DNA of 64,000 nt. It comes from Acetobacter indonesiensis (GTDB lineage Bacteria > Pseudomonadota > Alphaproteobacteria > Acetobacterales > Acetobacteraceae). Where the stretch lies: the NCBI RefSeq assembly GCF_000963945.1, contig NZ_BAMW01000006.1, forward strand, positions 124,001 to 188,000, written 5' to 3'. Below the pieces are notes generated by a model, which ran no database searches, was not told the DNA's origin, and saw only the letters and a list, made by a program, of their open reading frames with translations. Every line of letters starts with the position of its first letter. The stretch's first letter is position 1. Positions 1-64,000 of this stretch are shown here, piece after piece. The position numbers were made by a program, and so were the translations under genes.

Positions 1-1235
1 TGCAAACGGTCAGAAGCATTATTGGAGCCGAGTTTGACTTCCTGAGAAAAGAAGTTTGTCTGATTGTTACGATACATATTGCCATACGCACCAACGGTGT
101 TGGTCTGGTTCGACAGTTCATGTTCGTCAATCATTTCATAGGCGCTGACGCTGGTCAGTCTGGCCCATGAAAAATCTTTTGTGAAACGCACATTCGCGCC
201 CCAGAACAGGTTGTCTTCCCGTGGTTTCTGGTTTTTGGCGTTAAGACCAATCGCATCGGCAAACTGTTGGCTTAGGCCCCAGTTGGTTGCCATGATATCG
301 TTTCTGTTGTTCGCAATACCGTAGCTGTTTGTCATGATCGCACCGGCAGGTGCGTCAGATTGATCTGTTGTCCAGTGGCCACCAATATCCAGCCGGGTTG
401 TGTCGTCAATCTGCCAACGCAGTTTGCCGCGTAAAGCGCCCAGATCCGCGTTGCCAAAACCTTTGCCCTGACTGTTGTGCTGAAAACCCCCGCCTGTCAG
501 GGATTGCCCGGAAAGACGGTAGGATAAGGATTTGCCAATGGGGCCGGAAATATAGCCTTCAACACGGTTGCGGCCATAGCTGGCAATATCTTCCGTCAGC
601 CCGGCATGGAATGTGCGTGTGGGGTCGGCTGTGCGGAAGTTGATTTCGCCACCTGTGGTCACCTGTCCATGGCTCAACCCGGACTGGCCGGGGCTGACAG
701 TGACACTATCCATGTCAAACAGGATGCCGGTTGTCATGATGCTGACAGGCATTGCAACGTCATCAACATACGGCATGACGGAGGGGAGGTTGTTTTGCGT
801 CAGGTCGGCCATGCCCACCCCACGCAGCGCGAAGTTTAACCCGGCGGAGCCATTGGATGGCTGCACCGTCAGGCTGGGTGCAACACGGATCAGATCTGTC
901 ATCTGCCGCACATTTTTTTCCTGAAGATCCTTACCGGTCAGGCGCGTTGCGGAATCTGGCATATGTTGCTGGTTGCGAAAGGGATCACGCCGGATGCTAA
1001 CCTGCACATCCTCCCCCTGAGAGGATGTCAGTGGCCCGGTGCTGCGCCGCGAACGGCTTGTTTTTTTCACACCTTGAACAGCAGCCTTTTTAGAATGCGA
1101 AGGCGCATGATGTGATGCAGAGGAGTGCGCCGGGGCCGTTGCGGCCAGACTGTCAAACACAGGTGCGCTGATCAGGCAGGAACAGGATAGGACAAGTTTC
1201 AGGCATAGCTTGGGCGTTGGCGCACGAAAGGACAT
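1..1235 (-). CDS. TonB-dependent receptor, N-terminal part (cut by window edge)
   Basis: Outer-membrane, TonB-energised receptor for an unknown ligand. The minus-strand frame is open from an ATG at 1235 to the window edge (411 complete codons), so the C-terminal barrel is missing. The N-terminus has a signal-peptide-like stretch, then a Ser/Ala/His/Lys-rich linker, then a plug domain starting near residue 85 with the typical LTGKDLQEKNV segment and an LRGVGMADLTQNN motif. A GAGG sequence lies just upstream of the ATG. It is a paralogue of the receptor at 14976-17300, which has LRGAGFNDFTQNN and the same DDVA motif at the equivalent place. TonB-receptor identity is secure; the substrate is not known. 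Confidence 0.88.
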   Translation of the reverse strand, partial: MSFRAPTPKLCLKLVLSCSCLISAPVFDSLAATAPAHSSASHHAPSHSKKAAVQGVKKTSRSRRSTGPLTSSQGEDVQVSIRRDPFRNQQHMPDSATRLTGKDLQEKNVRQMTDLIRVAPSLTVQPSNGSAGLNFALRGVGMADLTQNNLPSVMPYVDDVAMPVSIMTTGILFDMDSVTVSPGQSGLSHGQVTTGGEINFRTADPTRTFHAGLTEDIASYGRNRVEGYISGPIGKSLSYRLSGQSLTGGGFQHNSQGKGFGNADLGALRGKLRWQIDDTTRLDIGGHWTTDQSDAPAGAIMTNSYGIANNRNDIMATNWGLSQQFADAIGLNAKNQKPREDNLFWGANVRFTKDFSWARLTSVSAYEMIDEHELSNQTNTVGAYGNMYRNNQTNFFSQEVKLGSNNASDRL

Positions 1236-1299
1236 CGTAAACCTCGGGGAGAAAGGGAAGGTATGGAGGAGAGTGTGGGTTAAACGGCGGGGCTACATG

Positions 1300-2640
1300 T
1301 TATTCACCCGCGGTTTCGTCTTGGATTGGTCTAGTCAGGATTTCAGGTGCGTTATTTGTGCGGGCAGTTTTTGTTGTGACGTTTGAAAGCGTTGCGAGAA
1401 CCTGTGTCTGGTTGATGTCTTTTTCCCATGTTGCCACCACGACTGCCGCGGCACAGTTTCCGACAATATTGCCAAAAGCGCGGGCAATGCCGACAAACCA
1501 GTCAACAGAAACAAGAAGCACAAGCCCCACAGTCGGAATATCGGGAACAAGAGACAGGGTTGCCGCAAGAATAACAATGGCGACCCCGGGTACCCCATGT
1601 GCCCCCTTAGACGTCAGAAGAGCCATGCCGATAACCAGCAGCAGTTGCGGCCAGCTTAGGCTGACATGCGCGACCTGCGCTAAAAACACGATGGACAGAC
1701 CAAGATAAATGGAAAGCGCATCCAGATTGAAGGAGTAACCTGCCGGGATCACAATCCCCACGGTTTTGCGCCCGACCCCCATATCAATCAGTTTTTGCAT
1801 AATCTGGGGAAGCACGGCGTCGGATGATGTTGTGGCCAGCACAATGCTCATTTCTTCACGCAGATAAAGCAGCAGCGTGATGATGTTGATTTTGCAGTAC
1901 CAGCGTAACAGGCCACCTAGAATAACAAAAACAAACAGAATGACAGCCAGAAAATAGACGAACAGGAAGCGCAGCAGCGGTTCAATAGACCCAATGCCGT
2001 AATGGCTAATGGTGTAGCTGATGCCGCCAAATACGCCCAACGGTGCAAACCGTACAATAATGCCCATGACACGGAAAAATACAGTGCTTAATCCATCTAT
2101 CAGGCGAGAAACCGGGGCAGCCTGCTCGCCAGCCAGCAGCAAGGCACACCCGAAAATAAGGGCAAAGACCAGAACCTGCATTACGTCATTATGGGCAAAC
2201 GCATCCATTGGGTTTTTGGGGATGAGGTGCAGGATAAAGGCCTCTACCCCTCCAGTTTTGAGGGAGGAGGCTTGTTGGTGAAAAACCTGTGTTGCCTGCG
2301 CACTTTCCTGCGGGGGCAGGGCAAGGCCGGTGCCGGGATGCACTATAACGGCAGCCAGCAACCCGAACCCCAGCGCAACCGATGTCATGATTTCAAAATA
2401 CAGAAGTGCTTTGGCCCCCAGCCGCCCCACTGTGCGGATGTTGCCTGCCCCCTGCATGCCCTGCACAATGACGCAAAACACCAAAGGTGCGACAATCATG
2501 GAAATCAGTTTAAGAAAAATATCGCTTAGAATCTTGAAGTGTTCAGACGCGTGAGGCACGAAAACGCCTGCCATAATGCCCAGAAGCGTCATGAGCACAA
2601 TCTGCATGAACAGAGAACGTGGTGACAGGACAGATCTCAT
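1300..2640 (-). CDS. Dicarboxylate/cation symporter, DctA-like (DAACS family)
   Basis: Inner-membrane secondary transporter of the dicarboxylate/amino acid:cation symporter family, 446 residues, the usual length. Diagnostic segments are a serine-rich re-entrant loop ending TTSSDAVLP, the GYSFNLDALSIY stretch (GYSFNLDGTAIY in classic DctA), LLTSKGAHGVPG, and DWFVGIARAFGNIVGN near the end. The changes at these substrate-site motifs (ALS for GTA, HGVPG for AGVTG) mean a C4-dicarboxylate substrate is only a family-level guess. It is divergent from the GntR/FCD regulator at 2986, with palindromic operator-like sites between them, so the regulator is a good candidate to control this transporter. 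No strong ribosome binding site is visible before the ATG at 2640; ATG codons slightly inside are possible. Confidence 0.85.
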   Translation of the reverse strand: MRSVLSPRSLFMQIVLMTLLGIMAGVFVPHASEHFKILSDIFLKLISMIVAPLVFCVIVQGMQGAGNIRTVGRLGAKALLYFEIMTSVALGFGLLAAVIVHPGTGLALPPQESAQATQVFHQQASSLKTGGVEAFILHLIPKNPMDAFAHNDVMQVLVFALIFGCALLLAGEQAAPVSRLIDGLSTVFFRVMGIIVRFAPLGVFGGISYTISHYGIGSIEPLLRFLFVYFLAVILFVFVILGGLLRWYCKINIITLLLYLREEMSIVLATTSSDAVLPQIMQKLIDMGVGRKTVGIVIPAGYSFNLDALSIYLGLSIVFLAQVAHVSLSWPQLLLVIGMALLTSKGAHGVPGVAIVILAATLSLVPDIPTVGLVLLVSVDWFVGIARAFGNIVGNCAAAVVVATWEKDINQTQVLATLSNVTTKTARTNNAPEILTRPIQDETAGE

Positions 2641-2722
2641 TGCGGGCGGACAACTGGCAGACGACGACCACTGACGGTGTGGCGCAACATGGGGAGTATG
2701 TCAGTCTTGGTCATGGGAACGC

Positions 2723-2734
2723 CTTGCATACAAG
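2723..2734. promoter_or_regulatory. Candidate GntR-family operator, copy 1
   Basis: CTTGCATACAAG: perfect CTTG/CAAG arms around a 4-bp centre, similar in size and symmetry to GntR-family operators. An identical copy starts 46 bp downstream. Position between a GntR regulator and a transporter supports an operator role; binding is inferred. Confidence 0.55.
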
Positions 2735-2768
2735 AACCTTATAAAACGTAACATAACTGAAATTATTT

Positions 2769-2780
2769 CTTGCATACAAG
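2769..2780. promoter_or_regulatory. Candidate GntR-family operator, copy 2
   Basis: Identical CTTGCATACAAG to the copy at 2723-2734, same orientation. Exact repetition of a 12-mer within 60 bp of intergenic DNA is unlikely by chance. Confidence 0.55.
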
Positions 2781-2985
2781 GAAAAAATGATCTGTTTCCG
2801 CAACAAGGTAATACGTGACAGCCCTTCTGTATCCTTCCAGTCAGTCCACGATTTCTAACTGGTTCATAACACAGGAAAAATTAACGATAGCCGTACGGTA
2901 TGCTGCTATAATTTTTTAGGGGATGCTCTTATAAAAGCACGGTATCAGGCTTGTCTTGCATGAAGAAAGCGGTCCATAAATCGGC

Positions 2986-3687
2986 ATGACCAAGTCGTTA
3001 GAACCCGTTTCACAGCATCAGCCGAATGTGATTGAAGACCGCATCATCTATGCGGCTCTGTCTGGCTATATTGCCCCCGGTGAACGGCTGGGTGAAAAGG
3101 AACTGTCAGAGATTTTCAATGTGTCACGCACTTTGGTGCGTGAGGCGATGATCAGGCTACAGGCGCGCGGCATTGTAGAAGTCATGTCGCGCCGGGGCTG
3201 GTTTGTGATCGAACCGACCGTTGAAGAAGCGCGTGATACCATCAACGCGCGCCGTGCGCTTGAGGTCGGTATGATCGCGACCTTGGACAAAGTGACGCCC
3301 GAGAAAATCGCGATTTTACGTCAGCATGTTCAGGCGGAAGAACAGGCGCTTGCAGAAGATGACAGGGCAAGGCGGAGTTATCTGTTAGGGCATTTTCATG
3401 TGTGTCTGGCCGAGACGATTGGCAACCCTGTTCTGGGCTCCATCCTTCAGGATCTGACAACCCGTACCGTGCTGATTGCTGCGCTTTATCAGTCCACACA
3501 TGATGCGCATGAATCCTGTGCCGAACACAGCCAGATTATTGATGCCCTTGAAGCGAATGATGCAACCGAGGCCGCCCGTCTGATGGATGAGCATCTGCGT
3601 CATGTTGAAAAAGCCCTGAACTACCGTGAAGGGGCAAGCCGGATGGAAAATCTGAAAGCGGCGCTGAGAACAGGGCCTGCTCTTTAA
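2986..3687 (+). CDS. GntR-family transcriptional regulator, FCD subfamily
   Basis: DNA-binding regulator of 233 residues, the usual FCD length. Residues about 15-80 form the winged helix-turn-helix, including YIAPGERLGEKELSEIFNVS and SRTLVREAMIRLQARGIVE. Residues about 85-225 form the all-helical FCD effector domain, with the histidines of its metal or ligand pocket in LGHFHVCLAE, EHSQIID and MDEHLRHVE. The ligand is normally a small carboxylate, which fits the divergent dicarboxylate-symporter gene. Repeated CTTG-N4-CAAG palindromes in the shared upstream region are its likely operators, and a half-like copy close to its own start suggests autoregulation. Ligand and targets are inferred. Confidence 0.9.
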   Translation: MTKSLEPVSQHQPNVIEDRIIYAALSGYIAPGERLGEKELSEIFNVSRTLVREAMIRLQARGIVEVMSRRGWFVIEPTVEEARDTINARRALEVGMIATLDKVTPEKIAILRQHVQAEEQALAEDDRARRSYLLGHFHVCLAETIGNPVLGSILQDLTTRTVLIAALYQSTHDAHESCAEHSQIIDALEANDATEAARLMDEHLRHVEKALNYREGASRMENLKAALRTGPAL

Positions 3688-3769
3688 TCGGGGAGTAACG
3701 CACCAGATGCATGGCGTGTGCGCAGTGTCATGACTGACAAATGCGGCATTCACGCGCATACTGGCGCTT

Positions 3770-5281
3770 ATGACAACGCATCCTACCGTGCAGCCCGTAG
3801 GGGCTACCCCCGCACCCACACGTGACCCGCACTTTCTGACTAGGGCCGAACGCTACGCCAAAGGTGCAGATCTACGGCGCAGTGTGCGTCGGGCGATGCA
3901 GGCGGATTGGACGGTGCCCACCAATCGGGTTGATCCGGTTTCCATTTTGGTGGAGCAGGGGCAGCATCGCATCGCCAGTCTGTTGCCAGTGCGCTACGAA
4001 CGCATGAAGGCTTCGCCTTTTGCGTTTTTACGCGGTGCAGCCGCTGTCATGGCTGCCGATCTGGCGCACACACCAACAACAGGGCTGACTGTGCAGGCCT
4101 GTGGTGATTGTCATCTGGCGAACTTTGGCAGTTATGCCTCGCCGGAAGGGCTGCCTGTTTTTGATATTAATGATTTTGATGAAACGTACCGCGCCCCATT
4201 TGAATGGGACGTCAAACGTCTGGGGACGTCACTGGTGCTGGCGGGGGAAGAAACAGGGCTTTCTGCCAAGGCGACCCGTGCTCTGGCTGAAGAAATGGCC
4301 CTGACATATGGCAGCCAGATGACGCGGCTTGCCGCCCTGACACCGTTGCAGGTGTGGCTTGACCGGGTCGATCTGATGGACGCGATTGCCCATTTTGGGG
4401 ACAAGAAAGTGCGGGCGCGGATTGAGGCCGCCTTAGCCAAAAGACTGGATAGTGCCAGTAAACATTTTGGTCTGGTGGCGGATGATATCGAAGCCCCCAG
4501 CCTGCGCGAACACCCCCCTCTGGTTGTCCGTTTGCCCGCACAGGAAGACGCCATTCGGCATGCTTTTGCCCGATATTGTGAGACCCAACCGGCTGAACGG
4601 CTGGCGTTGCTGAACCGGTATCGTCTGCGGGATGTAATTTTCAAAGTTGTGGGGGTGGGCAGCGTCGGGACTTTCTGTGCCATTGGGCTGTTTGCCACGC
4701 CCGATGGGGACGTTCTGCTGTTGCAGATTAAGGAAGCCCAGACATCTGTTCTGGCTCCTTTTGTGCCTGCTGCGCCGCATTACATCAATCAGGGTGAACG
4801 CGTGGTGACTGGCCAACGTATGATGCAGGCTGTTTCAGATGCTTTTCTGGGCTGGACGCATAGCGATGGCACTGCGGCATCCGGTGTATCGCCTGATGTT
4901 GGGGCATCTGCGGCAACTACGGCCCAAGCGTCCCTTTCGCATGAGGCATCTTCTACGCCCAAAGTAAGTGTGGCTGATTTAAGTGGCACAGATCGGCAGT
5001 TCTATGTGCGGCGCGTGAAAGATCAACGGCTCGCGGCCATCGGGGCTGACTTCGCGCAGGAAGGGCTTGCAGATTATGCCCGGCTATGTGGTCGGGTGTT
5101 GGCGCGTGCTCATGCGCGGTCAGGCGATGTTGCGGCTATTGCAGGATATATCGGCAAAGGAAGCGCGTTTGCTGATGGGATAGCGGATTTTTCAACCGCT
5201 TATGCGGCCCAAACTCATAAAGATTGGAGCACGTTTACCACTGCTCTGAAAAAAGGTGGTTTGGGGGCAGTCTCTGCTTGA
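3770..5281 (+). CDS. DUF2252 family protein
   Basis: Cytosolic protein of 503 residues belonging to DUF2252, which is distantly related to the protein-kinase/aminoglycoside phosphotransferase fold; its function is unknown. Recognisable segments are PFAFLRGAAAVMAADL (about residues 84-99), CGDCHLANFGSY, and FDINDFDETYRAPFEWDVKRL, the family core that resembles a catalytic loop (H.xN and DFD). Residues about 360-405 are an Ala/Ser/Thr-rich insertion. A short gap separates it from the upstream regulator gene, but co-transcription cannot be judged. Family assignment is firm, activity unknown. Confidence 0.85.
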   Translation: MTTHPTVQPVGATPAPTRDPHFLTRAERYAKGADLRRSVRRAMQADWTVPTNRVDPVSILVEQGQHRIASLLPVRYERMKASPFAFLRGAAAVMAADLAHTPTTGLTVQACGDCHLANFGSYASPEGLPVFDINDFDETYRAPFEWDVKRLGTSLVLAGEETGLSAKATRALAEEMALTYGSQMTRLAALTPLQVWLDRVDLMDAIAHFGDKKVRARIEAALAKRLDSASKHFGLVADDIEAPSLREHPPLVVRLPAQEDAIRHAFARYCETQPAERLALLNRYRLRDVIFKVVGVGSVGTFCAIGLFATPDGDVLLLQIKEAQTSVLAPFVPAAPHYINQGERVVTGQRMMQAVSDAFLGWTHSDGTAASGVSPDVGASAATTAQASLSHEASSTPKVSVADLSGTDRQFYVRRVKDQRLAAIGADFAQEGLADYARLCGRVLARAHARSGDVAAIAGYIGKGSAFADGIADFSTAYAAQTHKDWSTFTTALKKGGLGAVSA

Positions 5282-5394
5282 AAGGTATGGCGTTTCGTTG
5301 GTCAGCTTTTTGCCCACCGCTTCTCTGTTGGGCATACGCGTTACGTTATCGCGGTAAATCAAAGTAAGCCTTTTAAATAGACGCGAACGAAAGA

Positions 5395-5425
5395 CCTGAT
5401 CCGCCAGATTTAGTGGCGGATCAGG
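5395..5425 (-). terminator. Strong hairpin at the end of the dehydrogenase-TonB operon
   Basis: Perfect 12-bp stem (CCTGATCCGCCA with its complement) and 7-nt loop, overlapping the stop codon of the TonB-like gene at 5410. On the minus strand it is followed only by a weak T-rich stretch, so it may terminate or stabilise the mRNA end. Confidence 0.6.
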
Positions 5426-6564
5426 ATATAATTGATTGTCAGGTCAATATCGAAGTGGTTGCCCTTCATATCGGGCGGCACAGGCGGCAGTTGCGCACCG
5501 TGGAACATCCCGGATGTTGCGGCATCCAGATAATACGACCCGGCAGACCCTGTCTGGTAAACGGATTTCACCCGCCCCGTGCGGTCCAGCACCACATGCA
5601 CTGATGATGCGCCTTCTTCACCATTTCGGGCGGCTTCTTCAGGGTAGTACATATGGCGCATGATCCAGGCGTTGATTTCCTGCCCGTAATCATCACTCAC
5701 GCCACGTACGGACGCGCGGGAAGTATAATGCGCGTTGATAGCCCCGTTTTCGACAACCGGCCCAACGGACAGATCAATCGGGCCACCAGAACCACCCGGT
5801 CTGCCGTGCCTGTGTCGGCGGGGGGCCGGGGCTTCGTTGAATGACAGGTCCATCGGATTATCAAACGGTGACGCCGCGTGCCGGTTGGCGTTGGTGGGCG
5901 ATTTGGGGCGAGGCACAGGGCGCGGTTTGGCGGCGGCCTGCGGCTTATGGCCAGAAGGCGGATGGGCCGGTTTGACGGTCTTATGTTCTTCAGGCGTCGG
6001 CTTGGGGAGCCCGTCATCTGATTTTGGCAGTTCAGGTGCGGTTGGCGTGTCTTCAGACGGAACAGCTGGGCCGGGGGCTGCATCTGCCGGGGTAGGCTCC
6101 GCTTGTCCGGCTGTGCTGGGGTTTTTGCCTGAATTGCCTGCACCGGAATCAGGTGACTGAGGGCCAACCATCCCGCTGGTGGCTTGTGGCTGTGCAAAGA
6201 CCATTTCAACAGGTGATGGCTGTGCGCCATCAGGCGTGCCATGTTGCTGATGGTGGGCTGCCTGCCACAACAGGGCCGTCAACAGCGCAAAATGCGCGAA
6301 GAGCGACCCGGTGAGAACAGGCCCCAGCGTCGGCTCTGCATAAACTTCCTTGCGGATAAGGGGGGTCGCTGTGCCTTTGACCCGTTTATAATTGGCAGGA
6401 CGACCAACGGGCGTGGCTGAGGGTTTCAGGCTCTCCCGCTCATCAGACGACAATGAAGAAGAGTGTGCTGATAGCGCAGCGGACGTCCCTATGGGGGCAG
6501 GCGGAACCAGCCGTGGTTCCTGCGCGTCCGGTCTGCGTGAAGAGCGACTGAGCATAGCCTTCAT
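5410..6564 (-). CDS. TonB-like energy transducer protein
   Basis: Inner-membrane-anchored periplasmic protein of 384 residues that would couple the ExbB/ExbD proton motor to outer-membrane receptors. It has an unusually long N-terminal cytoplasmic stretch (about 80 residues), one membrane segment (about 84-104, LTGSLFAHFALLTALLWQA), a long Pro-rich periplasmic linker with KPxPxP stretches, and a C-terminal TonB domain with YPEEAARNGEEGASSVHVVLDRTGRVKS cut into the usual YPEEA and DRTGRV motifs. It ends INYILIRH. The ATG at 6564 is preceded by GGAGGAG about 14 bp upstream. It is the last gene of the dehydrogenase operon and no exbB/exbD lies nearby, which is unusual. Confidence 0.8.
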   Translation of the reverse strand: MKAMLSRSSRRPDAQEPRLVPPAPIGTSAALSAHSSSLSSDERESLKPSATPVGRPANYKRVKGTATPLIRKEVYAEPTLGPVLTGSLFAHFALLTALLWQAAHHQQHGTPDGAQPSPVEMVFAQPQATSGMVGPQSPDSGAGNSGKNPSTAGQAEPTPADAAPGPAVPSEDTPTAPELPKSDDGLPKPTPEEHKTVKPAHPPSGHKPQAAAKPRPVPRPKSPTNANRHAASPFDNPMDLSFNEAPAPRRHRHGRPGGSGGPIDLSVGPVVENGAINAHYTSRASVRGVSDDYGQEINAWIMRHMYYPEEAARNGEEGASSVHVVLDRTGRVKSVYQTGSAGSYYLDAATSGMFHGAQLPPVPPDMKGNHFDIDLTINYILIRH

Positions 6565-6663
6565 GAAGTGCCCGTTCTCTCCTCCGCCCCTATCGGGCAA
6601 CGCTTGGGCCAGTTATTTGGCTGAGTGTGCCATTGCTTGCGCATTGATTCCAGTCTGAACTTT

Positions 6664-8436
6664 CTATTCCGGTCCGGTTGGGCCGGAATGTGTCGTTTCT
6701 GACGTGCCCACATGCGGGGACGGAGCCTGTTGAGGGCTCTGCGCCGCCGGTGGTTCAGCCCCGTTTTCGCTTTCCGGCCTGACATGAGGTGTAGGCAGAG
6801 GAGCTTGTTTTTCCGGTGGTAACGCTGGCGAGGGCGGGGCCGTCTGGGTTTTGGCAGGGCTAAGACGTGCCCGCATATGCCGTACGTCCACATCCGTGAC
6901 AACCGAAGCCTGATTGCCCCACGCATGGCGGATAAAGCTTGCAACGCTGGCAATCTGTTCATCAGTCAGGCGGCCGGCAAAGCCGGGCATGGTGAAGGCA
7001 GACGGGGCATCCTGCGTCCCATGCACGGTTGAACCTTCCAGAATGATGTGAATGACCGAATCCGTAGCCGGGTTCACAACAACCGGGTTATTGGCCAACG
7101 GTGGAAAGACACTGGGATAACCTGCGCCGTTAGACCGATGGCAGGCGGCACAATTATCCAGATAAAGACGTTGCCCCTGTGTCAGCGGCCCGCCAGAACG
7201 AAGGGCTTTGGTTGCCGCTGCATCGGGCTGCCAGGTGGCTTGGTGCGGCTGTGCCGCAGGCAGGCTTTTCAGATAGCGGGCCATGGCGGTCAGGTCCGCT
7301 TCGGTCAGATACTGTGTGCCGTGATGTACGGCGCTATCCATATTACCAAAAGCACTTCCCCGCTGGTTACGGCCCGTTTTCAGGAAAGTGGTAATGTCAG
7401 CCACACTCCATGCGCCCAGCCCGGTCAACGGTTCAGCGCGGAGGGAAGGTGGCGTCCAGCCATCGACCGCTTTGCCGCCAGCCAGATAGGCCGCGCCATT
7501 TTCTGCCGTCAGGGCTTTTTCCTGCATGGCGATGCCGCGTTCAGTGTGGCAGGCTCCACAATGTCCCGGCCCTTCAACCAGATAAGCGCCGCGTGCCAGT
7601 TGTGCGTCTGCAAATGGTCGTTGCGTTGCCTGACGTGCGTTCTGTGGTGAGGGAGCAAACATCCATCGCCATACCGTCAGCGGAAACCGCATGGACAGTG
7701 GCCACGGAATATCATTGGCCTGCACCGGCTGCGCGACAGGTTTTACAGCCTGCATGAAATATACATACAGCGCGTGCAGGTCTGTCTCCGTCATGCGTGC
7801 GTAAGATGGATAGGGCATGGCCGGGTAAAGGCTGGCTCCATCAGGGCGGATACCTTCACGTATTGCCCGTATGAACTGGGCTTCGGTCCATGCGCCAATT
7901 CCATGTGTTTTGTCTGGCGTGATATTCGATGCGTAAAGTGTGCCTATCGGCAGTTCAAAAGCGTAGCCACCCGCATAAGGAGCACTTTCTTTGACGGTAT
8001 GGCACGCTGCGCAATCTGCGGCCGCAGCAACATATTGCCCGCGTTTGATCCACTTCTGCTGCGTTTGTGGCGCAGCATTTCCCCCTGCGTCTTTGCCTGA
8101 TGTACCCAGCGAATTTGTTGCACCGGCTTCCGGCGATATATGGACGGCCCCTTGTGGTGTATGGTCTTGTGTTAGGGGAGGGGGTGCCGCATCGGATGGC
8201 GTCAACTGGTCTTCAGGCTGTGCGGTGCCGGAAGCCGATAGGCCGTCAGAGTGTGAAGGTAATCTCTGAGCCCATGAAGGAGAAATGCCCCCCGCAGCAA
8301 AGCTTAAGGCAACAGCCGGCAGTAGAACATGCGTAACCGTTTTCAGCGGATTATGAATTACGCCCAGCGAAGAATGTATTCCGCTTTTCCTGTGTGAATT
8401 AACGCTCTTTGGAATAGGTGGCTGACGATGTGTCAT
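6664..8436 (-). CDS. Triheme cytochrome c subunit of membrane dehydrogenase
   Basis: Electron-transfer subunit that takes electrons from the FAD subunit and passes them to ubiquinone in the cytoplasmic membrane. 590 residues with an N-terminal export signal ending near SPSWAQ. Three CxxCH haem c sites: C142-H146 (CAACH), C293-H297 (CGACH) and C429-H433 (CAACH). After the third domain comes an 80-residue Pro/Ala/Gln-rich tail, longer than usual for gluconate or sorbitol dehydrogenase cytochromes. The start at 8436 is chosen because its ATG overlaps the stop codon of the upstream FAD-subunit gene (ATGA), showing translational coupling. Family is certain; which sugar acid or polyol is oxidised cannot be read from this subunit. 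Confidence 0.92.
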   Translation of the reverse strand: MTHRQPPIPKSVNSHRKSGIHSSLGVIHNPLKTVTHVLLPAVALSFAAGGISPSWAQRLPSHSDGLSASGTAQPEDQLTPSDAAPPPLTQDHTPQGAVHISPEAGATNSLGTSGKDAGGNAAPQTQQKWIKRGQYVAAAADCAACHTVKESAPYAGGYAFELPIGTLYASNITPDKTHGIGAWTEAQFIRAIREGIRPDGASLYPAMPYPSYARMTETDLHALYVYFMQAVKPVAQPVQANDIPWPLSMRFPLTVWRWMFAPSPQNARQATQRPFADAQLARGAYLVEGPGHCGACHTERGIAMQEKALTAENGAAYLAGGKAVDGWTPPSLRAEPLTGLGAWSVADITTFLKTGRNQRGSAFGNMDSAVHHGTQYLTEADLTAMARYLKSLPAAQPHQATWQPDAAATKALRSGGPLTQGQRLYLDNCAACHRSNGAGYPSVFPPLANNPVVVNPATDSVIHIILEGSTVHGTQDAPSAFTMPGFAGRLTDEQIASVASFIRHAWGNQASVVTDVDVRHMRARLSPAKTQTAPPSPALPPEKQAPLPTPHVRPESENGAEPPAAQSPQQAPSPHVGTSETTHSGPTGPE

Positions 8437-10214
8437 GGTGTCACCAACGGGCCGCCATTGCCCCTTAACCACTGTGTGCGGATATGGTGTGCGGACCAGT
8501 AGGCGAGTGCGGCGACCAACCCGGTCGGGTTATAGCCCATCCCTTGCGGAAAGGCATTGGCTCCGACAACAAACACGTTGGGTACATCCCAGCTTTGCAG
8601 ATAGCGGTTCAGGGCAGATGTTTTGGGGGCATCCCCCATAACAGCGCCACCGCACAGATGGGTTGTCTGGTAATCACGCACATCAAACGGGGTGTTCGGG
8701 TCTCGCATTCCGTAATGCACGTCACGCGCGCCCAGCGCCTTCACCACGCCGTCAAGTTTGCTGACAACATAACGGTTCATGCGAATGTCGTTATCTTTCC
8801 AGTCAAACGTCATGCGCAGCAGGGGCTGCCCGTACACATTTGTCCATGTCGGGTCTAGGTCCAGATACACGTCCCGATAGGCCATGTTGGAGCCTTGCGC
8901 ATTGATGGTAAAGCTGTGGCGATAGGTATCAACCGCCTGCTTTTTCCAAGCGCTGCCCCAGCGTGGGCCACCGGGAAAAGCGCCCTTCGCCCCGGCAATA
9001 GGTTTGACACCCGCCTGATTGACCCACAAGGGAGAACCACCGATAAAACCAAGCGGCCCGTGGTCAAAATTGTCGCAATTAAAATCATCTATCGCAACGC
9101 CCCCTGCGGACCCAATGAACTGGTCCGTGCTGCGGGTTGGGGGCATCAGCACTGTGGTGTTGGTAATGTTCTGATACGTAAAGTTGCGCCCGACCGTCCC
9201 GGTGTTGCTGTGCGGATCATAGGCTTTGCCAATACCTGAAAGCAGCATCAGATGCACATTATGAAACTGGAAGGCCGCCAGAATAACCAGCCCGGCAGGC
9301 TGAGTTATATGATTGCCCTCAGCATCCTGATAGACCACGCCAGTGGCTTTCTTGCCTGTAGAATCAAGCAGAACTTTTAGCACGTGGGCGTTGCTGCGTA
9401 GCGTAAAGGAAGCATGGCGCTTCAAGGCTGGCAGAATATTCACATTGGGCGATGCCTTGGCATACATGTAGCAGGCATAGTCCGAGCAATAGCCGCAGAA
9501 ATTGCATGGCCCCATCTGCGCCCCATACGGGTTGGTATAGGGGTGGGACGCATTGGCCGCGGGCATGGCGTACGGGTGAAACCCGGCCTCTGTCGCCGCT
9601 TTGCGGAAAAGGTGCGCGGTATAGACATCACGCAAGGGGGGTAGCGGAAAATCGTCTGAACGATCAGGCGCGAACGGGTTACCCTTTCCGACAACTTTGC
9701 CACCTACCGTATAGGCCTGCCCGGATGTGCCGAAGACTTTTTCGGCCCGGTCAAAGAAGGGTTCAAGTTCTTCATAGGTGACGCCATAATCCTGAAGGTT
9801 CATGCCTTCCGGTATAAAGTTGCGCCCGTAGCGCTCTATCACATGGCTGCGTAGGCGGAGGTCTTGCGGCATGGCGCGGAAGTGCACACCCGTCCAGTGC
9901 AGGCCTGCGCCACCAACGCCTTCACCGGGGAGAAAAGCCGCTAAACGACGGTAGGGCAGGGCTTCCTGATCAAGCCTGTTTCGCACGGTTACTGTTGTCT
10001 GCGCCGGGTTCTGGAACAGCTTGTACCGGGTGGCCCCTTCCAGTTCATCAATGGAAGACGGATAAGCGCCGTCTTTTGCGGTAGAGCGTCGGCCGCCGCG
10101 TTCAAGCATGACCACTGACAGGCCAGCTTCACACAGTTCTTTGGCCATGATGCTGCCAGCCCAGCCCGCGCCCACAACAACAGCATCAACCGGAGGAAGT
10201 GTTTTTTCAGCCAT
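8433..10214 (-). CDS. GMC/FAD large subunit, gluconate 2-dehydrogenase type
   Basis: Catalytic FAD subunit of a periplasmic three-subunit dehydrogenase, 593 residues, usual length. The N-terminal VVGAGWAGSIMAKEL binds the ADP part of FAD (GxGxxG). A cysteine cluster at C237, C240, C243 and C248 (PCNFCGYC...C) sits where related FAD glucose dehydrogenases carry a 3Fe-4S cluster. The C-terminal catalytic region has HLCGGAVMGD and GYNPTGLVAALAYW. It has no signal peptide; export by riding with the Tat-signal small subunit is the known mechanism for this family. It follows the small subunit with a 3-bp gap and overlaps the cytochrome gene. Gluconate, 2-ketogluconate and sorbitol enzymes share this architecture, so the substrate is left open. 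Confidence 0.9.
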   Translation of the reverse strand: MAEKTLPPVDAVVVGAGWAGSIMAKELCEAGLSVVMLERGGRRSTAKDGAYPSSIDELEGATRYKLFQNPAQTTVTVRNRLDQEALPYRRLAAFLPGEGVGGAGLHWTGVHFRAMPQDLRLRSHVIERYGRNFIPEGMNLQDYGVTYEELEPFFDRAEKVFGTSGQAYTVGGKVVGKGNPFAPDRSDDFPLPPLRDVYTAHLFRKAATEAGFHPYAMPAANASHPYTNPYGAQMGPCNFCGYCSDYACYMYAKASPNVNILPALKRHASFTLRSNAHVLKVLLDSTGKKATGVVYQDAEGNHITQPAGLVILAAFQFHNVHLMLLSGIGKAYDPHSNTGTVGRNFTYQNITNTTVLMPPTRSTDQFIGSAGGVAIDDFNCDNFDHGPLGFIGGSPLWVNQAGVKPIAGAKGAFPGGPRWGSAWKKQAVDTYRHSFTINAQGSNMAYRDVYLDLDPTWTNVYGQPLLRMTFDWKDNDIRMNRYVVSKLDGVVKALGARDVHYGMRDPNTPFDVRDYQTTHLCGGAVMGDAPKTSALNRYLQSWDVPNVFVVGANAFPQGMGYNPTGLVAALAYWSAHHIRTQWLRGNGGPLVTP

Positions 10215-10217
10215 GGG

Positions 10218-11063
10218 TCAGGCCGTCTCGCCGTTAATGGAAACCGGGCCGTATGGATAAGGCGTTTCGTAACGGTCAACCCAATCCATGTAGTCGGCCC
10301 GTGCGCCGGGGAAGCCCATCATTTTCCAGCCCCCCATGTGTCGGTTGCCCAGATGAATGGGGTCAGAAAATGCGCCTTCAATCGTGTCTGAACGGAGTTG
10401 TTCAAAAAATGCACTGGCTGGTAGGTCGTCAAACTGTGTGACGTTGTGTTCCAGCGCACTCAGGATAGCATCTTGCGTGGCGGCAGGCAGGTTTTCAAAC
10501 GCGGCGTGATGGTTTTGCATGACCCATGCCTGCACAGCCGTGATCCCTTTACGGTAAATCTGCTGCGGGCTGTAGGGAAGCTGGTAGCCCAGATTAGCTG
10601 GCCCGCTGCGATGAGGGGCTGCCATGAACCATTTTTCTCCTCGCCCCCAAGGGGTATTCATCTGGCCGTCAATAAAATTTGGCACACCCAGTGCGGTTGC
10701 TCCCGGCCCCATATCATCTTCCGGAAATAACCGTTCACAGGCGGCTGTCAGAAACGCCAGTTCGGCTGCTGTGAAAAAGCGTGTCGGGGGCCGAGGCGTC
10801 TGCGGTGCCTGATTTTGTGCTGTGGCGGACGCCTGTTCGGCCCGAGCGGAATGAGGATGCAACGTGCCCCATGACAAAGCGGCAGCCCCAGCCCCAATTC
10901 CCTGCATGACCTTCCGCCGAGGCGTGGAAACCGCAGTCAGTAGAGGCGCGGATGTTTCATTCTGAGAGGACACGCTCTGCGCAGCATAGCTCTGGTCTTC
11001 TGGAGGGACCGAGGCAGCTTTTGACGGGGGGCTGTGTCGAGGGGGGCGTGGCGCGGTGGTCAT
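10218..11063 (-). CDS. Gluconate 2-dehydrogenase subunit 3-like small subunit (Tat signal)
   Basis: Small (gamma) subunit of the three-component membrane dehydrogenase, acting as folding and export partner for the FAD subunit. 281 residues from the ATG at 11063. A twin-arginine motif lies at residues 49-50 (PRRKVMQGIGAGAAAL), after a long n-region, so the true start may lie nearer the motif or the n-region is simply extended. The mature domain has FFTAAELAFLTAACERLFPED and FIDGQMNTPWGRGEKWF, typical of the gluconate 2-dehydrogenase subunit 3 family, and ends with the conserved GNRHMGGWKMMGFPGAR segment. First gene of the operon. Confidence 0.85.
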   Translation of the reverse strand: MTTAPRPPRHSPPSKAASVPPEDQSYAAQSVSSQNETSAPLLTAVSTPRRKVMQGIGAGAAALSWGTLHPHSARAEQASATAQNQAPQTPRPPTRFFTAAELAFLTAACERLFPEDDMGPGATALGVPNFIDGQMNTPWGRGEKWFMAAPHRSGPANLGYQLPYSPQQIYRKGITAVQAWVMQNHHAAFENLPAATQDAILSALEHNVTQFDDLPASAFFEQLRSDTIEGAFSDPIHLGNRHMGGWKMMGFPGARADYMDWVDRYETPYPYGPVSINGETA

Positions 11064-11243
11064 CAGGGCTCGTTTCCGTGGGCTGAGGGGCGACCACATA
11101 GCGGTCCGGACCCGGCCTTAGTTGCACTGGGGCCGGGGCATGGCTGCCTTGGTTAACCGACGAAGGAGGGCCAAAGCAAGCATGGCCCGCCCGAAGGCGA
11201 GCCATGAAAGGCGCTGTAAAGCGCGTGTTCCGGACCAGAAGTG

Positions 11244-11297
11244 GGGGCTTCCCTTACGTTGAAGCCCCGGCAGAACCGGACTGTAAAACCGGTTTTA
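11244..11297 (-). terminator. Two tandem hairpins downstream of the M13 peptidase
   Basis: Going down the minus strand after the stop at 11298 there is a perfect 14-bp palindrome centred on CCGG (11284-11297), then a stem GGGGCTTC/GAAGCCCC (11244-11251 with 11261-11268). Neither has a long T run, so termination is plausible but not certain. Confidence 0.4.
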
Positions 11298-13394
11298 TTA
11301 CCAGATTTTAACCCGTTCCTTGGGTGTCAGGTACAGCTTGTCGCCAGCCCTGACGTCCCATGCCTTGTACCATGCATCGATATTATGCATGGGGATATTG
11401 ACGCGTGCCTGCGGTGGGGAATGCGGGTCTGTCACCACCAACTGCTTGACGGTGTCGTCACGCAGCTTTTCGCGCCAGACCTGTGCCCATCCGAGGAACA
11501 CGCGCTGGTCACCCGTCAGGCCATCAATGACCGGGGCGGGCTGACCCTTCAGGGACGCATGGTAGGCATCAAGCGCCAGTGTCAGACCGCCAAGGTCGGC
11601 AATGTTTTCGCCCATGGTCAGTTTGCCGTTTACATGCACGCCGGGCAGTACTTCAAAAGCATCGTACTGCGCGCCCAGACGGTCGGCCAGCTTCTGGAAG
11701 CGGTCGGCATCGGCTTTGGTCCACCAGTCACGCAGGCGGCCATGTTCGTCAAATTTGCGGCCTTCGTCATCAAATGAATGGGTCATTTCATGGCCGATAA
11801 CACCGCCAATGGCTCCGTAATTGACGGCGGCATCTGCTTTGGCATTGAAGAACGGCGGCTGCAGAATGGCGGCCGGGAACACAACCTGATCAAACAGCGG
11901 GTTGTTGTAGGCGTTTACCGTCTGGGGTGTCATATCCCATTCGTTGCGGTTTACCGGCTTGTCCAGACGGGCAACCCAGTAATGCCATTCAAAGGCAATG
12001 CCGTTTTTGGCGTTGCCATAGACATCACCCTTCTTCACGGCCAGGTCTGAATAGTCGCGCCATTCGTTGGGGTAACCAACCTGCACTTCAAAGTTTTCCA
12101 GCTTGCGCAGGGCGGCTTCGCGTGTGGGTTTGCTCATCCATGTGTTGTGCTGCAGCCGGATGCGGAAGGCATCTTTCAGATCATTTGTCAGCTTCTGCAT
12201 GGCTGTGCGGTTTTCTGCGGGAAAGTAGCGTTCCACATAAACCTTGCCCAGCGCCATACCCATGGCCGAGCTTGTCGCCTGAACGCCGCGTTTCCAGCGT
12301 GCTGGCAGAGCAGGCTGGCCCGTCAGAGCCTTGGAGAATTCAAAGCGGGCCTGAACAAATGCGTCAGGCAGATAGCTTGTGGCGTTTTCTACCGTGTGGA
12401 AGGCTTCCCATGCCTGAAGCAGGCCAATATCGGCCTTTGCCAGTTCGGCAGCGCCGCCTGTAATGGCGGAGGGTTCGCCCACAATCACAGTGCGGTTTTC
12501 AAGCCCTTCCTTGGGCAGGCCCGCAGCCGTCAGCCAGCCAACCCAGTCAAAGCCCGGTGCTGCCTTGGCAAGGTCTGCTACCGTCATGGGGTTGTAGGTT
12601 TTTTCCGGGTTGCGCAGGTCTGCACGCGCCCAGTGCGTTTCAGCCAGTTTGGTTTCAAACGCGACAATGGCTGCTGCTGCCTGTGCCGGTTCGGGCCATT
12701 TGATCAGCGTCAGAACCTTAGTGATGTAGGTCTGATATGCAGTCTTTTTGGCTGCGAATTCCGGCTTCAGGTAATAGTCACGGTCTGGCAGCCCCAATCC
12801 GTCCTGATCAACATTCAGGGCGTAATGGGTGGGGTCTTTGGCATCGGGGTTGATGGCCAGAGAGAACGGCGATGTTGCAAAGCCGGTTGTGGCACTCCCA
12901 GCCAGCGTAGCAAACGCAGCCGCATCCTTCATTTTCAGAATGGCATCCAGATCAGCCTGCATTGGCTTGGTGCCCTGCTTCTCAACGGATTTTTCATCCA
13001 TGAAAGACGCATAGAACGTGCCCAGCTTTTCTTCGATGCTGGCAGGGTGCTTGACCGGGTGGGCAGACAGTTCATTCAGAATGGTCTGCACGCGCTGGCG
13101 AGAGAGTTCAGCCAGAGCATTGAACGGGCCATAGCTTGTCATGTCTGACGGGATGGTCAGATGATCCAGATACGTGCCGTTAGCGTATTTGAAGAAGTTG
13201 TTACCGGGCTTTTCAGCGGTGTCGCGCCCAGCAAGGTCAACGCCCCATGCCCCGAAAGAGGCCGGCTGGACGGCTGGCGTGGTGGTTTGTGCAGCATCTT
13301 CTGCATGGGCAGTGACAGCAACGCTGCCCAGACCAATTCCGGCTGACAGCAACAGGGCCAGCCTGCGCGAAAGTTTTGTAGACCGTTTCAACAT
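11298..13394 (-). CDS. M13 family zinc metallopeptidase (neprilysin/PepO-like)
   Basis: Secreted zinc endopeptidase of 698 residues. The start at 13394 gives a clean signal peptide (MLKRSTKLSRRLALLL... ending AHA) with GGAGAG upstream. The N-terminal M13 domain starts with WGVDLAGRDTAEKPGNNFFKYANG. Catalytic residues are the HExxH zinc site H535-E536-H539 (GHEMTHSFDDEGR) and the third zinc ligand E596 in ENIADLGG, with NAYNNP upstream as the substrate-binding motif. It ends with VKIW, matching the invariant C-terminal tryptophan region of the family. Single-gene unit, divergent from the hydroxyacid dehydrogenase gene. Periplasmic peptide turnover is the likely role. Confidence 0.93.
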   Translation of the reverse strand: MLKRSTKLSRRLALLLSAGIGLGSVAVTAHAEDAAQTTTPAVQPASFGAWGVDLAGRDTAEKPGNNFFKYANGTYLDHLTIPSDMTSYGPFNALAELSRQRVQTILNELSAHPVKHPASIEEKLGTFYASFMDEKSVEKQGTKPMQADLDAILKMKDAAAFATLAGSATTGFATSPFSLAINPDAKDPTHYALNVDQDGLGLPDRDYYLKPEFAAKKTAYQTYITKVLTLIKWPEPAQAAAAIVAFETKLAETHWARADLRNPEKTYNPMTVADLAKAAPGFDWVGWLTAAGLPKEGLENRTVIVGEPSAITGGAAELAKADIGLLQAWEAFHTVENATSYLPDAFVQARFEFSKALTGQPALPARWKRGVQATSSAMGMALGKVYVERYFPAENRTAMQKLTNDLKDAFRIRLQHNTWMSKPTREAALRKLENFEVQVGYPNEWRDYSDLAVKKGDVYGNAKNGIAFEWHYWVARLDKPVNRNEWDMTPQTVNAYNNPLFDQVVFPAAILQPPFFNAKADAAVNYGAIGGVIGHEMTHSFDDEGRKFDEHGRLRDWWTKADADRFQKLADRLGAQYDAFEVLPGVHVNGKLTMGENIADLGGLTLALDAYHASLKGQPAPVIDGLTGDQRVFLGWAQVWREKLRDDTVKQLVVTDPHSPPQARVNIPMHNIDAWYKAWDVRAGDKLYLTPKERVKIW

Positions 13395-13736
13395 CAGTCG
13401 ATGTCTCTCCGTAATCTTTATGGTGGGGGTGTAAAACACACAGAACGACCACCCCCGTGCCGTCCAACTGCCTGTATTTAGGTGCATAAGCTAAAGCATG
13501 GACGGGCGCGTATGCCTACCCCTGCCGATGGTGAGGGCGTGTTCACGCCGTCACTTCCTGTTCGGGGTGCCAGACAGAACGGGGGACAAAATACGGGAAT
13601 GTGAGTGTCCCTGCGGCGCATCCTTTTTCAAGATACCTTTCAGTTATGAGTGTGATTTGCGGTGCGGCATAAGTCTTCGGGGTGCACCGTATGCAAGAGT
13701 GTTGTGGCTTTCTCACATTATTAAAACGGGGGCGTT
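13395..13736. other. Divergent intergenic region without a gene
   Basis: About 340 bp between the peptidase and the GhrA-like gene. It should hold both promoters. A short near-palindrome GGCGTG-TT-CACGCC lies at 13536-13549. A small open frame across it has no similarity I recognise and is treated as noise. Confidence 0.4.
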
Positions 13737-14684
13737 ATGGTCTGTCTGGCGGTTAAATCTGGCGGTCGTTCTGCGTTTGGGGAGTGGAAGTCTCTTTTTG
13801 CCACCCTGATGCCGGATCTGGATGTGCGGGATTGGTATGACCCAGCCCTTGATCTGCCCGCCGTCAACTATGTTCTGGTATGGGAACCAGATGCCGGACG
13901 CTTGGCGCAAATGCCTAATTTAAAAGCGATTTTAAGTGCGGCAGCCGGGGTCGACCACATTACGTCAGACCCAACATGGCCACGCCATGTGCCGATTATT
14001 CGCATGGGGGGAGAAGAAACCGCGGCCCAGATGGCGGATTATGTCCAGTGGGCGGTTTTTTCCCTGTTGCGAGAAGCCCCCCGCTGGCATGTTGCGCAAA
14101 AAGACAGACAATGGGTCAGGCGCGGTATGCCGCCTGTGCGGCTTGCATCCGAAACACGGGTCGGGATTATGGGGCTGGGGCATCTTGGCGCGGCTGTGGC
14201 CCAATGTCTTGCCCGCGCAGGCTTTCAGGTTTCCGGATGGGCGCGAACCCCAAAACACTGCATTGGAGTGGAATGCCATGCCGGAGTTGAGGCGCTTCCG
14301 GCTTTTTTGCAGGAATGTAATATGGTGGTCTGCCTCTTACCCGAAACACCGCAAACGCGCGGTATTGTGACGTATGAGGTCTTAAGCCAGCTTAAAAAGC
14401 CCTCCGGCTTTATCAATGTTGGGCGCGGTTCTCTGGTTGTCGAGGCCGATCTGCTTCGCGCGTTGCAGGATGAAACACTCCATGGCGCTGTGCTGGATGT
14501 TTTCCCAACAGAGCCTCTGCCTGCGTCTTCGCCGCTGTGGGATCAGGCCGGGCTGCTGATAACCCCCCACATTGCATCTGAAGCGTCCCGCAGGGCGCGT
14601 GCCCGCTACGTTGTCGAGACTATTACTGCCTTGGAGAGTGGGAAGGCGGTAGCACTCCGGTATGATCCAGAGCGCGGATACTGA
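13737..14684 (+). CDS. D-2-hydroxyacid dehydrogenase, glyoxylate/hydroxypyruvate reductase A-like
   Basis: Cytosolic NAD(P)H-dependent reductase of 2-ketoacids such as glyoxylate or hydroxypyruvate, 315 residues. The nucleotide-binding motif is GIMGLGHLGAAVA (about residues 141-153), and the catalytic triad sits in NVGRGSLV (Arg), DVFPTEPLP (Glu) and LLITPHIAS (His). The N-terminal ILSAAAGVDHI and the MxxYVxW pattern (MADYVQWAV) place it nearer GhrA than GhrB. In acetic acid bacteria such enzymes also act on 2-keto sugar acids, which would suit the nearby gluconate-type dehydrogenase, but that link is inference. The ATG at 13737 follows a G-rich stretch. Confidence 0.88.
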   Translation: MVCLAVKSGGRSAFGEWKSLFATLMPDLDVRDWYDPALDLPAVNYVLVWEPDAGRLAQMPNLKAILSAAAGVDHITSDPTWPRHVPIIRMGGEETAAQMADYVQWAVFSLLREAPRWHVAQKDRQWVRRGMPPVRLASETRVGIMGLGHLGAAVAQCLARAGFQVSGWARTPKHCIGVECHAGVEALPAFLQECNMVVCLLPETPQTRGIVTYEVLSQLKKPSGFINVGRGSLVVEADLLRALQDETLHGAVLDVFPTEPLPASSPLWDQAGLLITPHIASEASRRARARYVVETITALESGKAVALRYDPERGY

Positions 14685-14975
14685 TAGACAGAGCCATTCT
14701 GCCTGTCTGAGAGTGCCTTCGACGCTGTTTATGCAGAAAGTGTGTGATGTGCCGCACGTTCATGCAGAAAAATGCCTTAACCCTGCCGTTCAGGGTTGCA
14801 ACGTCTGTCTGTTCCCCTTCATAGGGGGCCTATTCAGCCAATCGTGATGGCGGATGAAGCATAGCGCGGGGCATCTGCTTCCCGGCTTGGCAGGTCTTGG
14901 GGGAGCAGGCAGATTTTTTACCGGGTTCAGAAGCTGAAAGGCAAAGTTGGCGTACGATCATTCCGTAGCGCGTGG

Positions 14976-17300
14976 GTGGTTAGTACGGCGTTGACTATAG
15001 CGGCATTTGTTCCTTCTGGCTTGATGGCGGCCCCCGCCAAAGAAAGTTTGCCCGCAAAAGGCTCTGCCACAACTGTTTTGCCTGCGCGTCATTCTTCGTC
15101 TGTCGTAGCAGCACATCCCGCCCAGCGTGTGCATGGTAAGGGTGGCCCAGTCGTGTCTCGGCACGCAACAGATGTGGATGTCAGTGCCCGTCGGCATGAT
15201 TTTGCCTACCCTGACGCACAGCATCTGCCTGATGCCACAACGCGCATTACGGCCGAGCGTTTGAAAGAGCGGGATATTGTCACGCTCCGTGGGTTGGAAC
15301 GGGTGGCCCCCAACCTGACCATGCAAAGCATTAACGGCACGGCATCCAGCAATTTTTATCTGCGTGGGGCCGGATTCAATGACTTTACCCAGAACAATAT
15401 GGGGCCAGTTCTGACCTATATTGATGATGTGGCTTACCCCTATTCCACCATGTCTGACGGGCAGATGTTTGATCTGGCCGGGGCAACCGTCACTCCCGGC
15501 CCAGTGGGTACAGAACATGGCCAGTCTGATACAGGCGGGGAAGTGCATCTGCACACCAACAACCCGACGGATGTCTGGCACTATGGGGCATCGCAGGATA
15601 TTGCGTCTTACGCCCGCAGTCGCAGCGAAGCCTATGTTTCTGGCCCATTAGCCAAAGGTCTGAGTTTCCGGCTGGCGGGGCAGACCCGTCATGGCGGCGG
15701 CTGGCAGACCAATCCGCTGAACGGGGATCATCTGGGTGATGCTGATCTCTGGGCATTGCGCGGCAAGCTGCAATGGAAGCCGGATAGTCACACAACCATT
15801 CTGCTGGGTGGTCATTTCACGCAGGATAACAGTCAGGTTGTTACCAGTGTGCCAGTGCACAGGCTGATCGGCACACAACCTCTGCCACATATGCAATCGT
15901 GGAAAGAGGCTGAATGGTCTTCCCGTCCAGCATTTGCAAAACTGATTGGCCGTAAAGCAGGGATTAAACCCAGTGAGCATAATCAGTTCTGGGGGGCTGA
16001 TCTTCACATTGTTCATGATTTCGGGCCTGTGACCTTTACAGCCATCAGTGCCTTTGAGACCGAACGTGAAGGCGAATATACGGATCAGGACGGTACGGCG
16101 CAGTCTCAGGCGGATACCTATCGCACCATTGATGCTAACAGTTTTACGCAGGAAGTGCGGCTAAGCAATTCTCATCCGGATGACAGGCTGCAATGGGTTG
16201 TGGGGGCCTATTACCAACGTACCCGCATGAACCAGCGGTTCTTTTTTGATTATACGGACTATTCAGCCCGCCGCTACATGATGGCTACCAGCTTTGGCAT
16301 GAATCAGGAAAGCGTTTCTGAATTTGGGCATTTAAGCTATCGCCTGCCGCATGGCGTGACCATCTGGGCCGGGCTGCTGCATGAACTGGATGACCGTTCC
16401 ATAACCGGGTTGCAATCACAGATATTTGGTGGTGCGACACAGAATTTCCATGCGGAAAGCACAGCATCAAACCAGTTTGCCGGGCAGGTCGGTGTGTCAT
16501 GGCAAATGACGCAGCATGCGTTGGTGTATTACAAAATGAGCAAAGGGTTTAAACCCGGCGGCTTTACAGCCAACAATACGCAGATTCAGGCCCAGCTTGA
16601 TCCGTTTAAACCGGAAACTGTGTTGACATATGAAGCCGGTTTTAAGGCTGATCCTTTTCCAAACCGCTTGCGTCTCAACGGTGCAGCATTTTACAATGAT
16701 TTCCATAACCAGCAGATCCTTGGCACTGTACTTATCCCCAATTACGGGCCACTGAGTGAGATTACCAACGCGCCGAAGTCTGAAAGCTGGGGGTTTGAAG
16801 GCACCATAGAGGCGCATCCGTTCAGCCATTTGTTCTTGACGCAAAATATTGGCTGGCAGCGCGGTAATTTTCAGAACTTTCCTACCGTTAACCGCGCAAA
16901 GACCAACGCATATTATGCGCAGCATGGTGTATGGAAAGCCATTAATGATAACTTTGCCGGGGTAGATAATGGGCAACCCAAACTGACATTGAATGGGTCA
17001 GCAGACTGGCGGCAGCCGATTGCTCATGCTTACTCGCTCGATTTTGGGCCGGACTGGCTGTATCGGGGAAGTCAGGCCATTACGCCGGGTGGAACAGGGT
17101 TTTATCGCTTGCCACCCTACTTCCTGCTAGGGGCGCATGTGACATTCCGGCCAGCATCAGGAAAATGGGAAGCAACGCTCTATGCCCGCAATATCCTTGA
17201 CCGCCGGTATGCAGAAAGTGGAGGGCAGGCCACGACGACCTATTTCTACATTCCCGGCGAGCCACGCTTTATTGGTGGCCGGATTTCCTGCGGCTTTTAA
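14976..17300 (+). CDS. TonB-dependent receptor
   Basis: Outer-membrane receptor of 774 residues from a GTG at 14976. A plug domain starts near residue 80 (LPDATTRITAERLKERDI, LRGAGFNDFTQNN), the beta-barrel follows, and it ends with the typical aromatic terminal segment GEPRFIGGRISCGF. Barrel features such as YKMSKGFKPGGF and ARNILDRRYAESGG place it in the group often annotated for catechol or unknown ligands. The start is uncertain: the frame is open back to 14865 and the residues just upstream of the GTG are basic, as in a signal-peptide n-region, so a rare start codon upstream is possible. Paralogue of the receptor cut by the left edge. Confidence 0.88.
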   Translation: MVSTALTIAAFVPSGLMAAPAKESLPAKGSATTVLPARHSSSVVAAHPAQRVHGKGGPVVSRHATDVDVSARRHDFAYPDAQHLPDATTRITAERLKERDIVTLRGLERVAPNLTMQSINGTASSNFYLRGAGFNDFTQNNMGPVLTYIDDVAYPYSTMSDGQMFDLAGATVTPGPVGTEHGQSDTGGEVHLHTNNPTDVWHYGASQDIASYARSRSEAYVSGPLAKGLSFRLAGQTRHGGGWQTNPLNGDHLGDADLWALRGKLQWKPDSHTTILLGGHFTQDNSQVVTSVPVHRLIGTQPLPHMQSWKEAEWSSRPAFAKLIGRKAGIKPSEHNQFWGADLHIVHDFGPVTFTAISAFETEREGEYTDQDGTAQSQADTYRTIDANSFTQEVRLSNSHPDDRLQWVVGAYYQRTRMNQRFFFDYTDYSARRYMMATSFGMNQESVSEFGHLSYRLPHGVTIWAGLLHELDDRSITGLQSQIFGGATQNFHAESTASNQFAGQVGVSWQMTQHALVYYKMSKGFKPGGFTANNTQIQAQLDPFKPETVLTYEAGFKADPFPNRLRLNGAAFYNDFHNQQILGTVLIPNYGPLSEITNAPKSESWGFEGTIEAHPFSHLFLTQNIGWQRGNFQNFPTVNRAKTNAYYAQHGVWKAINDNFAGVDNGQPKLTLNGSADWRQPIAHAYSLDFGPDWLYRGSQAITPGGTGFYRLPPYFLLGAHVTFRPASGKWEATLYARNILDRRYAESGGQATTTYFYIPGEPRFIGGRISCGF

Positions 17301-17368
17301 AACAGGATAAGGCTGCCCACATGGTGTGGTGCGGACCGTTTTGTGGCTCGGTACCATGACGGTCGATC

Positions 17369-18640
17369 TCACATTTCCCCGCGTGTTTGTGGGTGAAGTC
17401 TGGCATTAAGCAAGGCCAGCACCAGCACAGTTACAGCAGCAAGCCCTACTGTCAGCATAAGGGCTGGAGCAAGACCACGGCCTAGAACACGCCCAATTTC
17501 CGTTTGCAAAAGTGCGTTGCTGGCTGCCAGCAGATTACCGCATTGGTACGCCAAGCCCGGAAACGTGGCCCTGACGGATGCAGGAGATAATTCGCTTAAA
17601 TAGGCCGGGACAACACCCCATGCACCCTGAATACAGAACTGGATGCACACAGCGCCAACGGTCAGCCAGATAGCTGATTGTGGAAGGGTCCATAAGGGTA
17701 GAAGGGGAATGGTTAAAAGTGCTGCCACAGCAATGGCATATTGCCTTCCAATCCGTTGAGACAGCACGCCAAAAAACAATCCACCCGCAATGGCCGCCAC
17801 ATTATACAACACGACAATCAAGGTAATAGAGGGGGCCGGGATATGGCGCTCAAGTGCAAGAAACACTTTCGGGTATAAATCCTGTGACCCGTGACTCATG
17901 AAATTGAAAGCCGCCATTAGGGTGACGGTAAACACACACAAGGCGATATTCTGGCGCACCACACTCCATAGCCCTTGCTGGGGCTGGGTAGGGTTTTTCG
18001 GCGCTTTCTGCCGGGCCAGCCAGTCGGGGCTTTCAGGCACGCGTAGCCAGATATACAGGGCGGAAAATACAGCACTTCCGCCCAGTATGAACAACCCGCG
18101 CCACCCCACAATCGGCAGTGTTAAAAACACGATAGAGGCCAGCAGATATCCTGCCGGATATCCTGCCTGTAAAATCCCGGATGCGGTGCCTTTCCATGAC
18201 GCCGGAACACTTTCCATAATAAGAGAGGTACCAACGCCCCATTCGCCGCCCAAGGCAATGCCAAACAGGGTTCGCAGCACAAGAAACATCCAGAGTGTTG
18301 GCGAAAATGCGGATAGGACTTCAATGACGGAATAAACCAGAATGGTAATAATCATGACGGGCTTGCGACCATATCTGTCGGCCGCACGGCCGCACAGATA
18401 CGCGCCTATGGGGCGGGTTATTAGTGTTAGCGTGGGGGCAAGCAGAACGCTTTCAAGCGATGTATTGAAGCTCTTGGCAACATTGTCGAGCGTAAAGAGA
18501 ACAAGAAAAAAATCACATGCATCAAGCATCCACGCCAGAAAAGACGCCGCAACAACATGCCGGGCTGTCGCTTTTTCCTGTGCGGTCAATTGGTCAGAGG
18601 GGAGGGAGGATGTCTCTGTTGAAGACGCGGGATGGGTCAT
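17369..18640 (-). CDS. MFS transporter, sialate/carboxylate:proton symporter-like
   Basis: Inner-membrane transporter of 423 residues with about 12 membrane segments. The first helix DACDFFLVLFTLDNVAKSF, the loop GRAADRYGRKPVMI (MFS motif A) and GIALGGEWGVGTSLIMESVP resemble the NanT/JEN-like and metabolite:H+ symporter groups, which move organic acids. The ATG at 18640 gives the N-terminus MTHPASSTET. It converges with the TonB-dependent receptor gene (68-bp gap). Substrate unknown; organic acids are favoured by family. Confidence 0.8.
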   Translation of the reverse strand: MTHPASSTETSSLPSDQLTAQEKATARHVVAASFLAWMLDACDFFLVLFTLDNVAKSFNTSLESVLLAPTLTLITRPIGAYLCGRAADRYGRKPVMIITILVYSVIEVLSAFSPTLWMFLVLRTLFGIALGGEWGVGTSLIMESVPASWKGTASGILQAGYPAGYLLASIVFLTLPIVGWRGLFILGGSAVFSALYIWLRVPESPDWLARQKAPKNPTQPQQGLWSVVRQNIALCVFTVTLMAAFNFMSHGSQDLYPKVFLALERHIPAPSITLIVVLYNVAAIAGGLFFGVLSQRIGRQYAIAVAALLTIPLLPLWTLPQSAIWLTVGAVCIQFCIQGAWGVVPAYLSELSPASVRATFPGLAYQCGNLLAASNALLQTEIGRVLGRGLAPALMLTVGLAAVTVLVLALLNARLHPQTRGEM

Positions 18641-18941
18641 GAGCTTACAATCCGTTTCTTGCACAAATCTGTGTGTCACGAACGAAAGGCATATTCTATC
18701 GGGTGGAGAGATCACGAATAAGATAGAGGTGTAATTATTGAGTATTTTTAAGTCAATAAAATGTGATTTTCTAATAAATTAAATAAGAATTCAATAAATA
18801 ATAAAATACTATTTAAATATATGTTTTTTATTTGTTTAGAAACGGTTTTCTGTCTGTTAAATCTCGAAACAGCGGGTAGTTCATAAAAAATGGAGAGTAC
18901 TGCGTTTTCGTATAGTAATCCCCACTTTAATTATTTCGTAT
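18641..18941. other. AT-rich intergenic region
   Basis: About 300 bp between two minus-strand genes. The part at 18735-18850 is strikingly AT-rich, with long A/T runs and several TATAAT-like hexamers, far from the composition of flanking genes. It probably holds the MFS promoter; no gene seen. Confidence 0.4.
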
Positions 18942-20753
18942 TTATGGTGTTTCCGGCAGAAAATCTCCTCGACTGTAAACAACCTTTCCACCAACCATGG
19001 TCAAGAGAACTTTTGTTTGTCCAATTTCATTAACCGGAACAGTGGTGATGTTTCTATCAAGAACAATAAGGTCGGCTATTTTCCCCTGCTCGACTGATCC
19101 GGTTACGGTGTCCTGACGTAGTTCATAAGCTGAATTCATGGTAATGGCGCGTAAGACAGATGCGCGGGAGAGGCCGGGCATGTTACCCAGTCTGTCGCGA
19201 TATTGGGGTTCAGCGTCAGGTGTATTCTGGCGTGTAATGCCAACCTGTAGCGCAAACCACTCATTTAGCGGGTCAACTGGCCAATCAGACCCGTAAGCAA
19301 TCCGTGTTCCGGCTTTTTCAAGTTGGTAGGCTGGTTCCATCGCGTTTGAACGATCTTCGCCCAACGCATCGGCAGTCTGGCCGGTTGTGTCGGGTGCTCG
19401 TTTCCCCCATTGGAAAGACATGACCGGGATAGCCCCCAGTTGTTTGAAACGGGGTAGATCTGCCGGTGCCACAAGTTCATCATGTTCCAGTCCCGGTCGG
19501 AAGTCTGACTGAGGCAGGGCTTTGCGCGTTGCCTCAACGGCATCAAGCGCTATGCGCACGGCTCCATCGCCGTCAGCGTGCATATGCGGGTCAATACCAG
19601 CCTGCACCAGGCCTTGCAGAAGTTTTGAAAGCACAGGCACAGGGAAATAGGGCGCAGGCCCGGTAGAAGAGCCCGGCTGCCAGTCAGGATGGTCAGTCGT
19701 GCCTTTGTTGACACGATACGGAAGGGTGAGAATACCCGTCAGGGCTGGGGCAGAGATGACACCATCCATAAACATCTTGGCATGGCGCACGGTAAGGGTT
19801 GGCTGTTGTGTGATGCGACCCTGATCATATCTGGTTGCTAATCCTTTGACATAATCAACAGATTTTTTAACATCCGGCCCCATCTCCGGAGTGATAAGCG
19901 GCGCGAAATGTGCGCGGGCAGTCAGTTCTCCGTTCTGTTGAAGGGTGCTAAAGGCTTTGATATCGACTTCCGGGGCGAGGGCATCAAGAAACGAGGTAAC
20001 ACCCTGTGCCCGTAGCGCAGCCAGTGCGGCTCTGGCTGCGGCAACTTTCTGTTCATCACTTGCGGCAGGTTGTGCGGCAAAAATCAGGTTTAAGGCTGTG
20101 TCTTCCAGCAGGCCCGTGGGCTGGCCGTTGGCATCATGAATAATCTCACCACCCGGTTCTGATTTCGTGCTGGCTGTAATATGCGCGGCTTCAAGTGCCG
20201 GTGTATTCAGCAAAGCAGAATGACCAAACGAAGAATACACGACAATGGGGTTTTTATTATCAATTTCATCAAGGATAGTTTTATCTAGAATTGTCCCTTT
20301 GGGGCGCATGGCCTCCTGAAACCAGGAGGTCACAAGGAGCCAATTTTTTCTTTTGGGGACGGCAGGGTCAGCCTGACAGGCTTTAATACGATCGGAAAAT
20401 TCCTGCTTTGTGAGAGGCATATATTTGAGCGAGCATGACAGAAGACGTTCACCCCCGCTCATGGGGTGCATATGCCCATCAACCACTCCGGGCATAAGCA
20501 TAGTGCCATGCAGGTCGATTTTTTGCGTCTGGGTGCCCGCATAACGCTTTGCCCCCGCACTTGATCCCACATACAGGATTTTACCGTTTTTTATGGCGAC
20601 GGCCTGCGCGATGGAATTTTTGGCATCTACCGTATAAATAAAGCCGTTGGTAAAAACCGTATCTGCAGCAGTGCTCACGTCTGGGGCCGCAGCATGGGCT
20701 GTGCTGGCACACACCATAGCGCCCAACCCAACAATAAAAGAGAGATGGCGCAT
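18942..20753 (-). CDS. Secreted amidohydrolase family protein (YtcJ-like)
   Basis: Metal-dependent hydrolase of 603 residues, start at 20753 giving a signal peptide ending STAHA, so the enzyme should be periplasmic. Motifs: TVFTNGFIYTVDAKNSIAQA, the metal-site DGHMHPMSGG (residues near 90), an HADGDGAVRIALDAV segment and GSDWPVDPLNEW in the C-terminal half, all typical of the long YtcJ-like amidohydrolases. Substrates for this group are largely unassigned; N-substituted amides or urea-like compounds are usual guesses. It lies between two MFS genes, one of which may carry its substrate or product. Confidence 0.85.
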   Translation of the reverse strand: MRHLSFIVGLGAMVCASTAHAAAPDVSTAADTVFTNGFIYTVDAKNSIAQAVAIKNGKILYVGSSAGAKRYAGTQTQKIDLHGTMLMPGVVDGHMHPMSGGERLLSCSLKYMPLTKQEFSDRIKACQADPAVPKRKNWLLVTSWFQEAMRPKGTILDKTILDEIDNKNPIVVYSSFGHSALLNTPALEAAHITASTKSEPGGEIIHDANGQPTGLLEDTALNLIFAAQPAASDEQKVAAARAALAALRAQGVTSFLDALAPEVDIKAFSTLQQNGELTARAHFAPLITPEMGPDVKKSVDYVKGLATRYDQGRITQQPTLTVRHAKMFMDGVISAPALTGILTLPYRVNKGTTDHPDWQPGSSTGPAPYFPVPVLSKLLQGLVQAGIDPHMHADGDGAVRIALDAVEATRKALPQSDFRPGLEHDELVAPADLPRFKQLGAIPVMSFQWGKRAPDTTGQTADALGEDRSNAMEPAYQLEKAGTRIAYGSDWPVDPLNEWFALQVGITRQNTPDAEPQYRDRLGNMPGLSRASVLRAITMNSAYELRQDTVTGSVEQGKIADLIVLDRNITTVPVNEIGQTKVLLTMVGGKVVYSRGDFLPETP

Positions 20754-20839
20754 CTGTATATTCCCGCACTGATAAGAATGGAGATCAAGCAATTTATATT
20801 GTTGCAATTAGGCAATAAAAAGAAGGGTGTTTTCGTTAA

Positions 20840-20874
20840 CTAAATGCCAAAGCATACTTTAGAAAAGCATTTAG
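20840..20874. promoter_or_regulatory. Inverted repeat in divergent promoter region
   Basis: CTAAATGC at 20840-20847 and its perfect reverse complement GCATTTAG at 20867-20874, separated by 19 bp, lie between the divergent amidohydrolase and MFS genes. A 10-bp palindrome TTGACGTCAA follows at 20893-20902. Either could bind a regulator of both genes. Confidence 0.4.
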
Positions 20875-20992
20875 ATAATGGTTTTTGTCTGGTTGACGTC
20901 AAACCAACGGGTTGATTGATGCGCCCTCATCCTGTCAAATCAAGCGACTAGGACCCTCTGGTCAAAACAATCATAGGCACAGGTTTTTTCTA

Positions 20993-22165
20993 ATGCTTTT
21001 ACTGGGCAACCCGCCCCCGGCATCTGCTCAGGCACAAAGATCAACGCGTCTTGCTTTTCTTATTGCGGGTTTTGCGGGGGCTGCATGGGCACCGATTATC
21101 CCCTATGTGAAACTCAGATGCGGCTTAAATGATGCGCATCTGGGCCTGTTGCTGCTGTGTCTGGGTATGGGATCCATAGTTGCCATGCCGGTAGCAGGGG
21201 CCTTAGCGGGGCGTTTCGGGTGCCGGTGGATTATTACAATCGCAGTTGTTCTGGCGTGCTGCACTCTTCCTGTGCTTGCGTCATCCAGCATCCTTTTCCT
21301 GCTGGCTCCGGCGCTTATTCTGTTCGGTGCCGGGGTCGGGTCAATTGACTGCCTTGTGAATGTACAGGCTGTGATTGTTGAACGTGCCTGTGGCAAAGCC
21401 ATGATGTCTGGTTTTCATGGGTTGTTCAGCGTTGGTGGACTGCTTGGCGCAACGGGCGTTAGCGCGCTTCTTGGTATTGGGTTTTCACCCTTACAGGCTG
21501 TCGGGGTTGGTATCGGCTTGATTGCTGTAGCGGCTATTGCTGCGATACCGGGCTTGCTAACCGGTCGTACCAGTTCTGCGGAAGGGGCATCCTTTGCGCT
21601 GCCGCATGGGGTGGTTCTTGCCATTGGTCTTATGTGTTTTGTTGTGTTTTTGGCAGAAGGGGCGGCCATAGATTGGAGTGCCGTTTTTCTGGCAGCCACA
21701 CGACATATGGATGTGCGCTATACCGGACTAGGATACGCTGCCTTCGCCTGTACCATGACCATCGGCAGGCTGGCAGGAGACTGGCTTGTAAACCGTATTG
21801 CGGGGCGGGTTTTAGTTGTTGGCGGTAGTCTTCTGGCTGCGGGCGGCATGGGGTTGGTTGCTTTTATACCGTTCTGGCCCGTGACGCTGGCAGGCTATGC
21901 CATAGTGGGCACAGGGTGCGCCAATATTGTGCCAGTTCTTTATTCAGCTATAGGTCGCCAACACCGTATGCCGGAACATCTGGCTGTTTCTGCGGTCACC
22001 ACACTGGGCTATGCGGGCATTTTGCTTGGCCCTGCGGTTCTGGGCTTTATTGCTGGCAGCCTGACACTGTCTGTTGCGTTAGCCATGGTTGGCGGGTTGC
22101 TGTGCTGCATCGCTGGGGTCGGTCTGCTTCTGCCGCGTGTTCTTGTAAATGGGGTTGAGGGCTAA
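20993..22165 (+). CDS. MFS transporter, YbjJ-like
   Basis: Inner-membrane protein of 390 residues from the ATG at 20993. The N-terminal FLIAGFAGAAWAPIIPYVKLRCGLNDAHLGLLLLCLGMGSIVAMP matches the YbjJ-type MFS group (shown here as joined short motifs AAWAPIIPYVK and GLLLLCLGMGSIVAMP). About 12 hydrophobic segments are visible. Divergent from the secreted amidohydrolase. The substrate of this group is poorly defined. The frame is open further upstream to a TTG at 20912, but the N-terminal extension is hydrophilic and unlike the family. Confidence 0.8.
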   Translation: MLLLGNPPPASAQAQRSTRLAFLIAGFAGAAWAPIIPYVKLRCGLNDAHLGLLLLCLGMGSIVAMPVAGALAGRFGCRWIITIAVVLACCTLPVLASSSILFLLAPALILFGAGVGSIDCLVNVQAVIVERACGKAMMSGFHGLFSVGGLLGATGVSALLGIGFSPLQAVGVGIGLIAVAAIAAIPGLLTGRTSSAEGASFALPHGVVLAIGLMCFVVFLAEGAAIDWSAVFLAATRHMDVRYTGLGYAAFACTMTIGRLAGDWLVNRIAGRVLVVGGSLLAAGGMGLVAFIPFWPVTLAGYAIVGTGCANIVPVLYSAIGRQHRMPEHLAVSAVTTLGYAGILLGPAVLGFIAGSLTLSVALAMVGGLLCCIAGVGLLLPRVLVNGVEG

Positions 22166-22260
22166 AGTTATTTTGTAAAATACGCGGGGGTTTATTTCCT
22201 TGACGCTTTTTGGCTCTTACCGTCACGATGGAGTATCCATTCCGCAACGGAGCCAGAAGC

Positions 22261-23109
22261 GTGTCAGAGCCTGTTTTCCCGCTACAGATTACCCAGCTTG
22301 TTAAAGACTTTACCACCAAACGCGCACTGGATGATTTTAATCTGACGTTGGCACAGGGCGAAATCGCTGCTCTGCTAGGGCCTAATGGGGCGGGTAAAAC
22401 CACGTTAATAGGCTGTCTGCTGGGCTTTCTTTCAACTGATGAAGGTAGCATCCGTCTTTTTGGGGAAGACGTAAACAAGCTGACACCACATACCCGAAAC
22501 CGGATCGGCTTTGTGCCCCAGACCATGACAGGGTTTACCTGGTTCCGGGTGGGTGAGCTATTATCCTATCTTGCGGAGTATCGACCAGCCAATGCCCCAC
22601 AAGATAACCGGTGGCTTGACTGGGCAGGGCTTGACCCCCGAGCGCGTATCAAGTCGCTATCGGGGGGGGAAAGGCAGCGTCTGGCCATTGTGCTGGCATT
22701 GCGTTTTCGGCCAGATCTGATTGTGCTTGATGAACCCGTTGCCAGCCTTGATCCGCAGGCACGCCGTGACTTCATGCGGCTGTTGCCAGATTACGCGCAT
22801 CATCATGGTGCAACGGTTCTAATTTCATCTCATATTATCTCGGATCTTGAAAATATCTGTGATCGTTTCGTAATTATGCGGCGTGGTCAGGTCGTTTTAG
22901 ACGTGACCAAGTTGGTGTTGCAGGGACAGGTAAGGCATCTTTCTGCGCCTCCACCAGAAAGCTGGGGCGTGCAGACGCTTGCTCCGGCGGAAGATGGTGG
23001 CGTGTGGGTGTCTGGCTGGTTGCCCGAACTTGATAATGCAGCGTGCCAGAGCAGTTTGTCTGTGCAAATGCCAGATGTAGAAAACCTGTTTCTGGATCTG
23101 TCCCGATGA
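22261..23109 (+). CDS. ABC transporter ATP-binding protein
   Basis: Cytosolic ATPase of an ABC transporter, 282 residues if translation starts at the GTG at 22261, which has GGAG 8 bp upstream; an in-frame ATG at 22228 lacks such a site. Motifs: Walker A GPNGAGKTTL, Q-loop VPQTMTG, signature LSGGERQRLAI, Walker B LIVLDEPVASLDP and the switch histidine in ISSHII. This is the CcmA/NatA-like subgroup used for multidrug, polysaccharide or bacteriocin export. A C-terminal extension of about 60 residues follows the ATPase core. Its stop codon overlaps the start of the membrane protein at 23106 (ATGA), so the two should form one transporter. Confidence 0.9.
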   Translation: MSEPVFPLQITQLVKDFTTKRALDDFNLTLAQGEIAALLGPNGAGKTTLIGCLLGFLSTDEGSIRLFGEDVNKLTPHTRNRIGFVPQTMTGFTWFRVGELLSYLAEYRPANAPQDNRWLDWAGLDPRARIKSLSGGERQRLAIVLALRFRPDLIVLDEPVASLDPQARRDFMRLLPDYAHHHGATVLISSHIISDLENICDRFVIMRRGQVVLDVTKLVLQGQVRHLSAPPPESWGVQTLAPAEDGGVWVSGWLPELDNAACQSSLSVQMPDVENLFLDLSR

Positions 23110-24710
23110 AAAATATGCTTCATGCTTTAAGGCTGTACGTCTCGCCCGTGTTTGTGCGTGAAAACTACTCGCTTCTTACCGGTATAGTATGGTTGTGTGT
23201 CGCGTATTTCATAGCCTTTACCGACCATGAGGCAACACACTGGCAGGATGGCCTTTTTAAGCTGCCGTCTTCCTTGTCAACATGGTGGTGGCTTGGCCTG
23301 CAGGGGCTTATCACGTCTGTTTCCGTACACTATTGGCGTCAGGTGCGTAGCCCCTTAGCCAGAATGACGCCGGGGATGATTACGGCAGAATACAGGGCGG
23401 TACATTGTGTTCTGGTGTTTGTTACCGTGGTCATGGCGATACCGATATGGCATCTGGGCGCACCATTACTGAATATTCTGGCATTGGAAGCACTTTCCCT
23501 GTGCATGGTCGTAAATTCTGACATGACCACACCAAAAGCCCTGCGCAGCGGCCCGATCAGATGGTTGCGTATGGTGCTGATGGTGGGCATGTTTTTTGTT
23601 TTCCTGTTTCCGCAGGCGCAGGAGCGCGTTTTATCGGCACCTTGGTATGTCGGGGCTGCATTATTGCTGATTGGGGTCACGCTTACCCTGATAGAATTGC
23701 AGCATATTCCTGCACCGGTGCAGGGACGTGTTCCCGGTGCTGCGCAGGAGGGACAGTCAGGCAAAATTAAGGTCAGGCTGGGTGCCCGTGAAATAGGCCA
23801 GATGATGCAGGCCATGAAAGGGCCTGGGCAAAATAAACGTGCATCGCCTCCAATAAACGCAGGGTTTCATTTACCTGCGGTTGAACCCCATACGGTGTCG
23901 GTGACGGTTAAAGACCAAACCCTATCTGACGTCGAAAACAGGGGAGCCTCCTTTCCTTCTCAAAACACACGTGGCAGTGGGCAATTTACGCGCATTATGA
24001 TGCGGCAGTTTCCATGGCTGCGGAAACCACCTGTGCCGAATACAATGATTACCCCCGGCCCGGCGGGGTTTCTGGTAACCAGCATTGCATTGGTGGGTGT
24101 GTTTTTCTGCATTAATTTTGTGGTTGAAACTGTGCATGCTGGTCATTGGCCAGAATGGGCCGCGATCAGAAAAAGCATGATCACCGTAGCGCAAATGATC
24201 TGCATGATCTCTGCCAATGGTCTGACAACATGGATATTGATGCGGGCAGACTGGCCATTTCTGCTTAATCTGGCTGGCTATGGCACACGGGCTGATTTTG
24301 CGTACGCACTTTATGCAACACATGCAAAACGGGCGGTGCAAAGTGCGGCCCTGGCTGCGTTGCTCTGTGCGCCATTAGGTATTGAAATGGCCGGTCTGGC
24401 ATGGAGCCGCCTTCCAATCACAATGCTGGCTCTTTTCGTGCTGATTGTGGGTAGCAGTTATCTTCCTAGCGTAGGGTTGTTGCTGACACCCCGTAAAACG
24501 CGCCCTGCTATTATTCATGTCTTAAATATGCTGGGGAGTTTTGTTTATGTGCAGATGGGATTCACCCTGCTGTTAAGTGAACACTCGGTGCCAGTCTGGT
24601 TGTGGGGTATTTTGTTGGCAAGTGTACCATTTTCGCTGGTCATGGCTTGGCTTGGCCCGAGAGCGCTGGCGCGTGTTGATTGGCCGATTGAACCTTTGAT
24701 GCCATCTTAA
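23106..24710 (+). CDS. Polytopic membrane protein, probable ABC permease partner
   Basis: 534-residue membrane protein I do not recognise. Six or so hydrophobic segments lie in residues 20-220, then a hydrophilic region of about 100 residues (Gly/Pro/Lys-rich, about 220-320), then another set of five or six membrane segments to the end. This duplicated arrangement would suit a fused pair of permease domains. The ATG overlaps the stop of the ABC ATPase gene, so it is the natural permease. No second permease or periplasmic binding protein is nearby, which favours an exporter. Substrate unknown. Confidence 0.65.
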   Translation: MKNMLHALRLYVSPVFVRENYSLLTGIVWLCVAYFIAFTDHEATHWQDGLFKLPSSLSTWWWLGLQGLITSVSVHYWRQVRSPLARMTPGMITAEYRAVHCVLVFVTVVMAIPIWHLGAPLLNILALEALSLCMVVNSDMTTPKALRSGPIRWLRMVLMVGMFFVFLFPQAQERVLSAPWYVGAALLLIGVTLTLIELQHIPAPVQGRVPGAAQEGQSGKIKVRLGAREIGQMMQAMKGPGQNKRASPPINAGFHLPAVEPHTVSVTVKDQTLSDVENRGASFPSQNTRGSGQFTRIMMRQFPWLRKPPVPNTMITPGPAGFLVTSIALVGVFFCINFVVETVHAGHWPEWAAIRKSMITVAQMICMISANGLTTWILMRADWPFLLNLAGYGTRADFAYALYATHAKRAVQSAALAALLCAPLGIEMAGLAWSRLPITMLALFVLIVGSSYLPSVGLLLTPRKTRPAIIHVLNMLGSFVYVQMGFTLLLSEHSVPVWLWGILLASVPFSLVMAWLGPRALARVDWPIEPLMPS

Positions 24711-24775
24711 AAAAGCTAAAATACTGGGATAACTCCCGAAATATTTTATGTAATTGTAAAAGATTGGAAAAAGTA

Positions 24776-24800
24776 GGGCTGCTACAAGGCAGCCCGTTTT
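24776..24800 (+). terminator. Intrinsic terminator after ABC permease gene
   Basis: GGGCTGC-tacaag-GCAGCCC followed by GTTTT. The hairpin overlaps the stop codon and last codons of the convergent acyltransferase gene ending at 24782. Confidence 0.6.
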
Positions 24801-25972
24801 GGGAGTGTGCGCGGGCAAGGTTTGGCCAAGGCTTTGCGGAGTTTTCTATTGAGCGGTTCGGCAAAATACCGCCCGATTAAACTGGCAATAAGAAAAGAGC
24901 CTGCCAGAAACACCCCCAATAGCCCCAAGCGCTCTGCCCCAGTGGCGGCGATTGTGCTGGCTGGAAGAACTGTACGTAAAAGACCAAGAATAATCAGGTG
25001 AAACAGATAAAGTTCGTAGCTGAGGCGGCCAGTCCATTCCACACCACGGAGAAGACGAAAGCGGGAGATAACGGGTCCATTAGCATGATGGACTGAACCC
25101 ACAAGCAGAATTGCAGCTCCAAGCGCCATGGCGGTGACCCCCCATATGTTGGTGCCCCCTATGGAACGGTAGAGATATAAGGACACCATTCCGACGATTG
25201 TTACAGGCTGTAGGTACCGCAATATGCTACTATTGACGCTAAGGCGGGATGCCAGAACAGCCGCCATGCAGCCAATGGCAATGCCGTCAAAAGAGGCAAA
25301 ATAAGCAAATAGAAACCCGGATTCATCATCCTGATGCGCCATTCGATAAAACGGGCCAATCAGAACAATGAGGCTCCAGAACATCAGAATAAGAGATTGC
25401 CGCCGTAAGAGCAGACCAACCATGGGGAAGGTAAGGTAAAAAACTTCCTCAACTGAAAGGGACCACAGAACGCCTAAGGCATAATTGACCCAACCATAAT
25501 GGGCAATAAACACATTCATACTGAACGTCAGGGCCGCAATATTGGCCCGTATCATGGCCACCAAAGGGGAAAGGCCGGTGACATGTGTGGTAAAAATGGA
25601 AATCCCCGTTAACGCCAATCCGTTTACAAGCACGAGCAGCAGCAGCAGACAGGGGATGATACGGGCAAAGCGATAGGCATAAAAAACACGTACGTTAAGG
25701 TTAGAAAGGTCACCCCATCGTGCCAAAGCGTTACGGGTTATTAAAAAGCCTGAAATAACGAAAAATATCGTGACGCCATAATTTCCGTTGCGGGCAACGG
25801 CGCGGACGCCTTCGGGGGTGAGAAGGGTTGCCAACCATGAATGACCCAGCGGATAGGCAATACAGAAATGGTGAAACAACACCAGCAGAACAGCAATGCC
25901 TCGCATAAGGTCAATTCGTCGGTTACGTTGACCCGTTATGGCAGTCGGGATGCCTGAATTGAGTGTATGCAT
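24782..25972 (-). CDS. Acyltransferase-3 family membrane protein (OafA/YrhL-like)
   Basis: Inner-membrane acyltransferase of 396 residues that acetylates or otherwise acylates a surface polysaccharide or lipid sugar. The N-terminal RRIDLMRGIAVLLVLFHHF carries the conserved Arg and the HH-type catalytic histidine region of the family; VISGFLITRN and the mid-protein LWSLSVEEVFYLTFP are also diagnostic. About ten membrane segments. No SGNH domain. No polysaccharide cluster flanks it, so the acceptor is unknown; the window contains one glycosyltransferase-bearing surface protein (43883-48379), but no link is shown. Confidence 0.88.
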   Translation of the reverse strand: MHTLNSGIPTAITGQRNRRIDLMRGIAVLLVLFHHFCIAYPLGHSWLATLLTPEGVRAVARNGNYGVTIFFVISGFLITRNALARWGDLSNLNVRVFYAYRFARIIPCLLLLLVLVNGLALTGISIFTTHVTGLSPLVAMIRANIAALTFSMNVFIAHYGWVNYALGVLWSLSVEEVFYLTFPMVGLLLRRQSLILMFWSLIVLIGPFYRMAHQDDESGFLFAYFASFDGIAIGCMAAVLASRLSVNSSILRYLQPVTIVGMVSLYLYRSIGGTNIWGVTAMALGAAILLVGSVHHANGPVISRFRLLRGVEWTGRLSYELYLFHLIILGLLRTVLPASTIAATGAERLGLLGVFLAGSFLIASLIGRYFAEPLNRKLRKALAKPCPRTLPKRAAL

Positions 25973-26154
25973 GAAGGTGTCCGGCTGAAGTATGTGCCGA
26001 ACAGCCGTAAAGCCCGTTGATGGTGGAAATACGGCTATACTGCCTGATAAGTGTGCCGGAAGGCACCATGGAAGCGTGGTTTCTCTGCGCTGTTACACCT
26101 GTTAGATTCGGATTTGGTGCTGACCTGTTGAGGGAAGGCAGACAGATGTCTGGT

Positions 26155-26535
26155 CTATCGTGCGCCCTGAAACGCCATTGCCCGTTGAAAACTGGTGCCA
26201 ATACAGGCAGCGCGGTCTTGTAACAGGGCGGCAATTTCTGGCGGGAGAAGGTCGTCTGTTGTCTGCGCCCATAATTCCAGCCAGCGCGTAAAGGCGGCGG
26301 GTGTCATATGCTCGCGATGCTTGAAATGGGCTGGGACTGGGCGGCCATTATACCCGGTGTTGCCATAGAGCAGGGACGTCCAGAACAGAAACAGTGTTTC
26401 CAGATGGGCCTCCCAGTCAGTAATCGCATCATTAAAAACAGGACCAATTACAGGGTCCTTCCGTACGCGGGTATAGAACACAGCAATCAGGTTTTTCAGC
26501 GTGGCGTCGGGGATGCGGGGTAAGGGCTGCTGCAT
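26155..26535 (-). CDS. Group III truncated haemoglobin
   Basis: Small haem protein of 126 residues, linked in other bacteria to nitric oxide, peroxide or oxygen handling. The sequence has IPDATLKNLIAVFYTRV, then PVIGPVF, WEAHLETLFLFWTSLLYG and YNGRPVPAHFKH, with H70 or H73 as candidate proximal haem ligand, then FTRWLELW, all in the group III order. I chose the ATG at 26535 because GGAG lies 9 bp upstream and the length fits the group; a GTG further upstream at 26604 lacks a ribosome site. Monocistronic by position. Confidence 0.88.
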   Translation of the reverse strand: MQQPLPRIPDATLKNLIAVFYTRVRKDPVIGPVFNDAITDWEAHLETLFLFWTSLLYGNTGYNGRPVPAHFKHREHMTPAAFTRWLELWAQTTDDLLPPEIAALLQDRAACIGTSFQRAMAFQGAR

Positions 26536-26702
26536 GGCGTGGGCTCCAAAGGCGCGCAGGTCGGCCAAAGATCGGTCTATGGGTTGGCGCGGCGCATTAT
26601 ACACGTATCAGATGTAGGGCAAAAACGGGGGAAAACCGGGCAGTCAACAAAGAGGCCCAAGCCGCTTAGTTCTTCTGTTAATTAAAAAATAAGAAATTCA
26701 CA

Positions 26703-26738
26703 TATGCGTGAATCGCATAAAGTGAACTGACGTATGCG
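26703..26738. promoter_or_regulatory. Candidate operator before acetoin operon
   Basis: TATGCG at 26703-26708 and its reverse complement CGCATA at 26714-26719 (5-bp spacer), with a third TATGCG at 26733-26738. Three copies of one hexamer within 36 bp, 80-110 bp before the acoA start, suggest a regulator binding region. Confidence 0.45.
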
Positions 26739-26815
26739 TTTCAATGGGTAAGATTGCGGCGTTGGCATTCTACTTTTCAATCGCAACAATCAAAAAAACA
26801 GGAAGGATTGCTTCC

Positions 26816-27781
26816 ATGCAGATTGCCAGAGAAACACTGCTTCAGTCTTATCGTGCTATGCGTACTATCCGCGTGTTTGAAGAACGGCTGCATGTTGAAT
26901 TTGCTACCGGCGAGATTCCGGGTTTTGTGCATCTTTACTGCGGCGAGGAAGCATCAGCCGTTGGCGTGTGTGCGCATCTGAACGACAATGACACAATCGC
27001 CAGCACCCACCGTGGTCACGGCCATTGTATTGCCAAAGGCGTGGATGTGGGTGGCATGATGGCCGAAATTTATGGCCGTCAGACAGGTGTGTGTCGGGGT
27101 AAAGGTGGCTCCATGCATATTGCGGACCTGTCAAAAGGGATGCTAGGGGCGAACGGGATTGTGGGCGGTGGCCCGCCGTTGATCTGCGGTGCAGCACTGT
27201 CACACAAGGTTTTGAAAGATAATGGCGTTGCCATTGCTTTTTATGGTGATGGTGCCTCAAACGAAGGCTTCACGCTTGAAAGCCTCAATCTGGCCAGTGT
27301 CTGGCAGTTGCCAGCCGTATTTGTCGTTGAAGATAACGGCTATGGCGAAGCAACAGGCGCATCTTACGCCTGCGCGGGCACCCAGAAAGATCGCGCCGCC
27401 GGGTTTGGCATGCCCTATATGGAATGTGACGGCACGGACTTTTTTGCCGTGCACGAAACAGCACGCGAAGCCATAGACCATGCGCGTTCTGGCAAAGGTC
27501 CGGTGATGCTGCACGTGCACCTTAGCCGCTGGTATGGTCACTTTGAGGGTGATTCCATGACATACCGCAAGGCTGGTGAAGTCGCTGCGGAGAAAGAAAA
27601 TCGTGACTGCCTGAAGCATTTCCGTGACCGCGTAACGTCAGCCGGTCTGCTGGATGCCAGTGCCCTTGATGATATTGATTCCGCTGTAAATGACGAAATC
27701 GAAAGTGCCGTGATTGCAGCAAAGGCTGCTCCATGGCCCGAAGATGCAGCCCTGATGGCCGATGTGTACGTGAAATACTGA
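26816..27781 (+). CDS. acoA: Acetoin dehydrogenase E1 alpha subunit
   Basis: Thiamine diphosphate-dependent E1 alpha subunit, 321 residues, which with the next gene product cleaves acetoin to acetaldehyde and an acetyl group. The TPP-binding motif begins at G144-D145-G146 (GDGASNEG) and ends at N174 (EDNGYG), the usual spacing. RGHGHCIAKGVD and GKGGSMHIADL are the conserved active-site segments. The ATG at 26816 is preceded by AGGAAGG with 9-bp spacing, so a longer frame upstream is not used. A branched-chain or pyruvate E1 alpha is excluded as less likely because acoC below has the acetoin-type architecture. First gene of acoABC. Confidence 0.9.
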   Translation: MQIARETLLQSYRAMRTIRVFEERLHVEFATGEIPGFVHLYCGEEASAVGVCAHLNDNDTIASTHRGHGHCIAKGVDVGGMMAEIYGRQTGVCRGKGGSMHIADLSKGMLGANGIVGGGPPLICGAALSHKVLKDNGVAIAFYGDGASNEGFTLESLNLASVWQLPAVFVVEDNGYGEATGASYACAGTQKDRAAGFGMPYMECDGTDFFAVHETAREAIDHARSGKGPVMLHVHLSRWYGHFEGDSMTYRKAGEVAAEKENRDCLKHFRDRVTSAGLLDASALDDIDSAVNDEIESAVIAAKAAPWPEDAALMADVYVKY

Positions 27782-27884
27782 GCCACCCGACACAACAGAT
27801 AAACCCTGCCGATCTGTCTGATCTATTGTCACATCACATGATGACACAGAGCAGGCACAGCAGGTGTGAAAGGACGAAAAGACA

Positions 27885-28913
27885 ATGAGCAAAAAGAGTT
27901 TTCGTCAGGCTATTAATGAAGCCCTGCGACAGGAAATGCGCCGTGACCCCCGCGTTATTCTGATGGGTGAAGACGTAGCCGGTGGCCGTGGTGGTACATC
28001 AGGCGTGCAGGATGCGTGGGGTGGCGTGCTCGGCGTGACCAAGGGACTTTTGACCGAATTTGGTGAAGAGCGTGTGTGGGATACTCCTATTTCAGAAGCC
28101 TCCTACATTGGTGCTGCGGCAGGTGCTGCGGCTACAGGCCTGCGCCCAGTGGCGGAACTGATGTTTGTTGATTTTATTGGGTCATGTCTGGATCAGGTGC
28201 TGAATCAGGCTGCCAAGTTCCGTTATATGTTTGGTGGTAAGGCCCGCACCCCAATGGTTATTCGGGCTATGTATGGAGCAGGGTTCAATGCTGCTGCACA
28301 GCATAGCCAATCACTCTATCCGTTGTTTACCCACATTCCGGGGCTAAAGGTTGTTATTCCGTCATCGCCTTACGAAGCAAAAGGGTTGCTGATTGAGGCA
28401 ATCCGTGATGATGACCCGGTGATCTTTCTTGAAAACAAGGTGATGTATGATGATGAGGAAGATGTTCCTGATGAATCCTACACCATCCCATTCGGCGAAG
28501 CGAACCTGACGCGCGAGGGTGAAGATGTGACCATCGTGGCGATTGGCCGCATGGTTGGCATGGCAAACGAAGCGGCTGACAGGTTAGAAAAACAGGGCAT
28601 TACCTGTACCGTGATTGACCCACGCACAACGTCCCCGTTTGATGAAGATACTATTCTGGAATGTGTGGAAGAAACAGGTCGTTTGATTGTGGTGGATGAA
28701 TCAAGTCCACGCTGTAACATGGCATGTGACATTTCAGCGTTAGTGGCAGAACGGGCCTTTGGTGCGCTTAAAGCCCCTATTTTGCGCGTTGTGCCACCGC
28801 ATACGCCGGTACCGTTCTCTACCCCGCTTGAAAAACTTTACATGCCCAGTGCCGATAAAATTGAAGCTGCTGTTAAAACAGTCATGAAACAGCATGCGCG
28901 TGAGGTTGCCTGA
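27885..28913 (+). CDS. acoB: Acetoin dehydrogenase E1 beta subunit
   Basis: E1 beta partner, 342 residues, the usual length. It has the transketolase pyrimidine-domain glutamate region (MGEDVAGGRGG, DTPISEASYIGAAAGAAATGLRPVAE), the long FRYMFGGKARTPMVIRA loop and a C-terminal transketolase domain (VTIVAIGRMV, VIDPRTTSPFD). It is 103 bp after acoA and 3 bp before acoC, one operon. Assembles as an alpha2beta2 heterotetramer in known enzymes. Confidence 0.92.
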   Translation: MSKKSFRQAINEALRQEMRRDPRVILMGEDVAGGRGGTSGVQDAWGGVLGVTKGLLTEFGEERVWDTPISEASYIGAAAGAAATGLRPVAELMFVDFIGSCLDQVLNQAAKFRYMFGGKARTPMVIRAMYGAGFNAAAQHSQSLYPLFTHIPGLKVVIPSSPYEAKGLLIEAIRDDDPVIFLENKVMYDDEEDVPDESYTIPFGEANLTREGEDVTIVAIGRMVGMANEAADRLEKQGITCTVIDPRTTSPFDEDTILECVEETGRLIVVDESSPRCNMACDISALVAERAFGALKAPILRVVPPHTPVPFSTPLEKLYMPSADKIEAAVKTVMKQHAREVA

Positions 28914-28916
28914 ACC

Positions 28917-30050
28917 ATGACACAAGACGTGATACCGCTGACAATGCCGAAATTTGGTCTGGCCATGACAGAAGGCAAACTTGCCTCCTGGACGGTGCAG
29001 GCTGGCCAAAGTGTGAAACAGGGTGATGAACTGGCTGATATTGAAACCAGTAAAATTACCAGTGGCTATGAAAGCCCTGCGGCTGGCACCCTGCGCAAAC
29101 AAGTCGCGCAGGCGGGTGAAACATTGGCGGTAGGGGCTCTGATTGGTGTTCTTGCTGATGCCAGCGTGTCAGATGCTGATATAGACGCGTTTATTGCCAA
29201 ATTTCAGTCTGAACAGACCACAGATGAAACAGAGGATACGGCGTCAACCCGCAATACGGAACCACATCAGGTTGAAGCTGGCGAATACAGCCTGAACGTG
29301 CGTGAAGTAGGAGATGGGGATGGGACACCACTCCTTCTTATTCACGGGTTTGGGGGCGATATCAGCAACTGGATGCTGACGCAGGAAGCGTTGGCTTCTG
29401 GTCGGCGAGTGATTGCTTTTGATCTGCCCGGGCATGGTGCATCGTCAAAAACAGTTAAAGACGGATCTCTGGCTGGGCTGGCAAGCGCTGTGAATGCTCT
29501 GCTGGATGCGCTTTCAATTTCCAAAGCGCACATCATGGGTCATTCTTTGGGTGGTGGTGTTGCGATTACTCTTTTGAAAAATCATGCGGATAAAGTGGCT
29601 TCTCTGTCACTTCTGGCTCCGGCAGGGTTTGAAAAAGCCGTGAATATGGAGTTCATCACAGGCTTTACCGAAGCAGACCGTAACCGTGCCATGCAGCAGG
29701 AACTGGAAAAGCTGGTGCATGACAAAGGGCTGATTGGCCGCAAGATGGTGGATAGCGTAATGCGGGCCCGTCGTCTGGATGGTGCACGCGATGCGCTTCG
29801 TACTATCGCGGCAGCCTGCTTCCCGAATGGAGAACAAGGGGATGATTTGCGGCCGGTGCTGGAGGCTGCAAGCATTCCCGTACAGCTATTCTGGGGGGAA
29901 GCGGACGAAGTCTTGCCAGTGGCTGGGGCAGACAATGTGCCTGATTCAGTTGAAAAGCATCTCTTTCCGGGTGTTGGGCATCTGCCGCAAATGGAAAAGG
30001 CAAGTGAGGTTAACAAAACCACAGAGGCTTTTTTACAGAAACACGCGTGA
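28917..30050 (+). CDS. acoC: Acetoin dehydrogenase E2-type protein: lipoyl domain fused to alpha/beta hydrolase
   Basis: 377 residues in two parts. Residues 1-80 form a lipoyl domain with the modified lysine K46 (ETSKIT). After an acidic/Thr-rich linker, residues about 125-375 form an alpha/beta hydrolase: LLLIHGFGGDISNW (oxyanion region), nucleophile S210 in GHSLGGG, acid D330 and H355 in GVGHLPQ. This matches the acetoin-cleaving acetyltransferase of Pseudomonas and Ralstonia, which replaces the usual catalytic core of E2 proteins. No E3 (dihydrolipoamide dehydrogenase) or acoR-type regulator is in the window; E3 is presumably supplied by another complex. Confidence 0.9.
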   Translation: MTQDVIPLTMPKFGLAMTEGKLASWTVQAGQSVKQGDELADIETSKITSGYESPAAGTLRKQVAQAGETLAVGALIGVLADASVSDADIDAFIAKFQSEQTTDETEDTASTRNTEPHQVEAGEYSLNVREVGDGDGTPLLLIHGFGGDISNWMLTQEALASGRRVIAFDLPGHGASSKTVKDGSLAGLASAVNALLDALSISKAHIMGHSLGGGVAITLLKNHADKVASLSLLAPAGFEKAVNMEFITGFTEADRNRAMQQELEKLVHDKGLIGRKMVDSVMRARRLDGARDALRTIAAACFPNGEQGDDLRPVLEAASIPVQLFWGEADEVLPVAGADNVPDSVEKHLFPGVGHLPQMEKASEVNKTTEAFLQKHA

Positions 30051-30117
30051 AGAAAGATACAGGTTTTTAGCGCAAAAGCGCTGTATCATCGGACTGGGTT
30101 AGTTATAGTTTTAGGGC

Positions 30118-30148
30118 AAAGCGGCAGACCACAGGGTTTGCCGCTTTT
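30118..30148 (+). terminator. Intrinsic terminator after acoABC
   Basis: AAAGCGGCA at 30118-30126 pairs with TGCCGCTTT at 30139-30147, followed by TTATTAT. Lies about 70 bp after the acoC stop, separating the operon from the 57-residue gene. Confidence 0.75.
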
Positions 30149-30362
30149 ATTATGTAGTTCGCACAAAGTTTTTGTTTGTTAAGAAAAAGCATTCTGATTT
30201 TTATTATGCGTTTACTCTATTTTTGTCTTTCTACATTTTCTATCATTGCTTGATGCAGGTCAAAGGCAGAAAGCCAGAAACAGGAAACGATTGCCTCACC
30301 AAAAATTTTGTAGATGGGACGGCCAAATAAGTCAGCCCGTCAGGCGAACAGGAGCAGAAGAT
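30149..30362 (+). other. Intergenic region before the 57-residue gene
   Basis: About 210 bp, AT-rich in its first half (30170-30245), probably carrying the promoter and 5' leader of the small gene at 30363. No other gene seen. Confidence 0.4.
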
Positions 30363-30536
30363 ATGACGACTCACCGGAAAGTTGAAATTAGTGGGCATCA
30401 GTTTGAAATGTTGGGCACCGTGAATGATGGTGATTGTAAAGTGCGCCTGAAAAACGCCAAAGGGCAGGCAGTTGATATGCTGTGTGAAGATTTTATTGAG
30501 GGCCTGAATAAAGGCACCACAAAATATATCGACTAA
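30363..30536 (+). CDS. Small 57-residue protein of unknown function
   Basis: Start chosen at the ATG at 30363, with GGAG 8 bp upstream; a longer frame upstream has no ribosome site. The protein is soluble, without signal or membrane segment, and mixes short charged stretches (RKVEISGHQFEMLG, DGDCKVRLKNAKG) in a pattern that looks like a small beta fold. Two cysteines are spaced 17 apart. It has its own space between two terminators, so it is probably transcribed alone. I do not recognise a family; because of the good ribosome site, codon use and strong terminator it is likely real. Confidence 0.65.
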   Translation: MTTHRKVEISGHQFEMLGTVNDGDCKVRLKNAKGQAVDMLCEDFIEGLNKGTTKYID

Positions 30537-30555
30537 GTACTTCTGGTTAAAAAAG

Positions 30556-30586
30556 AAAAACCCTGCCGGATACAGGCAGGGTTTTT
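30556..30586. terminator. Bidirectional terminator
   Basis: Perfect 12-bp stem AAAAACCCTGCC / GGCAGGGTTTTT with a 7-nt loop between the small plus-strand gene and the convergent NDH-2 gene. A run on each side lets it work in both directions. Confidence 0.9.
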
Positions 30587-30618
30587 CTTAAACTGTAAGC
30601 CTGACTGGGTCGCGAAAG

Positions 30619-31905
30619 TCAGTCCATCCGCACCGAGGGGCGAACAAAACCATCCAGCCAGTCCGTAAAGCAGGCAATCAGCCCGCGTGTTACGCCGTAA
30701 AGCTCAATCTGATGTTGACGATAAAGTGCCGTGTGACCCAGACGGGCGCTTAGACCGTTTAGCGCCCCCCCACCAAAGGTCTTGCCGTCTGCAAAAGCGC
30801 CCCATCCATTATAGCTGCCAAGGGCAACAATGGCACCTTTGTTGTGGAACTTGAACGGCGGGATTGGTTTTTGATGCAAAATCCAGTCTGGCAGATATTT
30901 GGCCAGATGATGCGCTTCCTGCCGTGCAACCTGCGCTGTGGGTGGCAACGGGCCATCAGGAATGTAGGAGCAGTCGCCAACAGCAAAAATGCGGTCATCC
31001 TGTGTGGTTTGCAAATTGGGCTTCACAACCAGTTGGCCGCCACGGGCGTAGTCCAGACCATCCATGGCGCGGGTCACATCCGGTGCTTTTACCCCGGCTG
31101 CCCAGACACGGAACTGGGCATCAACGCGTGTACCGTCTTTTAGAATAAAGCCGGTTTCATCTACCCCACTGACCATTGCCCCTGTGCGGACAGAAATATT
31201 CAGGGCTTCCAGTTGCTTATGTGCCCCTTCTGAAACGTCTTCAGGGAAAGATGGTAAAATGCGAGGGCCAGCTTCAAGCAATGTCACACGCATTTCGGGT
31301 GTCTGTGGGGTAAAGTTATAGAGCGACCCCATATCAAGCGCTTTGTGCAGTTCAGCCGCCAACTGCACGCCAGTGGCCCCACCGCCGACAATGGCAATAT
31401 CAAGCGGCGTGCCACGTCCGTAAGATTGTAGCAACGCGTGGCGGAAGCGTTCATTAAAGTTATTGGCTTCGACCACGTTGTCCAGAAAAATGCAGTGCTC
31501 TGCAACACCTGGTGTGCCGAAATCATTTGCACGGCTGCCAATGGCAAAAATCACGGCATCATAATCAAGATACCGTTCTTCCAGAATAACCTCGTCTTCA
31601 TCCTGCTCCACCAACGGGGCAAGGGTGATGCGGCGGTTGGTCCGGTCAAGGCCTGAAATCTCGCCATAGCAGAACCGGAAACCGTGCCCCGCTGCATGAG
31701 AAATAAAGGTAATGCGGTCGTTTTCGTTCCGGGCTGTGCCTGCGGCAAAGCAATGGAGCATGGGTTTCCAGACATGGGCAAAGCCTTTGTCCACCAGCGT
31801 AATATCCAGCTTGCCTGCACGGCCAAGGCTGTTGCCCAGACGCGTTGCCAGTGCAAGGCCGGCAATACCGCCACCCACAATCACCAACCGAAACTGATCG
31901 CTCAT
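30619..31905 (-). CDS. ndh: Type II NADH:quinone oxidoreductase (NDH-2)
   Basis: Peripheral membrane flavoenzyme passing electrons from NADH to ubiquinone without pumping protons, 428 residues. FAD-binding VIVGGGIAGLALATRLG at the N-terminus, the NADH-binding VGGGATGVQLAAEL in the middle, and the second FAD motif FAVGDCSYIP with the quinone-site AQVARQEAHHLAKYL close by. The C-terminus holds the amphipathic membrane-binding helices (YRQHQIELYGVTRGLIACFTDWL split over two helices). The ATG at 31905 has GAGGG 10 bp upstream. In acetic acid bacteria this enzyme is the main NADH entry to the respiratory chain. Confidence 0.9.
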   Translation of the reverse strand: MSDQFRLVIVGGGIAGLALATRLGNSLGRAGKLDITLVDKGFAHVWKPMLHCFAAGTARNENDRITFISHAAGHGFRFCYGEISGLDRTNRRITLAPLVEQDEDEVILEERYLDYDAVIFAIGSRANDFGTPGVAEHCIFLDNVVEANNFNERFRHALLQSYGRGTPLDIAIVGGGATGVQLAAELHKALDMGSLYNFTPQTPEMRVTLLEAGPRILPSFPEDVSEGAHKQLEALNISVRTGAMVSGVDETGFILKDGTRVDAQFRVWAAGVKAPDVTRAMDGLDYARGGQLVVKPNLQTTQDDRIFAVGDCSYIPDGPLPPTAQVARQEAHHLAKYLPDWILHQKPIPPFKFHNKGAIVALGSYNGWGAFADGKTFGGGALNGLSARLGHTALYRQHQIELYGVTRGLIACFTDWLDGFVRPSVRMD

Positions 31906-32025
31906 ACCAAAATTACCCTCCGTTGCATCCCACCTATTCGGTGGGACGCGGATAGACGCAACACACTGCTTGTTGAGGTCACGCAATTGTCGTCTGCCAG
32001 ACGCACAGGGTCTGGCAGACCTGCG

Positions 32026-33078
32026 TCACGCAGCGGCGAGATCAACCAGACCGATCAGCCCTTCTTCCGTGCCGAAACCAAGCATGCAGCCATCTGCGCT
32101 ATAGGCCAGAGCACTCACGGGACCGTTACCGCCCAGAGAGACTGGTAGCACTCGCTGGGTAGGTGTTTCAATCAGAAGCACCGTACCATCGGCAAAACCG
32201 GCGGCAACAACCTCTTGCTGGGGGTGAAATGCGACACTGGTGCACAGAGCCCCACCTGCCCCCGGAAGTTCGGTCGGGGGTTTGCCCATCGGGCCGCCCC
32301 CAAAAAATGGCCACATCACCACAACGTCCGCCCCACTGGTGGCCAGCCACTTTCCGTTGCTAGAAAAAGACATGGACCGCACTTTGGTGGGGTAGCCACT
32401 CATGCGGATATTATGGCCATCCGATAACCGCCAGCCATGCAGGTCATTATCCTGCATGGCCGTGATCAGGGCTTCCCCCTGCGGATGAATGGCAATGCCA
32501 ATATGGCTGCCTTTCCACTCCAGAGACCGCACACTGTCGCTTTTTGACTGCGTGTACCACATCGATGTGCCGTTATAGTGCGATGCCGCAATCCGTTTGC
32601 CTTTGCCATCGAACACGATGCCTGTAACGGACGATGGATGCTCCAGTGTCTTTAGCACTGTGCGGCCTGTCGCATCCCGTAATTCAACCTGCTTGCCGGA
32701 TGATGCGGCAATATAGGCGTTTTTGGGGTCAACATAGCTGATAACGTGTTCAACCCACCGGCGAGTTTTGCCGAGTTCTTCAATCTCGCCATGCATATCA
32801 ATACGGCAGAGGCGACCATCATCACCCCCAGTCAGAAAACCGTGGGGGTCAGTATCAGGCGCAATGGTCAGGGCAGACCCGTCATGCACCGCATAAGTCG
32901 GCCAGCTGGCGGCGTCTGTCAGATCGCCCCGGTGGGCAACAATCACATCACCTTCGGCGGTGGTGAAGGCAAAGCGCTGGTTATCGCGCGATGCGGCGCA
33001 GCCCGTAATATGGCCGTCAATCACACGCGACGCACCACGCTTTTCGATCAGGCCACGCAGATTCAGGGTCTGGCTCAT
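32026..33078 (-). CDS. WD40 repeat protein coupled to COG0523 GTPase
   Basis: Soluble 350-residue protein made of about six to seven WD40-like blades. Repeated elements include GFLTGGDDGRLCRID, SVTGIVFDGKGKRIAASHYNG, VRSMSFSSNGKWLATSGADVVVMWPF and VSALAYSADGCMLGFGTEEGLIGLVDL. There is no signal peptide, so it should be cytosolic. Its ATG overlaps the TGA of the upstream COG0523 gene, so the two are made together and probably interact; WD40 propellers are usually binding platforms. Its exact function is unknown to me; a role in the metal delivery of its partner is inference. Confidence 0.85.
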   Translation of the reverse strand: MSQTLNLRGLIEKRGASRVIDGHITGCAASRDNQRFAFTTAEGDVIVAHRGDLTDAASWPTYAVHDGSALTIAPDTDPHGFLTGGDDGRLCRIDMHGEIEELGKTRRWVEHVISYVDPKNAYIAASSGKQVELRDATGRTVLKTLEHPSSVTGIVFDGKGKRIAASHYNGTSMWYTQSKSDSVRSLEWKGSHIGIAIHPQGEALITAMQDNDLHGWRLSDGHNIRMSGYPTKVRSMSFSSNGKWLATSGADVVVMWPFFGGGPMGKPPTELPGAGGALCTSVAFHPQQEVVAAGFADGTVLLIETPTQRVLPVSLGGNGPVSALAYSADGCMLGFGTEEGLIGLVDLAAA

Positions 33079-34067
33079 GCTACAGCACAGCTTTCAAGCC
33101 CACGGCGAAGCTGCGGACGATTGAGGTTACGGCCAATAAACACCAAGCGAGACTCACGGGGCTCATCGTCTTTCCATGGACCGATGTTGTTGCCATCTGC
33201 CATCATGTGCACGGCCTGAAATGCGAAGCGGTCAGGCTGGCCTTCAAAATTCAGAATGCCTTTTGTGCGCAGAATATCGGCCCCTTTTTCCTGCAGCAGG
33301 GCGCTGATCCACATCTGGAATTTGCCCGCATCCAGCGGGGTCTTGACCGTCAGGGATACGCTGCTGAGGTCTTCTTCATGGTGGTGGGCCGGATTTTCAA
33401 GGAAATCTGGCATATGCTCCAGAACGCGCTGAAGGTCGAAACCGCCGCGGTCGAGCACATCCGTTAGTTTTACATCGCTTTTGCGGGCGCGATGAATCGG
33501 GGCAAAGGCGTTAATGGTGCGAAGTGTGTCTTCAACCTCTTTCAGCTTTGCCTCATCAACCAGATCCGTCTTGTTCAGGATCATGACGTCAGCAAAGGCA
33601 ATCTGCTGATGTGCTTCCGGGCTTTCCTTCAGGGTCTGCTGAATGTTCAGCGCATCTACCACCGTAACAACGGCATCAAGCCGTGTTTTGGCGCGCACAT
33701 CTTCATCGGCGAAGAAAGTCTGGGCAACAGGGGCCGGGTCGGCCAGACCTGTGGTTTCAATAATAATGCCGTCAAACTTGCCACGGCGTTTCATTAACCC
33801 ACCCAGAATACGGATCAGGTCGCCCCGTACCGTACAGCAGATGCAGCCGTTGTTCATTTCGAACACTTCTTCATCTGCATCGACGACAAGATCATTATCG
33901 ACGCCGAGTTCGCCATATTCATTAATCACAACCGCGTATTTGCGGCCGTGTTCTGCTGTTAGAATATGGTTCAGCAGCGTGGTTTTGCCAGCACCCAGAA
34001 AACCGGTGAGCACGGTGACAGGAACCAGCGCATTCTGCTGGTCAGCAGGAAGGGGCGCATCAGACAT
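33075..34067 (-). CDS. COG0523/CobW-family metallochaperone GTPase
   Basis: P-loop GTPase of 330 residues that in known members delivers zinc, cobalt or another metal. Walker A is GFLGAGKTTL (near residue 22), the metal-binding CxCC motif is C75-x-C77-C78 in NNGCICCT, and the GTP-specificity motif NKTDL follows. VINEYGELGVDNDL and IETTGLADPAPVAQTF are conserved CobW segments. A CobW C-terminal domain (residues about 225-325) ends with FIGRNL. The start at 34067 has GGAGG 10 bp upstream. The stop overlaps the WD40 gene start. Two zinc-type CDF exporters lie a few kilobases away. Zinc is the likely metal by family, unproven here. Confidence 0.9.
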   Translation of the reverse strand: MSDAPLPADQQNALVPVTVLTGFLGAGKTTLLNHILTAEHGRKYAVVINEYGELGVDNDLVVDADEEVFEMNNGCICCTVRGDLIRILGGLMKRRGKFDGIIIETTGLADPAPVAQTFFADEDVRAKTRLDAVVTVVDALNIQQTLKESPEAHQQIAFADVMILNKTDLVDEAKLKEVEDTLRTINAFAPIHRARKSDVKLTDVLDRGGFDLQRVLEHMPDFLENPAHHHEEDLSSVSLTVKTPLDAGKFQMWISALLQEKGADILRTKGILNFEGQPDRFAFQAVHMMADGNNIGPWKDDEPRESRLVFIGRNLNRPQLRRGLESCAVA

Positions 34068-34380
34068 GAAGCAAAAGCCTCCGTTAAAGAAAGACAGGTG
34101 CCTTTCATATAGGGGGCGGGCGCGTATCATGCCAGAGACAGGTTCAGGGACTTTATACGGGACAGACTGATGCTCGGCAGCTGAAGGAGATGCCAGAATT
34201 TCCTGCCTAATAAAAACCCAAATGTTTCAGCAAAGAGAGCCTTGGTATTTAAGATCTAAAAAACCGTTAATTCATCAAGATATTCTTAGGATTTCGATAA
34301 CCTTAAATTAAGATTTTGAAATTACATAACAAGGAGGATTCGAGACACTTTTAATATCTTGATGAAGGTTGACCAGCATC

Positions 34381-36075
34381 ATGGCCCTTAATCTCCTCTA
34401 TAATCAGGTAATTGATTATTCTGTCGATCAGCCCCTCAATCTGAATGTTGGCGGCAATATCCTCATAACGCGGGATGCGAATACGCCAACAGGTGATCCG
34501 GTTGTGGTCAACCTAAGTCAGTTGGCGGATGTGCAGGCCTTAAGCACGATTGTGGTCGAAAATGGTGCCACTGCTATCATGAGCGGTGGCCTGGCCTCCA
34601 TCAAGGCGCTTTCAGGGGTCACGCTCAACGGCGGTATTTTGCAGTTGAGTACATCAATTGCCAATATCAATGCTTTGAATAGCATAACAGTTGGCCCCGA
34701 TGGCGGTATGATTAAGGTGAATGCCACAGGGATTAGTGCTGGTGTCTTGTCTTTTCCTGTGTCTTTTATTGATTCTAGTGGTAAGTCAACCACAACTGTT
34801 CCGAAAAATTTTGCGGTCGACTTCCCACAGTCAACGACAATTTATGGGTATTATGACTTACTTACCAATCAGACAACCATTGGGTTAGATCTGAATATTT
34901 TAGGGCTCATTAATGTTGGTCTTGGCCCAAGCATAGTCATTAGTGGAAACCCCTTTGGTCTGGGGTTGGGAGTAAAAGAATGGACCAGCACCTCTAATCC
35001 TGATGGTACAGGAGGCATCCTGATCTGCTTCCTGAAAAACTCCATGATCCGTACGGAAAACGGGGACGTGCCTGTTCAGGATTTGCGCATTGGCGATACA
35101 ATTATTGCTTACGAAAACGGGAAAGAAATCAGCCGTTCTGTCACATGGGCAGGTAAGGCCACGGCAACGGTTAATCCCGCTCTGCCGGATGATGAGGCAG
35201 GCTATCCTGTCCGTATTCTCAAGGATGCAATTGCAGACGGCGTACCCTTTAAGGATATGCTGATTACGCCCGAGCATTGCCTGTTCTTTGATGGGAAGTT
35301 TATTCCTGCCCGTATGCTGGTAAATGGGCGGACAATTATTTATGATCGTACGATTACAACATACGATTATTATCATGTTGAGACAGAGCAGCATTCCATC
35401 ATTATGGCCGACGGTATGATGACTGAAAGCTATCTTGACACTGGTAACAGGGCCTCCTTTCAACAGGAGGGCACAGTGGTAAGAGTCAGCCCGCCCTCAA
35501 TATCTGTGCGCACATGGGCCGAAGATGCTGCCGCACCGCTTTCTGTAGCGCGTGAGGATGTAGAACCTTTGTATTGTGCGTTAGATGCACGCGCAGACAA
35601 GACATGCTCGGATGCAACCAAACCGCTTGTGACAGATGATGCTGACATTCATCTTGTTACCGCAAACGGCACGATTATACGTAAAGCGCGTCAACATAAA
35701 AACAAACTCTTTTTCATGCTGCCGAGTGGTATTGACCGCGTGTGGCTGACCTCGCGTGCCGGACGTCTTTTTGATAGCATCGGCCCCTTTGTTGATGACC
35801 GGCGCACATTAGGTGTGCTGGTAGGAGACATTACCCTGCAACAGGGAAGTGGGTCTGTGCAGAAAATTCATCCAGCCACACACGAAGCTACGGGATTATC
35901 TGGCTGGCATAATGTCGAAGCAGGCGCGACAATGCGCTGGACCACCGGGCACGCTGAAATACCGCTAGGTGACCGTCTGGCAGGTAAAATGGCTTTGCTT
36001 TGCGTGGAAGTACTTGCGGGCGGACCATATCTGATCAAGCCTGTGACCCAACAGGACATGGCGGTGAGCGCCTGA
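34381..36075 (+). CDS. Hint-domain protein with N-terminal repeat-like region
   Basis: 564 residues from the ATG at 34381. Residues about 10-200 are Asn/Gly/Val-rich with repeated short beta elements, and lack a standard signal peptide. Residues about 216-365 form a Hint_2-type domain starting at C216 (CFLKNSMIRTENGDVPVQDLRIGD) and containing the TPEH motif with H299, the residues used by Hedgehog-type proteins to start self-cleavage. The last 200 residues hold a second conserved region with GWHNVEAGATMRWTTG. A GGAGG sequence at 34332 is too far upstream to serve this start. Domain family is clear; processing activity and location are inferred. A much larger Hint protein lies at 43883. Confidence 0.8.
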   Translation: MALNLLYNQVIDYSVDQPLNLNVGGNILITRDANTPTGDPVVVNLSQLADVQALSTIVVENGATAIMSGGLASIKALSGVTLNGGILQLSTSIANINALNSITVGPDGGMIKVNATGISAGVLSFPVSFIDSSGKSTTTVPKNFAVDFPQSTTIYGYYDLLTNQTTIGLDLNILGLINVGLGPSIVISGNPFGLGLGVKEWTSTSNPDGTGGILICFLKNSMIRTENGDVPVQDLRIGDTIIAYENGKEISRSVTWAGKATATVNPALPDDEAGYPVRILKDAIADGVPFKDMLITPEHCLFFDGKFIPARMLVNGRTIIYDRTITTYDYYHVETEQHSIIMADGMMTESYLDTGNRASFQQEGTVVRVSPPSISVRTWAEDAAAPLSVAREDVEPLYCALDARADKTCSDATKPLVTDDADIHLVTANGTIIRKARQHKNKLFFMLPSGIDRVWLTSRAGRLFDSIGPFVDDRRTLGVLVGDITLQQGSGSVQKIHPATHEATGLSGWHNVEAGATMRWTTGHAEIPLGDRLAGKMALLCVEVLAGGPYLIKPVTQQDMAVSA

Positions 36076-36110
36076 TTTAAGGCATCGTACTATTTCAAAG
36101 CATAACCATG

Positions 36111-36140
36111 AAAAAGCTGGTGTTTTGGCACCAGCTTTTT
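36111..36140. terminator. Bidirectional terminator
   Basis: Perfect 12-bp stem AAAAAGCTGGTG / CACCAGCTTTTT with a 6-nt loop, between the Hint gene and the convergent ClC gene. Confidence 0.92.
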
Positions 36141-36158
36141 TTATGAGAACAACCCCGA

Positions 36159-37532
36159 TTACCGGGCTGTGTCTGTCGCTGTTGACGGCCGTGTAGACAT
36201 CCCGGGTCGAGGATTGGCCGACCGCAGGAACTTGACGGCCAATGCGCCATACAGGGCGTGGCTACACAAAGCGCGGGAAACACCAAAAGCCAGAAACGCG
36301 CTGGCCAGCAGGGCGAGCGTAACCTGCTGGTTGTCGCACATTTCCATAACAATGACGGTAGCCGTTAGCGGCGCCTGCGTTACAGCGGCAAAATAGGCGA
36401 CAGTGCCCAGAAGCACGACAGCGCCGGGGGTTGTGTGCGGCAGAAACTGTGCCACCCAGCCCCCCATTCCCGCGCCAACAGAAAGGGAGGGGGCAAACAG
36501 GCCGCCGGGGATCCCTGAACAGTAGGACACAATGGTCGCAAGACATTTCAGCACAAAATAAGATACCGGATAGTGCTCTGACCCCATGATGATGTCACGG
36601 GCCTGCACATAGCCGGTGCCATAGGTCATGCCGCCTGAAATCAGACCGATAATAGCCAGGACCAGCCCACACAATGCGGCAAATGAAATAGGATGATTGG
36701 CAATAAAAGCGCCCATCTTCCCCGGAATGCCGCGTGAAATACGGATGAGGAGAGCCGAAAACATACCGCCACTCAGGCCGCCCAGAATACCGCAGGCCAG
36801 AACCGCCAACCAGCTAACGCCTACGGGGACGACGGAATCGGTATGGCCAAAATAGGTATAGTTTCCGACCAGCGCGATGGCTGTGACCCCCGCCAGCACA
36901 ACACAGGTCAACATGGTCCCGCTGGTGCGTTGCTCGTAGGAATGGGCCAGTTCTTCAATGCCAAAGACAATTCCGGCCAAAGGCGTATTGAAAGCCGCAG
37001 CCACCCCAGCGGCCCCACCGGCTTTGATCAGCGCATGCTGCCGCGTGGGGTCATTAATTCCCATAAAGCGGCCAACCGTGTGCATGATGGACGCCCCAAC
37101 CTGCACAGTAGGGCCTTCACGGCCAATGGATGCACCGGACAGCAGGCCAAGCGAGGTCAGAAAAATTTTCGCAATAGCAATTTTTAACGAAAGAACGCGA
37201 TCAACTACCCGGAAATCATGCAAATGCATGCAGGCGATTGCCTGGGGAATACCGCTACCCTGTGCGCCTTTGAACCATTTGCGTGTCAGCCAGGTGGAAA
37301 GGGCCAGCCCCCCGGGGGTGACAACCAGCATCAGCCACGGACTGATGGTCAGAATATGTGTCCGCAGGGCTGCGGCTTTATCCGCCAGTGCAGCGAAGGA
37401 GACCGCAACAATGCCCACCATAATGGCGCCCGACCAGTATATGATCTTACGGCGCCAGTTGACGGTTCCCGCTTTGGCTTGCTCCCGGATATGGCGAAGC
37501 TGAGCAGAAGCTGCGGTCACGCTGGCAGGCAT
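36159..37532 (-). CDS. ClC family chloride/proton antiporter-like protein
   Basis: Inner-membrane protein of 457 residues. ClC signature motifs are GSGIP (residues 92-96), GREGP with the gating glutamate E139, and the proton glutamate E194 in GIEEL; the 55-residue spacing of these two equals that of the E. coli antiporter, so it should exchange anion for proton. FNTPLAGIVFGIEEL and the later GGLFAPSLSVGAGMGG are typical. The ATG at 37532 has AGGA 8 bp upstream. Bacterial ClC antiporters aid acid resistance, suitable for an acid-producing organism, or fluoride export in another clade whose motifs differ. Confidence 0.9.
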   Translation of the reverse strand: MPASVTAASAQLRHIREQAKAGTVNWRRKIIYWSGAIMVGIVAVSFAALADKAAALRTHILTISPWLMLVVTPGGLALSTWLTRKWFKGAQGSGIPQAIACMHLHDFRVVDRVLSLKIAIAKIFLTSLGLLSGASIGREGPTVQVGASIMHTVGRFMGINDPTRQHALIKAGGAAGVAAAFNTPLAGIVFGIEELAHSYEQRTSGTMLTCVVLAGVTAIALVGNYTYFGHTDSVVPVGVSWLAVLACGILGGLSGGMFSALLIRISRGIPGKMGAFIANHPISFAALCGLVLAIIGLISGGMTYGTGYVQARDIIMGSEHYPVSYFVLKCLATIVSYCSGIPGGLFAPSLSVGAGMGGWVAQFLPHTTPGAVVLLGTVAYFAAVTQAPLTATVIVMEMCDNQQVTLALLASAFLAFGVSRALCSHALYGALAVKFLRSANPRPGMSTRPSTATDTAR

Positions 37533-37737
37533 GAGAAAATCCTGAATATTCTGAGAAAATGCTACGGCCTTGTAACACGCTCTTCTTATGAAGAAAGCAA
37601 ACTCTTTGCTTATAATGGCTTTTCATAAAGAAAATGCATAGCAAGCCCTGTGCCATGCTTGCAGAGGGATGCAAAACCGCGCCTCTCCCGAAAAAATTAA
37701 GGAAGGACGATGTTCCTACAATAGGTGCAGAAATGCG

Positions 37738-38673
37738 TCAGGAAGCAGTCGGCATGTCGGGGCGAGGCCAGAACACAATGCCTTCATGTTTCGCCTTATC
37801 ATCCGGTTCAACATGAATATGGACCAGCGTGTTGCCCATCTGCGCCCGCAGCCCAGCTTCAATCCGGTCACAGATTTCATGGGCGTCATGCACGCTCATG
37901 CTGCCGGGTACAACCAGATGGAAATCAAGGAACGTCATCGCTCCGACAATGCGTGTGCGGATATCATGCGCTTCAATCGCGCCCCGCCCATTATCGGCAA
38001 TAACATCACGGATCTGGTCAAGCGTTTCAGGTGAGGGCGCCTGATCCATCAATCCAGCGATGGAGTCTTTCATGACGCCCCATCCGACCCGCAGCACATT
38101 CAGGGCTATAAGGCCGGCCAGAACGGAATCCAGCCTGACCCAGCCGGTCAGAGGGATCAGGAGCATACCGATCACCAGCCCGACACCCGTCCAGACATCC
38201 GAAAGCACATGCTGACCACCCGCCACCAGCGCGGGAGATCGACGGGCACGGCCCGCCTGAAGCATGGTCAGCCCCCATACCAGATTGATCAGCGTTGCAA
38301 CCCCGTTCAACGCAATGCCGGGGTACGGCGCAAGGGAGGGGTGCGGGTGTAACCACCCTTCAACAGCTTCCTGCCCAATGACGAAGGCCGTCACCAAAAC
38401 CAGCGTGCCCTCCGCTACGGCGGAGAGGTATTCGGCTTTGTAATGGCCATATGTGTGGTTGTGGTCAGCAGGGCGTTCGGCAATGGTTAATGCCCACAGG
38501 CCGCCAAGGGCTGCGACCACATTGATAATGGTTTCGACTGCATCAGAATACAGGGCCACACTTCCGGTTACGGCCCATGCTGCATATTTCAGCCCCAGGG
38601 CCACCAGACTGATAACAAGGCTGCACGCGGCAATGCCTTTGTTGCTTTCGGGAAGGGGAAGACGCACGGTCAA
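37738..38673 (-). CDS. Cation diffusion facilitator (CDF) metal exporter
   Basis: Six-helix metal/proton antiporter of 311 residues. The first metal helix has GSVALYSDAVETIINVVA, and the second HVLSDVWTGVG (HxxxD). After six membrane segments comes a cytosolic domain (residues about 210-300) with HDIRTRIVGAMTFLDFHLVV, HDAHEICDRIE and VHIHVEPDD histidines that bind metal. The start is a TTG at 38673, with an in-frame GTG 6 bp further in; start therefore uncertain. Second of two CDF genes side by side (60-bp gap), with the His-rich one transcribed first. Zinc, iron or cobalt are possible substrates. Confidence 0.88.
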   Translation of the reverse strand: MTVRLPLPESNKGIAACSLVISLVALGLKYAAWAVTGSVALYSDAVETIINVVAALGGLWALTIAERPADHNHTYGHYKAEYLSAVAEGTLVLVTAFVIGQEAVEGWLHPHPSLAPYPGIALNGVATLINLVWGLTMLQAGRARRSPALVAGGQHVLSDVWTGVGLVIGMLLIPLTGWVRLDSVLAGLIALNVLRVGWGVMKDSIAGLMDQAPSPETLDQIRDVIADNGRGAIEAHDIRTRIVGAMTFLDFHLVVPGSMSVHDAHEICDRIEAGLRAQMGNTLVHIHVEPDDKAKHEGIVFWPRPDMPTAS

Positions 38674-38732
38674 AACTGGCTGTGCCCTTTGTAGAAGGAA
38701 AGAATCATACAGTCTGAAGGCTGCATCGCGGC

Positions 38733-39944
38733 CTAGACCGTGTGTGGGTCTATCAGATGGCAGGACGGAGCGTAACAGGCTTCTTCTATCTGCACCGTCG
38801 GATGGGCAATGTTGAAGCGTGTGCGTAGCCCGTCAACAATGCTCTGAAGCAGAAGAGTCTGTTCTGGTGTGGGGAGTGGCGTGGTTGAAGACCGCACCAG
38901 ATGCACGGTCAAAGCGGTTTCCGTTGTGCTGATTGGCCAGATGTGCAGGTCATGCAGGTCGGCTACACCGGGGATGGTGCGTAGAAAAGCATCCACCGCG
39001 CTGTGGTCAATGGTGCGGGGCACGGCATCAAGTGCCATATCCAGCGAATCACGTAGCAGCCCCCATGTGGTCAGCACGACCAGCGCCGAGATTACCAGAC
39101 TGATGGCAGGGTCAATCCATGTCAGGCCAGTTAGCAGTACCAGCCCGCCTGCAATCACAACAGCTAGAGAGGTAACGGCATCAGCCATCATATGCATGAA
39201 AGCCCCACGGATATTGAGATCGTGCTTTTGGCCAGAGGCAAACAGCATGGCGGTGCCACCATTCACCAGGATACCAATAGCCGCCACAATCATGACGGTC
39301 TTGCCTGCGACCGGGCCGGGTTCAAACAGCCGGGTTATCGACTCCCATGCAACCCCACCTGTGACAACCAGAAGAATGACAGCGTTGGAAAGGGCCGCAA
39401 GAATTGAAGACCGACGCAACCCATAGGTGAAGCGGGCGGAGGGCGAACGTTTGGATAGTTTTTCCGCAAGCCATGCAGCTGCCAGTGCCAGCACATCTGA
39501 CAGATTGTGCCCGGCGTCAGCCAGAAGAGCGAGGGAGTGTGACAGAACGCCCCAGAGTGCTTCAGCGCCAAGATAAACTGTGTTCAGTGCAATCCCGATA
39601 GCGAAGGCTGACCCGAATGATGCCGGGGTATGGACATGGTGATGGCCGAATCCATGATGATGGTGGTCATGCCCATCATGGCTGTGATCATGCGCGTCAT
39701 GGTGATGGTCATGATCATGGTCGCATTGGCTGGGGTGGGCTTCACTGGTCGGATGGGCATAGGCGGTATCAGCATGATCATGCCCTGAACACCCCGTATG
39801 GTCATGGGCAGAGGGCTGCGACGATATGGCCGTCGGGGAGGCATGGTCTGCATGATGGTCATGGAGATCATGGTCGTTTGTTGAAGGCTGGGTATTTGCC
39901 TGCGTTGTGGGATCATGCGGGTGCGGTGGGGTGGTGTCGGCCAT
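38733..39944 (-). CDS. CDF zinc exporter with very histidine-rich N-terminus (CzcD/ZitB-like)
   Basis: 403 residues from an ATG at 39944 with AAGGA 11 bp upstream. The first 105 residues contain 30 histidines, mostly in HD and HDH runs, forming a metal-sponge domain. Then follow six membrane helices, with the metal sites HSLALLADAGHNLSDVL (HxxxD) and HMMADAVTSLAVV, and a cytosolic domain with DLHDLHIWPIS and LTVHL. It is CzcD/ZitB type, pumping zinc (or cobalt/cadmium) out of the cytosol against proton influx. The last residues carry C and H that could bind metal. Next gene downstream is a second CDF. Divergent from the COG2509 gene. Confidence 0.9.
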   Translation of the reverse strand: MADTTPPHPHDPTTQANTQPSTNDHDLHDHHADHASPTAISSQPSAHDHTGCSGHDHADTAYAHPTSEAHPSQCDHDHDHHHDAHDHSHDGHDHHHHGFGHHHVHTPASFGSAFAIGIALNTVYLGAEALWGVLSHSLALLADAGHNLSDVLALAAAWLAEKLSKRSPSARFTYGLRRSSILAALSNAVILLVVTGGVAWESITRLFEPGPVAGKTVMIVAAIGILVNGGTAMLFASGQKHDLNIRGAFMHMMADAVTSLAVVIAGGLVLLTGLTWIDPAISLVISALVVLTTWGLLRDSLDMALDAVPRTIDHSAVDAFLRTIPGVADLHDLHIWPISTTETALTVHLVRSSTTPLPTPEQTLLLQSIVDGLRTRFNIAHPTVQIEEACYAPSCHLIDPHTV

Positions 39945-40067
39945 AAAACGCTGCATCCTTACGGGCTGGAGTGCCACCATGCCGTTGCGCTTCGGCGCTG
40001 TCCGGCATAGGAAGCCCGAGCTCCCTTTACTGATTTTCTGTCTATCACATCTGACAAAGGTCACGCC

Positions 40068-41732
40068 ATGCTCCGACTGACCGAACTGCGGCTTCCTCTC
40101 GATCATCCCCCTCAGGCACTTGAGGAGACTGTACGCGAACGCCTGTCTCTGGCCCCGGATGCGTTGGAAAGTTTCAGTGTGTTCCGCCGCGGTCATGATG
40201 CGCGGCGACGCAGCGCTATCAAGCTGGTCTATACGGTTGACTGTGTGGTGAAAGAGGAAGCAGCGGTTCTGGCACGCTTCCGGGCAGAACATCCAAACAA
40301 CCCGCATGTGACAATAGCCCCCGATATGTCCTGGCAGCCGCCAGTAACGCAAGCGGAAGGGGCACGGCTGGCCAGCCAGCCAGAGTATCGGCGGCCTGTT
40401 GTTATCGGGGCAGGGCCGTGTGGCTTCATGGCGGCGTTAATGCTGGCGCGCATGGGGCTGCGTCCATTGCTGCTTGAGCGCGGTAAAGTTGTGCGCGAGC
40501 GGACGGTGGATACGTTTGCCCTCTGGCGTCGGGCAGAGCTGACGCCTGAAAGTAACGTGCAATTTGGTGAAGGTGGAGCAGGCACATTTTCTGACGGCAA
40601 GCTTTATAGTCAGGTACGTGACCCCCGTTTTCTGGGGCGGCGTGTGCTGGAGGAGTTTGTGAAAGCAGGCGCGCCGGAGGAAATTCTGTATCTGGCGCAC
40701 CCTCATATTGGTACCTTCCGCCTTGTCTCCATGGTTGAGCATATCCGGGCGGAAATTGAGGCGGCCGGTGGTGAGTATCGCTTCGGCACCCGTGTTGACG
40801 GGCTGGAGATGGAAGCCGGTACGCGGCGTATTACGGGGGTCCGTACGGCGAGTGGTGAGGTCATTGCCGCAGACCATGTTGTGATGGCTGTTGGCCATAG
40901 CGCGCGTGATACGTTTGCCATGCTGCATGCAGCCGGTGTGCAGATGCAGACCAAGCCGTTTTCAATAGGCGTGCGTATTGAACATCCTCAATCCGTTATT
41001 GATACGGCGCAGTTTGGCCCCAGTGCGGGCAATGACCTGCTGGGTGCTGCTGAATATCGTCTAGTGCATCATGCCAGCAACGGACGGGGTGTTTACTCCT
41101 TCTGCATGTGCCCCGGGGGCACTGTGGTCGCGGCAACATCCGAAGTTGGGCAGGTCGTGACCAATGGCATGAGCCAGTATTCGCGCGCCGAGCGTAACGC
41201 CAATTCAGGTATGGTGGTTGATCTGCGTCCCGGTGAGGATTACCCCGATGAGCCACTGGCTGGTATTGAGTTCCAGCGGCATTGGGAGCGACAGGCCTTT
41301 CTGGCTGGTGGCAGCAATTACAATGCACCAGCCCAAAGGGTCGGAGATTTTCTGGCTGGTCGTCCATCGACCACTCTTGGGGCGGTTGTTCCGTCTTACA
41401 AGCCGGGTGTAACGCCCACGGACCTGTCAAAATGCCTGCCCGCATTTGCTGTCGAGGCCTTACGTGAAGCATTACCACGGTTTGACCGGAAACTGCGTGG
41501 TTTTGCCATGGAAGACGCGGTGATGACGGGTGTTGAAACACGCACATCCTCTCCCTTGCGCCTGCCCCGCGCGGCAGACGGGCATTCTATCGGCACGCCG
41601 GGTCTTTATCCTGCGGGGGAAGGGGCCGGATATGCTGGGGGGATTCTGTCCGCCGGGATAGATGGTATCCGCATTGCCGAAGCCGTTGCATTGAATATGG
41701 CGGGGCGTCCCGCTGAAGGGTTGGGGCTGTAA
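40068..41732 (+). CDS. FAD-dependent dehydrogenase of the COG2509 family
   Basis: Flavoprotein of 554 residues, family length. Residues about 1-90 form a small ferredoxin-like N-terminal domain, then FAD binding by PVVIGAGPCGFMAALMLARMGLRPLLLERG (GxGxxG), then the NVQFGEGGAGTFSDGKLYSQ, HPHIGTF, SFCMCPGG and EGAGYAGGILSAG segments that define the family. The family is often annotated as NAD(FAD)-utilizing dehydrogenase; the reaction is not established. It ends inside a 24-bp palindrome shared with the convergent esterase gene. Confidence 0.85.
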   Translation: MLRLTELRLPLDHPPQALEETVRERLSLAPDALESFSVFRRGHDARRRSAIKLVYTVDCVVKEEAAVLARFRAEHPNNPHVTIAPDMSWQPPVTQAEGARLASQPEYRRPVVIGAGPCGFMAALMLARMGLRPLLLERGKVVRERTVDTFALWRRAELTPESNVQFGEGGAGTFSDGKLYSQVRDPRFLGRRVLEEFVKAGAPEEILYLAHPHIGTFRLVSMVEHIRAEIEAAGGEYRFGTRVDGLEMEAGTRRITGVRTASGEVIAADHVVMAVGHSARDTFAMLHAAGVQMQTKPFSIGVRIEHPQSVIDTAQFGPSAGNDLLGAAEYRLVHHASNGRGVYSFCMCPGGTVVAATSEVGQVVTNGMSQYSRAERNANSGMVVDLRPGEDYPDEPLAGIEFQRHWERQAFLAGGSNYNAPAQRVGDFLAGRPSTTLGAVVPSYKPGVTPTDLSKCLPAFAVEALREALPRFDRKLRGFAMEDAVMTGVETRTSSPLRLPRAADGHSIGTPGLYPAGEGAGYAGGILSAGIDGIRIAEAVALNMAGRPAEGLGL

Positions 41733-41750
41733 GGCTTCGAAGCCTTACAG
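41727..41750. terminator. Perfect 24-bp palindrome holding both convergent stop codons
   Basis: CTGTAAGGCT-TCGA-AGCCTTACAG. The TAA of the plus gene (41730-41732) and the TAA of the minus gene (41745-41747) lie symmetrically inside it, and TTTT follows on the plus strand. Intrinsic terminator for the plus gene, possibly for both. Confidence 0.75.
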
Positions 41751-42563
41751 TTTTGCAAAGTCCTCAACCAGTTCGGCAAAGCGTTTGGGGGCATCAACAT
41801 GCACCCAATGCCCTGCACCACTAATGGTCTCAAGTGTATAATGTGGGAAGAGTGCCCGCATGGCTGGGTAGTTCTTGGGTTGGATATACGGTGAAATCTC
41901 GCCCCGAATAAACAGGGTGGGGCCGTTATAGACTGTCCCTTCCGGGAAGTCAGGCCACCCCATAATGGCGGGCAGTCCGTCCATGATTTCCTTTAGCCCG
42001 ATTTCCCAGCCCGGATTGTCACCCAGACGCATATTCTGAATCATAAGCTGCCGCACAGCTTCGTTGGGAATAAGCGGGTGAAGCAGGGCATCCGCCCCGG
42101 CGCGATCAAGCGTTGCCGGAAATTCCAGATTTTCTAGTCCGGTTGGAATATCCATGCGGGTGAAGCCGCCCTCAGCCGGGGCAATATCGGCGACCAGCAG
42201 GCTATGCACCAGTTCGGGGTGGGTTAAAGCCAGCATCATGGCGGTTTTGCCCCCCATTGAATGCCCAAGCAGCATGGCGGGGGAGGCATTATAATAAGCA
42301 AGCGTTTCCCGCACATCATCTGCCATGGTCGGATAGCTGGCGGGGCCATGCGGGCTTTCACCATGGTTGCGAAGGTCTAGAGCCAACGTGCGACGTGTGG
42401 TTGCCAGACGTCTTTGCACGAAACCAAGATTACGGGCGCGGCCAAACATTCCGTGCAGCAGCACGACTGGCGGCAGGTCCGGGTTGGCATCCTGTGTATC
42501 CGGTCCTCGTTCAATCACGTTCAGCAGCACGGTTCTGTCGATCCTTTCATGGTGTGGGTGCAA
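41745..42563 (-). CDS. Alpha/beta hydrolase, YbfF-like esterase
   Basis: Serine esterase of 272 residues. LLHGMFGRARNLGFVQ is the oxyanion-hole segment, DLRNHGESP the family marker of YbfF esterases, GHSMGGK the nucleophile elbow, and GAGHWVHVDAP near the end contains the catalytic histidine. The start is a TTG at 42563 with AGGTG upstream; an in-frame GTG lies at 42530, so the N-terminus is uncertain. Cytosolic; natural substrates of this family are not well defined, though short acyl esters and acyl-CoA-like compounds are cleaved. Confidence 0.85.
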   Translation of the reverse strand: MHPHHERIDRTVLLNVIERGPDTQDANPDLPPVVLLHGMFGRARNLGFVQRRLATTRRTLALDLRNHGESPHGPASYPTMADDVRETLAYYNASPAMLLGHSMGGKTAMMLALTHPELVHSLLVADIAPAEGGFTRMDIPTGLENLEFPATLDRAGADALLHPLIPNEAVRQLMIQNMRLGDNPGWEIGLKEIMDGLPAIMGWPDFPEGTVYNGPTLFIRGEISPYIQPKNYPAMRALFPHYTLETISGAGHWVHVDAPKRFAELVEDFAKL

Positions 42564-42813
42564 TAGCCACGCACCTGCAAGCGGGACTTTTGCCTATCCG
42601 GCCCAGAAAGGCGAGGGGGCAAGCGCTTGTTTTTCTTCACCTTGTGGAGAGACGCAGACGTTTTAAGCCCGCTTTCAATCAGGATTACCGAGCTTGTTGC
42701 CTGCGAGGCAACTCTTGTGCTGTTTGCGAGTTTTTATCAGCAGATTTCAAAAGCCGTCTGTCAAAAAACAACAGCATATGGCTGTGTGAGGCCTGACTTA
42801 GCAGGAAAAAGGA

Positions 42814-43632
42814 ATGAGCATGCAACGGTGCCTGGTTATTCTGAACCGAGAAGATCAAGTGAAGGTGCTGTTGGATATGGCAGCCCATCTTGTCAGCAAG
42901 ATCAACCTGCGCCGCATAGACGTGCTGGCTTTGCGCGAACCAAGTGGCACAGGCCAGCCATTTGGCCTGACGGCTGAAGGTGTGTTTCTTCTGGAAGAAG
43001 ATCAGAAAGAATGGGCTCTGTCTTTGCACAAGGCATTCTGTCACTGGTTACAAAATGAATATATCCAGCCCCATGATATGCTGGAAACCACAGAAATTAA
43101 CTGGCTTGACCCAGAAGGTGATGCCGCCAGTGTTATCCCTATGATGGGACGTAATGCAGATCTGATTATCACTTTGTTTCCTGACAAACAGGATAGCCAA
43201 CAGAAACAGCGTGGTCTGAAAGCGGCCATTTTTGAAACAGATCGTCCAGTGCTGCTTGTGCCCCGTTATTGGGATAGAGGAACAGGCGAGTCTGTCTTGC
43301 TGGCATGGAAAGATGCAGGGTGCGCGCGGCGAGCTTTCGCGTCTGCCCGACATATTTTGCCCGCCGCCCAGACGGTGCAGGTGCTTATGCAGAAAGGCGA
43401 GCACTGGCCGCAGGATATTCTACCCGAAGTAACTCTGCATAAAATAGCGCTACCCGCGCAACACTCGCCTGCGGAAGTCGGCCAAGCCATTCTGGATACG
43501 GCCATGATACAGGAGGCCGATCTGATTGTTATGGGCGGCTATCAGCACGGCATGCTGTATAATCGCATTATGGGAAGTGCGACGGACTATATCCTCCAGC
43601 ACCCGTTGGTGCCTGTGCTTTTGCAACATTAA
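42814..43632 (+). CDS. Universal stress protein, two-domain UspA family
   Basis: 272 residues, about twice a single Usp domain. The N-terminal half (LVILNREDQVKVLLDMAAHLV) is divergent and has lost the ATP loop, ending in the ADLIITLFPDK and RPVLLVPRYWD strands. The C-terminal half ends with ADLIVMGGYQHGMLYNRIMGSATDYILQ, an ATP-binding GxxHxxxxxxxxGS-type motif as in UspA proteins. The ribosome site AGGAAAAAGGA precedes ATG at 42814 and 42820. Role is stress survival by family. Monocistronic and just upstream of the large Hint gene, with a 250-bp gap. Confidence 0.85.
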   Translation: MSMQRCLVILNREDQVKVLLDMAAHLVSKINLRRIDVLALREPSGTGQPFGLTAEGVFLLEEDQKEWALSLHKAFCHWLQNEYIQPHDMLETTEINWLDPEGDAASVIPMMGRNADLIITLFPDKQDSQQKQRGLKAAIFETDRPVLLVPRYWDRGTGESVLLAWKDAGCARRAFASARHILPAAQTVQVLMQKGEHWPQDILPEVTLHKIALPAQHSPAEVGQAILDTAMIQEADLIVMGGYQHGMLYNRIMGSATDYILQHPLVPVLLQH

Positions 43633-43882
43633 GCCGAAAAAGTTCTTAAAATACAAACATAAAAGATTTATGCATGAATATGAAGTATTTATTTGGTGTT
43701 CCGTGAATTTAGTCATGAAATAATAAAAATAAGCATTGATTACATTGTGAGGTTGGTCGCTTTCACGCCACGAATAATGTGTCAAAAAAGAAAAAATTTA
43801 ACAGAATTGTGTAGTGGCGTTAATGATAACCCATTCAAAGGAAAGACTCTCTTTTTGAGTCTGAGAAGAGTGGTGCTGTTTC
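43633..43882 (+). promoter_or_regulatory. AT-rich leader of the large Hint/glycosyltransferase gene
   Basis: 250 bp, much more AT-rich than the flanking genes, likely carrying the promoter. A hairpin AGACTC / GAGTCT (43844-43849 and 43857-43862, T-rich loop) lies 20 bp before the ATG at 43883 and could affect translation. Confidence 0.4.
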
Positions 43883-46800
43883 ATGCCTTTAAATTACACT
43901 GTTTCGTCCGGCCAGCATGTTAGCAATGTTAGACTTTCGGACGGAGATCATCTGATTATTGAAAATGGTGCTTCAGCCGAAGGCACAATTTTTGGTTCGG
44001 GTAGCATTGAGAATATACTTGCAGGAGGAAGTGCGTCATCAGAACTCTTTGGTGTTTCTGGTGGTGTGGTTGCTTCTGGTACTCAATTAAATGCAATTCT
44101 TACTCCCACCAACGAGATAGATGCGACGGGCAGTTCAGGGATTGCAACCAACAATACTGTTGTTGGAGGGGTTATTGTAGCAGTTAGTGGAGGCACCACT
44201 CTTAGTAATACGATAAATGGCAGCGGCCGTGGCCTTGTTCTGTCGGGGTCTTTGGCTTCTGGAAATAATATCACATTTGGTGGAGGCGAAGTTGTTTCAG
44301 CTGGTGGTTCTGCCAGGGGCGAAACAGTTGGTGGCGGAGGGGAGCTTGATGCTCGCGGCTCAGGGGCAGTTTTAAGCCAGATTCTTGTGAGCGGGGGCCT
44401 TGTTTACCTTCAAAATGAAGCGCATGCGATTTCAAATACTGTGCTTGGCGAAGGTAGAGTTTTTGTCGCTGATGGAAGTGTCGTGTCGGCAACGACTGTT
44501 AGTCAGGGCGGCCAGATGCACGCCTCAGCCAATGGCTTGCTTATTTCAAACACAGCGACCGATAGCGCTATTATTACTGCAAATAGCGGGGGCACTCTTT
44601 CTGGCAATACTGCCGGACCGGGTGGTCAATTACAGGTTGTTTCAGGCGGCTTTGCATCGGATAATTTTATAAGCGGCAGCTTGGCAATAGAAGTGGTTTT
44701 CTCTGGCGGATCTGCTGTGGGGGCTACGGTTGTTTCAACCGGGCAGCTTCAGGTTTCTGCCGGTGGGTATGCTGAAAACGATACAATTATTGGCTCAAAT
44801 ACGCTGGAATTTGCCTATAGCGGTGGAACTGTCGCCCACGAAACATTGCTTTCGGGCGCACAGTTGCAAGTCTTTGCCAATGCAAAGGCTTCAGGGGATA
44901 TTTTACGTGATTCTGGGACATCTGAAATTGTTTCGAGCGGCGGTGTTGCCGTCGGCGAGACTATTTACGCTGGCGCAGAGATTGATGCGCGTGGAAGTGG
45001 TGCTTTTGTAAGTGGCACAATAGCATCTGGCGGTATTCTCTGGGCAGGGAGTGGGGGTGTTCTTTCAGGGAATATTTTGTATTCTGGAGCAAGTTTACAG
45101 ATTGAGTCAGGATCATTTTCTTACGGGAATACACTGAATAGTGGCTCTTATGAAAATTTAACTGTTTCCTCGATTGCGCGTGGTGAAACTGTTTTGGATG
45201 GTGCCAATGTTAAGGCGCTGGACTCAGGAAGTCGTATAGAAGGAGCCACGGTTTCGAAAGGTGGCATTCTTGCTGCGAAAAACGGCGGTGTTGCAGATGG
45301 TAATTCTTTATCCGGTGGCCAGTTGGAGATTGGGCCAGGTGGATTAGCGAGTAACAATATTTTTGTTGGCAGTGATGTCGATTACTCTAGCAGCCAGCAG
45401 GGTGAATGGGTGCAAAGTGGTGGCACTGTCAGTCACGAGACTTTTCTAAGCAGTGCAGCGCTACGTGTTGACGTTGGGGGAAGCGCGTCTGATATTCAGA
45501 TCAATGGTGCAGAGATTAACCTTGTTAGCGGTGGCACTGTTGATACTGCCCATCTGAGCGGTGATTCCCTAATTATTGTGGGACAGAATGCAGTTCTTAA
45601 AAATACGGAAATTGCATCAGGTACAGAACTAATCATTCAATCGCCAGCAAGCTTCCTCAACGATACGATTGATATCGGGGCAAAGGTTGGTGTCGGGGTG
45701 GACGTTGGTGTTACCACAATGTTTGCCGGAAATAAGCTCATTATTCAGGGCAGTAACGGTTCCCAGACACTCACAATCAACGGAAATGGAGACGAATTTT
45801 TCCTGCAACCTGTAGCAGGTGAGGATGGTATCTTTACCCTTGAAGAAGGGACGCCCTGTTATTGTCGTGGTACGCTGATTGCGACAGCGCGTGGTGACAT
45901 CCCGGTAGAAGCACTACGTATTGGGGATCAGGTTGCAACCGCTACCAACGGTTATCGGCCCGTTCGCTGGATTGGTCGGCGCAGTTATTCCGGGCAGTTT
46001 GCAAACGGAAACCGGGATGTTCTGCCAGTTGTTTTCCGTAGGGGATCACTCGGAAACGGTTTGCCGAGACAGGACCTTTCGGTTTCCCCGTTACATGCCA
46101 TGTATCTGGATGGTGTGTTGATACCCGCTGTCTTGCTGGTAAACGGAACCAGCATTGTGCAGGCGGAAAAAATGGACGAGGTGTCTTATTTCCATATCGA
46201 GTTGGAAAGTCATGACATCGTTTTTGCCAATGGTGCGTATTCAGAAACATTTGTTGATGATGATTCTCGCGGTATGTTCCATAATGCGGATGAATATGCA
46301 GCACTTTATCCAAATGCAGTGAAACAACCTGCTGTTTATTGTGCACCTCGTGTAGAAGAAGGTGCACAACTTGAGAATATCCGCAAAACGCTTGCTGGTT
46401 TGTATGCTGCTGCGCCCATAAAAGATGCGCCTTTGGAAGGCTTTTTGGATACTGTTACGCGTAGTCGTTTGTCTGGTTGGGCCAGAAACCCCAAAGACAG
46501 TGCGCCGGTGCGTTTGCAAATTCTGGATTGTGGCCGCGTAATTGGTGAGGTTGTGGCCAATAAACCCCGGCCAGATGTTGGTACGGAATGTGGGTTCGTG
46601 TTCGATGTGCCTGCTGGTCTTTCGCCCTTGGAACGTCATGTTCTGGAAGTTCGGCGCGTAGAAGACCACACTTCTGTAGGTAACGTGCCGTGGATGCTTG
46701 ACCAGTTGCCACAGGCACCTGTGCAAGCCGTTGTCGTATCAGGTGCGGGCAAGCCACTAGACGGTTGTCTGGATGAAGTGACACGGGACCGTGTGGCTGG

Positions 46801-48379
46801 CTGGGCTTGGAATCCTAAAACACCAGATGAACCCGTGGCGTTGCAAATTCTGGATAATGGTCAGCTTATTGCATCTGTCCTTGCCAACGGCTTGCGCCCG
46901 GATGTGAAAGCAACCGGACGGAATGTACGGTGTGGATTTGATATTCTGCTTCCCGGAGGCCTTTCTCCGTTCACGCGCCACGTTATTGAAGTGCGTGGTG
47001 AATCAGATGGCACATTGCTGGCAGCTCCGACTGTGATTGAGCCTGTTACGGTTTTTGATGATACGTTTGAACAGGCGGTAAGTCGTGCTGTTGCCGCGGC
47101 AACAGATCAGAAAGGGCAAGAACATATCTTGTCTTTCTTGATGGGGCAGGTTGAAAAACTCTCTCAGGCGCATGCACAAAAGGAAAGCGGTAAAGCTGAC
47201 CGTGAACTGGCAGCGTCACGTCGTCGGCGTGGCCTGAAAGTGGAACCTTCTAAAGTAACAAAACGGGTGCTGGTGGTGGATGCGTTGCGTCCTCGGACAG
47301 ACCATGATGCTGGGTCCTGTGCTATTGTTTCTCATATGAAGGCATTTCAGAAGCTGGGATATGATGTCAGCTTTGTTGCTGCGGACCAGATGGCGGATAC
47401 TGGCCGGGGACCGGTCCTTTCTGGCGTTACCGTTATGGCCGCACCATTCTACGTGTCGTTGGAAGATCTGTTGCGGAAGCAGGCAGATAGCTTTGATGTG
47501 GTGTACCTGCACAGGCAGGATATTGCGTCGCGTTATATCGCGCTGGTACGCCGCTACCAGCGGCGGGCCCGTGTGGTGTATAGTGTTGCAGATCTGCATT
47601 TTGTCCGACTGGCGCGCCAGGCTCAGGTTTTAAGTGAACCGGCGTTACTGGCTAAAGCTCAGTCAGTGCAGCAGGCCGAATGTGCAGCAGCACGACAGGC
47701 AGATGCGGTTATTACCCATTCAATTGATGAAGCGGCACTTCTGCGGCGGGATGCTGCGGGTGTGAAGGTGCATGTTGTGCCATGGGCGGTTGAGCCCCGT
47801 AAACGCGTTCCGGGCTTTGCCAAGCGGCATGGGGTTGTGTTTGTAGGTAATTATACGCACACGCCCAATGTGGATGCAGCCCGCTGGTTGGTAGAAGAAA
47901 TCATGCCATTAGTGTGGGCGCAGGATAGCAGCATTGGCTGCACGCTTGTGGGTGCCGGGATGACGGAGGAGGTAGCGTCTCTGGCACGCAAAGGTGTGAC
48001 TGTCCGTGGCCACGTAGCTGATCTGACAAGTGTGTTTGATACCGCACGGTTAAGTGTTGCGCCGCTTCGGTTTGGTGCAGGGATAAAAGGCAAGGTTCTT
48101 GACTCGTTCGCTGCGGCTTTACCATGTGTCATGACCGAGGTTGCAGCAGAGGGCCTTGGGCTGAACAATGATCTATCCCAGCTCGTAGGTCGAAATGCGC
48201 AGGAACTGGCTGACAGCATCGTGCGTATCCATAACAATGCGGAAAACCAGAAACATTTGGCTCGGGCGGCATGGACTTACGTGCGTGAGCACAATGCATC
48301 CAAAGTTGTCGAGAGCGCATTGCAGTCAGCACTTGAGCAGAAAATGAAGGTGTATCAGGTGCAGAAGCGGGCTGGATAA
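43883..48379 (+). CDS. AIDA-repeat, Hint and GT4 glycosyltransferase fusion protein
   Basis: A single open frame of 1498 residues. Residues about 10-640: AIDA-like tandem beta repeats (many SGG, TVxxGG, and the near-duplicate ExDARGSGA at 154 and 366). Residues about 656-800: Hint_2-type domain with cysteines C659 and C661 (CYCRGTLIATARGDIPVEALRIGDQ), the SPLH motif with H738, and LVNGTSI. Residues 851-945 and 958-1055: two copies of a module (GWAxNPK, VxLQILDxG, RPDV, CGF, GLSPxxRHVxEVR). Residues about 1128-1490: GT4/group-1 glycosyltransferase with VFVGNYTHTPN and FGAGIKGKVLDSF. No signal peptide or autotransporter barrel is visible. AIDA repeats elsewhere are glycosylated, so the fusion suggests self-modification; that is inference. 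Confidence 0.8.
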   Translation: MPLNYTVSSGQHVSNVRLSDGDHLIIENGASAEGTIFGSGSIENILAGGSASSELFGVSGGVVASGTQLNAILTPTNEIDATGSSGIATNNTVVGGVIVAVSGGTTLSNTINGSGRGLVLSGSLASGNNITFGGGEVVSAGGSARGETVGGGGELDARGSGAVLSQILVSGGLVYLQNEAHAISNTVLGEGRVFVADGSVVSATTVSQGGQMHASANGLLISNTATDSAIITANSGGTLSGNTAGPGGQLQVVSGGFASDNFISGSLAIEVVFSGGSAVGATVVSTGQLQVSAGGYAENDTIIGSNTLEFAYSGGTVAHETLLSGAQLQVFANAKASGDILRDSGTSEIVSSGGVAVGETIYAGAEIDARGSGAFVSGTIASGGILWAGSGGVLSGNILYSGASLQIESGSFSYGNTLNSGSYENLTVSSIARGETVLDGANVKALDSGSRIEGATVSKGGILAAKNGGVADGNSLSGGQLEIGPGGLASNNIFVGSDVDYSSSQQGEWVQSGGTVSHETFLSSAALRVDVGGSASDIQINGAEINLVSGGTVDTAHLSGDSLIIVGQNAVLKNTEIASGTELIIQSPASFLNDTIDIGAKVGVGVDVGVTTMFAGNKLIIQGSNGSQTLTINGNGDEFFLQPVAGEDGIFTLEEGTPCYCRGTLIATARGDIPVEALRIGDQVATATNGYRPVRWIGRRSYSGQFANGNRDVLPVVFRRGSLGNGLPRQDLSVSPLHAMYLDGVLIPAVLLVNGTSIVQAEKMDEVSYFHIELESHDIVFANGAYSETFVDDDSRGMFHNADEYAALYPNAVKQPAVYCAPRVEEGAQLENIRKTLAGLYAAAPIKDAPLEGFLDTVTRSRLSGWARNPKDSAPVRLQILDCGRVIGEVVANKPRPDVGTECGFVFDVPAGLSPLERHVLEVRRVEDHTSVGNVPWMLDQLPQAPVQAVVVSGAGKPLDGCLDEVTRDRVAGWAWNPKTPDEPVALQILDNGQLIASVLANGLRPDVKATGRNVRCGFDILLPGGLSPFTRHVIEVRGESDGTLLAAPTVIEPVTVFDDTFEQAVSRAVAAATDQKGQEHILSFLMGQVEKLSQAHAQKESGKADRELAASRRRRGLKVEPSKVTKRVLVVDALRPRTDHDAGSCAIVSHMKAFQKLGYDVSFVAADQMADTGRGPVLSGVTVMAAPFYVSLEDLLRKQADSFDVVYLHRQDIASRYIALVRRYQRRARVVYSVADLHFVRLARQAQVLSEPALLAKAQSVQQAECAAARQADAVITHSIDEAALLRRDAAGVKVHVVPWAVEPRKRVPGFAKRHGVVFVGNYTHTPNVDAARWLVEEIMPLVWAQDSSIGCTLVGAGMTEEVASLARKGVTVRGHVADLTSVFDTARLSVAPLRFGAGIKGKVLDSFAAALPCVMTEVAAEGLGLNNDLSQLVGRNAQELADSIVRIHNNAENQKHLARAAWTYVREHNASKVVESALQSALEQKMKVYQVQKRAG

Positions 48380-48405
48380 GTTCGTCCTTAATCGCAGTAA
48401 TCGTT

Positions 48406-48435
48406 AAAGAGGCACCGAAAGGTGCCTCTTTTTTT
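48406..48435 (+). terminator. Intrinsic terminator after the fusion gene
   Basis: AGAGGCACC-gaaa-GGTGCCTCT followed by a run of T: a stem with GAAA tetraloop, 30 bp after the stop codon. Confidence 0.92.
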
Positions 48436-48604
48436 ATAAATAGCCATGCAAAATATGTTTGTCTGTTAGTCTTTTCCGGGGGCCATGGAATGTCAAAAAA
48501 GACAAGAAGTCCTGGAAATAAGGCACTTTTCCATAATATTTAAAAAAATTTTATAGTTTAATGAGAGGGAGAATCGTTTGCACTAATCTGCAATAAGGGT
48601 TGCG

Positions 48605-48620
48605 AGTAATTATCATTACT
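48605..48620. promoter_or_regulatory. Fur-box-like site before siderophore receptor
   Basis: Inverted repeat AGTAAT-TATC-ATTACT. Its reverse strand contains TAATGATAAT, an exact 10-base core of the classic Fur consensus. It lies about 50 bp upstream of a siderophore-type TonB receptor start, the expected place for iron repression. Confidence 0.65.
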
Positions 48621-48666
48621 GGATAAGAGGCACGGATAGTGTCTCTCCGTTGTGCAGGTGTGCTTT

Positions 48667-51102
48667 ATGCGTAATTCAAGTGTTCGTCGGCGTTTGCGTC
48701 CGGCGCCATTAGCTGTTGGTCTGGCGTTAGGGTGTTCCGCCGCGTCGGGTCTGCTTGATGAACAGGCGACAGCGGCCACTGCCACCGGGGCGCATGCGCA
48801 TAAGAAGCATGGCGGCAAAGCTCATAAAGCGGCTCAACCAACATCCCCCACTGTTTCTTCTCCTGCTGTGCCGCCTGAAACGGGCCATGCAACCTTAGCC
48901 AATGCGAAAGGGCACGGCCCTGCGCTGGTTGGTACCAAAGATGGTACGCAAGCTGAAGAATGGACCGTTGTGGCGTCGCCCATGAACACGCTGCGGACAC
49001 CTATTGGCATCAGCCGGATGCCGCAGGATGTTCTGCACACGCCGCAGACCATTGATGTTGTGCCGCAAATTCTGATGCAACAGCAGAACGTGAAGTCTCT
49101 GGATGAGGCACTGAAGAACGTACCCGGTATTACGGCGTCTGTGGGTGAAGGCGAAGGCGGTATGGCCGGGGATCAGTTCTTGATCCGTGGTTTTGCCGCA
49201 CAGAACGATATTTACGAAAATGGCTTGCGTGACTTCGGTGTTTATACACGCGATAGCTTTGATTATGACCATGTGACGGTTATCAAAGGGCCATCGTCAC
49301 AGGTGTTTGGGAATGGCACGACGGGTGGCGCAATTAATATTACCACCAAAACGCCGACGGCCACCAATCATGTCGGGGCCAGCTTTTCTGGCGGTAGCGG
49401 TGCATATTACCGGGGAACGCTTGATTTTAACCGTAAGATTACAGACAGCATAGCCTTCCGCATTACCGGGATGGGCAATGAAAGCAACATGGTGGGGCGT
49501 GATGCTGTGTATTCCCATCGGTGGGGTATTGCACCATCCATTATTTTTGGTCTGGGAAAGAAAGTTAATTATACCATCGAGTATTTCCATCAGACAGATA
49601 ACCGTATTCCAGACTATGGTGTGCCTGTTGTGACCAAACCGGGGACACGGTACGGCAAGCCTGTAACCGAATACGGCGTACGCCGCACCAATTGGTATGG
49701 CACCACGTTTGATCAGGATGCCTCAAATGTTGACATGCTGACGGGCCGGTTGCAGTGGGAGTTGAGCAAATACCTCACGATTTATAATGATACGCGTGGC
49801 GGTCTTTACAGCCGTTATTTCTCCTCGTCTCAGGAAGCGTGTAATGCAACCTGTACGGCCGCTTTGTTTTCCTCGCATCCACAGACGGCGCAGGTTTCCC
49901 GTATTGGTGGGGTAGGGGGACCAAACCCTTATCAGCAGGATGACTGGTCCGTCCAGAACGTGGCTTCTGCTGTTGCTAACTTTACAACAGGTACCATCAA
50001 ACATCAGATGATTGGTGGTTTTGACATTGAACATATTTATGATCGTCGTCAGAACTATGCCTACAATAATCCTGCTATTCGCCAATATGCCAGCTTGCTG
50101 AATCCGGTTTCCTATATTCCGGGGCTGGATGTTGGTGTCGGGTCGTTACATCCGAATAACCTTGTGAATATTCCAAACGGGGTTGGGCGCAAGGAATGGA
50201 AAACCAGCGCCGCCACAGATGTCGGGGCGTTCTTTTCGGAACAGGCTTGGCTAGCTCCATGGTTTTCAGTTAAAGCCGGGTTCCGTTGGGATCACTGGAG
50301 CAGTAACTACAGTGCAACTGGCGGTGTGGCGACCACGGCTGATACGCATCTGGGCCAGAAGCAGGATACATTCAACCCGAATGTCAGCCTGATGTACACG
50401 CCGAATGACCACACAATGGTTTATTTCAACTGGGCAGAGTCAACAACGCCGTTGGGGCTGTATGTCACCAACAGTTCTGAACCACTTTCGCCCAAAAATT
50501 CAAAGTTTGAGCCTGAACGCAGCAGACTTTACGAACTGGGGGCAAAATATTCAGCATTTCATGATCGGGTTGGTTTTACTGCGTCCATCTTCCGGTTGGA
50601 GAAAGGCAACTCTATCCTGACGGACCCTAGTTCAGGAGCCGTTACCAATTCAGGTGATACACAGCGGAACCAAGGGATTGAGTTGAGTGTTTCCGGTCAG
50701 ATTTTGAAAAACTGGAACGTCATTGCAACCTATGCCCGGTATGACAGCAAAACCACAGGCGGTACGGCGGCGGATATTGGTAAGCAGATTCAGTATGTCC
50801 CCCGTAATCAGGCAACGGTTTGGAGCACTTATGAAATTGCACCAAAGACGCCCTACAACATGACTGTTGGTGGTGGTGTCACATGGCGCGAAGGTGTGTT
50901 TCTTGACCCTGCGAACACAGCACGCGTTCCGGCTAACGTCGAATTTGATGCTGTCGTGTCCCATCAGTTTGGTCCACATTGGCGCGTGGCTATGAATGGT
51001 TACAATCTGGCCAACCGTCTGAATTACGGCAACCTGTTCAGCAACCGCGTGACCCCGTCTATAGGGCGTGCGTTCCTGTTCCAGTTGTCAGCCAGCTACT
51101 AA
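48667..51102 (+). CDS. TonB-dependent siderophore receptor
   Basis: Outer-membrane iron-siderophore receptor of 811 residues. The ATG at 48667 gives a signal peptide (RRRLRPAPLAVGLALGCSAASG), then a His/Lys/Ala-rich linker, and a plug from about residue 110 with RMPQDVLHTPQTIDVVPQ, LKNVPGITASVGEGEGG, DQFLIRGFAAQNDIYENGLRD and YDHVTVIKGPSSQVFGNGTTGGAINI, classic for the FhuE/FpvA-type ferric siderophore receptors. The barrel ends SIGRAFLFQLSASY with a terminal aromatic residue. The Fur-like site upstream supports iron control. A perfect terminator follows. Which siderophore is taken up is unknown. Confidence 0.92.
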   Translation: MRNSSVRRRLRPAPLAVGLALGCSAASGLLDEQATAATATGAHAHKKHGGKAHKAAQPTSPTVSSPAVPPETGHATLANAKGHGPALVGTKDGTQAEEWTVVASPMNTLRTPIGISRMPQDVLHTPQTIDVVPQILMQQQNVKSLDEALKNVPGITASVGEGEGGMAGDQFLIRGFAAQNDIYENGLRDFGVYTRDSFDYDHVTVIKGPSSQVFGNGTTGGAINITTKTPTATNHVGASFSGGSGAYYRGTLDFNRKITDSIAFRITGMGNESNMVGRDAVYSHRWGIAPSIIFGLGKKVNYTIEYFHQTDNRIPDYGVPVVTKPGTRYGKPVTEYGVRRTNWYGTTFDQDASNVDMLTGRLQWELSKYLTIYNDTRGGLYSRYFSSSQEACNATCTAALFSSHPQTAQVSRIGGVGGPNPYQQDDWSVQNVASAVANFTTGTIKHQMIGGFDIEHIYDRRQNYAYNNPAIRQYASLLNPVSYIPGLDVGVGSLHPNNLVNIPNGVGRKEWKTSAATDVGAFFSEQAWLAPWFSVKAGFRWDHWSSNYSATGGVATTADTHLGQKQDTFNPNVSLMYTPNDHTMVYFNWAESTTPLGLYVTNSSEPLSPKNSKFEPERSRLYELGAKYSAFHDRVGFTASIFRLEKGNSILTDPSSGAVTNSGDTQRNQGIELSVSGQILKNWNVIATYARYDSKTTGGTAADIGKQIQYVPRNQATVWSTYEIAPKTPYNMTVGGGVTWREGVFLDPANTARVPANVEFDAVVSHQFGPHWRVAMNGYNLANRLNYGNLFSNRVTPSIGRAFLFQLSASY

Positions 51103-51147
51103 ACTTGGCAATTAGCCTGACAGTTGACTGTTAGGCATTGAATTGAA

Positions 51148-51181
51148 AAAAAGCGCCGGTGCTTATGCTCCGGCGCTTTTT
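51148..51181 (+). terminator. Intrinsic terminator after siderophore receptor
   Basis: AAAAAGCGCCGG pairs with CCGGCGCTTTTT around a 10-nt loop; runs on both sides allow bidirectional action with the convergent OPT gene. Confidence 0.9.
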
Positions 51182-51269
51182 CTATAGGGGACCGATGATC
51201 TGCTGACGGCCTTATTCGCGCAATAAAGGTTGCGCGGATAAGGGGAGCAGTTTTGAAAGCATTAAGGCG

Positions 51270-53243
51270 TCAGGTTGTCTGGTCTGTTTTTAAAACACTC
51301 CGGCAGAACCAGACGCAGATAAGACAGAAGATAATAAACCCAAGCAGAGACGTAACTGGTGCCGGCAGCCATGATGCCAAAGACAAAGCATCGTCCTTGC
51401 CCAACGCGCCTGAAAGAATGGCAAGGGCAACACCGGTCAGGCTTTCCCCGACAATGAAACCGGATGCCAGCATGGTGCCGATGGAGGCATCATGCTCGCT
51501 TGTCGCTGTGGTGGTGGAAATGCTGGCTCTTTTGGTGTTCAAATGGCGTTTCAGCAACCAGCCCATGATGGCCCCGACCGCCAAGGTTACACTGACAGAC
51601 GGTGGCAGATAAATACCGACAGCAACCCCCAGAGGCGGCAGAGACAGTTTGCGGCGGCGGAGCAGCAGATCCACAACAATCAGCGCAGCCCCTAGTCCGA
51701 TGCCAAGAGACAGCATGCTCCAGTCAAGTGAGCCCGTGAAAATACCTTTTGCAATCAGCGAAATCAGCGCGGGTTGCGGGGCTGACAAGGCATGGGATGG
51801 GTCCATACCAGGGCGTGGCATGGCACCGGCAAAACCATAAGCCTGATACAGAATGTTCAGCACGGGGGGAATAACAGCAGCGCCGACAACACAGCCCGCA
51901 ATCAAAGCGACCTGCTGTTTCCATGGGGATGCGCCAACAAGCTGACCTGTTTTTAGATCCTGAAGGTTATCATTGGAAATGGCGGCAATAGCAGTAATGG
52001 CTGACAGCAACAGAATGGTAAAACCCGTCGCCAAAGTCTGGTTGTTAACCATCATTTCAGCGGGCATCAGGCCAAGTGCTTCCAGCCCCAGAATCATCAA
52101 AGCCGAAAGCACGGCCGCGATAATCACAATGCCGGAGATAGGGGAAGAGGAAGACCCCACAATACCCGCCATATAGCCGCACGCTGCCGCCATGATGAAC
52201 CCGAACACGATGCAGAACAGAACGGCAGCGGTAACGGCTGGCCAAATGCCATGTGCTACGGGCCAGAGAAATACCGCAAAAAACACGCCCAACAGAAGAA
52301 CAGTTACTACCAACAGGGCGATCAAGGCGCGCGGGGAGAGGTCCCGGTCACTTTCAGTCGTTAACGGGTCACGGCTGGCCCGTAACATGGTGCGTAAACC
52401 ACGGGCCACGGGGCCCATCAGTTCAATAAGGGTCCACACAGATGCCATGGCAATTGCACCGGCTCCGATAAATCGAACTTTATGCAGCCACATGGATTGC
52501 GCAAATGCGCTGACAGTCAGATGGTCCGTGTTCGGAACATGGGCCGTCAACCACGGCACACCAAAACCCCAGGCCAGAATACACCCAAGCAACATCGCTA
52601 ATCCACCAGCCAGCCCAACCAGATAGCCAGCCCCGATCAAAGCAAGAGATAGGCCACCTGTAGCCTGAAACACGGCGGCTCCGGCGCTGGCTGTGACACT
52701 GACACTGTCTGCCAGCAAACGCAGACCGTTGCTGGCAAAGGTGAACAGCGCCGCGACCACGCTACCGCTAATCAGGGCGGTCAGGCTTTTGCTGTTTTCC
52801 TTATCAGCCCCAGCGCGCAGAATTTCAGCTGCGGCGACGCCTTCCGGGTAAGGCAGGGCACTTTCTGTGACCAGTGCGCGGCGCAAGGGAATGGTAAACA
52901 ACACCCCGGCAATACCGCCAGCCAGGGAAATACCAGCGGTCTGCCAGAAGGGAAAATTGCTCCATAACCCCGTCATAATCAGGCCGGGGAATGTGGCGAA
53001 TACACAAGACAGGGTGCCAGCAGCTGAAGCCTGACTTTGCACCATATTGTTTTCAAGAATGGTGCCATTACCCAAAGCCCGTAACACCGCCATTGAGATA
53101 ACGGCAGCGGGAATGGACGAAGCAAAAGTCAGCCCGATACGCAGGCCCAGATACACATTTGACGCCGTGAAGACGACGGTAATCAAAGCCCCGAGAATAA
53201 GCCCACGCAGGGTGAGTTCTCGCGGGGAGAGGGAATGCGTCAT
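51270..53243 (-). CDS. OPT family oligopeptide transporter
   Basis: Polytopic inner-membrane transporter of 657 residues with about 15 hydrophobic segments. ELTLRGLILGALITVVFTASNVYLGLRIGLTFASSIPAAV at the start (split as LTLRGLILGAL and ASNVYLGLRIGLTFASSIPA) and YPEGVAAAEIL (PYPEGVACAEVL-type motif) are diagnostic of the bacterial OPT family that takes up small peptides or metal-chelator complexes. Start at 53243 (MTHSLSPREL); a longer frame upstream is hydrophilic and unlike the family. Convergent with the siderophore receptor across a terminator; a role in metal-chelate uptake is possible but unproven. Confidence 0.88.
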   Translation of the reverse strand: MTHSLSPRELTLRGLILGALITVVFTASNVYLGLRIGLTFASSIPAAVISMAVLRALGNGTILENNMVQSQASAAGTLSCVFATFPGLIMTGLWSNFPFWQTAGISLAGGIAGVLFTIPLRRALVTESALPYPEGVAAAEILRAGADKENSKSLTALISGSVVAALFTFASNGLRLLADSVSVTASAGAAVFQATGGLSLALIGAGYLVGLAGGLAMLLGCILAWGFGVPWLTAHVPNTDHLTVSAFAQSMWLHKVRFIGAGAIAMASVWTLIELMGPVARGLRTMLRASRDPLTTESDRDLSPRALIALLVVTVLLLGVFFAVFLWPVAHGIWPAVTAAVLFCIVFGFIMAAACGYMAGIVGSSSSPISGIVIIAAVLSALMILGLEALGLMPAEMMVNNQTLATGFTILLLSAITAIAAISNDNLQDLKTGQLVGASPWKQQVALIAGCVVGAAVIPPVLNILYQAYGFAGAMPRPGMDPSHALSAPQPALISLIAKGIFTGSLDWSMLSLGIGLGAALIVVDLLLRRRKLSLPPLGVAVGIYLPPSVSVTLAVGAIMGWLLKRHLNTKRASISTTTATSEHDASIGTMLASGFIVGESLTGVALAILSGALGKDDALSLASWLPAPVTSLLGFIIFCLICVWFCRSVLKTDQTT

Positions 53244-53574
53244 ACGCGAAAGGCCTCGATGTGTGGTCGTTATAAAACAGGAACCGGTGAAAGCCGGCAC
53301 AGGCCAGTGCCAAACAGGTGCAGGGCCGATGCCAGCAGGGTCAGAATGTTCTTGGATACGATGCCCGCAGCGGCTTGTCTGCCCCTGAATGAACCGCAAA
53401 TGCAACGGTGTAACGATATTGCGGGAAGGGGAGCGAGCAGGAACACAATGAAAAGTCTGAGAGTGACGCGACGACCAATATGAAAAAGGCATCCGGCCTG
53501 AAAACCGGATGCCTACTTTGAGCAGTCAGAAAGGAGGAAGGGGCACCTTTTTTAATGCAGGCTGCCGTAGCGTT
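53244..53574. other. Intergenic region with OPT promoter and porin terminator
   Basis: About 330 bp between two minus-strand genes. It contains the porin terminator at 53487-53514; the rest (53244-53486) should carry the OPT promoter. No gene seen. Confidence 0.4.
53487..53514 (-). terminator. Intrinsic terminator after alginate-export-type porin gene
   Basis: 10-bp perfect stem AGGCATCCGG / CCGGATGCCT with an 8-nt loop; on the minus strand it is followed by TTTTT. Lies about 60 bp after the stop codon at 53575. Confidence 0.88.
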
Positions 53575-55371
53575 TCAGAACGTCAATTCAAGGTTGCTTT
53601 GCACATAGGCCCCTGAGGATGCACCAGACTTAATCATAGCCTTGGAGGCAAAAATGTATTCTCCGTCAATACTGAGCGTGACGTGGCGTGTGGCACGCCA
53701 GGTGAAGCTGGCCTGTGGCATGGTGGCAGTGTAACCGCCCTGTGGCCTGAATTTATAGAAGGCCGTCGGGTTGGCATAAATGGCGTCATTCACACTGTTA
53801 CGCCAGATGACGGGAACCTTCATCAGCAGGGTGGTATTGGGGGTTGGGGCGATGGTTGCGATAGGACCAACGTCAATAATATTCGAGTTGCCGATATAGG
53901 TGCTCATATCCAGATAGTAGGCAGAGGGCACGAAGGGTGACAGGAAATTGCCCCAGCTACCGGTCTGGCTTTTGTTCATATTACCGCCGGAAATGTCATC
54001 AGCCTGAATACCGATGGCTGGACGTCCCCACCATTTGGCAAAACGCCATGAAACCTGTGCGTTGAAAGAGTAGGCGGATACAGGGCGCGTAGGGCCATTT
54101 TTTGCGGGACGGAATTCACCGCCCTGCCACATGCCACCCAGTGAAAATTCAAGTGGTCCTGTATTGCCCCAGATACGCATTCCGGGCGTGTCACGATGTG
54201 TGGACCCCGCGATAGAGCCTGTACCCGTCAGGCTTGGGATCGGGTTGCTGGCCAGAATGTAACCCAGATAGAAGGTATCAACAAAAACCTGACTGTTGCG
54301 GCCCATGAATGTGAAATTGGGCACAGCATACGACGTATAAGCCCCAAACAGGCGTGTGCGCCAACCTACCTGGTCATGGAACGCGGTTGTCGGGGCGTTG
54401 TTGGTCAGCGTCAGATCGAAAGCGTCAATACGGAAGCGTTTCCAGAAAGCGTAGCCTCGGAAACCGTTCCATGAATAAGGAACAGTCGGATACACGCTGC
54501 CTGCCGTAACGTAAGGGGGAGCGTCAAGGAAGGTCATACGCCCGACCATGCCGCCCACCGTTGCACCAAGCACATGTCCACGTACTTCAAGGAAAGCCTG
54601 CTGGGCGTCCAGTTTGCTGCGCCATCTGCCGCCAGCGTAGCCGTAGTAATTTATACCACCAGCCTGAGCGCTCATCAGCTCGCCATATAGACGGACATGT
54701 TCGCCCAGATGCAAATCTGCCCCTGCATTCCAGCGTAGGTTAGACCGGTATGACGGGTCTTTTTTGGTGGCCCCAAAACCAGCGCGCTGATCATAGAAGC
54801 CGTGATGACGGAAGTTGCCGCTCAATGTCAGGTAAATAGACCCGCTATTATTGAACGGAATATATTTCAGTGGGTCAGCCCAGTCGATGCGGTTACGTTT
54901 GTCGCGCAGGTTAGACCAGTCTTCTGCCCAGCGGGACACCGCATAGTAACCTACGGTACCAAAACCAGCAGCAGCCCCCGTGTTGGCGTTGAAAATACCC
55001 CACGGCCCCTGATGCAGCAGAGCAGCAGGAAGCGGCTTTAGTTCCAGAGACTGTGGCTGACCATAGGCTTCCGGACGGCTGCTGAGTGGTGGCAGCATCA
55101 TGTTATCCCAGAAGCCCGGCTGTTTCATGGGTTCCGGGTGGGCGGGAGCCGCACCATGCGGATCAACCAGAACAGATGCGGCCTTGGGATGATTAACAGG
55201 GGCGCTGGGGTGTTGGATAACCGACGTATTAGGCGACGTTTCAGCCCGCGCTGCGCCTGCGCAAAGCATGAGCGCCAGCACACTGAATGAGCCAAGCGCC
55301 AGAGGCGTGAGTGCGGATGAGAAATATCCCTGAGCATTACGGCAGGAAATGGATGTACGGGTATTTTCCAT
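53575..55371 (-). CDS. Alginate export family outer-membrane porin
   Basis: Secreted outer-membrane beta-barrel of 598 residues. Signal peptide ends near GAARAE after a long n-region. After a Pro/His linker the barrel has RWAEDWSNLRDKRNRIDWADPLKYIPFNNSGSIYLTLSGNFR (core RIDWADPLKYIPF and GSIYLTLSGNFR), the marker of the alginate_exp family, and ends with YVQSNLELTF, a terminal-phenylalanine outer-membrane signature. The family includes alginate exporters and many relatives in bacteria that make no alginate, so a general anionic porin role is equally likely. No exopolysaccharide genes flank it. Confidence 0.82.
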   Translation of the reverse strand: MENTRTSISCRNAQGYFSSALTPLALGSFSVLALMLCAGAARAETSPNTSVIQHPSAPVNHPKAASVLVDPHGAAPAHPEPMKQPGFWDNMMLPPLSSRPEAYGQPQSLELKPLPAALLHQGPWGIFNANTGAAAGFGTVGYYAVSRWAEDWSNLRDKRNRIDWADPLKYIPFNNSGSIYLTLSGNFRHHGFYDQRAGFGATKKDPSYRSNLRWNAGADLHLGEHVRLYGELMSAQAGGINYYGYAGGRWRSKLDAQQAFLEVRGHVLGATVGGMVGRMTFLDAPPYVTAGSVYPTVPYSWNGFRGYAFWKRFRIDAFDLTLTNNAPTTAFHDQVGWRTRLFGAYTSYAVPNFTFMGRNSQVFVDTFYLGYILASNPIPSLTGTGSIAGSTHRDTPGMRIWGNTGPLEFSLGGMWQGGEFRPAKNGPTRPVSAYSFNAQVSWRFAKWWGRPAIGIQADDISGGNMNKSQTGSWGNFLSPFVPSAYYLDMSTYIGNSNIIDVGPIATIAPTPNTTLLMKVPVIWRNSVNDAIYANPTAFYKFRPQGGYTATMPQASFTWRATRHVTLSIDGEYIFASKAMIKSGASSGAYVQSNLELTF

Positions 55372-55868
55372 GGTTCGTAGCTTTGAACAGTCATGTTTGG
55401 GAAAGAGAGTTTTCCGTCCGGATTTCTGGGGCCGGTGCCGGAGACTGTCTGCTGTCTGAAAAACCTGAAGGCAGGTTCAGACGGAGGCGAAGGAAAACCT
55501 TGGCCTGACGGGTGTAAGTCGGGCGACGCCGCAGACAGAGTGGGCTCTGGCTGACAGAAATGCAGAGGTAACTGACTGAACAACAGGCTCGGTCTTGGCA
55601 GAAATACGGTGCATCAGATCAGGGACCTTGGTTGGTGGCATAGTTAGGTAAAAAATCACCGGCTATGCTCTGTGGTTTTTTCTGGTCTGCACCATGCGTA
55701 TGTCTATCTTGCCGAAATGTCATCTCGCTTTTGCGTGTAGAAAAAAAATTTTAAAATACGATTTAACGGGAACTGCGTCATTCACGCACATGACGGAATG
55801 TCGCAGAAAACTGCGACACACAGGGATTTCCTCATTTTTGTTGTAACAATGGAAGCCGTATAGAAATT
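55372..55868. other. Long intergenic region before the porin gene
   Basis: About 500 bp with no credible gene; only short, unsupported frames. The porin promoter should lie here. At 55799-55818 there is a perfect 8-bp inverted repeat with AAAA centre (TGTCGCAG / CTGCGACA), and the stretch at 55740-55770 is very AT-rich. The region 55420-55560 contains GC-rich short hairpins around an AACCTGAAGGCAGGTT repeat (55463-55478). Confidence 0.5.
55799..55818. promoter_or_regulatory. Perfect inverted repeat, candidate operator
   Basis: TGTCGCAG at 55799-55806 and CTGCGACA at 55811-55818 around AAAA. No T run follows on either strand, so a protein-binding site is more likely than a terminator. Confidence 0.4.
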
Positions 55869-56393
55869 TTAGGGTGCGTTTTGGCCAGTTAGAGCCTTCA
55901 GACAGGTGTCTGCACGCACGGAAAGGTGAATATCGTGCAGGGCCGTGACGGCATTTCTGGCCCGTATCTGCCAGGAGCGTGACATGCCCTTGGCTGAGCA
56001 TACAGCCTGCGTTGTAAAATAAGAGCCTTTGTTCTGCGATGTAGAAGCCAGAACAACGGCAGGATAAAGCGGCAACGCATGGCGCATGGCCTGCTGAAGC
56101 GAACGGGCTGTGGTTGCATCTGCCAATGGCATCAACGCAGGCACGACACGGGCCGTATCTGGCTGCCCGCTAGCAACAGCCAGACGCACTTCTGACCATT
56201 TGTGGGTTTTGTTCAGTGTCTCTGCTGTCTGACGGGCACCATCTGTCTCAATCATATGCAGCAGATGGGAAGACGGAGATTCGGCAGCCTCATGCGGGAC
56301 GGCTTCCAGCGGTTGGTCACGCAGCGTTAGGGAAAAGGCTCCCCCAGCACCGGCCAGAAGAAGAAAGAGGGCCGAAAGACGAGCAAGGCGCAT
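55869..56393 (-). CDS. Small exported protein of unknown function
   Basis: 174 residues from an ATG at 56393 with AAGGAG 10 bp upstream. The N-terminus has a hydrophobic helix (LARLSALFLLLAGAGGAFSLTL) acting as signal peptide or anchor. The rest is helical and Ala/Leu-rich with two cysteines (AVCSAKG, ADTCLKAL) that could form a disulfide in the periplasm. No domain recognised. Divergent from the DUF3126 gene. Confidence 0.65.
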   Translation of the reverse strand: MRLARLSALFLLLAGAGGAFSLTLRDQPLEAVPHEAAESPSSHLLHMIETDGARQTAETLNKTHKWSEVRLAVASGQPDTARVVPALMPLADATTARSLQQAMRHALPLYPAVVLASTSQNKGSYFTTQAVCSAKGMSRSWQIRARNAVTALHDIHLSVRADTCLKALTGQNAP

Positions 56394-56694
56394 GGGGTCG
56401 GTCTCCTTTCTGGTAAAACGCTGTGATGTGCGGTTATGAACCACACAAAGCGTGGTTCGGTGCTTTTACGAGGTTGGAGTAACGCTGGCGTTATACTATC
56501 CGGCAGAAAATGGCGCGCAGAAGGCAATCACACGGAAAGGTTGCGGCGGAGCCAATAGGTAGCCTATAGCGGGCGCGATTGGTCAGGGAACAGGACAGTC
56601 CGCCCGGGTGAAAAACACAGGGGTGGGCGTTTGCCAGATGCAGCCTGCGTTCTGGCTCTGATAGTAAAACCATACCCCCGAGGATTGAGTCCCC
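56394..56694. other. Divergent intergenic region
   Basis: About 300 bp between two small divergent genes; contains the promoters. No gene or strong repeat seen. Confidence 0.35.
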
Positions 56695-56928
56695 ATGAGC
56701 GGAAGCACCCCTTCTCCTTCTGAAATTACCCGCCTGCAGACAGCGCTGCGTCGCCTGCTTGGTTCTGCTGGCCTGACGGTCAACCCGCCCCCGCGTGCTG
56801 GCATGTCTGTCGAACTGGCTGTGAATGGTGAAGTGATCGGCACGATTCACCGTGACGATGATGAAGGCGAGGTTTCCTACGCCATCAATATGGTGCTGCT
56901 GGAAGAAGATCTGCCCGCAGAAAAATAA
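56695..56928 (+). CDS. DUF3126 family protein
   Basis: 77-residue soluble protein. EITRLQTALRRLLGS, PPPRAGMSVELAVNGEVIGTIHRDDDEGEVSYAINM and LEEDLP follow the pattern of DUF3126 (family core DDDEGEVSYA), a small alphaproteobacterial family with unknown function. Monocistronic with its own terminator. Family assignment by motif memory. Confidence 0.78.
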   Translation: MSGSTPSPSEITRLQTALRRLLGSAGLTVNPPPRAGMSVELAVNGEVIGTIHRDDDEGEVSYAINMVLLEEDLPAEK

Positions 56929-56966
56929 GGTCTATAACTGCTGCCAGCAGAGATAGGCCTAAAATG

Positions 56967-57004
56967 AAAAAGGCTGTCCGGCTAAGTGCTGGGCAGCCTT
57001 TTTT
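56967..57004. terminator. Bidirectional terminator
   Basis: AAAAAGGCTG pairs with CAGCCTTTTT around a loop that can itself pair in part. Between the DUF3126 gene and the convergent DUF2939 gene. Confidence 0.85.
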
Positions 57005-57073
57005 CTTGAAGACGGTAGATGAAAGTCTAAATCGCTCAACAGCGAAAGCGTGCTGTGAGCTATTTGAGCAGCG

Positions 57074-57688
57074 TCAGGCGTTAGAGGGGCTGACCGAGGC
57101 TGTAAGTGTTGGCTGACGTTGGGTCGGGAAGGTCACTTTCGTCACTTTCCAGCGCCAACCCTGAATGCGCATTTCAATTTTCAGCGGTGTTTCGGCTTCA
57201 TGCCCCGGGAGAGGTAGGTCAGCTTCAAATTGATCAATCCGGGCAAATCGGAACGACGCCTTGCTAATCAGGGAGGAAAAAGAGGGCGCAGGCTGATGGG
57301 CGGGCAAGGTTACAGGCATGGCTTCATCAACCAGCGTGCCAAGATTTGCCTGCGTCACGTTGACATCAACAGCGTTAGACACGGCAGTGCTAGCAAAGGA
57401 CGTACCAAATTCTGGCAAATCCTCCGCTGCGGGCTGTAACAGATGCATGCCGGACAAAGCCTGCTGCTTGATGGACGCATCAAGCGACCCCCAGTTAATG
57501 ACACTCCCAAGCGTGGTCATATCATGAGACTGAAGTGAGGCCCCAACTGTCCAGAGCGTTACAAAAGGGGAGGCAAGATAGAGGCCAAAAGCAAGGGCTG
57601 ATGCTCCAACACACACTTTCCGCGCGGTCTGGCGCGGGGGCAGACTGGCTGGCCGGGCAAAGCGTCCGGGTGTGGGAAGGGCAATCAT
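57074..57688 (-). CDS. DUF2939 family membrane-anchored protein
   Basis: 204 residues. The start at the ATG 57688 has GAGGA 10 bp upstream. One membrane segment near residues 24-46 (VCVGASALAFGLYLASPFVTLW) is followed by a periplasmic domain; SPFVTLWTVGASLQSHDMTTLGSVINWGSLDASIKQ is the DUF2939 pattern of YLASPYWTLWxL...WxSLRxxxxxQ (shown by its key words). Function unknown. Confidence 0.75.
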   Translation of the reverse strand: MIALPTPGRFARPASLPPRQTARKVCVGASALAFGLYLASPFVTLWTVGASLQSHDMTTLGSVINWGSLDASIKQQALSGMHLLQPAAEDLPEFGTSFASTAVSNAVDVNVTQANLGTLVDEAMPVTLPAHQPAPSFSSLISKASFRFARIDQFEADLPLPGHEAETPLKIEMRIQGWRWKVTKVTFPTQRQPTLTASVSPSNA

Positions 57689-57869
57689 ATTATGCAATCC
57701 TCGTATGCTCGAATGGTAATTTACTCATAGCAGACGCATGGCACCCATGCATAGTTTCATGACCAATTTGTCATATTTATTTCAAGATATGACAGTGCGC
57801 TGCCGAGTGCTTAAAACGCAGGCAAAATCGGGCGTTTTGGCTCGGCTCTTGCCGAAAAGGATATGACAC

Positions 57870-58646
57870 ATGGCGCTAGAGTTCACTGAAGACGAAATTC
57901 AACGCTATTCCCGCCACATCCTGTTGCCTGAAGTAGGGGGAACCGGGCAGGCGAAACTACGAGCTTCTTCCGTGCTGATTATTGGTGCAGGGGGGCTGGG
58001 TGCGCCAGTTGCGCTGTATCTGGCTGCTGCCGGGGTCGGGCGGATCGGGCTTGTTGATGATGATGTCGTCGAACTTTCCAACCTTCAGCGACAGATTGTG
58101 CATGTCACTGATGCTGTAGGAGCGTTGAAAGTTGACTCCGCCCGCACACGGCTGGAAGCACTGAATCCCGAAGTAACCATCGAAACATGGCCCATGCGCT
58201 TGGGAGCCGAAACCGTCGATAATCTGGTGCAACGCTATGATCTGGTGTGTGACGGCTGCGATAATTTCAGCACACGCTATCTGGTGAATGCCGCGTGTGT
58301 CAGGGCGGGAAAGCCACTGGTTTCTGCTGCTGTTCAGCGGTTTGAGGGACAGCTTTCAACCTTCAAGCCCGCAGAAGGCGGACCTTGTTATCATTGTCTC
58401 TACCCCGAAACCGATGGTGTGGCGGACGGACTGAGTTGTGGTGAGGCCGGTGTCTTTGGTGCTGTTACCGGCGTGATGGGGACCTTACAGGCCACGGAAG
58501 CCCTGAAAGAATTGCTCGACATCGGAACGTCACTGGCCGGGCGATTGCTGATGTGGGATGCTCTGGCCACGCGTTTCACCACCATCGCGCTGCGACGGGA
58601 CCCGACTTGTTCCGTCTGTGGTGCCCAGCAGGACCTATCCGCATGA
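57870..58646 (+). CDS. moeB: Molybdopterin-synthase adenylyltransferase (MoeB/ThiF family)
   Basis: E1-like enzyme that adenylates the C-terminus of a ubiquitin-like sulfur carrier (MoaD or ThiS) with ATP, 258 residues. N-terminal YSRHILLPEVGGTGQAKL, ATP-binding GAGGLGAP, DDDVVELSNLQRQI, an acid D in CDGCDNF, and the zinc site cysteines CxxC at PCYHCLYP and CSVCG, with the conserved SCGEAGV segment. No rhodanese domain is attached. MoeB and ThiF are hard to tell apart; no thiamine or molybdopterin genes are next to it. Stop overlaps the DsrE-like gene. Confidence 0.87.
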   Translation: MALEFTEDEIQRYSRHILLPEVGGTGQAKLRASSVLIIGAGGLGAPVALYLAAAGVGRIGLVDDDVVELSNLQRQIVHVTDAVGALKVDSARTRLEALNPEVTIETWPMRLGAETVDNLVQRYDLVCDGCDNFSTRYLVNAACVRAGKPLVSAAVQRFEGQLSTFKPAEGGPCYHCLYPETDGVADGLSCGEAGVFGAVTGVMGTLQATEALKELLDIGTSLAGRLLMWDALATRFTTIALRRDPTCSVCGAQQDLSA

Positions 58647-59140
58647 GCACATCTTCTACCGGTTCTCACACGCCGCCACGCACGTCACATCATCAGGCGT
58701 CTATTGGCCCTTTATCGGGTGTGTCAGGTCTCTCAGCGGCTGCGGCACATGCAGAAGGTGGGCCGTATGACCTTGCGATTATGATGGTTGAGGCAGGGTA
58801 TGAACGGGTTCATGCTGCCCTGATGCTGGCAGTGACAGCCAGTGCCCTTGGGCAGCAGGTGTTGCTGTTTGGCATGGGGGCCGGGGTTACGGCTTTTTGT
58901 GAGAAATGGGACGGGTTGGAGCAACCGGAACGTGATGTTGGGCGGCAGGAAGCTGGCGTGGCAGGGGTAGAGACCCTTCGTACCGCTTTGACGGAGATGG
59001 AGGACGTGACCCTGATGGTCTGCGACTCCGGTTTGAAAGCCATGCGCGTTGCGGAAGATGCGCTGTTACCGGGTGTGGCCGTAGTCGGCCTGCCAACATT
59101 TCTGGAGAGTTCGGCTGAAGCGCGTCTGGCTGTTTTCTAA
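58643..59140 (+). CDS. DsrE-like sulfurtransferase-fold protein
   Basis: 165 residues starting by ATGA overlap with moeB. After a 35-residue low-complexity N-terminus comes a DsrE/TusD-like domain: YDLAIMMVEAGYERVHAALMLAVTASALGQQVLLFGMGAGV (key parts HAALMLAVTASALGQ and VLLFGMGAGV), VTLMVCDSGLKAMRVA with a cysteine at the position used for sulfur transfer, and PGVAVVGLPTF. Coupling to a sulfur-carrier adenylyltransferase suggests a role in sulfur mobilisation. Family placement by pattern, activity inferred. Confidence 0.75.
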   Translation: MSTSSTGSHTPPRTSHHQASIGPLSGVSGLSAAAAHAEGGPYDLAIMMVEAGYERVHAALMLAVTASALGQQVLLFGMGAGVTAFCEKWDGLEQPERDVGRQEAGVAGVETLRTALTEMEDVTLMVCDSGLKAMRVAEDALLPGVAVVGLPTFLESSAEARLAVF

Positions 59141-59228
59141 GGAAGCACATGGGTTTATGGTGGCGGGCAACTGGCTGATATCTGCAAACCTCTTGCCGTG
59201 ACAGCCCTCTCTTGGCAGGGATGCAGCC

Positions 59229-60227
59229 ATGATGTTCAGATTGCCTTCAACCTTCCGGTTTCAGTTGTTGTCCTGCGTTGCAGGCTGCGTGTTTGTCCTG
59301 TCTGGTGCCATGGCGGCGGATAAGAAGTCCGATGCGCATAAACACCACGCTCATTCTGGTGCCGCGACCCACGACGTAGCAGCCAAGAAAAAGGCTGCTA
59401 CCAAAAAAGCGGCAAAGGACAGCGCAAGCCAGAAAGAAGCGTCAGGCAAGCATGCCCATCATGATGCCAAGACGCATGATGCAAAAGGTAAAGCACATCA
59501 TGCCGCAGCCACACATGGGGCTGCACACCATATAGACAAACATAAAGCGGCAACTGCGGCCGCGGGGACCGCTGCCGGGGCAGCCGCCGCCGGTGCTGCG
59601 GCTGCTGCACCAACAGATGCGGCTGCTGCCCCCGCAGCAACGCCGCCCGAACCACCGAAAGGCACGGTGACGGGTCTGCCCTTGCCGCGCTATGCGTCCC
59701 TGCGGGCTGATGAAGTAAACATGCGGGCTGGGCCGGGCCGTCGGTTCCCCATCCTGTGGGTGTACCATCGTCGTGGCATGCCGATGCGCATTGAACGCGA
59801 ATTTGATGTGTGGCGTCTGGTGGAGGACCCGACCGGCCAGAAAGGGTGGGTGCAGCAGGCCACAATTTCTGGCGGGCGTGACTTCCTGATACCGGGGGAA
59901 CCACCGGGTGATGAAACCCCGATCCCGGAGAAAACAGACAAAAACGGCGTTAAAATTCCGCCGTCCGGGCATATGGATACCCGCGTGCTTGGGACGGTCG
60001 CGACAGCAGCTGATGCCAAAAACGTTGTGGGTGCAGTGCCGCTTTATGCCAGCGCCAGCACGGACGCGGCTGTTGTCGCTATTCTGAAACCGGGTACAGT
60101 CGGGTCAGTTAAGGAATGTGCGGCCGGGTCTGACTGGTGCAAGGTGTCAGTCAAACAATATAACGGCTGGATTTCCCGTCGTGCGATCTGGGGTGTGGAC
60201 GCGGAGGAAGCGATCTCCCCCTCCTGA
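59229..60227 (+). CDS. Exported SH3-domain protein with Lys/His/Ala-rich tail domain
   Basis: 332 residues. Signal peptide ends near GAMAAD. Residues about 30-145 are low complexity, with KKAATKKAAKD, KHAHHDAK, and long Ala runs, histone-H1-like in composition. Residues about 155-215 form one bacterial SH3 domain (ASLRADEVNMRAGPGRRFPILWVY, DVWRLVEDPTGQKGWVQ), and residues about 270-320 a second (VVGAVPLYASASTDAAVVAILKPG, WCKVSVKQYNGWISRRAIWG). Such proteins bind cell wall or peptides. Just upstream of pyruvate kinase, 35 bp apart, possibly co-transcribed. Confidence 0.85.
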   Translation: MMFRLPSTFRFQLLSCVAGCVFVLSGAMAADKKSDAHKHHAHSGAATHDVAAKKKAATKKAAKDSASQKEASGKHAHHDAKTHDAKGKAHHAAATHGAAHHIDKHKAATAAAGTAAGAAAAGAAAAAPTDAAAAPAATPPEPPKGTVTGLPLPRYASLRADEVNMRAGPGRRFPILWVYHRRGMPMRIEREFDVWRLVEDPTGQKGWVQQATISGGRDFLIPGEPPGDETPIPEKTDKNGVKIPPSGHMDTRVLGTVATAADAKNVVGAVPLYASASTDAAVVAILKPGTVGSVKECAAGSDWCKVSVKQYNGWISRRAIWGVDAEEAISPS

Positions 60228-60262
60228 AGACCGGCGGCGGGCTGAAAGGAACAGAACAGATC

Positions 60263-61699
60263 ATGCCAACAACTCACGCGTTACACTGCCGAACCAAGAT
60301 TGTGGCAACGCTCGGCCCGGTATCATCCGATTACGAGACAATCCGTGATCTGGCTCTGGCAGGGGCCGATGTGTTTCGATTCAATTTTTCCCACGGCACG
60401 CATGAAGACCATGCTGCACGTCATGCCATTGTACGCCGCGTAGAGGCCGAACTGGGTGAACCGATTGGTATTCTGGCAGATATGCAGGGGCCAAAGCTGC
60501 GGGTTGGCCCGTTTGCAGATGGCAAGGTGACGTTGAAGCCGGGAGCATCCTTCCGGTTTGATCTGTCAGAAGAACCGGGAGATGAAACCCGCGTTCGTCT
60601 GCCGCACCCTGAAATTATCAGTGTCGCAAAGCCGGGCAGCCGTCTGTTGATGGATGACGGCAAGCTGGCGGTTGTGGTTGAAAAAGTGGGGCCAGACTGG
60701 CTTGAAACGCGTGTTGAAGTGGGTGGCGTTCTCTCCAACCATAAGGGGGTTAATGTCCCTGACGTAACGCTGCCCATTCCCGCCCTGACGGCCAAGGACC
60801 GGCGAGATCTCGATTTCGCACTGGGTCTGGGGGTTGATTATGTGGCCCTTTCCTTCGTGCAGCGCCCGGAAGATGTCAGCGAAGCCCGCAGCCTGATTGG
60901 AGAACGCGCCAATCTGTTGGTGAAGCTGGAAAAACCGCAGGCGATGGATAATCTGGCGGCCATTCTGGAACTGACAGATGCCGTTATGGTGGCGCGTGGG
61001 GATCTAGGGGTCGAATTACCGCCAGAAAACGTGCCACTGGCCCAGAAGCGGATTATCCGCATGGCGCGCAAGCTGGGCAAACCGGTGGTGGTGGCCACCC
61101 AGATGTTGGAAAGCATGATTTCAGCCCCAACCCCAACCCGCGCCGAGGCATCAGACGTAGCCACAGCGGTGTTTGATGGGGCGGATGCCGTCATGCTGTC
61201 TGCTGAATCAGCTGCCGGGCAATACCCGCGCGAAGCTGTGCAGATTATGAATCGGATTATCTGGCGCATTGAGCAGGACCCGGAATGGCAGGCCTCCATG
61301 GCCATTGCTCGCCTTGCCCCTGAAGACTACGTGGCAGATGCGATTGCCAGCGCTGCCCAGCAGGTGGCTGACACCATTAAGGCCGCTGCCATTGTTGCCT
61401 ACACGCATCGTGGGGCGACAGCCTTCCGCATTGCACGCGAACGCCCGCTTTGCCCGGTTCTGGGTGTCACCCCCACCCATGAGGCCGCACGCCGTATGGC
61501 GTTGGTCTGGGGTGTCCGGGCTTTTGTGAGCGACGAGCGCAAGAAAGTCACCAGCGTGGAAGAAATGGTTGAAACCGCGCAGGACGTTGTGGCGCATGCC
61601 AAAGTAGGCAGCGCAGGCAATTCGATTGTCATTGCAGCGGGTGTGCCCTTTGGTGTTGCGGGATCAACCAACTTGTTGCGTGTGGCAAAAATTCCCTAA
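60263..61699 (+). CDS. pyk: Pyruvate kinase
   Basis: Glycolytic enzyme making pyruvate and ATP from phosphoenolpyruvate and ADP, 478 residues. CRTKIVATLGPVSSDYETI at the start, FRFNFSHGTHEDH (K and R of the active site), GPKLRVG, and metal-site MVARGDLGVELP with KPVVVATQMLESM, all typical. The C-terminal regulatory domain has AYTHRGATAFRIARERP and ends AGSTNLLRV. Short-form family member. The ATG at 60263 follows AAAGGA. Confidence 0.95.
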   Translation: MPTTHALHCRTKIVATLGPVSSDYETIRDLALAGADVFRFNFSHGTHEDHAARHAIVRRVEAELGEPIGILADMQGPKLRVGPFADGKVTLKPGASFRFDLSEEPGDETRVRLPHPEIISVAKPGSRLLMDDGKLAVVVEKVGPDWLETRVEVGGVLSNHKGVNVPDVTLPIPALTAKDRRDLDFALGLGVDYVALSFVQRPEDVSEARSLIGERANLLVKLEKPQAMDNLAAILELTDAVMVARGDLGVELPPENVPLAQKRIIRMARKLGKPVVVATQMLESMISAPTPTRAEASDVATAVFDGADAVMLSAESAAGQYPREAVQIMNRIIWRIEQDPEWQASMAIARLAPEDYVADAIASAAQQVADTIKAAAIVAYTHRGATAFRIARERPLCPVLGVTPTHEAARRMALVWGVRAFVSDERKKVTSVEEMVETAQDVVAHAKVGSAGNSIVIAAGVPFGVAGSTNLLRVAKIP

Positions 61700-61830
61700 A
61701 CCAACCCCAACCTGTGCCGCGCTTCATGCCTTATTGTCTGGGGCGCGGTGCGGAACTGTCGGGTGACACAGGCTGCATGGCACGGTATTTCCCCGCCAGA
61801 ATGAGATGGCAGAAGGCAGGAGACGAACGG

Positions 61831-63036
61831 ATGAAGCCAGCCCCCGGATATATGCCGCGCCGCAGACTATTGCAGGGGCTGGGTGGGCTTTCTGTGGGGT
61901 TAGCCGTAACGGGCGCGGCCCCCGCGCCTGATGTGGCAGAAACCGTGCGGCCACCAGATGTTACGACAAATCCGCCACGCCAATGGGGGCCTGGCGCGCC
62001 GCCATCTTTCACGCCTGACCCGGATGTGCTGATTATTGATCGGTCTTTTCGGGACCTGTTGTTCAGTGCGGCCACAGTGCACCGTGTCTGGGACAAAGGA
62101 ACGTGGCTGGAAGGCCCAGCTTGGTCTGCTGAAGGCCGGTATCTGCTATTCAGCGATACAGTAACTAGCCGCCAATATCGCTATTTGTGGGAAACGGGAG
62201 AAATCACGGTTTTTCGCCCGGAATCCTACCACTCGAACGGCAACACCTTTGATTATCAGGGTCGGCAACTCTCCTGCGAACATTTTCTGCGTCGGGTTAT
62301 CCGGTGGGAACATGACGGATCGGTGCATGTTGTGGCTGATCGGTATGAAGGCCGTCCGCTGAATTCCCCGAACGATGTTGTGGTGCACCCCGATGGCAGC
62401 ATCTGGTTTACAGACCCCGGCTACGGGGCCAGCTTTACTGAAGGCCATGCAGATGAACCGGGCGGTGAAGGTAATCCGGATGGCAAGATCCGCTGGCGCA
62501 TTGGTGAGGAACTGATTGGAGAGATTGGCGGCAACAAGCGTCAGGCTGACCATACGTTCCGTGTAGACCCGTCAGGCCGGATTGAGGCGGTGCTGACGCA
62601 GGCTCAGCTTCCCAACCCGAACGGGCTGTGTTTTTCGCCTGACCATAAAAAACTTTATGCAATTTCGTCAGGGCGTCAGGTGGGTGCCAACGGGCATGAG
62701 GGCGATCAGGCCATTCATGTGTTTGATGTGCAGAAAGACACCACTCTGGCTAACCCCCGACTGTTGACCAATATGCGCTTTCAAGGCGTGCAGATGGGGC
62801 CAGACGGGATGAAGGCCGACATCTACGGTAATCTGTGGTGCGGTGCAGGCGGCCCGTTGGGGCTGTGTGGGGTGTTTGTCTTTAACCCAGAAGGGCATCT
62901 GATAGGCCGTATCCGTCTGCCGCACGGTGTCTCAAACCTCGCTTTTGGTGGCCCAAAACGGAACTGGCTGTTCATGTGCGCAGGCGAATCCCTTTACAGG
63001 CTACAGGTCAACACGCAGGGCGCAGGCCCGGCGTAA
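61831..63036 (+). CDS. SMP-30/gluconolactonase-like protein with Tat signal
   Basis: Periplasmic beta-propeller hydrolase of 401 residues. The start at 61831 has AGGAG 8 bp upstream. Twin-arginine signal at residues 9-12 (PRRRLLQGLGGLSVGLAVTGAAPA in two parts). The SMP-30 domain has the metal site pattern: LEGPAWSAEGRYLLFSD (Glu), NSPNDVVVHPDGSIWFTDPGYG (Asn/Asp), NPNGLCFSPDHKKLYAISS, and DGMKADIYGNLWCGAGG (Asp). It hydrolyses sugar lactones such as glucono-delta-lactone by family, which would feed gluconate to the gluconate-type dehydrogenase in the window; that link is inferred. Confidence 0.9.
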   Translation: MKPAPGYMPRRRLLQGLGGLSVGLAVTGAAPAPDVAETVRPPDVTTNPPRQWGPGAPPSFTPDPDVLIIDRSFRDLLFSAATVHRVWDKGTWLEGPAWSAEGRYLLFSDTVTSRQYRYLWETGEITVFRPESYHSNGNTFDYQGRQLSCEHFLRRVIRWEHDGSVHVVADRYEGRPLNSPNDVVVHPDGSIWFTDPGYGASFTEGHADEPGGEGNPDGKIRWRIGEELIGEIGGNKRQADHTFRVDPSGRIEAVLTQAQLPNPNGLCFSPDHKKLYAISSGRQVGANGHEGDQAIHVFDVQKDTTLANPRLLTNMRFQGVQMGPDGMKADIYGNLWCGAGGPLGLCGVFVFNPEGHLIGRIRLPHGVSNLAFGGPKRNWLFMCAGESLYRLQVNTQGAGPA

Positions 63037-63203
63037 GGCGATATTAACCAGAACAGGTTTCTGCTGTTGTTTTCAGAATAGCTCTGGCCTGTCGATGCTG
63101 AATGCGACGCCCGTAGTCTGGTTATGCTCATGCAGACGTGCGTTGCTGATGCCGAAATAGTCTGTCTAGCCTGCATCAGCATAACCGCAGCGCGGAGGGT
63201 GGT

Positions 63204-63647
63204 ATGATACGGCAGATAGTGTGTGGTGGCGTAGCTGTTCTGGCCTTGGCTGGATGCACCACAAACCGCACCATGATTGTGCAAGGTAATAATCCACACA
63301 GTGCCAATGGCACTCATTTTGTTGTCGAATACAGTGCCAAAGCTGATGCACCGAACGAGTTGAATAACTGGGTTGATCTGAACCCTGATTGCTCTGTCAG
63401 GGGGTTCTATCGCATCAGCCTGCTTTCAGGCCCGACGCATGGAAAGGCCAGCGTGCAGCAGGCGCAGGTTTATCCGCGCTACCCCAAAGGATCACAGGTT
63501 TATGCCTGCAACATGCACCCGGCAGATGGGGTGAAGCTGGTTTACCAACCGGCCAAAGGGTATCGCGGGTTGGATGTGATCAAACTTCAGGTCAGCACAC
63601 CACAAGGCCGATTCTGGACAAGTAACTGGTATATTCAGGTTCAGTAA
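63204..63647 (+). CDS. Small lipoprotein of unknown function
   Basis: 147 residues. Lipobox LAGC at residues 15-18 after a short hydrophobic signal, so the mature protein should be lipid-anchored. GGAGGG precedes the ATG. The rest has cysteines and a fibronectin-like feel (GLDVIKLQVSTPQGRFWTSNWYIQV), similar to short Ig-like beta domains. No family recognised. Confidence 0.75.
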   Translation: MIRQIVCGGVAVLALAGCTTNRTMIVQGNNPHSANGTHFVVEYSAKADAPNELNNWVDLNPDCSVRGFYRISLLSGPTHGKASVQQAQVYPRYPKGSQVYACNMHPADGVKLVYQPAKGYRGLDVIKLQVSTPQGRFWTSNWYIQVQ

Positions 63648-63781
63648 TGCTCGGGGTAAGCGTTAGCGAAACCACGATAGACGGCCTGAAGCGGCTCTGT
63701 CTCCTCGTGCTCGCAGCTGCATCTGGATCACACGTCGTAAGGGTGACTCCAAAAGTGGGGAGCTACCAAAGAACGCATGTC

Positions 63782-64000
63782 TTAAGCACTTTTTTTCAGA
63801 AAAAAGGGCAGAAGCGTAAACAGACCACACGCTAGTGAGACGAAGTAGGGCAGGCCGTGGGGGGTTAAATCTATGGCTGTGCCTGCCGCTTCTGGCCCAA
63901 TGAAAGCCCCAACCCCCCATGCCAGAGAAGTCGCGGCGTAGATAGAAACCAGATTTCCGCCTGAAAAACGACTGCCCACCACGGACATGGCGAGGGTGTA
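63782..64000 (-). CDS. MFS transporter, C-terminal part (cut by window edge)
   Basis: The frame is open to the right edge of the window and ends at 63782. The visible 72 residues are two hydrophobic segments with SRFSGGNLVSIYAATSLAWGVGAFIGPEAAGTAIDL and PYFVSLACGLFTLLPFF, matching the last two helices of an MFS transporter (GAFIGPEAAG pattern as in YcaD-like carriers). Substrate unknown. Confidence 0.7.
   Translation of the reverse strand, partial: YTLAMSVVGSRFSGGNLVSIYAATSLAWGVGAFIGPEAAGTAIDLTPHGLPYFVSLACGLFTLLPFFLKKSA

Follow-up and report, generated by a model that had tools for sequence, protein, structure and literature searches.

A fused AIDA-repeat, Hint and glycosyltransferase protein of Acetobacter indonesiensis, member of a widespread Acetobacteraceae family of putative barrel-less adhesins

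How could an adhesin be glycosylated, processed and held at the cell surface if its repeats are followed, in the same chain, by a Hint domain and a glycosyltransferase (GT)? This question is raised by a gene of Acetobacter indonesiensis, here called P0001, that lies in a stretch of 64,000 nucleotides (contig NZ_BAMW01000006.1, positions 124,001 to 188,000; hereafter the window) on the contig that we label C176 of genome G000. A first description made from the letters alone (the sequence-only reading) had seen a continuous frame with AIDA-like repeats, a Hint domain, two copies of a ~95-residue module and a GT4 domain, and had proposed an adhesin that glycosylates itself and then releases its repeats by Hint cleavage. 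The ORF reading of the window gives a single open frame of 1498 codons, and the domains claimed for it were confirmed with Pfam, NCBIfam and home-made profiles (Table 1). The explanation that we favor, with a probability of roughly 0.4, is that P0001 would be an AIDA-type adhesin without a barrel, heptosylated in trans by a separate enzyme, with its glycan extended in cis by the GT4 domain and its chain cut by the Hint domain just before C659.

Table 1. Features of P0001 and of a second Hint protein in the window (residue numbers are those of P0001).
Feature	Position in window	Strand	Basis or description
Whole gene P0001	43883..48379	+	1498-aa AIDA repeat - Hint_2 - two modules - GT4 protein
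AIDA/TibA-type beta-helix repeats, residues ~10-640	43910..45802	+	AIDA-I, TibA 4q1q, Foldseek, composition
Hint_2 (658-793) and conserved extension to ~837, with C820	45854..46393	+	Pfam E 3.8e-46, conservation
C659, predicted Hint nucleophile; cut expected directly before	45857..45859	+	C in 42/43 cores
H738, histidine of S-P-x-H block	46094..46096	+	H in 42/43 cores
Module copy 1, residues 853-943	46439..46711	+	profile; predicted beta-sandwich, low confidence
Module copy 2, residues 961-1056	46763..47050	+	profile; predicted beta-sandwich, low confidence
GT4-type glycosyltransferase domain, residues 1130-1484	47270..48334	+	Pfam, TIGR03087 below cut-off, family alignment, Foldseek on poor model
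Second Hint_2 protein, 568 aa, class B: Hint then DRRxLGV tail	34369..36075	+	relative, separate gene

P0001 is not a lone case. The same domain order was sought in other genomes with home-made Hint, module and GT profiles and was found fused in 27 and split in 14 of 42 large loci, the window's own included (the remaining one has the Hint only); these loci were picked because they matched. In the split loci the Hint gene comes first and, in 12 of the 14, also contains a module; a module+GT gene follows, and where the two frames do not overlap (11 of the 14) they are separated by 10 to 40 bases. A similar picture emerged from the listed module+GT matches without a Hint in the alignment, since each of the 38 is preceded, on its own strand and at a distance of no more than 622 bp, by a Hint match (in some cases both are in one frame, and 18 GT-only matches are not counted here). 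These 38 matches and the 41 Hint-GT loci support the view that the module+GT part stays with the Hint-adhesin, either fused to it or directly behind it.

The distribution of the family is wide. Matches to P0001 at E 0.001 or better, some of them weak, were found in 44 of the 49 genomes of the genus, and residues 600-1498 find a match of some kind at E 1e-20 in 165 of 200 genomes of the family. At the level of the class, the Hint-to-GT profile, with two candidates per genome scored, has matches at E 1e-30 in 24 of 385 genomes; they cover the whole profile only in the home family and pieces of it elsewhere. A fused copy with 59% identity in its C-terminal part is present in Gluconobacter vitians. 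We gathered 43 distinct fused cores (P0001 included) from this species, the genus and its family, and they are the set used for all the conservation counts given below. P0001 is a fused member of a large, little-described family that is widespread in the Acetobacteraceae; Hint_2 matches reach up to 24 per genome, the annotation of such proteins in the plasmid records read is only 'Hint domain-containing protein' or 'outer membrane protein', and no paper on an AIDA-Hint-GT protein appeared among the matches listed for the open-licence literature.

An assembly or frameshift artefact that fused two genes has a negligible chance of being the explanation. Two-gene split versions do occur, as described above, but the fusion recurs in a paralogue that this genome carries and again in many further genomes, so that frameshift and misassembly can be ruled out. 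The full-length paralogue (48% identity, a frame of 1484 aa) and a third copy, a split paralogue in two adjacent frames, sit in the same genome as P0001 and therefore exclude misassembly or chance. No constant neighbour of the fused gene emerged. A comparison of 503 ORFs, chosen mechanically from 41 loci and from 30 kb of the window, gave as shared neighbours, besides members of the family itself, only groups common to at most six loci.

Several lines of evidence bear on the nature of the repeats. They match the NCBIfam AIDA-I model (E 5.6e-25), and their solved relatives include TibA 4q1q (E 1.5e-12), with Ag43 structures also among the best. Residues 11-600 contain 14% Ser and 18% Gly, and there is no Cys at all in residues 1-657. 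A single-sequence AlphaFold model of residues 1-664, with a mean pLDDT of only 52, gives a series of short strands, and the top Foldseek match of this low-scoring model is the TibC-glycosylated TibA fragment 4q1q (E 3e-7). P0001 itself falls below the cut-offs of both TIGR04415 ('O_hepto_targRPT'; 16 bits, cut-off 30) and the Pfam AIDA model (14.7 bits, cut-off 27), which counts against our main explanation. The TIGR04415 cut-off is exceeded, with E down to 4e-127, by the N-termini of eight of ten picked fused or split Hint-GT relatives; one of the other two is just below it and the last has a weak AIDA-I match only. The TibA matches, by sequence and by Foldseek, together with these relatives above the TIGR04415 cut-off, uphold the assignment of the repeats to the kind that is O-heptosylated. 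PMC4358343 describes serines as the residues that TibC heptosylates in TibA and AIDA-I.

The idea that P0001 glycosylates itself alone was not supported. The genome has two genes of the TibC/Aah family, detected with the O-heptosyltransferase model TIGR04414 (G000:C152:144429 and G000:C173:53866), and such genes adjoin the AIDA-Hint genes of some relatives, so that the initiating enzyme is probably a separate one, as in E. coli. The first sugar would then probably be added in trans, as for TibA. TIGR04414 is above its cut-off in 34 of the 49 genomes of the genus: it is present in 29 of 29 genomes of the Hint-GT class (defined by a best match to P0001 below 1e-90) and in five of the 20 others, and in three genomes (G003, G004 and G041) it is present as fragments only. 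The co-occurrence is marked in the raw counts (Fisher p 1e-8) but rests on few independent events, with three independent pairs on supported branches of the leuS tree and a sign test that is not significant. This speaks against the main explanation, as does the location of both heptosyltransferase genes on contigs other than that of P0001 (C152 and C173 versus C176), along with the finding that 37 of the 40 class A loci with flanks have no heptosyltransferase within the flanking stretch.

Physical linkage is stronger evidence for a heptosyltransferase partner than co-occurrence. In the other three of these class A loci the heptosyltransferase, its identity confirmed, adjoins the fused gene, being divergent from it in L052 and L054 and just downstream in L079. 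In L220, L221 and L229, from three other genomes, an AIDA-Hint gene follows it in the same direction after 3, 16 and 5 bp, respectively (the L220 AIDA-Hint protein was scanned and no barrel was found), and in L218, L222 and L223 the AIDA-Hint gene is about 10 kb away. Among the 15 heptosyltransferase stretches, which were partly chosen for nearness to Hint genes, two have a Hint gene about 5 kb off and seven have none within the stretch. Plasmids provided further examples. Among 20 records listed of 218, all four Acetobacteraceae plasmid records (from Gluconobacter oxydans H24, G. sphaericus, Acetobacter oryzoeni and Neokomagataea tanensis) have a Hint protein adjoining the heptosyltransferase, and the neighbour on the G. 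oxydans H24 plasmid, annotated as 'outer membrane protein', contains an AIDA-Hint match. The layout of the relatives resembles the heptosyltransferase-adhesin gene arrangement of aah-aidA and tibC-tibA, with a Hint where the barrel should be.

For the ~95-residue module no Pfam family was found (28 members scanned), and a PDB sequence search returned two weak matches only (E 0.046). In this genome the module turned up only in the three Hint-GT loci, with six copies. A model of residues 650-1498, built from five sequences and poor overall (mean pLDDT 52), shows strands compatible with a pair of beta-sandwiches, along with a long helix and an alpha/beta part; among its Foldseek matches are GT4 enzymes and Fn3/Ig pairs, suggesting with low confidence an Fn3/Ig-like fold for the modules (pLDDT means over 10 residues, 44-87).

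The GT domain keeps the RxGAGxKGK and EG motifs and matches Pfam Glyco_trans_1_4 at residues 1317-1452 (E 4.6e-20), the match to Glyco_transf_4 at residues 1152-1305 being below the Pfam cut-off. The nearest NCBIfam model, the PEP-CTERM/XrtA-linked TIGR03087, matches with E 8.8e-30 but reaches 104 bits against a cut-off of 317. P0001 shares with GT4 enzymes, those of TIGR03087 included, the donor-site motif of the C-terminal lobe (K1404, D1407 and E1423 in P0001); unlike the TIGR03087 enzymes, its GT scores below that cut-off and is fused behind a Hint via two unclassified modules. Thirty-six of the 43 cores were counted as having a full GT part, and among these E1423 is invariant and K1404 is conserved in 33; of the other seven, six have a weak or partial GT and one, L089, is truncated ahead of the motif. 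Overall, the donor-site motif is absent or altered in nine of 42 judgeable cores, i.e., the six with a weak or partial GT and three with changes of K1404, so that the class as a whole cannot depend on GT activity. This also weighs against the main explanation.

The same degeneration would suit a GT part that acts on a separate surface polysaccharide, or that is a non-catalytic binding scaffold, with the fusion serving for co-expression or placing only. The scan of four of the six weak-GT C-termini, which gave no Pfam match, and the existence of module+GT without Hint outside the family go in the same direction. We consider this alternative quite unlikely given the conservation of K1404 and E1423 in the cores with a full GT part and the behavior of the listed module+GT matches of the genus, which are never apart from a Hint partner.

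It is likewise rather improbable that the fused GT4 would by itself start the glycosylation of its own repeats, to be freed afterwards by Hint cleavage. The module+GT part is indeed fused to the AIDA-Hint protein, or directly behind it, in the counted cases, and the Foldseek matches of the low-confidence model include, among many GT4 enzymes, Gtf3 and GtfC of serine-rich-repeat glycoproteins and SdgB. Against this, the dedicated O-heptosyltransferase family is present in the genome and encoded beside some relatives, and the solved relatives of the GT profile are named for lipids, lipid-linked sugars and small molecules, not for proteins. The built-in GT4 more likely extends the glycan than starts it, as in the favored explanation. 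Serine-rich-repeat adhesins have GT4-type Gtf enzymes dedicated to one exported repeat adhesin, although there the Gtf enzymes are separate proteins and export is by the accessory Sec system. P0001 is like these systems in having a GT4-type enzyme tied to a repeat adhesin, and differs from them in that its GT is fused.

A way to look at the predicted cleavage is to follow single residues of the Hint domain through the family. P0001 has the Cys at position 1 and the T/S-x-x-H block of Hint/Hog domains (C659 and H738), and these two residues, already picked in the sequence-only reading, proved to be kept each in 42 of the 43 distinct fused cores. The lone exception for both is core L104, which lacks them and has a partial, divergent Hint match. 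The neighbouring C661, the other candidate nucleophile, varies across the fused cores, so that C659 is the likely nucleophile and cleavage by the Hint domain would likely take place ahead of it. The block around H738 is mostly V-S-P-x-H in the Hint-GT class and T-P-x-H or similar in the aligned class B proteins (see below). The closest solved profile match of the Hint part is a bacterial intein-like domain (2lwy, E 3e-4), and no intein-type C-terminal splice junction was seen in the P0001 sequence. The Hint part of the 650-1498 model is unusable, with pLDDT means of 24-54. The residue at position -1 to C659 is a proline, which is unfavourable for intein-type N-terminal cleavage and is another point against the main explanation; this proline and the degenerate GT of some relatives advise caution on the proposed mechanism. 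A mutation in an unnamed Hint protein appears in the excerpted text of PMC11999647.

The genome has 16 Hint_2 matches, three in the Hint-GT loci and 13 outside. The latter include the second Hint_2 protein of the window (Table 1), which has neither a GT nor an AIDA match. In these class B proteins a DRRx(L/M/F)G-motif tail replaces the modules and the GT in 12 of the 12 read (of 13). Eleven of the 13 were scanned with NCBIfam, and four of them carry TIGR04415 repeats above the cut-off. For at least four class B genes of this genome with AIDA repeats no GT of the P0001 type was found in the stretch examined, which counts against the main explanation as well. A conspicuous arrangement was found at G000:C173, where an AIDA-Hint gene, an AMP-binding ligase, a single-module type I polyketide synthase (PKS) of 2115 aa, an acyl-AMP ligase and a heptosyltransferase follow one another on one strand, with short or overlapping junctions, apparently as an operon. 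A similar-looking order, judged by size, position and start of the sequence, is present in genome G019. The beta-group type I PKS clusters of Acetobacteraceae described in PMC8776678 share these elements: they contain O-heptosyltransferase genes, and in Asaia the PKS has hint-domain proteins as neighbours. In the excerpted text of that paper no thioesterase had been found for the Acetobacteraceae type I PKSs, none of the metabolites of these clusters had been purified, and they are treated as metabolite clusters, AIDA repeats or Hint proteins as glycosylation substrate being unmentioned there.

This PKS-heptosyltransferase-AIDA-Hint operon raises a Hedgehog-like attachment of a lipid or glycan to the C-terminus. 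A nucleophile other than water, offered by the partner that follows or adjoins the Hint domain, would attack the Hint thioester, and the C-terminus of the adhesin would be joined to an adduct replacing the barrel anchor; a glycan or glycolipid would be the adduct in class A and a polyketide lipid in class B. We regard this alternative as unlikely. In its favor, the Hint domain of Hedgehog uses the first acyl shift only and has a sterol or adduct recognition region behind it (excerpts of PMC7664689 and PMC2362128), and behind the Hint domain of the present family stand either the module(s) with a GT, in the same chain or encoded by the following gene, or the DRRxLGV tail of 12 class B proteins. 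The AIDA-Hint gene of this genome in an apparent operon with a PKS, ligases and an O-heptosyltransferase, and the PKSs for which PMC8776678, in its excerpted part, has no thioesterase, are also in line with it. Nothing else points to a lipid adduct as strongly as the PKS operon, which belongs, however, to class B and not to P0001. P0001 shares with Hedgehog (Hog) and bacterial intein-like Hint domains (Pfam Hint_2) the N-terminal Cys block and the S/T-P-x-H block; unlike them, the family has a bacterial adhesin in front and a GT domain or a DRRxLGV tail behind. The broader proposition, that the Acetobacteraceae run a Hedgehog-like processing of heptosylated adhesins in which a partner-chosen covalent adduct replaces the autotransporter barrel, seems to us distinctly improbable.

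As for export, the sequence-only reading had seen neither a signal peptide nor an autotransporter barrel. No barrel family was found in P0001 at E 1 or better in Pfam and NCBIfam, and inspection of the N-terminal sequence showed no hydrophobic stretch that could be a signal peptide. There was also no Pfam match to RTX repeats, and the protein ends with its GT domain. Behind a type I ABC-HlyD pair the genome encodes a Sel1 protein and then a GT2/GT4 protein; the four other genomes compared show this order too, except that one of them has no Sel1 match in the gene list. Three or more Hint_2 genes are present in 32 of the 34 genus genomes with a type I HlyD versus two of the 15 without (Fisher p 4e-8). 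On the leuS tree (48 of the 49 genomes) the association comes down to five changes versus one and is not supported; G004 and G037 have no type I HlyD, yet have eight Hint_2 matches each. At the family level the type I system is near-universal (190 of 200 genomes) and therefore uninformative, and some family genomes without it still match residues 600-1498. Type I secretion, whose raw association collapses on the tree, is suggestive only as the route for P0001.

Returning to the favored explanation, we infer a process of four steps, the order of which, like the export, is part of the inference. The repeats would fold in the cytosol as a TibA-like beta-helix, and a separate TibC/Aah-type O-heptosyltransferase would then heptosylate their serines, a step proposed because of the linkage in relatives. 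The C-terminal GT4, held near the repeats by the two modules and the Hint domain, might next add a further sugar to the heptosylated glycan on its own chain, as proposed because of the fusion or adjacency of the two parts. Finally, an N-to-S acyl shift at C659 would cut the repeat domain free from the Hint-module-GT part, a cut placed before C659 because of the conserved residues, and the GT enzyme would thereby not end up in the surface product.

Heptosylated AIDA-type adhesins are known as autotransporters. P0001 shares its repeat type with the AIDA-I/TibA/Ag43 autotransporters and their TibC/Aah (BAHT) enzymes, and a heptosyltransferase gene is likewise present in its genome and beside some of its relatives; unlike them, it has no matched barrel or visible Sec signal, and a Hint and a GT4 domain stand behind its repeats. 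The present family lacks the barrel but keeps this kind of repeat and this enzyme family; a putatively self-processing Hint domain stands behind the repeats and, in one class, the chain also contains a GT. The maturation of such adhesins and their retention at the surface thus become open to experiment, as does the question whether a Hedgehog-type C-terminal modification exists in bacteria.

Among the relatives of P0001 (the 1498-residue adhesin-Hint-glycosyltransferase protein) in which all parts are fused in a single frame, the donor-site motif of the C-terminal GT4 lobe is absent or altered in the glycosyltransferase part of those at loci L080, L081, L039, L082, L042, L043, L037, L060 and L061. 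Judged on the fused frame alone, the proteins at these nine loci are apparent pseudo-glycosyltransferases. Outside the Acetobacteraceae, at locus L121 (G489:C97), a Hint plus module frame and a module plus glycosyltransferase frame lie on the same contig, about 10 kb apart and on opposite strands. A Hint domain with 62-65% identity to the P0001 family was also found on each of two IMG/VR contigs filed as viral (L142 and L143).

The second Hint_2 protein of the window carries a DRRxLGV-type tail that is shared by 11 other class B Hint proteins (those with such a tail and without a glycosyltransferase) read from the same genome. Also in this genome, an apparent operon runs from an AIDA-Hint adhesin through an AMP ligase, a type I PKS and an acyl-AMP ligase to a TibC-type heptosyltransferase, and the gene order at L222 looks the same.

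At L144, the ABC and HlyD genes of a type I secretion system precede one for a Sel1-repeat protein and then one for a GT2/GT4 glycosyltransferase, an order conserved in the four other genomes compared, except for one gene list with no Sel1 match. At L145, L146 and L150, HlyD and ABC exporter genes are divergent from a Hint_2 gene, and a small ORF resembling a double-glycine leader sits between them; a domain scan of L145 identified a C39 peptidase domain in the exporter.

Coordinates of the secretion, Hint_2 and PKS features
Feature	Position	Genome and contig
Type I secretion gene group	L144:3360-12059	G000:C152 (genome of the window)
Hint_2 gene with exporter genes	L145:6564-12785; likewise L146, L150	
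Second Hint_2 protein	window 34369-36075	
Apparent operon with PKS	L218:3825-17817	G000:C173:53824-67816 (genome of the window)
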